Below are positions 1-39,570 of a stretch of 39,570 bases of DNA, piece after piece. The stretch lies in contig JARSSH010000003.1 of assembly GCA_029624815.1 (NCBI GenBank), forward strand, positions 1 to 39,570, written 5' to 3'. A model generated the notes under the pieces. That model saw only the letters and a program-made list of their open reading frames with translations. It did not search any database and was not told the origin of the DNA. The stretch comes from Candidatus Competibacter sp. (GTDB taxonomy: Bacteria > Pseudomonadota > Gammaproteobacteria > Competibacterales > Competibacteraceae). The position numbers were made by a program, and so were the translations under genes. Numbering within the stretch: the first letter of the stretch is position 1; every line of letters starts with the position of its first letter.

Positions 1-22
1 CGCCAAACAGGCGTTCATTGCG

Positions 23-285
23 TCAGGCTGACTTTGTGGGTAATCGGGTGGTTTTCAAACACCACGCATTGATAAAGGCTTGCGCCAGTTCCTTGGCGGC
101 GGGAGCCGCATCCTCTGGAATCGGGTCGCCACGCCGCAGGGCCATCGGGGACAGCCCGCGCCCGGCGAGTATCTTGCGATCGTCCCGCCATGATCGGGCT
201 TCGGCCAGTGAATAGGTCGGGTAGTCGCCTAGCGTGATTTTCTCTTGCTTGGCTCCGCGCCCGCCCAGCCGACAGCGGAACAAAA
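23..285 (-). pseudogene. Tyrosine integrase remnant (N-terminal arm-binding region)
   Basis: The minus strand encodes a stretch that reads like the N-terminal DUF4102-type domain of P4-like integrases: a basic FLFRCRLGGRG strand, then KITLGDYPTYSLAEAR, RSWRDDRKILAGRGLSP and a GDPIP linker. It ends at a stop (23-25) soon after the linker, so the core-binding and catalytic domains are absent. The open frame runs upstream to about 460, but that part is antisense-frame noise over mnmE and its terminator, so no genuine start is present. It belongs to a different subfamily from the intact integrase at 16.6-17.8 kb. I infer a relic of an element that inserted downstream of mnmE. Homology by eye is good; the exact borders are uncertain. 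Confidence 0.65.
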
Positions 286-305
286 AGCCCGCAGTTACGC
301 GGGCT
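282..305 (-). terminator. Rho-independent terminator after mnmE
   Basis: On the minus strand a perfect 7-bp stem (AGCCCGC / GCGGGCT, six-base loop) is followed by a run of five T. It lies 46 bp beyond the mnmE stop codon and would end the rpmH-rnpA-yidD-yidC-mnmE transcription unit. Confidence 0.75.
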
Positions 306-350
306 GGCGGGGTGTTTTGCGGAACGCTTCGGACCATGCCGGAAGTCTCG

Positions 351-1694
351 CTATTTTCCAATGCAGAAACTGCTGAATATCCGCGACAGCAAATCCTCGG
401 AGGTAAACGCGCCGCCAATCTCCGAAAGCGCGTTCTGCGCCTCGCGCAATTCCTCGGCAACCAGTTCGCCGGCGCGATAAAGCTCCAACTGCTCCGCCGC
501 CCGCGCCAAGGCCGCCGTCGCCCGCTCCAGCGCGTCCAAATGACGGCGACGGGCCATGAACGTCCCCTCCCCGCCGCCGTGATAGCCCATGCAAGTCTTC
601 AGATGCTCGCGCAGTAAATCCAGACCGGCCTCGGTCCTGGCCGATAGCAAAATCTCGCTGCCCCACTCGCCGTTTCGCACCACCGGCGTCCGGTCGGTCA
701 GATCGATCTTGTTATAAAGCACCGTCACCGGCGTGTCCGCCGGCAACCGCTCCCGCAACGCGCGTTCCTCGGCCGCCAGGCCCAGGCGATCGTCCACCAC
801 CATCAGAATCCGGTCGGCGGCGGCGATCTCGTTCCAGGCGCGGCGGATGCCTTCCCGTTCGACCGGATCGTCGCTGTCGCGCAAACCGGCGGTGTCGATC
901 ACATGCAGCGGCATACCGTCGATGCTGACCTGCTCGCGCAGCACGTCGCGGGTGGTGCCGGGAATCGCGGTGACGATAGCGGCCTCGCGCCCAGCCAGAT
1001 GGTTGAGCAGGCTGGATTTACCGGCGTTCGGCCGACCGGCGATCACCACGGTCATGCCGTCGCGCAGCAAACGGCCTTGCCCGGCGGTGGCGTGCAATTC
1101 TCCCAAGCGTTCCCGCAAATCCCGCAAGCGTTCAGCGATCACGCCATCGGCGAGGAAATCGACCTCCTCCTCGGGAAAGTCAATCGCCGCCTCGACATAG
1201 ATCCTCAACTCGATCAAAGCCTCGACCAGGCTTTGCACCCGCCGGGAAAACTCGCCTTGCAGCGAACGCAGGGCGGCGCGGGCGGCGGCGGCGGTGTCGC
1301 TGGCAATCAGGTCGGCGATCGCCTCGGCCTGGGCCAGATCGAGTTTGTCGTTGAGAAAGGCGCGTTCGGAAAACTCGCCAGGTCGGGCCAGGCGGGCGCC
1401 CAGCTCCACCACCCGCGCCAGCAGCAAATCCAGAACCACCGGCCCGCCGTGCCCCTGAAGCTCCAGCACGTCCTCGCCGGTGAAGGAATGGGGCGCGGGG
1501 AAATAAAGGGCGATGCCTTCGTCGAGCACCGCGCCGTCACCCGCGCGGAACCGGCGGAACGTGGCTTGCCGCGGCGCGGGCAAGGCACCGCATACCGCCG
1601 CGGCGATGGCGGGAACCGCCGGACCGGACACGCGAACCACGCCGATACCGCCCCGACCGGGCGGGGTGGCGATGGCGGCGATGGTGGCGGTCAT
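351..1694 (-). CDS. mnmE: tRNA uridine-5-carboxymethylaminomethyl(34) GTPase MnmE
   Basis: MnmE, with MnmG, modifies the wobble uridine (cmnm5U34) of a set of tRNAs in the cytoplasm. The 447-residue protein has the N-terminal formyl-THF-binding domain opening with the family-typical [20 protein letters not shown], a helical domain, and an inserted Ras-like G domain with GRPNAGKSS (G1, about residue 220), DTAGLRD (G3) and NKID (G4). It ends in the invariant CIGK, whose Cys is essential in the family. I start it at the ATG at 1694: GAGGAG at 1704-1709 is 9 bases upstream, whereas the in-frame ATG at 1703 directly abuts that Shine-Dalgarno. It is the last gene of the rpmH-yidC unit. The usual neighbours mnmG, rsmG, parA and parB do not follow; an integrase remnant does. 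Confidence 0.96.
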
Positions 1695-1727
1695 GTCCCT
1701 CATCTCCTCGAAGGACTGGATAAAAAA

Positions 1728-1765
1728 CCCCTCGCCCGCCTGCGGGAGAGGGGTAGGGGTGAGGG
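1728..1765. repeat. Dispersed palindromic (REP-like) repeat, copy 1
   Basis: A GC-rich hairpin sits in the 112-bp gap between yidC and mnmE: CCCCTCGCCCGC and GCGGGAGAGGGG pair with one mismatch around a two-base loop, followed by a G-rich tail ending GGGGTGAGGG. A similar sequence recurs inside aas at 32996-33033. From memory, palindromes of this CCCTCTCCC/GGGAGAGGG...GGGTGAGGG type are scattered through many proteobacterial genomes. In the yidC-mnmE mRNA it could form a stable hairpin that tunes mnmE expression. Confidence 0.7.
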
Positions 1766-1806
1766 TCTTGCGCGCCGAGGCAGGAACGAAAAGAACAGCG
1801 ACGACG

Positions 1807-3597
1807 TCACTTTTTGCGCTTACCGGGATTCTTCGGCTCGGGCAAGGTCTTCTTGGCGAGCGTCAGCAGTTTCTTGGCCTGCTCGCCGAATCCCGCCCCA
1901 TTCTTAGCCTTGAGCGCCGCCGCGTCGGCGCCCGACTCCACCCGCTTGGTAATGACCCACTGCTGGGCAATGGACAGGACGTTGTTCACCACCCAGTACA
2001 ACACCAAACCGGACGGGAACCACAGGAACATGAAGGTGAACACGATCGGCAGCGCCATCATCACCTTGGCCTGGATCGGATCGGGCGGCGCCGGACTCAG
2101 TTTTTGCTGGACGAACATGGTGACGCCCATGATCAGCGGCAGCACGTAGTACGGGTCCGGGATCGACATGTCCTTGATCCAGAACATGAACGGCGCCTGG
2201 CGCAACTGCACGCTTTCCACCAGCACCCAGTACAACGCGATGAACACCGGAATCTGCACTAGAATCGGCAGGCAGCCACCCAGCGGATTGACCTTTTCCT
2301 TTTTGTACAGATCCATCATCGCCTGATTCATTTTCTGCTTGTCGTCGCCGTACAAGTCCTTCATCCGGGTCAGTTCCGGTGCTAGGCGGCGCATGTTGGC
2401 CATCGAACGATAACTGGTCTCCGACAACTTGTAGAACGCCAGCTTGATCAACAGGGTGAGGAAGATGATCGCCCAGCCCCAGTTGCCAATGATGGCGTGA
2501 ATCGATTTCAGCAGCCAGAACAACGGCTCGGCGATAATGGTCAACATGCCGTAGTCCACGGTCAGTTGCAGGTTGGGGGCGATGTCCGCCAGCACGCCCT
2601 GCAGCTTGGGGCCTACATACAGGCGGGTGCGGAAATCGCCGGTCGCGCCGGCCGGCACGGCCTGCGCCGCGCCGCGCATCCCCACCACATAACGGTTGCC
2701 GCCGACCACCCGGGTGTAGAAGTCGTCGGTCTCGCCTGGGTTCGGCACCCACGCGCCGAGGAAATAATGCTGGATCATGGCGACCCAGCCATCCTTGACC
2801 GATTGATTCAGCTCCTTTTTGGCGATGTCATCGAAGGATATCTTTTCGTAGCGCTGTTCGGGCGTGGAAATCACCGCGCCGGTATAAGTGATGACGCCAC
2901 TGCCGAAAAAGCTGTGGCTGACATGCGGCGGGGTGCGCTGAAACTGGCGATATTGACTACCCTGCCAGTCGTCGGCGCCGCCGTTTTCCACGCGCTGGTT
3001 CAGATCCACCAGGAAGCTGCCGCGACGGAACGTGTAGGTCTTGACCACCTTCAGGCCGGACGGATCCGACCAGTTCAGCCGCACGTCCAGCGTGTCTCGA
3101 CCGTCCGCCAGCCGGTATTCGTCCTGCTCGGCGCTAAACTGAGCGTAATGATTGGGAGCGGGCGCGTCGTTTAGCGCCAGCAGACCGGACTGGGCGATGA
3201 AAATGTCCGCTCCACTGTCCTTAAGCAACTGAAAGGGCTGGTTCGGCTGCTGTACCGATTCCGGGTAGGTGCGCAACCCGACCCGGCGCAGGTCGCCGCC
3301 CTGGGTATCGATCTCGGCCTCGAACACGTCGGTGACGACCCGCACGCGCTGGCCGCCGCCGAGGGCTTGAGGCCCCGCGCTCACCGCCGGCGCGGCGGTC
3401 GGCACATCCTCGCCGGGCTTTGGCGCCGGCACGGTCGATCCGGCGGGACCGGCCGGCGCGGTCGAACCGGCCGGCGCGGTGGCGACCGGCGGAGCCGGCG
3501 GCGGATGTTTCTTGGCCTGAAATTCCAGCCAATTCTGCCACAGCAGAAACAGTACGAACGCCATGGCGGCGCCCAGGAACACACGTTGGTTTTCCAT
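1807..3597 (-). CDS. yidC: Membrane protein insertase YidC
   Basis: YidC inserts and folds inner-membrane proteins, alone or with SecYEG. The 596-residue protein starts MENQR, as gammaproteobacterial YidC does, with TM1 at about 6-23, then a Pro/Ala-rich linker, the large periplasmic beta-sandwich domain, and five further TM segments in the 60KD_IMP domain, finishing with a Lys-rich tail ([11 protein letters not shown]). The frame is open to 3897, but that stretch overlaps yidD and is not coding. Two adjacent ATGs exist (3600 and 3597). The first forms ATGA with the yidD stop; the second lies 6 bases from AAGGA and gives the family N-terminus, so I use it. It is translationally coupled to yidD. 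It is somewhat longer than the E. coli protein because of the linker. Confidence 0.97.
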
Positions 3598-3827
3598 CAT
3601 CGGTCCTTCGGGACAGGTTCGGGAACGGGATCGATGCCACCCGGATGCCAGGGATGACAGCGCAGCACGCGCCGGATCGCCAGCCAACCGCCGCGCAGGG
3701 CGCCATGGCGCTCGATGGCCTCGCGGGCATAGTGGGAACAGCTCGGATAAAAACGGCAGTGGTTGCCCACCAAGGGGCTGAGCAGGAGCTGGTAGCCTCG
3801 GATCAGGACGATCAGGATGGCGCGCAT
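3597..3827 (-). CDS. yidD: Membrane protein insertion efficiency factor YidD
   Basis: YidD is a small membrane-associated protein that helps YidC-dependent insertion; its precise chemistry is unknown. The 76-residue product shows the family pattern: an N-terminal amphipathic/hydrophobic helix ([13 protein letters not shown]), then [21 protein letters not shown] with conserved Cys residues, and a later [15 protein letters not shown] motif. It overlaps the 3' end of rnpA by 16 bp, and its stop overlaps the start of yidC, so rnpA-yidD-yidC are tightly coupled. This is the standard order in Gram-negative genomes. Confidence 0.95.
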
Positions 3828-4174
3828 GGCCGCGCGAGCCTCCGCCAGTGCCGTTGCAGCGAGGCAAACAGAATCGCGTTACCCTGCTCCACCGCACCGG
3901 TGCGGCCCATCACCACGCAGTCCAGCCCGCCGAGTCGTTGCTGGTGATGCCGGAAGCTTTCGCGCACCACCCGCTTAAGCCGGTTGCGCGCCACGGCGGA
4001 TTTCGCGGCCTTGCGGGAAATGGCCAGACCCAGGCGGGAATAAGGCAAATCGTTGGGGCGGGCAAGCACGGTAAAATAGCGGTCGCCGGATTTGACCGGC
4101 CGGGCGAACACGCCGGTAAAGGCTTGCCGGCCGGTCAACCGGGCGCGGCGCGAAAAGCGCGCGCCACCGGCCAT
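3812..4174 (-). CDS. rnpA: Ribonuclease P protein component
   Basis: RnpA is the basic protein subunit of RNase P, which matures the 5' end of tRNAs with the RnpB RNA. The 120-residue protein begins [19 protein letters not shown] and carries the signature RNR motif within [16 protein letters not shown]. An upstream in-frame ATG (4237) would overlap rpmH, so the ATG at 4174, 4 bp after the rpmH stop, is chosen. No strong Shine-Dalgarno is visible, suggesting coupling to rpmH translation. It overlaps yidD by 16 bp. Confidence 0.95.
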
Positions 4175-4178
4175 GGAG

Positions 4179-4313
4179 TCAGGGCGCCAGCCGGGCGCGG
4201 CCCTTGGCGCGGCGCGCCTTGATGACCAGACGACCACCTCGGGTGGCCATGCGGGCGCGAAATCCGTGGGTGCGCTTGCGGTGGAGATTGCTGGGCTGGA
4301 AAGTCCGCTTCAT
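4179..4313 (-). CDS. rpmH: 50S ribosomal protein L34
   Basis: L34 is a tiny basic protein of the large subunit. The 44-residue product [20 protein letters not shown]... ends in a basic tail and matches the family along its whole length. AAGGA lies 8 bases upstream of the ATG. It is the first gene of the minus-strand unit rpmH-rnpA-yidD-yidC-mnmE and is divergent from dnaA, the classic arrangement next to oriC. Confidence 0.98.
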
Positions 4314-4375
4314 AGTGCAGTTCCTTAAAGACGCTTGCGAGGCAAACAGGTTTGCGGTTTTTACCGGAAACGCCA

Positions 4376-4405
4376 AACTTACTGATCAAGAGATAATTTT
4401 GTCAA
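4376..4405 (-). promoter_or_regulatory. Candidate promoter of rpmH operon
   Basis: On the minus strand a perfect -35 TTGACA (4400-4405) is followed after 18 bp by a weak -10 TAAGTT (4376-4381). It lies about 65 bp upstream of the rpmH start, within the dnaA-rpmH divergent region. Confidence 0.5.
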
Positions 4406-4436
4406 GTACCATGCGGACCGCAACCAGCGCCGCGCC

Positions 4437-4456
4437 TGTGGATAAGCGATGGATAA
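4437..4456 (+). promoter_or_regulatory. DnaA box upstream of dnaA
   Basis: A perfect DnaA box TGTGGATAA occupies 4437-4445, with a degenerate second copy (7 of 9) at 4448-4456. Placed about 60-80 bp before the dnaA start, it is suited to autoregulation of dnaA by DnaA. Confidence 0.75.
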
Positions 4457-4515
4457 GCCATCGGCGAGACACTAAACTGAAGCATTCCGCCAAGGTGCCG
4501 CCGGGAGGATCGCCT

Positions 4516-5874
4516 GTGGACCGTGAGTTGTGGAAAGCGTGCCTGAAATGCCTGGAACGCGAATTATCGGAACCCCAGTTGAATACCTGGATTCGACCGC
4601 TGCACGCCCGAGAGGACAATGGCGGCTTGCGCCTGCTTGCGCCCAACCGTTTTGTGCTCGACTGGGTCAAGAAACACCATCTGACACAGATCAAAACCGT
4701 GCTGGAACACCTGCGACCCGAACAACCGCCGGACGTGCTGCTGGAAATCGGCAGCGGCGCCGCCCAGGATGAGCCGGTGGCTCAAGGCGAGGAAGCGCCC
4801 CCAGTCGCGCCGCCGACCGCCGGATCGGCGGTCGATGCCAGCGAATTGCTCAAGAGCGGCGCGCTTAATCCAGATTTCACCTTCACCACCTTCGTCGAAG
4901 GCAATTCCAACCAGATCGCTCGGGCCGCCTGCCTGCAAGTCACTCAAAACCCTGGAAAGGCCTATAATCCGTTATTCATCTACGGTGGCACCGGCTTGGG
5001 CAAGACCCATCTCATCCACGCCGTCGGCAACATGCTGCGCGCACGCAACCCCAGCGCCCAGGTGGTCTACCAGAACTGCGAGTATTTCGTGGCCGATATG
5101 GTGCGCGCCCTGCAGCACAACGCCATCAATGAGTTCAAGCGCCGCTATCGGGTATTGGATGCCCTGCTGATCGATGACGTACAGTTTCTCGCTGGCAAGG
5201 AGCGTTCCCAGGAAGAGTTTTTCTACACCTTCAACAGCCTGCTGGAAAGCCGCCAGCAAGTGATCCTGACCTGCGACCGCTACCCCAAGGAAGTCGCCGG
5301 CCTGGAAGACCGACTCAAGTCGCGCTTTGGTTCGGGCCTGACCGTGGCGGTCGAACCACCGGAACTGGAAACCCGGGTGGCGATTCTCAAGAGCAAGGCC
5401 GAACAGATCCAACTCGGCCTGCCCGACGAAGTCGCCTTTTTCATCGCCCAGCGCATCCGCTCCAATGTCCGCGAGCTGGAAGGCGCGCTGCGACGGGTCT
5501 ACGCCAATGCCCAGTTCACCGGCAAACCCATTAGCCTGGCCTTCGCCAAGGAAGTCCTGAGCGACTTGCTGACGCTGCAAGACAAGCTGGTCACCATCGA
5601 AAACATCCAGCGCATCGTGGCGGATTACTACAAGATCACTATCGGCGACCTGTTGTCCAACAGCCGGATGCGTGTCCTGTCCCGTCCCCGGCAGATCGCG
5701 ATGGCGCTGACCAAGGAGCTGACCGTGCTTAGCCTACCGGAGATCGGCGAAGCGTTCGGCGGGCGGGATCACACCACCGTCCTACACGCATGTCGAAGGG
5801 TGCGAGAACTCCAGCACAGCGACTCGGAAATCCGTGACGATTACACTAATTTGCTGTCAACACTAACTAACTAG
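4516..5874 (+). CDS. dnaA: Chromosomal replication initiator protein DnaA
   Basis: DnaA binds DnaA boxes at oriC and opens the duplex, using ATP. The 452-residue protein has domain I ([15 protein letters not shown]), a variable acidic/Ala-Pro linker, an AAA+ domain with Walker A GGTGLGKT (about residue 157) and Walker [10 protein letters not shown] (about 218), and a C-terminal DNA-binding domain with the signature [15 protein letters not shown]. The frame is open upstream to 4204, but GTG at 4516 gives the expected length and N-terminus and has GGGAGGA at 4503-4509, 6 bases away. DnaA boxes lie both upstream (autoregulation) and in the oriC immediately downstream. Confidence 0.98.
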
Positions 5875-5940
5875 AAAACCCCTGTGGATAACCTTTGTGG
5901 ATAAGTTGAATAACTTTGAAATACCTGGTTATTCGCTGGA

Positions 5941-6040
5941 TAACTTAAATTTTTTATATTTTTATTTTCGTAAAATCAATATGTTGTAATAAGTAATATT
6001 GGTAAATTCAATGTTACATATTATTTAAACACAAACAGCC
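5941..6040. other. AT-rich candidate DNA unwinding element (left)
   Basis: About 100 bp made almost wholly of A and T, including TTTTTTATATTTTTATTTT, lies between the two left-most DnaA boxes and the main box array. This is the composition and position expected for a duplex unwinding element. Confidence 0.55.
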
Positions 6041-6126
6041 AGAAAAAGCGGAAAATAGCCTGTGGATAACTTTGTGGATAAGTCGGCCATTTCTGTGGAT
6101 AAGTCGGCAAAATCTGTGGATAACGT

Positions 6127-6162
6127 TGTGGATAACTTTTGGCCCTCAAAAAGTTATCCACA
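6127..6162. repeat. Perfect inverted repeat of two DnaA boxes at oriC centre
   Basis: TGTGGATAACTTTT (6127-6140) is repeated as its exact reverse complement at 6149-6162, with an 8-base spacer. Each arm contains a whole DnaA box. The palindrome is the symmetry centre of the converging box array. Confidence 0.9.
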
Positions 6163-6272
6163 GGAAAAGTGACTTATCCACATTTTATCCACAGACTTAT
6201 CCACAGGAAAAATCGATGTAGTAATTTGATTGGTAACGATAAAAAAAAGTTATCCACAGAAAATGCCTTTCC

Positions 6273-6310
6273 TAATAATAATAATCTTTTAAATATATAT
6301 AAGATCTCAA
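6273..6310 (+). other. Candidate DnaA-trio tract and AT-rich right flank
   Basis: Right of the last DnaA box (6250-6258), after a 14-base spacer, TAA repeats four times (6273-6284) and is followed by an A/T run (TTTTAAATATATATAAG). The DnaA-trio element described in Bacillus is a repeat of 5'-[T/A]A[G/A]-3' next to DnaA boxes, where DnaA loads on a single strand. The match in sequence and position is suggestive only. Confidence 0.4.
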
Positions 6311-6446
6311 TCTATGTTGGAGCGGCGCGAAAATCGGATCATGCGGACAGACAAAATTTTATTTACCATACACTCAAGTAGGAAATAGGGTCTACCCGCC
6401 CAGGCACGGCGAAGACCGAGCGAACAGGCATACCGGAGAACATTCG

Positions 6447-7547
6447 ATGAAACTGGAAGCCAAGCGCGAGCAACTGCTCAAACCGTTGCAGCATGTGATC
6501 GGCGCGGTCGAACGCCGACAAACGTTGCCGATCCTGACCAACGTGCTGGTGTCGGCGCGGGAACGGGAATTGATCCTGACCACCACCGACCTGGAAGTGG
6601 AACTGTCGGTCCGAGTCGAACTGCAAGTGGACACGCCGGGCGAGACCACCCTCCCGGCCCGCAAGCTGCACGACATTCTGCGCGCCTTGCCGGACGATGC
6701 CACCGTGACGCTGAGCGTCGAAAGCGACAAGGCCACCGTGCGCTGCGGCCGTAGCCGTTTTACCCTGGTCACCCTGCCGGCCGGCGATTTCCCCACTCTG
6801 GAGGATTTGCCGTTCGAAGGCGACATCCGCCTGCCACAGGGCGTTCTGCGCACTCTGATCGAGCGCGCCCATTTCGCCATGGCCCAGCAGGATGTGCGTT
6901 ACTACCTGAACGGCCTGCTGCTGGAAGTTGGCCCCGGCGTGCTGCGATTGGTCGCCACCGACGGGCACCGATTGGCGTTCCAGGAACTGCGCGCCGAGGT
7001 GGACGCGGCGGAAATCCGCCAGGTGATCGTGCCGCGCAAGGGGGTGCTGGAGCTGCTGCGGCTATTGGGCGACAGCGAGGCCGAGGCGGCGATCCGGATC
7101 GGCGCCAACCACATCCGGCTGATGCTGGGCGATGTCTGCCTGACCTCCAAGCTGATCGAGGGTAAATTTCCCGACTACCAGCGCGTGATCCCCCGCGAGG
7201 GCGACCGGGTGGTGATCGCCGACCGGCTGGTGCTGCGCGGCGCGCTGGCGCGAGCCGGCATCGTGCTCAGCGACAAGACCCAGGGCGTGCGTCTGCAGCT
7301 GGAGGACTGGATCCTGCGGGCGCAAGCGCAAAACTCCGAGCAGGAAGAGGCCGAGGAAGAAGTCGAGATCAACTACAGCGGCGGTCCGCTGGAGGTCGGT
7401 TTCAACGTGACGTATCTGCTCGACGCGCTGGGCGCGCTGGGCGGCGAGCTGGCCAAGCTGTCCTTTTCCGACTCCACCAGCAGTTGTCTGATCGAGGAAG
7501 CCGACGGCGGCGGTGGCAAGCATGTCGTCATGCCGATGCGGCTCTGA
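6447..7547 (+). CDS. dnaN: DNA polymerase III beta subunit (sliding clamp)
   Basis: The beta clamp encircles DNA as a dimer and tethers polymerase III and other partners. The 366-residue product has the usual length and three clamp-fold repeats; it opens MKLEAKREQLLKPLQHVIGA, has QTLPILTNVLV in domain 1, and closes with the VMPMRL tail that forms part of the partner-binding pocket. GGAGAA lies a few bases before the ATG. There is an acidic insertion (about residues 292-306, many Glu) in domain 3. It follows oriC and precedes recF in the conserved dnaA-dnaN-recF-gyrB order. Confidence 0.98.
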   Translation: MKLEAKREQLLKPLQHVIGAVERRQTLPILTNVLVSARERELILTTTDLEVELSVRVELQVDTPGETTLPARKLHDILRALPDDATVTLSVESDKATVRCGRSRFTLVTLPAGDFPTLEDLPFEGDIRLPQGVLRTLIERAHFAMAQQDVRYYLNGLLLEVGPGVLRLVATDGHRLAFQELRAEVDAAEIRQVIVPRKGVLELLRLLGDSEAEAAIRIGANHIRLMLGDVCLTSKLIEGKFPDYQRVIPREGDRVVIADRLVLRGALARAGIVLSDKTQGVRLQLEDWILRAQAQNSEQEEAEEEVEINYSGGPLEVGFNVTYLLDALGALGGELAKLSFSDSTSSCLIEEADGGGGKHVVMPMRL

Positions 7548-7609
7548 TGCGGGGCAGCGGGATCGGAGGTCGGTGAGCGGCGCTCCGGGGGCAGGGCGCT
7601 AAGACCGCC

Positions 7610-8690
7610 ATGCGGGTCGCCACCCTCGACATCGCCGGGTTTCGCAATCTGCGGCCGGTTCGGATCGACTGTTCGCCCGGCCTGAACCTGCTGATCGGTC
7701 CGAACGCCTCCGGCAAGACCAGTCTGCTGGAGGCGTTGTACGTTCTGGGTCGCGGCCGTTCGTTTCGCGCCCGCCAGCCGCGAGAATTGATTCAGACCGA
7801 TGCGCCCTGGTTTCGGGTGGTGGCGATGCTGGACGGCGGCGACGGTCGGCGGCGACCGGTCGGCATCGAACGCGGCCCGCGGGAGCTGGCCCTTCGCATC
7901 GATGGCGCGCCGACCCGCTCGCTGGCCGAGTTGGCCCGGCAGGTGCCGGTGCTGCTGCTCAATCCCGACAGCCACCGGCTGCTGGAAGACGGACCGCGTC
8001 AGCGGCGGCGCTTCATGGACTGGGGTCTGTTTCACGCCGAACCGACTTTCATCGACGCCTGGCGGCGCTACGAGACGGCCCTGCGCCATCGTAACGCCGC
8101 CTTGCGGTCTGGAGCCGCCGACCGAGCGGTGGACGCCTGGGACGGCGAGCTGACGGCGGCGGCCGCGATTCTCGACCGGTTGCGCGATGCCTTCTGTACG
8201 GCCCTGGAGGGCGTCTTGGAGCCATTGGCGGCCCGTACCTTGGGTACGGGCAGGGTCGGAGTCGATTATCGCCGTGGCTGGCCTCTGGAGCCGTCGGAGC
8301 GGGATTTCGCGGCATGGTTGCGAGCGGGTCGCGGTTCGGATCGCCAGCAGGGCCATACCCGGTCGGGGCCGCATCGGGCCGATTTCACGCTCCGGGTCGC
8401 CGGCCAGCCGCCCGGCGCGGCCCTCTCCCGCGGCCAGCAGAAGCTGCTGACGATCGCGCTGCTGCTGGCGCAGGCGGAGTTGTACCACCGCCGCCTCGGC
8501 GATGCCTGCATTCTGCTGATCGACGATCTGCCGGCGGAACTGGACCCCGGAAACCGGGCGCGGGTGTCGCGGGCCCTGGCGGAACTGGACACGCAGTTGT
8601 TCGTCACCGCCATCGAGCCGGGATTGCTGGATATCGCGCCCTGGCGCGCGGCAAAGACCTTCGGTCTGACGGGCGGCGATATACGCGAAA

Positions 8691-8698
<8 letters not shown>
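7610..8698 (+). CDS. recF: DNA replication and repair protein RecF
   Basis: RecF is an SMC-like ATPase that, with RecO and RecR, loads RecA at single-strand gaps. The 362-residue protein shows FRNLRPVRIDCSPGLNLLIG leading into Walker A GPNASGKTS (residues 30-38), the ABC-type signature LSRGQQKLLTIAL and Walker B ILLIDDLPAELD. It starts with ATG 62 bp after dnaN. Its last codons overlap the -10 element proposed for gyrB, implying that gyrB has a promoter of its own inside the cluster. Confidence 0.96.
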
Positions 8699-12137
<3,439 letters not shown>

Positions 12138-12223
12138 GAAGTCTGTAGGGTCCGTGGTCGTTCCGTGCCGTTCGCGCTGGAGATCGCGACGGGAGGTCTT
12201 GTTTGACGGTTTAGGAATCGTTG

Positions 12224-13870
12224 ATGCCGAACTTACCGAGAATATTCCTCGCGCTGTTGCTGTTGAACTCGGCGCTGACCTTTCAGAACCGCTGGCCCAC
12301 CATCGGTGTGCGCTGGGCGCCGGAGCTGTCCCTGGAACTGGTGATCCTGTTGATGGCGCTGGCGTTGCTCGCCGCTTGGCGGGGCGTGCCGGGACGCGCA
12401 ACGCGCAACGTCCTGTTCGGGGGCTTCCTGCTGCTGGTGCTGGGGCGCTATCTGGATGTTACCGTGCCAGCGTTGATGGGGCGATCCATCAATCTGTACT
12501 GGGACAGCCAGCATTTGCCGCGGGTAGCCGCCATGTTTCTGGACAGCGTGGCCGGCTGGCAATGGCTGCTGGCGCTGCTGGCGCTGCTGGCGCTGCTGTT
12601 GGCCCTGGCCGCCGTGCTGCGCTGGGCGTTCGACACGATCGTGGCCGTGCTGGCGCGTCCGGTGGGTCGTCGCGGGCTCGGCGCGCTGGCGCTGGCCTTG
12701 CTGATGGTGTACGGCATCGGCCGCTTGAGCCCGCGCCTGCCGGCGGAACATTGGTTTTCGCTGCCGGTGACCGGGATGCTGGCCGAGCAAGCCAAGCTGA
12801 TGCTGGACGCCACGGTGTTCAGGCATCACGGCCGAATCGCCGCCCAGCCGCCGCTGCCCGTGTCGGATCTGGGTCGCTTGGGTGGGGGCGATCTGTTCGC
12901 GATCTTTTTCGAGTCCTATGGCGCGCTGGTGTTCGACGATCCCCGTTTCGCCGTCCCGCTCGCCGGCGATTTTGCCGCTTTCGAGCACTCGCTGGAGGTT
13001 TCCGGCTGGCGAGTGGCCTCGGCGCGCGTCGAATCCAGCACCTTCGGCGGATCGTCCTGGTTGGCGCATTCCAGTCTATTGTCCGGGTTGCGCATCGCCG
13101 ACCAGGGGGATTACCAGGACTTGCTGGCCTCCGACCGGGCCACGCTCGCCAGCCGTCTGGCTACCGTTGGCTATCGCACGGTCTCGGTGATGCCCGGCCT
13201 CAAGTACCCCTGGCCGGAAGGGCAATTCTATCGCTTCGATCAAATTTACAACGCCGAGCGCTTGCAGTACCCCGGTCCCGCGTACGGCTGGTGGGCCATT
13301 CCCGATCAATACAGTCTGTACCGAATTCATCAGATCGAAGCGGCGCCGGTCGGCCGCGCGCCGCTGTTGGTGTTTTACCCGACCATCAACAGCCATGCGC
13401 CGTTCGCGCCGCTGCCGCCGTATCAGCCGGATTGGAGCGTTTTCGACGCGCCGCCGCCCACCGCCGCCGCGGTCGCGGAGGCCGTGGAACTGAACCATCG
13501 GCTGGACGGTCGCGAACTGGCCTCGGCCTACCTGCAAAGCGTCCGCTACAACCTGGATGTGCTGGGGGGCTATCTGCGTCGGTACGCGCCGGCCAACGCG
13601 TTGCTGCTGGTGCTGGGCGATCACCAGCCGCCGGCGGTGGTTGGGGGTCGAGAGATTCCCTGGCAGGTGCCGGTTCATCTGTTCTCGCGCGATCCGACAC
13701 TGATCGAAGCGTTCGAGCAGGCGGGGTTTCGACCGGGCATCACGCCGGGTCCAGCCGCGCTGGGCGGCATCGAGATGCTGGGACCGCTGCTGCTGCGGAC
13801 GCTGGATAGCCGGTGGCCAGGCTCGCCACAACCCGCGCCGCTCACCGCCGCCGTGCCCCGAACTCGATGA
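12224..13870 (+). CDS. Membrane-anchored sulfatase/LtaS-like phosphotransferase
   Basis: A 548-residue protein with about four to five N-terminal TM segments (residues 5-180) and a periplasmic alkaline-phosphatase-superfamily domain like LtaS, OpgB and phosphoethanolamine transferases. Metal and catalytic elements look intact: FFESYG (metal-binding Glu), a Ser/Thr-rich nucleophile region (SSTFGGSSWLAHSSLLSG), INSHAPF and LGDHQPP. Such enzymes move phospho-alcohol head groups from phospholipids onto glycans or lipids; the substrate here is unknown. The first in-frame codon is TTG (12221), but ATG at 12224 has AGGA 7 bases upstream. It is divergent from the CDF gene and convergent with a CDP-alcohol phosphatidyltransferase, suggesting lipid head-group chemistry. 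Fold assignment is confident, function is inference. Confidence 0.82.
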   Translation: MPNLPRIFLALLLLNSALTFQNRWPTIGVRWAPELSLELVILLMALALLAAWRGVPGRATRNVLFGGFLLLVLGRYLDVTVPALMGRSINLYWDSQHLPRVAAMFLDSVAGWQWLLALLALLALLLALAAVLRWAFDTIVAVLARPVGRRGLGALALALLMVYGIGRLSPRLPAEHWFSLPVTGMLAEQAKLMLDATVFRHHGRIAAQPPLPVSDLGRLGGGDLFAIFFESYGALVFDDPRFAVPLAGDFAAFEHSLEVSGWRVASARVESSTFGGSSWLAHSSLLSGLRIADQGDYQDLLASDRATLASRLATVGYRTVSVMPGLKYPWPEGQFYRFDQIYNAERLQYPGPAYGWWAIPDQYSLYRIHQIEAAPVGRAPLLVFYPTINSHAPFAPLPPYQPDWSVFDAPPPTAAAVAEAVELNHRLDGRELASAYLQSVRYNLDVLGGYLRRYAPANALLLVLGDHQPPAVVGGREIPWQVPVHLFSRDPTLIEAFEQAGFRPGITPGPAALGGIEMLGPLLLRTLDSRWPGSPQPAPLTAAVPRTR

Positions 13871-13894
13871 TGGCCAGCCGGGTTCGGCGGCGCT

Positions 13895-14653
13895 TCATCG
13901 GGCGTTTTCCCGCGGGGTAGAGCGGCGAGTCCGCCAAAGCCAACGAACGTCCACCGCGAACGAGACCAGCAGCAGTCCCAGCGCGGCGGCGGCCAACGCC
14001 GCTGTCCAGGGAGGAAGCAGCGGCGGCGCAAGGCATAGCGCCAGCACGGCGGTTTGGAGCACGCAGACGGTCTGCCGACGCTTGCGCGGCGGCAGTGGCC
14101 GGTTCAGCCAGGGCAGGACGCAACCCAGCACGACGAAACCGTAGCGCAGGAAGCCCGACAGCAGTACCCAGGCGCCGGCCTTGCCCGACTGGAAGACCAG
14201 AACGGCCAGGATCAGAATAAAAAAAGCGTCCACTTCCATGTCGAAGCGGGCCCCGAACCGACTTTGCAGACCGCCACGTCGCGCCAGCCAACCATCGATG
14301 CCGTCGAGCGCCAAGGCGAACCCGGCTAGGGTGGCGACGAACCAGCTTTGGGCCGGCGTCATCTCGGGCCGGCCGATCAGACCCGCCGCCAACGCCGCCA
14401 GGCCGGCGCGCGACAGGGTGACCTGATTGGCCGCCCCGAAGGTGACCAGCGGTAAATGCTGGGGCAAAAACGGGCCCAGGGCGAGTAGCAGTCCGCTAAG
14501 TACGGCGAGACATTGGACGATATAGTCGTTGGGGAGACGAAACCCATCGGCGACGAGCAGCGCCAGCCCTGTCACCGATAGCAGCGCTGGGGCGAGACTG
14601 CGCAAGGTGCTGGCCAGCAGCGGTTGGAACAGGGATTTGGCGGTATCGGTCAT
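13895..14653 (-). CDS. CDP-alcohol phosphatidyltransferase family protein
   Basis: A 252-residue integral membrane enzyme with about six hydrophobic segments. It carries the full family motif D-x2-D-G-x2-A-R-x8-G-x3-D-x3-D at residues 117-142 (D117, D120, G121, A124, R125, G134, D138, D142), so the catalytic metal site is complete. The family transfers a phosphatidyl group from a CDP-linked lipid to an alcohol, or a phosphoalcohol from a CDP-alcohol to a lipid. It is longer than PgsA, with an extra N-terminal hydrophobic region (1-70), and it does not resemble PgsA or PssA closely, so the substrate is open. It lies 48 bp downstream of the small gene at 14702-15145 on the same strand, probably co-transcribed. 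Confidence 0.85.
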   Translation of the reverse strand: MTDTAKSLFQPLLASTLRSLAPALLSVTGLALLVADGFRLPNDYIVQCLAVLSGLLLALGPFLPQHLPLVTFGAANQVTLSRAGLAALAAGLIGRPEMTPAQSWFVATLAGFALALDGIDGWLARRGGLQSRFGARFDMEVDAFFILILAVLVFQSGKAGAWVLLSGFLRYGFVVLGCVLPWLNRPLPPRKRRQTVCVLQTAVLALCLAPPLLPPWTAALAAAALGLLLVSFAVDVRWLWRTRRSTPRENAR

Positions 14654-14701
14654 GATGGGCCATCGCGGCGCGGTGAAAAAGCGGTGGCTCTCAACGTTCG
14701 G

Positions 14702-15145
14702 TTATCCCTGTTCCGGAAGGGCCAGATCTTCGGGCTGGATAGTTTCCAGGCGGCTGATGTTTCGAGTGAGTTCGCTTAGACCGTTCGATAGATTCTGGTT
14801 CAGAATCCGGTTCAACAGCGGATCTTCCAGGCTGACCCGCGTCGCCTGAATCGCAACGATCAAATCGGACAAGCCCGCTTGATAATGCCGCCAGTCCGCC
14901 GCCAGTTGCCGGATTTGCGCCGCCGCCCTGGTGGGCGATTGCAAATCGATTTTTCCCTCCAGGCTCGTGCGCAGATCCACGACTTCCCGCCCGAATCGAT
15001 GGCTTATCTCACCCAGGCGACGGATGAAGGGCTCTATCGTGGCGGGCACTTTATCGCGCAGCAGATCGCCGGCGCTGATCAGGACGGTTAGCGGAGAGCT
15101 CAATTCGTGCAGCAGGGAGGGCACCGTTGCCGGAGCGGTCGCCAT
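14702..15145 (-). CDS. Small protein with a histidine-kinase H-box-like segment
   Basis: I do not recognise this 147-residue soluble, mostly helical protein. Near its N-terminus it has LLHELSSPLTVLISAGDLL (H13), which closely resembles the phospho-acceptor H box of HisKA domains (HELRTPL). A second, amphipathic helical stretch follows, but no ATP-binding (N, G) boxes are present. It could be an orphan DHp-like phosphotransfer or scaffold protein, or the likeness may be chance. ATG at 15145 is preferred over GTG at 15172 because AAGGA lies 7 bases before it. It precedes the CDP-alcohol phosphatidyltransferase gene by 48 bp on the same strand. Confidence 0.7.
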   Translation of the reverse strand: MATAPATVPSLLHELSSPLTVLISAGDLLRDKVPATIEPFIRRLGEISHRFGREVVDLRTSLEGKIDLQSPTRAAAQIRQLAADWRHYQAGLSDLIVAIQATRVSLEDPLLNRILNQNLSNGLSELTRNISRLETIQPEDLALPEQG

Positions 15146-15327
15146 GATGGTTTCCTTGAATGGGTTACACACATCGAATCTTTATATCTTGGCTATTTAA
15201 GGTCAATCCCCATGAAAACGCCATGTTGCTTGAAACGGCGGTGCACTAACCTTTGACGACAATGCGACCCTCGCAAGTTTTTCAAGTTGGGGAGTCCGCG
15301 CCTATCCATCTCATTCCTCCCAAGCTC

Positions 15328-16323
15328 ATGCAAACCGATCAAGCCCTCACGGCACGCGCTTTTTGGCTGACAGCGCCCGGCCGTGGCGAGATTCTCGACG
15401 AATCCCTGCCGCTTCCCGGTTCGGGCGAAGTGCGGGTGCGCACGCTCTACACTGGCATCAGTCGCGGCACCGAAACCCTGGTTTTTCGCGGAGAGGTGCC
15501 GCCGAGCCAGCATCAAGCCATGCGCGCTCCTTTCCAGCAGGGCGACTTTCCTGCCCCGGTGAAGTATGGCTACTGCAACGTCGGCGTGGTCGAAGCCGGC
15601 CCGGCGGCGCTGCGAGACCGAATCGTGTTTTGCCTCTATCCACACCAGGATCGCTATGTGGTTCCGGCGGCGGCGGTGACCCCGGTGCCGGCATGCGTTC
15701 CTCCCGGTCGGGCAGTGCTGGCCGCCAATCTGGAAACGGCGCTCAACGTGCTCTGGGACGCCGCGCCCCGGCTGGGGGACCGGATTACCGTGATCGGCGC
15801 CGGCGCGGTCGGCTGTCTGATCGCCCGGTTGGCCGGACGATTGCCGGGCTGCGCGGTGCAATTGCTGGACGTGGATACCGGCAAGGCGGCGGTCGCGGCG
15901 CGGCTGGGCGTGCGCTTCGCTACCCCGGAGCAGGCGATGGCCGGGCAGGATGTGGCGATTCACGCCAGCGGTGCGCCCGCCGGACTGGCGACGGCGTTGC
16001 GTCTGGCCGGGTTCGAGGCAACGGTGGTGGAAGCGAGCTGGTTCGGCGCGCGACCGGTCAGCCTGCCGCTGGGCGAGGATTTCCACGCCAAGCGCTTGCG
16101 CATCCAGAGTTCCCAGGTCGGCGCCGTGGCCACCGCGCAGCGCGGGCGCTGGGATCATCGGCGGCGCTTGTCCACGGTGATGGATCTATTGGACGATCCA
16201 GTGTTGGACCATCTTATCGGTAGTGAGCGCGCATTCGCCGAGCTACCGCAAGTGCTGGCGGAATTGAGCCAAAATCCGGCGGGCGTGCTGTGCCAGCGAA
16301 TTGTTTATGCCGATGGCAGTTAA
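15328..16323 (+). CDS. MDR-superfamily (zinc-type alcohol) dehydrogenase
   Basis: A 331-residue medium-chain dehydrogenase/reductase-like protein. The N-terminal GroES-like part has LPGSGEVRVRTLYTGISRGTE, common to a BchC-like branch often annotated zinc-binding alcohol dehydrogenase, and the Rossmann part has ITVIGAGAVGCLIARLAG. The catalytic-zinc Cys of classical alcohol dehydrogenases sits here as Ser (GISRGTE), so a zinc-dependent alcohol dehydrogenase reaction is doubtful. In-frame starts are TTG 15253, ATG 15262 and ATG 15328; the last gives the family N-terminus (LTARAFWLTAPGRGE), though no start has a strong Shine-Dalgarno. It is divergent from the orphan H-box gene. From memory, relatives sit in clusters with CDP-alcohol phosphatidyltransferases, as here. 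Substrate unknown. Confidence 0.8.
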   Translation: MQTDQALTARAFWLTAPGRGEILDESLPLPGSGEVRVRTLYTGISRGTETLVFRGEVPPSQHQAMRAPFQQGDFPAPVKYGYCNVGVVEAGPAALRDRIVFCLYPHQDRYVVPAAAVTPVPACVPPGRAVLAANLETALNVLWDAAPRLGDRITVIGAGAVGCLIARLAGRLPGCAVQLLDVDTGKAAVAARLGVRFATPEQAMAGQDVAIHASGAPAGLATALRLAGFEATVVEASWFGARPVSLPLGEDFHAKRLRIQSSQVGAVATAQRGRWDHRRRLSTVMDLLDDPVLDHLIGSERAFAELPQVLAELSQNPAGVLCQRIVYADGS

Positions 16324-16337
16324 ATAATATATGATAT

Positions 16338-16580
16338 TCAATATGTTATGTGTTGTATTACAGTCACGGTCAGCGAGATCAACAACCGGCAATTCTTACT
16401 TTGAAATTTTGGAAACTGAAAAATTTTCGCCTTTCGTTCTTTAGTGATGGCACGCCATACTGCTTTCATCCTCGGATCGGATACCATCCGATCTAGCAGC
16501 GGGTTTGGTGGCCTATCTTGTTCTGGCAATTCGTATGTGATTGTCAATTCCATCGGTGCCCATGGTGCGGGTATCGACAT
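16338..16580 (-). CDS. Small hypothetical protein downstream of integrase, probably truncated
   Basis: An 80-residue open frame begins 11 bp after the integrase stop, with AGGGAG between that stop and its ATG, so it looks translationally coupled. The first 50 residues (ELPEQDRPPNPLLDRMVSDP followed by RMKAVWRAITKE) look protein-like and resemble, by memory only, the start of hypothetical proteins found next to P4-type integrases. The last 25 residues run into AT-rich sequence and look like read-through, so the gene is probably cut short by loss of the rest of the element. Function unknown. Confidence 0.5.
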   Translation of the reverse strand: MSIPAPWAPMELTITYELPEQDRPPNPLLDRMVSDPRMKAVWRAITKERKAKIFQFPKFQSKNCRLLISLTVTVIQHITY

Positions 16581-16591
16581 TGCCAGCTCCC

Positions 16592-17809
16592 TTAGTGACC
16601 GGTGCGGTTGATGGCTACAACGGTCGCGCCCTGCTTGAGCCCGTCCAGATAATCCGCCCAGGCCTGCATCATCCGGCGGCGCTCCGGCAAGTGTTCGGCA
16701 CGGTTATAGGCGCCGCGCACGGCATTGGTTTCCATGTGGGCAAGCTGGCGCTCTATGGCATCACGGTTCCATCCCTGTTCGTTCAGCAGCGTGGAGGCCA
16801 TGCTACGAAAGCCGTGCCCAGTGATTTCGTGCTTGGCGTACCCCATGCGCCGCAAGGCGGCGTTCACGCTGTTTGCCGACATCGATCGATCCGCGCCGCG
16901 CTCGCTCGGAAAAAGGTACCGGCCACGTCCGGTGAGCGGGTGCAGATCCTTGAGGATGGCCACGGCTTGGTGGGGCAGGGGAACTATATGTTCGATGCCC
17001 ATCTTCACTTTGTCGGCGGGTATCCGCCAGACAGCCGCATCAAGGTCGAACTCCGACCATTCGGCGCGGCGAAGCTCGCCAGGGCGCACGAACAGCAGCG
17101 GCGCCAAGCGCAGGGCACAACGGACGATGAAGGTACCGGTATATCCCTCTATCGCCCGCAACAGGGCGCCGACGGCCTTGGGATCGGTCAGGGTGGGGAA
17201 ATGACGGCCTTTAACTGTCGGCAGGGCGCCGCGCAGGTCGGTAGCGGGGTTGCGTTCGGCGCGACCGGTGGCGATGGCAAAGGTGAAAATTCGACCGCAG
17301 GCTTGCAGGGCGCGATGGGCGCTTTCCAGGGCGCCACGGGCTTCGATGCGCCGTAGGGCGGCCAGAAGTTGCGGCGCGGTGATTTCGTTCAGCGGGGACG
17401 CGCCCAGCCAGGGGAATATGTCGTTCTCCAGCCGGCCGATGATCTTGGATGCGTGGCTGGGTGCCCAGTTCTTGCCTTTCGAGAACGCGGCAAACCATTC
17501 ACGGGCGATGGCTTCGAAGCTGTCGGCGCCGCTGGCGGTGGCACGTTGTGCCTTGCGGCTGATGGACGGGTCTACCCCTTGTCGAAGTTGCTGGCGTAGA
17601 TCGTCGCGGCGCTGGCGGGCTTCCCTGAGTCCGATTTCTGGGTACACCCCCAACGACAGCAGCTTTTCCTTCCCGGCCGTCCGGTACTTCCAGCGCCACC
17701 ACTTACCGCCTTGCGGCGTGACCAGCAGATACAACCCTCCCGCGTCGAACAACTTGAGCGGTTTATCGGCCGGCTTGGCGGTTCGAACGGTGGCGTCTGT
17801 GAGCGGCAT
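16592..17809 (-). CDS. P4-type tyrosine integrase
   Basis: A 405-residue site-specific recombinase with an N-terminal DUF4102/arm-binding domain (LKLFDAGGLYLLVTPQGGKWW), a SAM-like core-binding domain and a C-terminal catalytic domain. The catalytic set is complete: R242 (VRPGELRRAEW), H332-x2-R335 (HGFR), H358 (QLAHME) and the nucleophile Y368 (GAYNRAEHL). The length is that of intact members. It is oriented away from, and on the same strand as, tRNA-Met, starting 163 bp from the tRNA 3' end: the usual arrangement for an element integrated in a tRNA gene. Repeats of ATTACCCC lie just upstream. Only one other element gene (16338-16580) remains, so the element is a remnant although the integrase looks functional. 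Confidence 0.93.
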   Translation of the reverse strand: MPLTDATVRTAKPADKPLKLFDAGGLYLLVTPQGGKWWRWKYRTAGKEKLLSLGVYPEIGLREARQRRDDLRQQLRQGVDPSISRKAQRATASGADSFEAIAREWFAAFSKGKNWAPSHASKIIGRLENDIFPWLGASPLNEITAPQLLAALRRIEARGALESAHRALQACGRIFTFAIATGRAERNPATDLRGALPTVKGRHFPTLTDPKAVGALLRAIEGYTGTFIVRCALRLAPLLFVRPGELRRAEWSEFDLDAAVWRIPADKVKMGIEHIVPLPHQAVAILKDLHPLTGRGRYLFPSERGADRSMSANSVNAALRRMGYAKHEITGHGFRSMASTLLNEQGWNRDAIERQLAHMETNAVRGAYNRAEHLPERRRMMQAWADYLDGLKQGATVVAINRTGH

Positions 17810-17857
17810 GGGGGTAATTCCATGGGGTAAAGGTCATATTACCCCCAATATTACCCC
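17810..17857. promoter_or_regulatory. Integrase-proximal repeats (possible arm-type sites)
   Basis: Directly before the integrase start, GGGGGTAATT (17810-17819) and GGGGTAAAG (17824-17832) face ATTACCCCC (17838-17846) and ATTACCCC (17850-17857). Four copies of an ATTACCCC core in both orientations within 48 bp are what integrase arm-binding or autoregulatory sites look like. Confidence 0.5.
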
Positions 17858-17940
17858 TGAATGTCGGCGGATTTCCATAGACCTTCTCGGAAAGCCATGG
17901 ACGATTATGCTATTGGAAACCAGCGCTTGAGGTGTTGCCT

Positions 17941-17958
17941 GGATGCCTTCGGACATCC
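17941..17958 (-). terminator. Weak hairpin after tRNA-Met
   Basis: GGATGTC and GGCATCC pair around a CGAA loop on the minus strand, 14 bp beyond the tRNA 3' end. There is no T run, so it is either a factor-dependent terminator or chance. Confidence 0.3.
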
Positions 17959-17971
17959 TAGAATCTTGATG

Positions 17972-18048
17972 TGGTGGCTATGGGTGGACTCGAACCACCG
18001 ACACCGGCATTATGAGTGCCGTGCTCTAACCGGCTGAGCTACATAGCC
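17972..18048 (-). tRNA. tRNA-Met (CAT), elongator
   Basis: The 77-nt gene folds as a cloverleaf: acceptor stem GGCTATG/CATAGCC, D arm with AGCTCAGCCGGTTAGAGC, anticodon loop CTCATAA with anticodon CAT (18014-18012), T arm with GGTTCGAGTCC, and an encoded CCA. The sequence is very close to the E. coli elongator methionine tRNA rather than the initiator or the CAU-Ile species. It serves as the presumed integration target of the adjacent element. Confidence 0.97.
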
Positions 18049-18079
18049 ATTGCAAAGAGGATTTAAACGAGGGGCCGCG

Positions 18080-18108
18080 ATTATCCAAGCTCGGCGCGAT
18101 AGTGTCAA
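18080..18108 (-). promoter_or_regulatory. Promoter of tRNA-Met
   Basis: On the minus strand TTGACA (18103-18108), a 17-bp spacer and GATAAT (18080-18085) precede the tRNA by about 30 bp. A GC-rich discriminator follows (CGCGGCCCC), typical of stringently controlled stable-RNA promoters. Confidence 0.8.
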
Positions 18109-18154
18109 TAGCCAAGGTTTTGTACCCAACGTCAATAGCCAAGGTTGTACCCAA
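18104..18154. repeat. Tandem duplication upstream of tRNA-Met
   Basis: GTCAATAGCCAAGGTTTTGT plus ACCCAAC (18104-18130) is followed directly by GTCAATAGCCAAGGTTGTAC plus CCAA (18131-18154). The copies differ by a 2-base deletion in the T run and at their last base. The unit covers most of the -35 region of the tRNA promoter. Confidence 0.85.
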
Positions 18155-18382
18155 TGCATGGGCAGCGGAAGCGCGTCCGAATCTTTATTACTATCGCGCG
18201 GGGAAATTATCCAGAGCGGAACAGCATAATCGCTTTGCGCGAAAGGATCGGAACGATCCAAACGATTGAGACGGATCCGGGCAATGAATCCCTCTGGCGT
18301 CCGGGTATACTTGACAGCCATTCATTCCCATCAAGAAACACCTTGGGGGCGGTATCGTCCCCTTCGGATTTTGGAGGCGCTC
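18155..18382 (+). promoter_or_regulatory. glyQ leader region with a possible -10
   Basis: No gene is visible between the tandem repeat and glyQ. TATACT at 18306-18311 matches the -10 consensus in five of six positions and could drive glyQS, but no partner -35 is evident at the right distance. I see no T-box or riboswitch-like fold by eye. Confidence 0.35.
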
Positions 18383-19306
18383 GTGCGCGATGTCTCGACC
18401 TTCCAGGGGTTGATCCTGGCTCTGCAAGATTACTGGGCCCGCCAAGGCTGCGTACTGCTGCAACCCTACGACATGGAAGTGGGCGCGGGAACGTTTCACC
18501 CCGCCACCTTCCTGCGCGCCATCGGCCCCGAACCGTGGAGCGCCGCCTACGTGCAGCCTTCCCGCCGGCCCACCGACGGCCGCTACGGCGAAAACCCCAA
18601 CCGCCTGCAGCACTACTATCAATATCAGGTGGTCATCAAGCCCTCGCCGCTCGATTTGCAGGATCTATATCTTGGTTCGCTGGAGAATCTTGGCCTCGAC
18701 CCACTGATTCACGACATCCGTTTCGTCGAGGACAACTGGGAATCCCCCACCTTGGGCGCTTGGGGGTTGGGCTGGGAGGTTTGGCTGAACGGCATGGAAA
18801 TCACCCAGTTCACCTATTTCCAGCAGGTCGGCGGGCTGGACTGCAAGCCCGTCACCGGAGAAATCACTTATGGCCTGGAGCGCATCGCCATGTACCTGCA
18901 AGGCGTGGAAAGCGTCTACGATCTGGTCTGGACCGACGGGCCGCTGGGCCGGGTCAGCTACGGCGACGTGTTCCACCAGAACGAGGTGGAAATGTCCACC
19001 TACAATTTTGAGCACGCCGACACGACCGCGCTGTTCGTTTGGTTCGATACCTGCGAGTCCGAAAGCAAGCGCCTGATCGAACTCGGCCTGCCCCTGCCCG
19101 CTTACGAAATGACCCTGAAAGCTTCCCATACTTTCAACCTGCTCGACGCCCGCAAGGCCATTTCCGTCACCGAGCGGCAGCGCTACATCCTGCGGGTCCG
19201 CACCCTGGCGCGGGCGGTGGCCCATGCCTACCATGACGCGCGGGCCGCGCTGGGTTTTCCCATGTTCGCCCGCGCCGCTGCCCGCCTGGAGGTGGCCCAT
19301 GGCTGA
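18383..19306 (+). CDS. glyQ: Glycine--tRNA ligase alpha subunit
   Basis: GlyQ is the catalytic subunit of the bacterial alpha2beta2 glycyl-tRNA synthetase and charges tRNA-Gly. The 307-residue product has the class II core with the family-typical [39 protein letters not shown] and [20 protein letters not shown]. The frame is open upstream to 18266, but GTG at 18383 gives the family N-terminus and has GGAGG at 18373-18377, 5 bases away. It overlaps glyS by 8 bp. Confidence 0.97.
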
Positions 19307-21374
19307 CGCCCGCGACCTGCTGATCGAAATCGGCACCGAGGAACTGCCGCCCAAGGCGCTGTTTAACCTGTCCCTGGCGTTCGAGCGCGGCATCGCCGAA
19401 GGTCTGGAAAAAGCCGGTTTGACTACCGGCGCGATCCATCGCTTCGCCACCCCACGCCGGTTGGCGGTGCGAGTCGATCAACTGCCCACGCGGCAGCCCG
19501 ACCGCCAACTTGAACGACGCGGCCCGGCAGTGGGCGCCGCCTTCGGTCCGGACGGCCAACCCACCAAGGCCGCCGAGGGTTTTGCCCGCTCTTGCGGTGT
19601 GACCGTCGCCGAACTGCAACGGCAGGAAACCGACAAGGGGGCGTGGCTGGTGCATATCAGCACCGAACCGGGCGCGCCGACCGCCGATCTGATTCCATCC
19701 ATCGTCGAGGCCGCGCTCGCGGCCCTGCCCATCCCCAAGCGGATGCGTTGGGGCGATCGCGACGACGAATTCGTGCGACCGGTGCATTGGGTGGTGCTGT
19801 TGTTCGGCGCCGAGGCGATCCCCGCGACGATCATGGGTGTCCGCGCCGGTCGGGAGAGCCGCGGCCATCGCTTCCACCACCCGCAACCGATCCAGTTGAC
19901 CGCGCCCGCCGACTACGCCCGGCAACTGGCCGACGAGGGCAAGGTGATCGCCGATTTCGACCAGCGTCGCGATGCGGTCCGCGCCCGCGCCGAGGCGGCG
20001 GCGGTCGAACTGGGGGGCATGGCGATCATCAAGCCCGATCTGCTGGACGAGGTCACGGCATTGGTGGAATGGCCGGTGGCGCTGGCCGGCAATTTCGAAC
20101 GGCGCTTTCTGGAGGTGCCGGCCGAGGCGCTGATCAGCACCATGCAGGACAACCAGCGTTATTTTCCGGTGGTGGACGCGCATGGCCGGCTGCTGCCGCA
20201 TTTCATCACGCTGGCCAACCTGGAAAGCCGCGATCCGGCTCAGGTGCGGGCTGGCAACGAACGGGTGATCCGTCCGCGCTTCAGCGACGCCGAATTTTTC
20301 TGGAACCAGGATCGTGGCAGACCGCTGGCGGCACGGTTGGATCTGCTGAAGCGCGTGGTGTTCCAGCAGCGACTGGGCACCGTGGCCGACAAGAGCGCGC
20401 GAGTGGCGACATTGGCGCGTTTTATCGCCGAACAAAGGCGCGGTAACGCGGACTGGGCCGAACGGGCGGCACGGTTGGCCAAGTGCGATTTGATGACCCA
20501 GATGGTGCAGGAGTTTCCCGAATTGCAGGGCATCATGGGCCGCTACTACGCGCGCCACGACGGGGAATCGCCCGAAGTAGCCCAAGCCCTGGAGGAGCAG
20601 TATCTGCCGCGTTTCGCCGGCGACCGACTGCCGGCGACCGCTACCGGCCAGAGCCTGGCGTTGGCCGACCGGCTGGATACGCTGCTCGGCATTTTCGCCA
20701 TCGGCCAGGCGCCGTCGGGCGCCAAGGATCCGTTCGCGCTGCGCCGCGCCGCCCTGGGGGTGCTGCGCATCCTGATCGAGGGAGAGCTGGATCTTAACCT
20801 GCTGACCTTGCTGGAGCGCGCCGCCAGCCAGTTCGAACCGGCGATTCGAGCCAACAACGCGGTGGAAGCGGTTTTTGACTTCATCGTGGAACGGTTGCGT
20901 GGTTACTATCTGGATCAGCAGGTACGTTCGGATACGTTCGACGCAGTGCTGGAATGCCGGCCGCACCGGCCGCTGGATTTCGACCGGCGCGTGCGCGCGG
21001 TCGGCGCTTTCCGCGACCGACCGGAAGCCGCCAGCCTGGCCGCCGCCAACAAGCGCATCCGCAACATCCTCCGAAAGGTGGACGCGGTGCTACCGTTCGA
21101 GGTGCGGCCCGACCTGTTGGTCGAAGAAGCGGAACAGGCACTGGCGGGACGCTTGGTGGAACTGTCCTCCGAGGCGATCCCGCTGATGGAAGTCGGTCTG
21201 TACGGCGATGCCCTGAACCGGCTGGCCAGCCTGCGCGAGCCGGTGGATGCCTTTTTCGATCGGGTGCTGGTGATGGTCGAGGAGCCGGCCGTCCGCGACA
21301 ATCGCATCGCCCTGCTCAATGAATTGGGCAGTCTGTTTCTCCGCGTCGCCGATTTTTCGCGATTACAGGATTGA
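19299..21374 (+). CDS. glyS: Glycine--tRNA ligase beta subunit
   Basis: GlyS is the beta subunit of glycyl-tRNA synthetase and supplies tRNA binding, including a C-terminal DALR-type anticodon-binding domain ([17 protein letters not shown] onward). The 691-residue length is standard. Recognisable segments are [15 protein letters not shown] at the N-terminus, [32 protein letters not shown], and [21 protein letters not shown] at 19299 lies inside the glyQ 3' end with GGAGG 6 bases upstream, so translation is coupled. The three parS-like sites follow the stop codon. Confidence 0.97.
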
Positions 21375-21452
21375 GAAAGGATGAAAACGGATGGCGACGG
21401 CAAGCAGCGATATTGGGCAGGCTATTTTCCGGCAAGGCCCGGAAAGCGGCGA

Positions 21453-21468
21453 GGTTTCACGTGAAACA
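21453..21468. promoter_or_regulatory. parS: parS-like site 1
   Basis: GGTTTCACGTGAAACA matches the bacterial parS palindrome TGTTTCACGTGAAACA at 15 of 16 positions. It lies in the glyS-gmhB gap, about 15.3 kb from the oriC centre. ParB would bind here for origin segregation. Confidence 0.88.
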
Positions 21469-21521
21469 GAGCCCGATGACGGAAGTGGTTGGGATGACCG
21501 GGATGATGAGAGCCGAAGGGT

Positions 21522-21537
21522 TGTTTCACGTGAAACA
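21522..21537. promoter_or_regulatory. parS: parS site 2 (perfect)
   Basis: TGTTTCACGTGAAACA is a perfect 16-bp parS palindrome, centred 69 bp from site 1. Confidence 0.95.
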
Positions 21538-21579
21538 GCATCCAGGGGCGCCGGTTGCGGCTAATGTCGCCGATCGGAC

Positions 21580-21595
21580 GGTTTCGCGTGAAACA
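21580..21595. promoter_or_regulatory. parS: parS-like site 3
   Basis: GGTTTCGCGTGAAACA matches the parS consensus at 14 of 16 positions and is centred 58 bp from site 2. It lies 40 bp before the gmhB start. Confidence 0.75.
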
Positions 21596-21634
21596 CACTC
21601 GCTGGCCGGCACGGGCGAAAAAACACGGTCCACC

Positions 21635-22177
21635 ATGAAGCTGATCATCCTGGATCGAGACGGCGTCATCAACGAAGATTCAGACGCCTACATCAAATCG
21701 CCGGAGGAATGGAACCCGATTCCCGGTAGCCTGGAAGCGATCACCTGTCTGAATCACGCGGGCTATCGCGTGGTAATCGCCACCAATCAGTCCGGGATCG
21801 GGCGCGGGTTGCTGGATCTGGAAACTCTCAACAAGATCCATCGAAAAATGCATCGAATGGTGCAGGAAGCCGGTGGTCTGATCGAGGCGATTTTTTTCTG
21901 TCCGGATGTGGATGAGGCCAACCCCTTCCGCAAGCCCAACCCCGGCATGTTGCTGGAGATCAGCCGGCGCTTGAAATGCAGCCTGCAAGGGGCGCCGATG
22001 GTAGGCGACAGCGTGCGCGACATCCGGGCGGCGCGAGCGGCCAACGCTTGGCCCTTGTTGGTGCGCACCGGCAAAGGCGCCCGGACCCTGGAACGCGACG
22101 CGGAAAGCTGCGCTAACGTGCTGGTGTTCGACAATCTGGCCACGGTGGCCGAGTATCTGACTACTGACCATGAATGA
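21635..22177 (+). CDS. gmhB: D-glycero-D-manno-heptose-1,7-bisphosphate 7-phosphatase (GmhB-like, HAD family)
   Basis: GmhB removes the 7-phosphate from heptose bisphosphate on the way to ADP-heptose for the LPS core. The 180-residue product has the HAD nucleophile motif LDRDGVI (D7, D9), IATNQSGIGRG (motif II), RKPNPGM (motif III) and MVGDSVRDIRAA (motif IV). Odd point: E. coli GmhB binds zinc through a C-x-H...C-x-C loop just before RKP; here that loop is short and keeps only C89 (FFCPDVDEANPFRK), so zinc is probably not bound. The frame extends upstream over the parS sites, but ATG at 21635 gives the family N-terminus. It overlaps plsC by 8 bp. Confidence 0.9.
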   Translation: MKLIILDRDGVINEDSDAYIKSPEEWNPIPGSLEAITCLNHAGYRVVIATNQSGIGRGLLDLETLNKIHRKMHRMVQEAGGLIEAIFFCPDVDEANPFRKPNPGMLLEISRRLKCSLQGAPMVGDSVRDIRAARAANAWPLLVRTGKGARTLERDAESCANVLVFDNLATVAEYLTTDHE

Positions 22178-22967
22178 CCTCCGATCCGATTCGTTGCCCA
22201 CGCGCGCAATCGCCAAACCCTCGGTTGTCGATTTATGGATGCGCTCGCTGCTCTTCTCGCTCGGCATGCTGCTTTCGACCATGGTGTGCGGGTTGGCGAT
22301 CATTCTCGGTTTTGCCTTGCCTTTCAAGCGGCGTTACCGGCTGTCGCAATCCTGGAGCCGCTTCAACATTTGGTGGCTACGGGTCACCTGCCGGATCGAT
22401 TACCGGCTGAGTGGAACCGAACATATTCCTGACCGGCCGGTCATCGTGATGGCCAAGCATCAGTCCACTTGGGAGACCTTGTTCCTGCAACAGTTGCTGC
22501 AACCGACGGCGTGGGTGGTCAAGCGAGAGCTGTTGTGGCTGCCGTTCTTTGGCTGGGCGCTGAAGTTGTTGCGACCGATCGCCATCGACCGTCGGGCCGG
22601 CTCTTCGGCGGTCAAGCAAGTGATCCGGCAGGGCATCGCGCACTTGAGGCAGGGTCAGTGGGTTCTGGTCTTTCCCGAAGGGACGCGCACGGCCCCCGGT
22701 GTCCGTCAACGCTATGGCATGGGCGGCGCGGTGCTGGCCGCGCGCAGTCGCTGTCCGATTCTGCCGGTGGCCCACAATGCCGGGGAGTTCTGGCCGCGGC
22801 GTGGTTTTCTCAAGCGTCCGGGCACCATACAAGTAGTGTTCGGTCCCCTGATCGCTAGCGAGAACCGTTCACCGCAGGAACTGACCTGGATGACCGAAAC
22901 CTGGATCGAAACCACCATGACCCGCATCGGGCGGGCGGCGCACGCGTCGCGGCCGACCAGTGAGTGA
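22170..22967 (+). CDS. plsC: 1-acyl-sn-glycerol-3-phosphate acyltransferase
   Basis: PlsC acylates lysophosphatidic acid to phosphatidic acid at the inner membrane. The 265-residue protein has an N-terminal TM segment (about 27-50) and the acyltransferase domain with KHQSTWET (the H-x4-D motif in its H-x4-E form, H97 and E102, common in this proteobacterial branch as I recall), and VFPEGTRTAPG. Its ATG overlaps the end of gmhB, and it is followed by phoU; gmhB-plsC pairing next to glyQS is familiar from Pseudomonas. Confidence 0.92.
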   Translation: MNDLRSDSLPTRAIAKPSVVDLWMRSLLFSLGMLLSTMVCGLAIILGFALPFKRRYRLSQSWSRFNIWWLRVTCRIDYRLSGTEHIPDRPVIVMAKHQSTWETLFLQQLLQPTAWVVKRELLWLPFFGWALKLLRPIAIDRRAGSSAVKQVIRQGIAHLRQGQWVLVFPEGTRTAPGVRQRYGMGGAVLAARSRCPILPVAHNAGEFWPRRGFLKRPGTIQVVFGPLIASENRSPQELTWMTETWIETTMTRIGRAAHASRPTSE

Positions 22968-22990
22968 CCCAACCAAAAGAGCGATTTGCC

Positions 22991-23680
22991 ATGGCTTTTA
23001 CCAACAGCCGACATACCGTTAAGCGCTTCGATTCGGAAATCGACAGCCTGATCGAGCAGGTTCTGGAAATGGGGCGAGCCGCCGAGCAACAGGTCGAGCA
23101 GGCGGTCACCGCGTTTCGCGTCGGCGATATCGCCCTGGCGCAAGCGGTCGTGGCCGGCGACGACGTTCTTAACCGGCGCGATCTCGATATCGATCAAGCC
23201 TGTATCCGCCTGCTGGCCCGCCGCCAACCGGTCAGTACCGACATGCGCCTGGTGATGTCTTTGCACAAGGCCGTTGCCGATTTGGAGCGGATTGGCGATG
23301 AAGCCAAAAGCATTGCCAAGAAAGTGCTGGCCATTCAGGCGCGCGGCGGCGAGTTGCATCACGGCATCGCGCACGACATGGACCACTTGGCCCAGGTCGC
23401 CGTCCAGCGGTTCGTGGTGGCGCGGGACGCGCTGGGCCAGTTGAATATCGAGCAGGCCTGGCGGCTGGTGCGTCAGGAGGAAGATCCCGTGGAGGATGCG
23501 TTTCAGGACAGCCTGCGTTCGCTCAGCGTGCTCTCGTTGGAGGGCGGATCGATGGTGGCGACGATCATCGACGTGGTGCTGGCGTTCAAGGCGCTCAAGC
23601 GGGTCGCCGACCACGCCGACAACCTGGCGGAATACGTGATCTATATCGTCGAGGGGCAGGACGTTCGGCATAGCGGCTGA
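22991..23680 (+). CDS. phoU: Phosphate signalling regulator PhoU
   Basis: PhoU links the Pst phosphate transporter to the PhoR-PhoB two-component system and represses the Pho regulon when phosphate is plentiful. The 229-residue all-helical product has two PhoU repeats with the metal-binding E/D patterns (ADLERIGDEAKSIAKK and LKRVADHADNLAEYVIY). ATG at 22991 is chosen; a GTG at 22964 overlaps the plsC stop and gives an atypical N-terminus. Unusually it stands apart from pst genes, right after plsC. Confidence 0.94.
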   Translation: MAFTNSRHTVKRFDSEIDSLIEQVLEMGRAAEQQVEQAVTAFRVGDIALAQAVVAGDDVLNRRDLDIDQACIRLLARRQPVSTDMRLVMSLHKAVADLERIGDEAKSIAKKVLAIQARGGELHHGIAHDMDHLAQVAVQRFVVARDALGQLNIEQAWRLVRQEEDPVEDAFQDSLRSLSVLSLEGGSMVATIIDVVLAFKALKRVADHADNLAEYVIYIVEGQDVRHSG

Positions 23681-23691
23681 ACGGAACTGGC

Positions 23692-23735
23692 CGTTTGTCG
23701 ACGACGACGCCCTCGCCAGTGCGATCCGACAAACG
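23692..23735. terminator. Inverted repeat between convergent phoU and murU
   Basis: CGTTTGTCG (23692-23700) and CGACAAACG (23727-23735) are exact reverse complements 26 bases apart, in the gap between two convergent genes. There is no T run, so a bidirectional terminator role is only possible. Confidence 0.3.
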
Positions 23736-23768
23736 ATGCATGCACGGCGTGGGCGACAGCCATGGTGT

Positions 23769-25483
<1,715 letters not shown>

Positions 25484-25517
25484 CTGGGTAAGATTGCAGC
25501 CATAGTCAATCTATGCG

Positions 25518-25546
25518 ATGTTAGGGCACTTTAATCGACACGTAAA
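25518..25546 (-). promoter_or_regulatory. Candidate promoter of amgK-murU
   Basis: On the minus strand TTTACG (25541-25546), a 17-bp spacer and TAACAT (25518-25523) each match the sigma-70 hexamers at four of six positions. They overlap the first codons of the annotated lptD start, which mildly favours the downstream lptD GTG. Confidence 0.35.
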
Positions 25547-27830
25547 ATCCTGCTCCGTGACGCCGTATTTCCGAGTGCTGGCGGCCGGCGCCGTGCTGGC
25601 TGTGTTGCCGCTGGCCGGCGCCCGGGCGCAATCCGCCTTCAATCCCTGGCTTCAGTGCGAAGCCGACGAGCTGGCGCAAGCGATCGTGCCGGCCACTCCA
25701 AACGCGCCATCGCCGGACGATCTGCCGGTGCGGGCCGAAGCGGGTCGGCTCGAATCTTCCCCTACCCTGTCCGTGCTGGAAGGCAACGTCGACTTGTCCC
25801 GTGGCGACCAGCGCGTGCGCGCCGAGCGGATGACCTTGGAGCGTCCGGCCAATCGGGTCCGGGTCGAGGGAGGGTTCACCTACGGCGATCCCAGCCAGGC
25901 CCTGCGCGGCACGCAGGCGGAGTTGGACCTGAATGCCGAGACTGGCTGGTTCAAGGATGCGGATTACTATCTACCGGCGCGCAATGCCCAGGGTCACGCC
26001 GAAGCGGTGAGCGTGGATCGTCCCCAACAGAGCAGCCAACTGAAAAACGCCACTTATTCGACCTGCCCGCGTGGTCGGGAAGCATGGGAGCTGCGAGCGC
26101 GCCGGCTCAATTTGAATGCAGCGAGTGGTCGCGGTACGGCCCGCGATATCGTGCTGGCCTTCAAGGACACGCCGGTGTTCTATTTTCCGTACCTGTCGTT
26201 TCCGATTACCGAGGAACGACAGTCCGGATTCCTGTTTCCGCTTCAGGGCTACGACAGCAAGACTGGCTTCGATCTCTCGGTTCCCTATTACTGGAACATC
26301 GCGCCGGACCGCGATATGACCTTCACGCCTCGACTGATGACCGCGCGCGGTCTGCTGTTGGGTACGGAGTACCGCTATCTGAACCCCAACCGACAAGGAA
26401 AGATCGATGCCGAGTACATCCCCTACGACCGTCGTTTCGACGGCGCCCGCGGCTCCTTCAATATCGTCGATCGCGCCACGCCGCTGCCCAACCTCTATAC
26501 CAACCTGCGGTTCGAATACGTTTCCGACGACAACTATATCCGGGATTTAAGCAACAATCTGAATTTCCTGACGGTCAACTACCTGGAACGGTATCTGGAT
26601 GTGCGCTACCAAGGCGACTGGTGGCGGGCGCTGGCGCGGGTGGAAAACTACCAAATTCTGAGTCCGACGCTGTTCGCCCTGACCGGCGACCCCTACGAGC
26701 GCCTACCTCAACTGATGTTCGATGGCGCCTGGCCGACCGGGGCTGGCGGCTTTAACTACCGCCTGCACGGCGAAATAGTACGCTTCCAGCAGTCCGACTC
26801 CCAGGCAGTGGTCGGCACCCGCCTGGATCTGTGGCCGACCGTGGGTTGGACGCTGGAAAAATCTTGGGGATACCTAAAGCCTCAGGCGGGATTTCGCTAC
26901 ACCGGCTATCAGCTCGACAACACCGTTCCGGGCGCCAACGACGCGCCCTCGCGCGCCGCGCCGGTGCTCGGCCTGGATAGCGGCCTGATCTTCGAGCGGC
27001 CCTTGCAGGCCGACTGGCTGGGGGTGACGGCCGGAACACAGACACTGGAGCCGCGCCTGTTCTATCTATATGTTCCTTATCGCGACCAGAACGACATCCC
27101 CATTTTCGACAGCGCCCGGATGGATCGCGATTTTGACTGGCTGTTTCGCCAAAACCGTTTCACCGGCGCCGACCGGCTGGGCGACGCCAACCAGTTGACA
27201 GCCGCACTGACCTCCCGTCTGATCGACGGACCGAGCGGTCGCGAGCGTTTGCGCGCCAGCATCGGTCAGATCCAGTATTTCGAGGATCGCCGGGTGAACC
27301 TGCAACCCGATGTTCCCGCGCAAACCGCGGCCAACTCGGGGCTGATCGCTCAAGGGGCGCTGAATCTGTCGTCCCGCTGGTCGGTACAGGGCGGCATACA
27401 ACTGGAGCCGGACAACAGCGACTTGTTGCGCACCGCATTCGATCTGCGCTACTCCGCTACTTCGCGTCAGTTTGTCAACCTGTCCTACCTGCGGGATCGC
27501 GATCCGTTCAGCTTGGGGTTGAGCGATCAAATCCATTCCGTGGATGCGTCCTTGGTGTGGCCGCTAAACTCGCGGTTGCGAGTGTTGGCCCGCTGGAATC
27601 AGGCCCTGAACATCGACCGCAATCTGGAAACCCTGGCCGGGCTGGAATACGAGGATTGCTGCTGGGCGTTGCGCGCGGTCGCGCGCCAGTACCGCGACAG
27701 CCCGCTGGAAGTCGATGCGCAAACCGGCTTTTACCTGGAACTGGAGCTAAAGGGGTTGTCCCGCTTGGGTGGCGGTCTGGAGACCGTGCTGCAAAGCTCC
27801 ATCCTCGGCTATCAACCGATCCGTTACTAG
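25518..27830 (+). CDS. lptD: LPS-assembly protein LptD
   Basis: LptD is the outer-membrane beta-barrel that, plugged by LptE, inserts LPS into the outer leaflet. The 770-residue precursor has a signal peptide (VLAAGAVLAVLPLAGARA), a periplasmic LptA/OstA-like beta-jellyroll (about 65-200) and the barrel (about 230-770). The four cysteines that form the essential disulfides are present at C47, C183, C714 and C715 (numbering from ATG 25518), mirroring C31, C173, C724, C725 of E. coli. ATG 25518 is listed; GTG at 25557 (MTPYFRVLAAG) gives a shorter, more typical signal peptide and could be the true start. surA follows after 12 bp. Confidence 0.95.
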   Translation: MLGHFNRHVKSCSVTPYFRVLAAGAVLAVLPLAGARAQSAFNPWLQCEADELAQAIVPATPNAPSPDDLPVRAEAGRLESSPTLSVLEGNVDLSRGDQRVRAERMTLERPANRVRVEGGFTYGDPSQALRGTQAELDLNAETGWFKDADYYLPARNAQGHAEAVSVDRPQQSSQLKNATYSTCPRGREAWELRARRLNLNAASGRGTARDIVLAFKDTPVFYFPYLSFPITEERQSGFLFPLQGYDSKTGFDLSVPYYWNIAPDRDMTFTPRLMTARGLLLGTEYRYLNPNRQGKIDAEYIPYDRRFDGARGSFNIVDRATPLPNLYTNLRFEYVSDDNYIRDLSNNLNFLTVNYLERYLDVRYQGDWWRALARVENYQILSPTLFALTGDPYERLPQLMFDGAWPTGAGGFNYRLHGEIVRFQQSDSQAVVGTRLDLWPTVGWTLEKSWGYLKPQAGFRYTGYQLDNTVPGANDAPSRAAPVLGLDSGLIFERPLQADWLGVTAGTQTLEPRLFYLYVPYRDQNDIPIFDSARMDRDFDWLFRQNRFTGADRLGDANQLTAALTSRLIDGPSGRERLRASIGQIQYFEDRRVNLQPDVPAQTAANSGLIAQGALNLSSRWSVQGGIQLEPDNSDLLRTAFDLRYSATSRQFVNLSYLRDRDPFSLGLSDQIHSVDASLVWPLNSRLRVLARWNQALNIDRNLETLAGLEYEDCCWALRAVARQYRDSPLEVDAQTGFYLELELKGLSRLGGGLETVLQSSILGYQPIRY

Positions 27831-27842
27831 CATGTTATTCCG

Positions 27843-29264
27843 ATGACACGTATGAACAAGCGCTTGTTTTCTTTCCTGTTGTACATGTCGCTGGCCACCC
27901 TACCGGTCGTCGGCCAAACCCAACTGGTGTTCGGCCCCGGACCCGAAGGAGCGGGCAGCGCGCTGGATGCCATCGCGGCGGTGGTCAACGACGACGTGAT
28001 CACTCGCCGGGAACTGGAGGCGGCGACGGCCCTGATCAAAATCCAGTTGCAGCGGCAAAAGGTGCCCGTCCCGCCCGATCCGGTGCTGGAAAGCCAAGTG
28101 TTGGAGCGATTGATTCTGGCCCAACTGCAACTGCGCGCCGCCGAACGCAACGGCATCACCGTGGATGACGCCACCTTGAACACGGCTATCGAAACCCTGG
28201 CCCGGCGCAACAACATGAATCTGACGCAATTGCGGCAAACGGTCGAGAAAGAGGGTAACGATTTCGCCAAGTTCCGCGACGACGTGCGCCGGGAAATCAT
28301 GGCGGCGCGGCTGCGCCAAAAACTGGTGGACAGCCAGATTAATGTTTCCGAACAGGATGTGGATAGCCTGCAAGCCCAGTTGGCCGGCGGCGGTGGCTTG
28401 GGCGACGGCAATAGCACCGCCGGCGGTGAACGCGAATATCATTTGGCTCAGATCCTGATCGCGCTGCCGGAAAACGCCACGCCGCAACAGGTCGAAACCG
28501 CCAGGCGCGAGGCCGATCAGGTGTTGGCGCGGCTGCGGCAGGGTGCGGATTTCCGTCAGGTCGCGGTGAGCGTTTCCGCCGGCCGGCAGGCGCTGGAAGG
28601 CGGCGACCTGGGTTGGCGGCGTGCCGATCAGTTGCCCACCCTGTTCGCCGAGGTGGTTCCGAAGTTGCGGCCCGGACAGCTTAGCGAGCTGATCCGCAGC
28701 CCCAGCGGGTTTCACATTGTCAAGCTGTTGGAGGTCAAGGGCGGTAGCGGTGAAGCACCCTCGTCCGCACCCTCTAACCCCGTGACCCAGACTCGCGCCC
28801 GCCATATTCTGCTCAAGACCTCGCCACAACTGTCCGACGACCAAGCCCGCCAGCGCCTGACGCAACTGCGCCAGCGCATTCGGAATGGCGAGGATTTCGC
28901 GGACGTGGCCCGCGCCAATTCCGAGGATACCGCTTCCGGCGGGCGCGGCGGCGATTTGGGCTGGGTGGCGCCGGGTATGCTGGTGCCGCGGTTCGAGCAG
29001 GCGATGAACGAACTACAGCCCGACGAAATCAGCGCGCCGTTCAAGACGCAGTTCGGCTGGCATATCGTCCAGGTGCAAGAACGGCGTCAGGGTCCGGCTT
29101 CGACCGAAACCGAACGCGCCCGGGTGCGGGAAGCGCTGTTGCGGCGACGCGCCGACGAGGAATGGGAACAAACCTTGCGTCGGCTGCGTGAGGAAGCCTA
29201 TGTGGAGATCCGCCTGCAGCCAGCGGCGGCCTCGGTCGAGAACCCCACTCCGTCGGTGCAATGA
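27843..29264 (+). CDS. surA: Periplasmic chaperone / peptidyl-prolyl isomerase SurA
   Basis: SurA escorts outer-membrane proteins, including LptD, to the Bam complex. The 473-residue precursor has a signal peptide (about 1-25), a SurA N-terminal chaperone domain (IAAVVNDDVITRRELEAA), and two parvulin domains (REYHLAQILIALPENAT ... GFHIVKLLEV; TRARHILLKTSPQLS ... GWHIVQVQER). It lies 12 bp after lptD and overlaps rsmA as ATGA. pdxA, usually between surA and rsmA, is absent. Confidence 0.96.
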   Translation: MTRMNKRLFSFLLYMSLATLPVVGQTQLVFGPGPEGAGSALDAIAAVVNDDVITRRELEAATALIKIQLQRQKVPVPPDPVLESQVLERLILAQLQLRAAERNGITVDDATLNTAIETLARRNNMNLTQLRQTVEKEGNDFAKFRDDVRREIMAARLRQKLVDSQINVSEQDVDSLQAQLAGGGGLGDGNSTAGGEREYHLAQILIALPENATPQQVETARREADQVLARLRQGADFRQVAVSVSAGRQALEGGDLGWRRADQLPTLFAEVVPKLRPGQLSELIRSPSGFHIVKLLEVKGGSGEAPSSAPSNPVTQTRARHILLKTSPQLSDDQARQRLTQLRQRIRNGEDFADVARANSEDTASGGRGGDLGWVAPGMLVPRFEQAMNELQPDEISAPFKTQFGWHIVQVQERRQGPASTETERARVREALLRRRADEEWEQTLRRLREEAYVEIRLQPAAASVENPTPSVQ

Positions 29265-30049
29265 GCGCCGCTTTGGCGCACCGCCCCCGCAAGCGCTTCG
29301 GCCAGCATTTCCTGCGCGATTCCAACGTGCTCGAACGCATCGTCGCGGCGATCCGGCCGATGCCGGGCGATCGTTTGGTGGAAATCGGCCCCGGTCTGGG
29401 GGCGTTGACCCGGCCGTTGCTGGAAGTTGCCGGCGCGCTGGATGCCGTGGAACTGGACCGCGATCTGCTGGAACCGCTGCGGGATCATTGCGCGGGTGTC
29501 GGTACGCTGCGGATTCATCACGCCGACGCGCTGAAATTCGATTTCGCCGCGCTGCGCGGTACCGGTTCCCGCTTGCGGGTGGCCGGCAACCTGCCCTACA
29601 ACATTTCCACTCCCCTGCTCTTCCATCTGCTCGATCAGGCCAGTCACCTGCGCGATCTGCACTTCATGTTGCAACAGGACGTGGTGGAGCGGATGGCGGC
29701 CGGTCCGGGCGAGGAGGCTTATGGCCGGCTATCGGTGATGTTGCAATACCGCTGCCGAGTCGAGATGCTGTTCACGGTTGGGCCGGAGTCGTTTCGGCCA
29801 CCGCCCAAAGTCCGATCGGCGGTAGTGCGCTTGGTTCCACGTGAAACATCGTCCGTCGCGGTGCGGGACGAGCGACTATTCGCCGAGGTGGTGCGGCGGG
29901 CCTTCGCCCAGCGCCGCAAGACCCTGCGCAATGCCTTGCGTGGCTGGTTGGATATTACCCGGATTGAGGCGGCGGGCGTCGATCCTGGCGCCCGCCCGGA
30001 GACGCTGGATTTGGCGGCATTCGCGGCGTTGAGCGAACTTGCTTCCTGA
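29261..30049 (+). CDS. rsmA: 16S rRNA (adenine(1518)-N6/adenine(1519)-N6)-dimethyltransferase
   Basis: RsmA (KsgA) dimethylates two adjacent adenines near the 3' end of 16S rRNA as a late step in 30S assembly. The 262-residue protein opens with RPRKRFGQHFLRDSNVLERI, has SAM-binding VEIGPGLGALTRPLL, motif IV NLPYNISTPLLFHLL, and the C-terminal QRRKTLRNAL segment. It overlaps the surA stop by ATGA. A parS-like palindrome is embedded in its coding sequence at 29833-29848 (encoding VPRETS). Confidence 0.96.
   Translation: MSAALAHRPRKRFGQHFLRDSNVLERIVAAIRPMPGDRLVEIGPGLGALTRPLLEVAGALDAVELDRDLLEPLRDHCAGVGTLRIHHADALKFDFAALRGTGSRLRVAGNLPYNISTPLLFHLLDQASHLRDLHFMLQQDVVERMAAGPGEEAYGRLSVMLQYRCRVEMLFTVGPESFRPPPKVRSAVVRLVPRETSSVAVRDERLFAEVVRRAFAQRRKTLRNALRGWLDITRIEAAGVDPGARPETLDLAAFAALSELAS
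29833..29848. promoter_or_regulatory. parS: parS-like site 4, within rsmA
   Basis: GGTTCCACGTGAAACA matches the parS consensus at 14 of 16 positions, with the central CACGTG intact. It lies about 8.3 kb beyond the glyS-gmhB cluster and 23.7 kb from oriC. Confidence 0.68.
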
Positions 30050-30131
30050 AGACGCTCCGGTGGTGAATTGGCGAGGATCGTTTGGGCGCGGGTCCAGCGG
30101 GCGAAAAATCGGGGGAAAAGAGGAGAGAGCC

Positions 30132-30317
30132 ATGAATCGTGGTGTGGTTGCGGTGGTGATCGCGATTTTTTGCGGCTTGGCCGGTTGTGAAAGCCGGGAA
30201 TGCGATCTGGTGCAAACCTCCAAGGGCGACCAGATTTGCAGCGAGGACGTGGAAGATGAGGTCGATTCGGAATATCAGGAAGCGAACGAATCGGATTCGC
30301 ATCCCAATCGAGATTGA
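30132..30317 (+). CDS. Small acidic lipoprotein, function unknown
   Basis: A 61-residue product with a short hydrophobic signal and a lipobox LAGC (C19), followed by a strongly acidic tail rich in Glu, Asp and Ser (EDVEDEVDSEY) containing two further cysteines. Residue +2 after the lipid-anchored Cys is Glu, so outer-membrane sorting is expected. A strong Shine-Dalgarno (AAGAGGAGAG) precedes the ATG. I do not recognise the family. It stands 82 bp after rsmA and could be co-transcribed. Confidence 0.72.
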   Translation: MNRGVVAVVIAIFCGLAGCESRECDLVQTSKGDQICSEDVEDEVDSEYQEANESDSHPNRD

Positions 30318-30638
30318 CTACCCGCTTCGTTCCATCGCAACCATAGATCGGTTTGCTAAAAATGCCGGTTTGCTTTGGTTTCGCGTGTGCGAGTCGTGCC
30401 GACTGCCGCGCGCGGTACGGATCGGCCCGAGCACAACACCTTGCCGCGGTTCCGCGGAATGGACGGACTCCTGTCTACCATCCCGATCCGCGGCACAGGA
30501 ATCCTTGCGGTGAAAAAAACCCGTGCTTCGGCGATCCTCAGGTCGACGCGGCGATCAAGCGCATCGAGAAGACGGAAACACGCTTGCCTTGGGGTAAAAT
30601 CGCACCACATTCCAACCTGAATCCGCCATTCGCCCCCG
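30318..30638. other. Intergenic region between lipoprotein and prfC
   Basis: 321 bp without a convincing gene. Open frames cross it but run on into prfC in wrong frames. TAAAAT at 30595-30600 could be a -10 for prfC, without a clear -35. No clear T-tailed terminator is visible. Confidence 0.5.
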
Positions 30639-32231
30639 ATGACCATCTTCCTCGACCAACTCAAGCGCCGCCGCACCTTTGCCATTATCTCCCACCCCGA
30701 CGCCGGCAAGACCACCCTCACCGAAAAACTGCTGCTGTTCGGCGGCGCGATCCAAATGGCCGGCACGGTCAAGGGTCGCAAGGCCACCCGTCACGCCACC
30801 AGCGACTGGATGGCGCTGGAGCAGCAACGCGGCATCTCGGTCACTTCCTCGGTGATGCAGTTCCCCTACCGCGACCGCATCGTCAACCTGCTCGACACCC
30901 CCGGCCACGAAGATTTCTCCGAGGATACCTACCGCACCCTGACCGCCGTGGACTCGGCGCTGATGGTGATCGACTGCGCCCGAGGCGTCGAGGAACGCAC
31001 GATCAAGCTGATGGAAGTCTGCCGCCTGCGCGACACCCCGATCTTCACCTTCATCAACAAGCTGGACCGGGACGGCCGCGAACCGATCGAGTTATTGGAT
31101 GAAGTCGAGAATATTCTCAAGATCCGCTGCGCACCGATCACCTGGCCCATCGGCATGGGCCGGGAACTCAAGGGCGTCTATCACCTCGACAGGGATTTCA
31201 TCCACATCTACGACCCCTCGCGCGACGGCCGCATCAACACCGGCCACATCATCCAGGGCCTCGACACCTCGGCCGTGGATCGGGAACTGGGCGCGGAACG
31301 GGCCAACGCCTTGCGCGAGGAAATCGAACTGGTGCGCGGCGCCAGCCACGCCTTCGATTTCGACGACTACCGCGCCGGCCGGTTGACCCCGGTATTCTTC
31401 GGCTCGGCGCTAACCAACTTCGGCGTCCAGGAGATGCTGGACGGCTTCGTGGAAAATGCTCCCTCGCCACGCCCTTCCGCCGCCGCCAGCCGCGAAATCG
31501 CGCCCGAAGAGGAGACATTCACCGGCTTCGTGTTCAAGATTCAGGCGAACATGGACCCGCAGCACCGCGACCGCATCGCCTTCCTGCGGGTTTGCTCCGG
31601 CATGTATCGACCTGGCATGAAAGCCCGCCATGTCCGACTGGGTCGCGAGGTCAAGATCGCCGACGCCCTCACCTTCATGGCCGCCGAACGCGAGCACGCC
31701 GAGGCCGCTTGGCCGGGCGACATCATCGGCTTGCACAACCATGGCACCATCCGCATCGGCGACACTTTCACCCAGGGCGAGGAGCTGACCTTCACCGGCA
31801 TTCCCGATTTTGCCCCGGAACTGTTCCGTCGCGCCCGGTTACGCGACCCCTTGAAGATGAAGGCGCTGCAAAAAGGCTTGGAACAGCTCTGCGAGGAAGG
31901 CGCGACCCAGTTGTTCCGGCCGCTCAACAGCAACGATCTGATTCTGGGCGCGGTCGGTGTGCTGCAATTCGACGTGGCCGCTTTTCGGTTGGGCAGCGAA
32001 TACGGCGTCGAATGTGGCTTCGAGAACGTCAACGTCACCACCGCCCGCTGGGTGAGCTGCGCCGACGCCAAGCGCTTCGAGGAGTTCAAAACCAAGCTCC
32101 ACGACAATCTGGCGCTGGATCATCACGGCGAGCTGGTTTACATCGCCCCCAGCCGGGTCAACCTGCAACTGACGCAGGAGCGCTGGCCGGAAGTACGCTT
32201 CGCGGCCACCCGCGAACACGGGCGGCATTGA
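30639..32231 (+). CDS. prfC: Peptide chain release factor 3
   Basis: RF3 is a translational GTPase that removes RF1/RF2 from the ribosome after termination. The 530-residue product has the GTPase domain with [14 protein letters not shown] (G1), a switch region [26 protein letters not shown] (G3) and [10 protein letters not shown] (G4), followed by the beta-barrel domains and the RF3-specific C-terminal domain ([20 protein letters not shown]). Full length for the family. The ATG lacks an obvious Shine-Dalgarno. aas begins 3 bp after its stop. Confidence 0.97.
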
Positions 32232-32234
32232 GCG

Positions 32235-34433
32235 ATGCGTCATGTCCTGCAACGCCTGACCCGACTGCTCTGCCGCTGGCTGTTCCGGGTCGAACTGCGC
32301 GGCTGGGAGCACTATCCCCACCACGAACCCCGCCTGCTGATCGTCGCCAACCATGTGTCCTATCTGGACGGCATGCTGCTGGCGTCGTTCCTGCCCGACC
32401 TGCCGGTCTTCGTGATCAACACCCACGTCGCGCGGCACTGGTGGGTCAAGCCATTCATCGCCATCACTCGCCACATCAGCGTCGATACCACCAACCCGCA
32501 CTACTTGAAAACGCTGATCCAGCACATCCGGGCCGGCGAGCGGGTGGCGGTGTTCCCCGAAGGGCGAATCAGCCTCACCGGTGCGCTGATGAAAATTTAC
32601 GAAGGCCCGGCGCTGGCCGCCGACAAGGCCGACGCCGCCCTGCTGCCGGTGTATATCGACGGCGCGCAATACAGCCTGCTGTCGCGGCTGGATGGCATCG
32701 TCCGCCGCCGTCCGTTCCCGCGCATCCGTTTGACCATGTTGCCGCCACGCCGCTTGAGCGCCCCTCCCGGCGTCAGCCGCGTCCGCCGCCGGCAACTCGG
32801 CCGACAACTGGATGAATTGATGGTCGAGTTGGCCTATGCCGGGATGAAGATCGATCAATCCTTGGTGTCGGCCATGCTGGAAGCATGGGAACGGCATGGC
32901 GGCGGATGCGTGATTTTGGAAGATGCCCAGCGACAGCGGCTCGGTTGGCGGGCGCTGTTCGCACGCGCCTTCATCCTCGCCGATTTACTCGGCCGCTCCC
33001 CTCTTCCACCGGGAGAGGAGTTGGGAGTGAGGGCTGAGGGGTTGGAGGCGAGGGTTGGATTGTTGCTACCGAACAGCGCCGCCGCGGTCGTCGCCCTCTT
33101 GGCCCTGCACCTGCGGGGGCAGGCGCCGGCGATCCTCAACTTCACCGCCGGCGACCGCAACCTGCTCGCCGCCTGCCGTATCGCCCAGGTGCGGACGGTC
33201 TGCACCTCGCGGGCCTTTGTCGCCGCCGCCAGTCTGGACGCGCAAATCGCCGCGCTGGGCGAACAGGCGCGGGTGCTGTTTCTGGAGGATTTGCAGTCAC
33301 GGGCAACCCGGCCCGTCCGACTGCGCGGATGGGCCCGAGCGCGGCTGCCGGCCTGGAGCTTCCGGCGCATGGCGGGGACGGTGCGAGCCGACGATCCAGC
33401 GGTGATTCTGTTCACCTCCGGTTCCGAGCGGGAACCCAAGGGTGTGGCGCTGAGCCATCGCAATCTGCTGGCCAACGTCGCCCAGGCCCGCGCCGTGTTC
33501 GACATTACCCCGCGCGACGTGGCCCTGAACACCCTGCCGCTGTTCCATGCTTTCGGCCTGACCGCCGCTACCCTGACTCCATTGCTACTGGGCGCCCGGG
33601 TGATCTTCTACCCTTCGCCGCTGCACTACCACGTCATCCCGGAGTTGGCCTACGAACGCCACGCGACGGTGCTGTTCGGCACCAACACCTTCCTGATGGG
33701 CTACGGTCGCCACGCCGACCCTTACGATTTTTTCAACGTGCGGCTGGTGGTGATGGGCGCGGAAGCCCTGCGCGAGGAAACCCAGCGGTTGTGGGCCGAG
33801 AAATTCGGCATCCGCATCAACGAAGGTTACGGTTTGACCGAAGCCAGCCCGGTGCTGGCCGTCAACAGCCGTCGTCACCATCGTGGTGGTACGGTCGGCA
33901 AACTGCTGCCGGGCGTCGAGCATTATGTGGAGGCGGTGGAAGGCATCGCCGAGGGGGGATTGTTGTGCGTGCGAGGAGCAAACGTCATGTTGGGCTATAT
34001 ATCGCCCGAACAGCCGGGCCGGTTGTTCCCATCGCGCACCGAACGCGGTTTGGGCTGGCACGATACCGGCGACATCGCGCGGATCGACGACGACGGTTTC
34101 GTCACCATCCTTGGTCGGGTCAAGCGTTTCGCCAAATTGGGCGGCGAGATGATCTCGCTGGCCGCGGTCGAGCGACTGGCTGCCGATTGCTGGCCCGAGC
34201 ATCAACACGCCGCCCTCAACCGGCCGGACCCGGTCAAGGGCGAACGGATTGTGTTGCTCACCACACGTCAGGATGCCGACCGCCAGGAATTGATCGAGGC
34301 CGCGCGGCGCATGGGCTTGAGCGAGTTGTATATTCCCCGCCAAGTGTTGACGGTACCGGAAATCCCACTACTAGGTTCCGGCAAGCCCGATTATCCGGGC
34401 CTCCGCCGGCTGGCGGGAGATGTAATGGCATAG
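32235..34433 (+). CDS. aas: Bifunctional acyl-ACP synthetase / lysophospholipid acyltransferase
   Basis: Aas re-acylates 2-acyl-lysophosphatidylethanolamine at the inner membrane and also ligates fatty acids to ACP. The 732-residue protein has a PlsC-type domain (NHVSYLDG = H-x4-D, about residue 39; VFPEGRISLTG) and an AMP-forming synthetase domain (ILFTSGSEREPKGVALSH, about 390; GYGLTEASPVLAVN; DTGDIARIDDDGFVTILGR). The linker at about residues 254-275 is encoded by a copy of the dispersed palindromic repeat (32996-33058), read in frame. It starts 3 bp after prfC, so the two are probably co-transcribed. Confidence 0.92.
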   Translation: MRHVLQRLTRLLCRWLFRVELRGWEHYPHHEPRLLIVANHVSYLDGMLLASFLPDLPVFVINTHVARHWWVKPFIAITRHISVDTTNPHYLKTLIQHIRAGERVAVFPEGRISLTGALMKIYEGPALAADKADAALLPVYIDGAQYSLLSRLDGIVRRRPFPRIRLTMLPPRRLSAPPGVSRVRRRQLGRQLDELMVELAYAGMKIDQSLVSAMLEAWERHGGGCVILEDAQRQRLGWRALFARAFILADLLGRSPLPPGEELGVRAEGLEARVGLLLPNSAAAVVALLALHLRGQAPAILNFTAGDRNLLAACRIAQVRTVCTSRAFVAAASLDAQIAALGEQARVLFLEDLQSRATRPVRLRGWARARLPAWSFRRMAGTVRADDPAVILFTSGSEREPKGVALSHRNLLANVAQARAVFDITPRDVALNTLPLFHAFGLTAATLTPLLLGARVIFYPSPLHYHVIPELAYERHATVLFGTNTFLMGYGRHADPYDFFNVRLVVMGAEALREETQRLWAEKFGIRINEGYGLTEASPVLAVNSRRHHRGGTVGKLLPGVEHYVEAVEGIAEGGLLCVRGANVMLGYISPEQPGRLFPSRTERGLGWHDTGDIARIDDDGFVTILGRVKRFAKLGGEMISLAAVERLAADCWPEHQHAALNRPDPVKGERIVLLTTRQDADRQELIEAARRMGLSELYIPRQVLTVPEIPLLGSGKPDYPGLRRLAGDVMA
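32996..33058. repeat. Dispersed palindromic repeat, copy 2, inside aas
   Basis: CTCCCCTCTTCCACC then GGGAGAGGAGTTGGGAGTGA and GGG resembles copy 1 at 1728-1765 in the same orientation (shared CGGGAGAGG...TGAGGG). Here it is translated in frame as part of the interdomain linker of Aas (SPLPPGEELGVRAEG). Confidence 0.65.
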
Positions 34434-34534
34434 ACAATTTGGGCGTAAGCTATTTTGCTCCCTTGGCCGATTCGGCGCCAACCGATGCGGACGACGACCG
34501 AGCGCGATGCCGAGTACACGCCGTGCGGCGAGGT

Positions 34535-34798
34535 GCGGTTGACGGCACTGACCGGGGCGGCGAACGGGTGAGTGGCAAGGTCGGACGGGGTTCCGAAGAC
34601 AAGATCCCGTTTGTCGCGGCGGTTTCCCTGCATGATGCCGACGGGCATCTCCTCCACACCCAAACGATCCCCGTTTCAGGGTTGAGCCGCGCCGCTCTGA
34701 TCGATGGGGTTAAAGCCGCGCTGGTTCCGGCTGTCCGGCGATTTCCGATGGGTTTGGCCTGTTTTACCGGGGTGACGATGGCCGGGCGCGACCACTTG
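34535..34798 (+). pseudogene. IS1595-type (ISXO2-like) transposase remnant
   Basis: The frame reads GGERVSGKVGRGSEDKIPFV then AAVSLHDADGHLLHTQTI and later MGLACFTGVTMAGRDH. This follows the IS1595-family DDE core as I remember it (DDAYxGGER..GKxGRGSxNKxPFVAAV ... DGLACFxxV). The first catalytic Asp region has decayed (VDGTDRGG), the N-terminal zinc-finger region is absent, and homology stops abruptly after GRDH. No terminal inverted repeats are recognisable. The preceding 100 bp (34434-34534) show nothing I can identify. Confidence 0.65.
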
Positions 34799-34950
34799 GC
34801 ATCGTCATTGACCTGCGTAAACACAAGCAGGCGTTGGAGTTCGATTGGCTCAATGCCCTGGCCCTGCCCGCTGGATTCGGCGGAATGAAGAATTTTGCCG
34901 ATCGGGATCAATTCATTGAGGAGACTCTCAAAAGTGCCGGTGGAAATTAA
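34797..34950 (+). pseudogene. C-terminal tail of an unrecognised gene
   Basis: In the next reading frame, directly where the transposase homology stops, about 50 codons read GIVIDLRKHKQALEFDWLNA through LPAGFGGMKNFADRDQFIEE to a TAA at 34948-34950. Composition looks protein-like, but there is no start and I do not recognise the family. It may be the 3' end of a gene truncated by the IS, or a frameshifted continuation. It overlaps the start of the GT39 gene by 17 bp, consistent with former translational coupling. Confidence 0.4.
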
Positions 34951-36955
34951 GACGCCATCAATCGATAGGGGCATCGATAGAGGCTGGCTATTATCGATAG
35001 GTTTGTTGGCAGCTATCGTTGATTTAGCAGTTTTTTTTGTATTATTCAATCAATCTCATTCATTGATTGTTGCGCATATCGTAAGTTTTCTATCGGCGGT
35101 AGTTACTCAATACTTATTGATTAGTCTTTGGTTAACAAGAGCTAATTTTTTTCGACCAAAATTAAGTTGGTCGATAGAGTTTTTTATTATCGCCTTATTG
35201 ATGTTTTTTTTGCGAGGTGGAATCCTGTCCTCTTTGATAAGTTCTTCATATATATCTTCTGTATTAGTTATATATTTTTGTATTTTTATCTCTGCAATAT
35301 TGTATTTTTTTGTTAGTTTAGGCGCTTTATATTTGGAATTTACTAATCAACAAAAATCTGTTAATAAGTGGCAATATTACTGTATTTGGCTGATTATTTA
35401 TTCAATCGCTTTGCGATTGCTATATTTGAGCGCGCCAGAACTTTTCTACGAGGAAGCTTATTATTGGAATTATGCGATGCATCTAGATATAGGATATTTG
35501 GATCATCCACCAATGGTTGCTTGGATCATCGCGCTCTTTACAAAACTGATGGGTAACAATGAATTTGCGGTTCGTTTTGGCGCTTTTATATGCTGGTTTA
35601 TAACCGCTATTTTTTTATGCAAACTAACAGAACTTGTCTATAATAAATCAAAAGATATTCAAACAGTCCTGCTGGTTGCCGTACTACCCGCCTACTTCGC
35701 GGTAGGTTGGGCGATGACCCCCGACGCACCGTTAGTAGCCTGTTGGGCGATGGCTCTATATTTTTTTTATCGAGCACTGATTCGTGAATCACGAATGGCC
35801 TGGATAGGAGTTGGTCTTGCGATTGGGCTAGGCATGTTAGCAAAATATACGATCGCTTTATTAGGCATCGCTGCATTCGCTTTTGTACTAATTGATCGCG
35901 ACGCAAGGAAATGGTTGCTTCGACCGGAACCTTATGCTGCAATTGCCATTGCTCTGATCATAGGGTTACCCGTTATTATCTGGAATGCCAATCATGAGTG
36001 GGCCTCGTTTTTGTATCAAAGTCGTGGCAGGGTAGCCAATCAGTTTGAGTTTTCTCTGCCTTATCTTCTGGGAACGGTGGTTTTAATTATTACACCTACT
36101 GGATTCTTGTCACTGATCGCGATTTTGTTATCCAGGAAAACCATTTTGTCAGGAGGCGATGCGATTCTTGATCATCCGGCAGATACACAAGCAAAACGCG
36201 GTTACGTTTTATTAATAAGCCTGACTTTATTGCCGGTTTCAGTGTTTGTATTACTTAGTTTGTTCAGAGAAACCAAGTTTCACTGGACCGCGCCATGCTG
36301 GCTGGGCATCGTGCCTTATATGGCGCCGACTGTAACAGGTAGCTTGCGGTTCGGTTTGAATAAATTCTTTGGATGGGGCCAGCGTGCTTGGCCCGCGACG
36401 ATTATTGGTTGCCTGTTGCTCTATGGTGTTTCTTTGCATTATTTAGCACTGGGATTTCCGGGAGTTTCTTATCCGTATAACTATCATCTATTGGGATGGA
36501 ACGATTTCGGGCGTGAAATAGAAGTGCTGGTAGATCGTCTTGAGCAGGAGACAGGTTCAAAAATACTGGTGGTTGGCATGGATAGGAATAGAGTGGCTAG
36601 TGGCCTTGCCTTTTATCGTACTAAAGCGATTGAGTTTTCCCACAAACAATTAAAGTATAGTCCTGCATTTGATACATCTAGTTGGCATCTATTTGATGGA
36701 AATGGTTTGATGTACGAGTATTGGTTCCCCATAAATCGGCAAAACAATAAGACCTTGTTATTGGTTGGTAGAAATAGATCTGACTTGGCTAGTAAAATCG
36801 TCTTTTCCCATGTAAAGCAAGCACAAGAAATTAAAGAGATCAATATCTACAAAAACAACCGGCAGGTCGGTCTTTATTACTATCGTGTAGTGGAAGGCTA
36901 TCGAAGCCAATCGACTGCTAATGATGACCCTGCCGCCACTAACCTCGCTGATTAA
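34934..36955 (+). CDS. GtrA-domain / GT39 (ArnT-like) membrane glycosyltransferase
   Basis: A 673-residue polytopic protein. Residues about 15-115 hold four TM segments resembling a GtrA-like domain (LLSIGLLAAIVDLAVFFVLF, SFLSAVVTQYLLISLWLTRA), which in other systems helps undecaprenyl-linked sugars cross the membrane. The rest is a GT-C glycosyltransferase of the GT39/ArnT type with ELFYEEAYYWNYAMHL, GYLDHPPMVAWI and a predicted ten or so TM segments plus a soluble C-terminal part. It probably transfers a lipid-linked sugar onto a periplasmic acceptor. Start: GTG at 34934 has GAGGAG 10 bases upstream; TTG at 34895 is an alternative. Base composition switches sharply to AT-rich here. The GtrA assignment is by pattern only. 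Confidence 0.8.
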   Translation: MPVEIKTPSIDRGIDRGWLLSIGLLAAIVDLAVFFVLFNQSHSLIVAHIVSFLSAVVTQYLLISLWLTRANFFRPKLSWSIEFFIIALLMFFLRGGILSSLISSSYISSVLVIYFCIFISAILYFFVSLGALYLEFTNQQKSVNKWQYYCIWLIIYSIALRLLYLSAPELFYEEAYYWNYAMHLDIGYLDHPPMVAWIIALFTKLMGNNEFAVRFGAFICWFITAIFLCKLTELVYNKSKDIQTVLLVAVLPAYFAVGWAMTPDAPLVACWAMALYFFYRALIRESRMAWIGVGLAIGLGMLAKYTIALLGIAAFAFVLIDRDARKWLLRPEPYAAIAIALIIGLPVIIWNANHEWASFLYQSRGRVANQFEFSLPYLLGTVVLIITPTGFLSLIAILLSRKTILSGGDAILDHPADTQAKRGYVLLISLTLLPVSVFVLLSLFRETKFHWTAPCWLGIVPYMAPTVTGSLRFGLNKFFGWGQRAWPATIIGCLLLYGVSLHYLALGFPGVSYPYNYHLLGWNDFGREIEVLVDRLEQETGSKILVVGMDRNRVASGLAFYRTKAIEFSHKQLKYSPAFDTSSWHLFDGNGLMYEYWFPINRQNNKTLLLVGRNRSDLASKIVFSHVKQAQEIKEINIYKNNRQVGLYYYRVVEGYRSQSTANDDPAATNLAD

Positions 36956-36970
36956 CTGAAAATATTTTCT

Positions 36971-37924
36971 GTGTGCCCCAGCAAGCAAAACATCCAGACT
37001 TTTTTCTCCGCCGATGCCATTAAGTTGTTCATTCGAATACTGGTGACATTGTTGATTTTTGCGCTCATCCTGCGCTCGATCAATATACAACAGGTATGGG
37101 AGACTTTGAGACAAGTCAAATTTTATTTGCTGGCAGTAGCATTAGTGCTGCAATTTGGTAGCACTACGGTGTCGGCCTATCGTTGGCAACTGATCATGCA
37201 AAATCTGCATTTTGGGCAGTCCTTTTCTTTTTACTGGCATAGTTATTTCAAAGCCATGTTCTTCAATCAAGGGCTGCCGACCAGTATTGGAGGAGATGCC
37301 CTGAGGGTGCTTGATGTTGCCAATCAGGGATTCCGTAAAAGAGATGCACTGTATGGTATTATTTTAGATAGAGTTTCAGGCTTAGCCGCTTTAATTTTGC
37401 TGAACCTGTTGGCATATTTTTTTAATCCAGATTTATTGCCAGTTCAGGTCTATTACATAACTTTAATATTGGTAGTCGTTGGCATGGTTGCTGTTGTATC
37501 GATCATTTCTCTGAAATATCTTCCTTGGCCAAATAATTATTATCCTCAGCTAGTCTTTTTAGAAACGATTTCGACGAGGTTATGCCAAGCATTTTCGTCC
37601 AATCGCGCACTTTTATTAATATCATCGATGTTAATTCCGCTGCTTGCCATGTTGGTTTTTTATACCATTGGTTGGGCGCTGGGTTTGCAATACGATTTGG
37701 TGACTTATTTTGTTATCGTGCCACCAGCGATTTATTTAACGATTATTCCTATTTCCTTGGCAGGATGGGGGGTACGTGAGGGTGCTCTGGTGGGATTGTT
37801 TTCTTGGGTCGGCGCCGATAAGCCGACTGTATTAGCTATGTCAGTTGTATATGGATTTACACTGATTATAGTCAGCGTGCCCGGGTTGGTTATTTATCTT
37901 AAAGGTCGTCATCGCGTGGGTTGA
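36971..37924 (+). CDS. YbhN / lysylphosphatidylglycerol-synthase-type membrane protein
   Basis: A 317-residue protein with about eight TM segments of the UPF0104/AglD family (the membrane half of MprF). The family landmark is present as NQGLPTSIGGDALRVLDVA, and SLAGWGVREGALVGLFSWVG near the end is also typical. Such proteins are commonly found next to glycosyltransferases and are suspected to move lipid-linked intermediates, but the function is not settled. The start is GTG at 36971, 15 bp after the GT39 gene; AT-rich like its neighbours and probably in the same operon. Confidence 0.85.
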   Translation: MCPSKQNIQTFFSADAIKLFIRILVTLLIFALILRSINIQQVWETLRQVKFYLLAVALVLQFGSTTVSAYRWQLIMQNLHFGQSFSFYWHSYFKAMFFNQGLPTSIGGDALRVLDVANQGFRKRDALYGIILDRVSGLAALILLNLLAYFFNPDLLPVQVYYITLILVVVGMVAVVSIISLKYLPWPNNYYPQLVFLETISTRLCQAFSSNRALLLISSMLIPLLAMLVFYTIGWALGLQYDLVTYFVIVPPAIYLTIIPISLAGWGVREGALVGLFSWVGADKPTVLAMSVVYGFTLIIVSVPGLVIYLKGRHRVG

Positions 37925-37975
37925 GTAAGCAAATAAAGAGATGGATAGTATTATTATAACTGGCTGGTGAATATG

Positions 37976-39220
37976 ATGAAAATCAACATCATGCGCAAGA
38001 TAGATTACTTTGCTGGAATTCCACTCTGCTTTCTTGCGACTGGTCTTATCCACTTTATTGGCCTGTTTTTCAAGCAAAAGCGTGTATATCCGAGAAAAGT
38101 GCTCTTTATTGAATTGTCGGAAATGGGCAGTACAATTCTAGCGGATCCTGCCATGAGAAAAATGCAACAAAAGAGTAACTCGGAACTGTATTTCCTGATT
38201 TTCAAAGCCAATGTGGCTAGTTTGTATCTATTAAATACCATCCCAAGAGCTAATATCTTCGTTATTCGAGAAAATCAATTCTTCAATCTAGTAATGGATA
38301 CGCTACGTTTTCTATTATGGGTACGCCGTTGCGGGATTGACACCGTTATTGACTTGGAATTATTCTCGCGGTACACAGCTCTATTGACAGGCTTATCTGG
38401 CGCAACGAACCGAATCGGTTTTCATTCATTTCACAATGAAGGGCTGTATCGAGGAGAGATGTTGACCCATCGGGTAACCTATAACCCGCATTTACATATC
38501 GCCAAGAATTTTATAGCCTTGGTTAATGCGGCCTTAACGGATGCAGAAGAGACGCCTTTTTCCAAGACGCTGATACCCGATAGCGAAATCGAGCTGGCTA
38601 AGGCTGAAGTGAGTGCAAGTGCTTTATCAGCGATGAATGATCGTATTCGCGGTGAATATCCTGCCTACGACGAAAAGCGTTGCAGGGTCGTACTGATTAA
38701 TCCTAATGCTAGCGATTTGTTGCCCCAGCGACGTTGGATGCCCGAATACTTTGTGACGGTGATGCGCGGCTTGCTGGCTGATGGTGAAGATCTGTTGATC
38801 TTGATTACGGGCGCTCCGGCGGAACGGAGCGAGGCGGAAGAGCTTAAACAGCAAGTTGGACACGAGCGCTGCGTTAATTTTTCCGGCCGTCTTTCATTGC
38901 AAGAATTGCCGGCACTATATCAAATCGCCGAAATTATGCTGACCAACGATTCCGGGCCAAGCCATTTTTCTGCTGTAACCAACTTGCGTACCTTTGTCAT
39001 TTTCGGTCCCGAGACGCCGCGACTGTACGGTTCTCTGGGCAATAGTACGCCGATTTATAGCGGTCTGGCCTGTTCGCCGTGCGTGAGCGCCGCAAACCAT
39101 CGACAGACACCCTGCGCCAATAATGTATGCCTACGGGTCATCAAGCCGGAGATGGTGTTGGAGCAATTGCGCAATGCGCTGAAATTAAAGAAACATAAGT
39201 GTTCTAAATCAGCCCTGTAA
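37976..39220 (+). CDS. Glycosyltransferase family 9 (heptosyltransferase-like)
   Basis: A 414-residue GT-B glycosyltransferase related to LPS heptosyltransferases. An N-terminal hydrophobic segment (YFAGIPLCFLATGLIHFIGL) suggests membrane association. LFIELSEMGSTILADPAM is the N-domain entry, VVLINPNASDLLPQRRW and the donor-site MLTNDSGPSHFSA are GT9 hallmarks. Near the C-terminus a Cys-rich segment GLACSPCVSAANHRQTPCAN is followed by NVCL: four cysteines in a C-x2-C...C-x4-C array not seen in WaaC/WaaF. Start is ATG 37976 (ATG 37973 and GTG 37967 are alternatives, none with a strong Shine-Dalgarno). Third gene of the AT-rich glycan block. Confidence 0.85.
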   Translation: MKINIMRKIDYFAGIPLCFLATGLIHFIGLFFKQKRVYPRKVLFIELSEMGSTILADPAMRKMQQKSNSELYFLIFKANVASLYLLNTIPRANIFVIRENQFFNLVMDTLRFLLWVRRCGIDTVIDLELFSRYTALLTGLSGATNRIGFHSFHNEGLYRGEMLTHRVTYNPHLHIAKNFIALVNAALTDAEETPFSKTLIPDSEIELAKAEVSASALSAMNDRIRGEYPAYDEKRCRVVLINPNASDLLPQRRWMPEYFVTVMRGLLADGEDLLILITGAPAERSEAEELKQQVGHERCVNFSGRLSLQELPALYQIAEIMLTNDSGPSHFSAVTNLRTFVIFGPETPRLYGSLGNSTPIYSGLACSPCVSAANHRQTPCANNVCLRVIKPEMVLEQLRNALKLKKHKCSKSAL

Positions 39221-39235
39221 AGGTGTTATAACTTA

Positions 39236-39258
39236 TTGTAAAATAATATATTTTACAA
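39236..39258. repeat. Perfect 9-bp hairpin before the IS4-type transposase
   Basis: TTGTAAAAT and ATTTTACAA are exact reverse complements around a 5-base loop, 15 bp after the GT9 stop and 27 bp before the transposase start. It could end the glycosyltransferase transcript or belong to the insertion sequence. Confidence 0.5.
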
Positions 39259-39285
39259 ATCGCCCTACAACAGGAGGAATTCGTT

Positions 39286-39564
39286 ATTTTTACCCCACTT
39301 TTGCAAAAATTTGCGGAAAAAAGCCCAGTGACTGTTATGGTTCGAGGCTTATTGGAGCGTTTATTCGATGCCGAAAAGATTGACGCTTGGTTTGAAAATG
39401 TCAGAGAAGTTCAATACATCCGGAACATTTTATTCTCTTCATTGGTTTCCATTATGCTTCAAGTCGTCTGTCGGGTGAGCAGCAATGTATTATACTCAGC
39501 CTACTTGAACTCCGATAGGCTCAATGTGGATTCCGGACAGTTCGCTTGGTTACGCCACCAGTAA
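39286..39564 (+). pseudogene. IS4-type transposase, 5' fragment with ATT start
   Basis: The frame IFTPLLQKFAEKSPVTVMVR followed by GLLERLFDAEKIDAWFENVR, QYIRNILFSSLVSIM and LQVVCRV looks like the N-terminus of an IS4-family (DUF4372-like) transposase. It has a perfect AGGAGG (39272-39277) 8 bases before ATT at 39286, where the initiation codon should be; the first conventional alternative is TTG at 39301. Similarity fades after about residue 65 (CRVSSNV) and the frame stops at 39564, so the gene is cut, probably by another element entering at about 39490-39530. The window ends here. Confidence 0.6.
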
Positions 39565-39570
39565 CTCCAA

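Follow-up and report, generated by a model that had tools for sequence, protein, structure and literature searches.

Organization of the locus

The window, by which we mean the whole stretch of 39,570 nucleotides analyzed here, belongs to the 3.63 Mb draft genome of a glycogen-accumulating bacterium of the Candidatus Competibacteraceae. In its 260-bp gap between the glyS stop codon at 21374 and the gmhB ATG at 21635 lie three copies (sites a, b and c) of a palindrome with a CACGTG core, all contained in an intergenic cluster spanning 143 bp (Table 1). These had been recognized as candidate parS sites in a preliminary description of this DNA, and they are indeed present, with one, zero and two mismatches to the strict 16-mer, respectively. 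That description overlooked a fourth copy, site d, which lies 8.3 kb from the cluster and inside the rsmA gene. Measured against a looser version of the 16-mer, TGTTYCACGTGRAACA, all four fit the parS palindrome, with no mismatch in site b, one each in a and d, and two in c; at the position of site c, the CACGTG core is intact in all four close relatives that were aligned. The earlier estimate of about 15 kb to oriC was accurate: 15.2 kb separate the first cluster site from the array of DnaA boxes between dnaA and dnaN, apart from which a 13th perfect box is found at 4437. Sites a–d are thus all origin-proximal, at distances of 15–24 kb from oriC. A search of the window with Rfam at gathering thresholds returned only a tRNA.

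Table 1. Features of the window discussed in the text
Feature	Position	Strand	Description
parS site a (putative), GGTTTCACGTGAAACA	21453..21468	.	15/16, 1 mismatch to TGTTTCACGTGAAACA
parS site b (putative), TGTTTCACGTGAAACA	21522..21537	.	16/16, 0 mismatches
parS site c (putative), GGTTTCGCGTGAAACA	21580..21595	.	14/16, one change within CACGTG core
parS site d (putative), GGTTCCACGTGAAACA	29833..29848	.	inside rsmA; 2 mismatches to strict 16-mer
oriC, 12 perfect TTATCCACA DnaA boxes	5883..6258	.	dnaA-dnaN gap
glyS, left neighbor of cluster	19224..21374	+	TIGR00211, 875.4 bits
gmhB, right neighbor of cluster	21635..22177	+	family models start within 1-2 codons of ATG
rsmA (ksgA), contains site d	29261..30049	+	TIGR00755, 269.6 bits

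Rarity of the palindrome in the genome

Dinucleotide shuffles of the window (n=100) contain on average 0.07 matches at up to three mismatches and at most one, and none of the 100 reaches the four observed. Across the draft genome (3,626,272 bases in 70 contigs), sites a–d are the only four places within two mismatches of TGTTTCACGTGAAACA, against 0.30 expected under a base-composition model with an assumed G+C of 0.62, so that the palindrome does not occur at the random frequency that would have contradicted the original proposal. At exactly three mismatches the strict 16-mer finds two further places, and a reversed control pattern has four places at up to three mismatches in the same genome; as the composition model expects 5.0 places at this level versus 0.30 at up to two mismatches, only the latter set is meaningful. 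The looser TGTTYCACGTGRAACA adds a fifth place at two mismatches on contig C62, which we treat as background, its control pattern having one place.

Conservation and turnover of the intergenic sites

We compared 39 genomes of the family, with family and genus membership following the labels of the genome set. Thirty-five have a match to gmhB, and 30 gmhB loci, our own included, were fetched. One to four sites (up to two mismatches to the looser motif) lie in the gap upstream of gmhB in 26 of the 29 relatives, two of which (L192 and L209) have no glyS in the fetched stretch. The exceptions are L207 (G028), L212 (G031) and L213 (G032); in the last two the gap measures only 16 bp and the sites lie elsewhere. 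Among the genomes outside the fetched 30, whose gmhB matches are weaker or split (G001, G015, G021, G022 and G023), a listed site lies at most about 100 bp upstream of gmhB in G001 and G015, and the nearest listed site is ~3 kb from gmhB in G021 and G023. A set of named genomes, partly overlapping the family records, has a gap site in 11 of 12 Competibacteraceae-like loci (L041–L052) and in none of 68 others, some of which are contigs without glyS. The core 14-mer, allowing one mismatch, has a place in 38 of the 39 family genomes, as against four places in all for its reversed control. In five relatives whose dnaA and sites share a contig (G002, G020, G021, G023 and G038), the nearest site seen is ~6–36 kb from dnaA.

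Individual gap sites come and go among relatives, Ca. C. phosphatis for example having a decayed middle site, and the spacing between them varies; this turnover implies no helical phasing. The two best named-genome matches of GmhB, in a comparison that may leave out records of the window's own genome, are from the Candidatus Competibacteraceae, among them Ca. Competibacter phosphatis (95%); the third-best (88%), from isolate GAO1, carries the label Phycisphaerales, which is taken to be an error. The single glyS-gmhB site of CPB_P15 (L047:9947-9976) lies, as read by eye, within a perfect 30-bp palindrome, as does that of CPB_C95 (L048).

A site fixed in the codons of rsmA

The last 15 bases of site d are read as the codons GTT CCA CGT GAA ACA, specifying VPRET in RsmA. 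Matches to rsmA occur in 36 family genomes, from which 30 loci were fetched, better matches first and our own included. The string GTT-CCA-CGT-GAA-ACA is identical in 25 of the 29 relatives, their RsmA proteins being 72–90% identical to that of the window. Where a relative keeps the amino acid, it also keeps the codon in 135 of 138 cells within the site, compared with 3221 of 5716 outside it. Among 247 five-codon stretches of rsmA, site d ranks at the top for codon retention, the best non-overlapping stretch reaching 0.79; these statistics are uncorrected for relatedness, which is equal across all stretches of the gene. The five codons are mostly rare: their usage for their own amino acids in 12 genes of the window is 6.6, 8.0, 10.5, 52.5 and 3.7%, in the order given. 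Position 5 of site d is a C, probably because the proline codon demands it.

The four relatives without the string are L174 (G017), L180 (G028), L181 (G026) and L183 (G011); in G017 and G026, ParB is present and the rsmA site has decayed. The rsmA-bearing genomes outside the fetched 30 are G001, G009, G021, G022, G023 and G031. In G009 a listed site falls within the gene, and the distant G021, G023 and G031 have sites, none of them within rsmA, which places the rsmA site in the nearer genera rather than in the whole family. Extra copies lie just 3' of rsmA in G014, G016, G017, G018 and G019. Several genomes of genus g4 have them directly downstream of the gene (e.g., L046:8683-8770 and G017:C31:71937-72070), and in G017 four such sites accompany the loss of the one within the gene.

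The probable cognate ParB and its conservation

A search of the genome with the TIGR00180 profile finds two ParB proteins, on contigs C21 and C18. The first (ParB1) is chromosomal, which removes the concern, raised along with the original proposal, that the genome might have no parB. Its gene order is rsmG-parA-parB, followed by atpI-atpB, so that a probable cognate ParA–ParB pair lies beside rsmG, the usual place for the chromosomal genes; in Pseudomonas aeruginosa, too, parAB is near rsmG. The genome also encodes a complete SMC (1074 bits).

ParB1 aligns to the solved Caulobacter ParB 6t1f with an E-value of 1.2e-50. With residue numbering set by motif (the numbering of the 6t1f chain itself is shifted), it has R173, N178, G201 and R204, as in the canonical parS-binding interface of Caulobacter, for which the excerpted text of PMC7383237 gives the roles of the contact residues. 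It differs from the Caulobacter protein in having H162 for Q and R171 for K, as well as L179 and E184. All 30 fetched family ParB loci, our own included, match a pattern requiring N178 and R204; R173 and G201, which that pattern left open or half-open, are likewise found in 30 of 30. The parS of Caulobacter crescentus is presumably of the same canonical TGTTTCACGTGAAACA type as the sites here. Near-full ParB1 (at least 61% identity) occurs in 31 of the 39 family genomes and a partial one in G015 and G036; G028 has a remnant, and ParB1 was not found in G005, G011, G019, G031 and G035.

The cluster had also been described as displaced from parAB, a view that we find unsupported: here parAB is on a separate contig, and parS sites 3–15 kb from oriC are known from Pseudomonas. 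In one relative in which both fall on a single contig (G030:C5), the sites are at 39.0 and 42.2 kb, and parB lies 17–20 kb from them, at 58.9 kb. According to a review, par operons and the majority of parS sites are neighbors only in the broad sense of sharing the ori domain.

Natural losses of parAB

Six of the 39 family genomes lack a full or partial ParB1, and four of these (G005, G019, G031 and G035), in which chromosomal ParB was not detected and the sites are still present, were set aside. In G005 and G035 rsmG is absent too, and the contig ends in parA in G019 or just after it in G031. These absences look like assembly gaps, leaving the four genomes uninformative on co-loss. The remaining two are verified deletions and belong to different genera. 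In G011, atpI directly follows rsmG; in G028, a remnant of ParB (residues 111-183 and the last residues) stands between these two genes. G011 has no place within two mismatches of TGTTYCACGTGRAACA, and retains a single 14-mer, GTTTCAGGTGAAAC, whose core is altered. G028 has four such places, none canonical and none in the gmhB gap or rsmA; its gap retains a degraded GGTTCCATGTGGAATC, read in L050 (CAIRMO010000097.1), which is taken as the same record. Canonical sites are thus absent in two of two deletions, a small number. The two separate deletions, each accompanied by loss of the canonical sites, offer a good though small natural test of whether the sites depend on ParB. Since dnaA is also gone from G028, its site loss is not ascribable to ParB alone. 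The literature matches listed for loss of ParABS hold nothing direct.

Both genomes have features of their own. G011 (L263, G011:C14) is of 1.2 Mb, with a full-length dnaA match, no ParB family match and no canonical parS. G028 (Loclat_bin-08336; L255, G028:C43:37000-46000, also L216 and L257) is of 3.6 Mb and nominally 100% complete. In its assembly, dnaA is cut to about the first 178 codons, the DnaA family search finding only this fragment, and the dnaA-dnaN interval is without a DnaA-box array, the congener G026 having 12 perfect boxes there. Its recF is in fragments and parAB deleted, and dnaN and mnmE are intact around them. G028 may possibly be a gammaproteobacterium that dispenses with DnaA-dependent initiation. 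Loss of dnaA in cyanobacteria is treated in PMC7198777.

A probable chromosomal centromere in two places

In ParABS systems, ParB is loaded at parS as a clamp with the help of CTP and then spreads; the loaded origin is in turn acted on by ParA and SMC. We consider it very probable, judging from sequence, that sites a–c together with site d are the parS centromere sites of this chromosome. The observations behind this are the sites themselves, their rarity, their conserved position, the codon fixation in rsmA, the matching ParB, and two lineages that have lost both the sites and parAB. By analogy with the known family, the ParB1 dimer would bind each site through its helix-turn-helix, close into a CTP-dependent clamp, slide off the site and spread across the origin region, after which ParA would separate the ParB-coated origins; SMC would probably be loaded at the ParB-coated origin as well. 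The multiple nearby sites probably provide redundancy: single ones decay and reappear among relatives, most of which keep at least one in the gap. In all this the system looks like an ordinary ParABS centromere, real and well conserved; what is new is the two-locus layout, the codon-fixed rsmA site and the natural knock-outs. The proposal of a main ParB-loading centromere in the gap fares well as to ParB loading, as predicted from the sequence, and less so as to "main", which omits the conserved fourth site.

Four sites near oriC are also the arrangement of parS1-parS4 of P. aeruginosa, which are near-perfect and lie 3–15 kb from oriC (PMC5098823, in excerpt). ParB enrichment seeded by these four extends over more than 20 kb, and a single site is enough (PMC5098823 and PMC4368675, both in excerpt). 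There too, intragenic and intergenic sites are mixed; the sites have the form TGTTCCACGTGGAACA/C, and of ten predicted, nine fall in coding sequence (PMC4368675, in excerpt). Unlike in P. aeruginosa, three of the sites here share a single intergenic cluster of 143 bp, the other being in rsmA. Several points count against the centromere interpretation, among them the retention of sites in the four genomes without detected chromosomal ParB, the altered 14-mer of G011, the lack of an intact rsmA site in G017, G026 and the distant genomes, and the loss of dnaA from G028. In addition, the core of site c is changed, and P. aeruginosa ParB failed to bind a two-mismatch site placed near oriC (PMC5098823, in excerpt); further, residues 162 and 171 of ParB1 differ from those of Caulobacter.

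The interpretation locates the probable centromere for a group of wastewater bacteria; none of the literature matches listed for parS or ParB mentions Competibacter. It would also make the rsmA site a clear example of codon choice in a housekeeping gene being constrained by the centromere. The matches listed on synonymous constraint at parS hold nothing direct, PMC4368675 being one with parS in coding sequence. A more specific idea, which we put forward tentatively and regard as rather unlikely, is that the centromere of this family is bipartite, its halves obeying different rules: an intergenic cluster of rapid turnover, and a fixed, asymmetric rsmA site dictating five codons and probably the RsmA residues RET. 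The latter might then have a role of its own, such as a dedicated nucleation or SMC-loading point, for which cluster sites could not substitute.

Alternative explanations

The palindromes might instead be transcription-factor operators for gmhB and the genes that follow, since they lie just upstream of gmhB, and a CACGTG core is a common operator type. Against this, a near-identical sequence is fixed in the coding region of rsmA, 8.3 kb off, further copies lie 3' of rsmA in the five genomes named above, and the canonical sites are gone where parAB is deleted; with no sigma-70-like promoter found in 21300-21700 either, operators are very unlikely. There is an equally small chance that the sites act as RNA, forming hairpins or a long stem in a glyS-gmhB transcript. 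The 260-nt gap does fold better than 200 of 200 shuffles (z -3.19); yet the long stem is mainly a pairing of site a with site c, as expected of any two copies of a palindrome, and relatives with a single site (L189, L193 and L194) cannot form it. The rsmA site, moreover, stands alone, and neither of the two terminator-like matches in 21300-21700 (0.6 expected) is at a site.

It is also highly improbable that the sites serve the plasmid-type ParB2 of C18 in place of ParB1. ParB2 is present in the genome, a ParB of 38–48% identity to ParB1 (E below 1e-45) occurs in 30 of the 39 family genomes, and one two-mismatch site of G002 is on a ParB2-like contig (G002:C89:18725). However, ParB2 has A173, R178 and A201 in place of the R, N and G of parS-binding ParBs, and should therefore read a different site; C18:1-20000 is without a site at up to two mismatches and the whole of C18 without a match to the strict 16-mer at up to three. 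Finally, the open frame over the gap, which runs from 21371 to gmhB and has counterparts in L041 and L044 that stay open over 118 and 248 codons ahead of gmhB, could be taken for a small gene or an N-terminal extension of GmhB. It is almost certainly neither, as the preliminary description had correctly seen: the sites are read in frame as FHVKQ, FHVKQ and VSRET, and among the four close relatives compared the frame is broken after 34 and 15 codons in L042 and L043. The longest invariant runs in the five-sequence alignment are the parS sites and an A-tract, and the GmhB family models begin at about the annotated ATG, so that the upstream frame is not part of the protein.

Additional observations

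Contig C18 (G000:C18; L008 and L040) carries a second ParA–ParB pair, with a SopA/RepA-like ParA alongside ParB2 with its altered DNA-contact residues; the pair may belong to a plasmid, a chromid or an integrated element. Perfect 14-bp palindromes in C18:1-20000, sought as a candidate ParB2 centromere, are limited to two unrelated single ones. Another palindrome, TATTCCACGTGGAATA, recurs outside the parS region (G017:C40:425, G017:C73:14521 and 14577, and G005:C21:7352) and is perhaps the site of another ParB. Within the window, 12136-13809 is a 557-codon open reading frame with strong AT skew (-0.35) and no NCBIfam match at E <= 1e-10. Towards its end, in 35001-39000, the G+C falls from ~0.63 to 0.38-0.45, and the genes there are glycosyltransferase-, flippase- and heptosyltransferase-like by weak family matches, resembling an acquired surface-sugar island.
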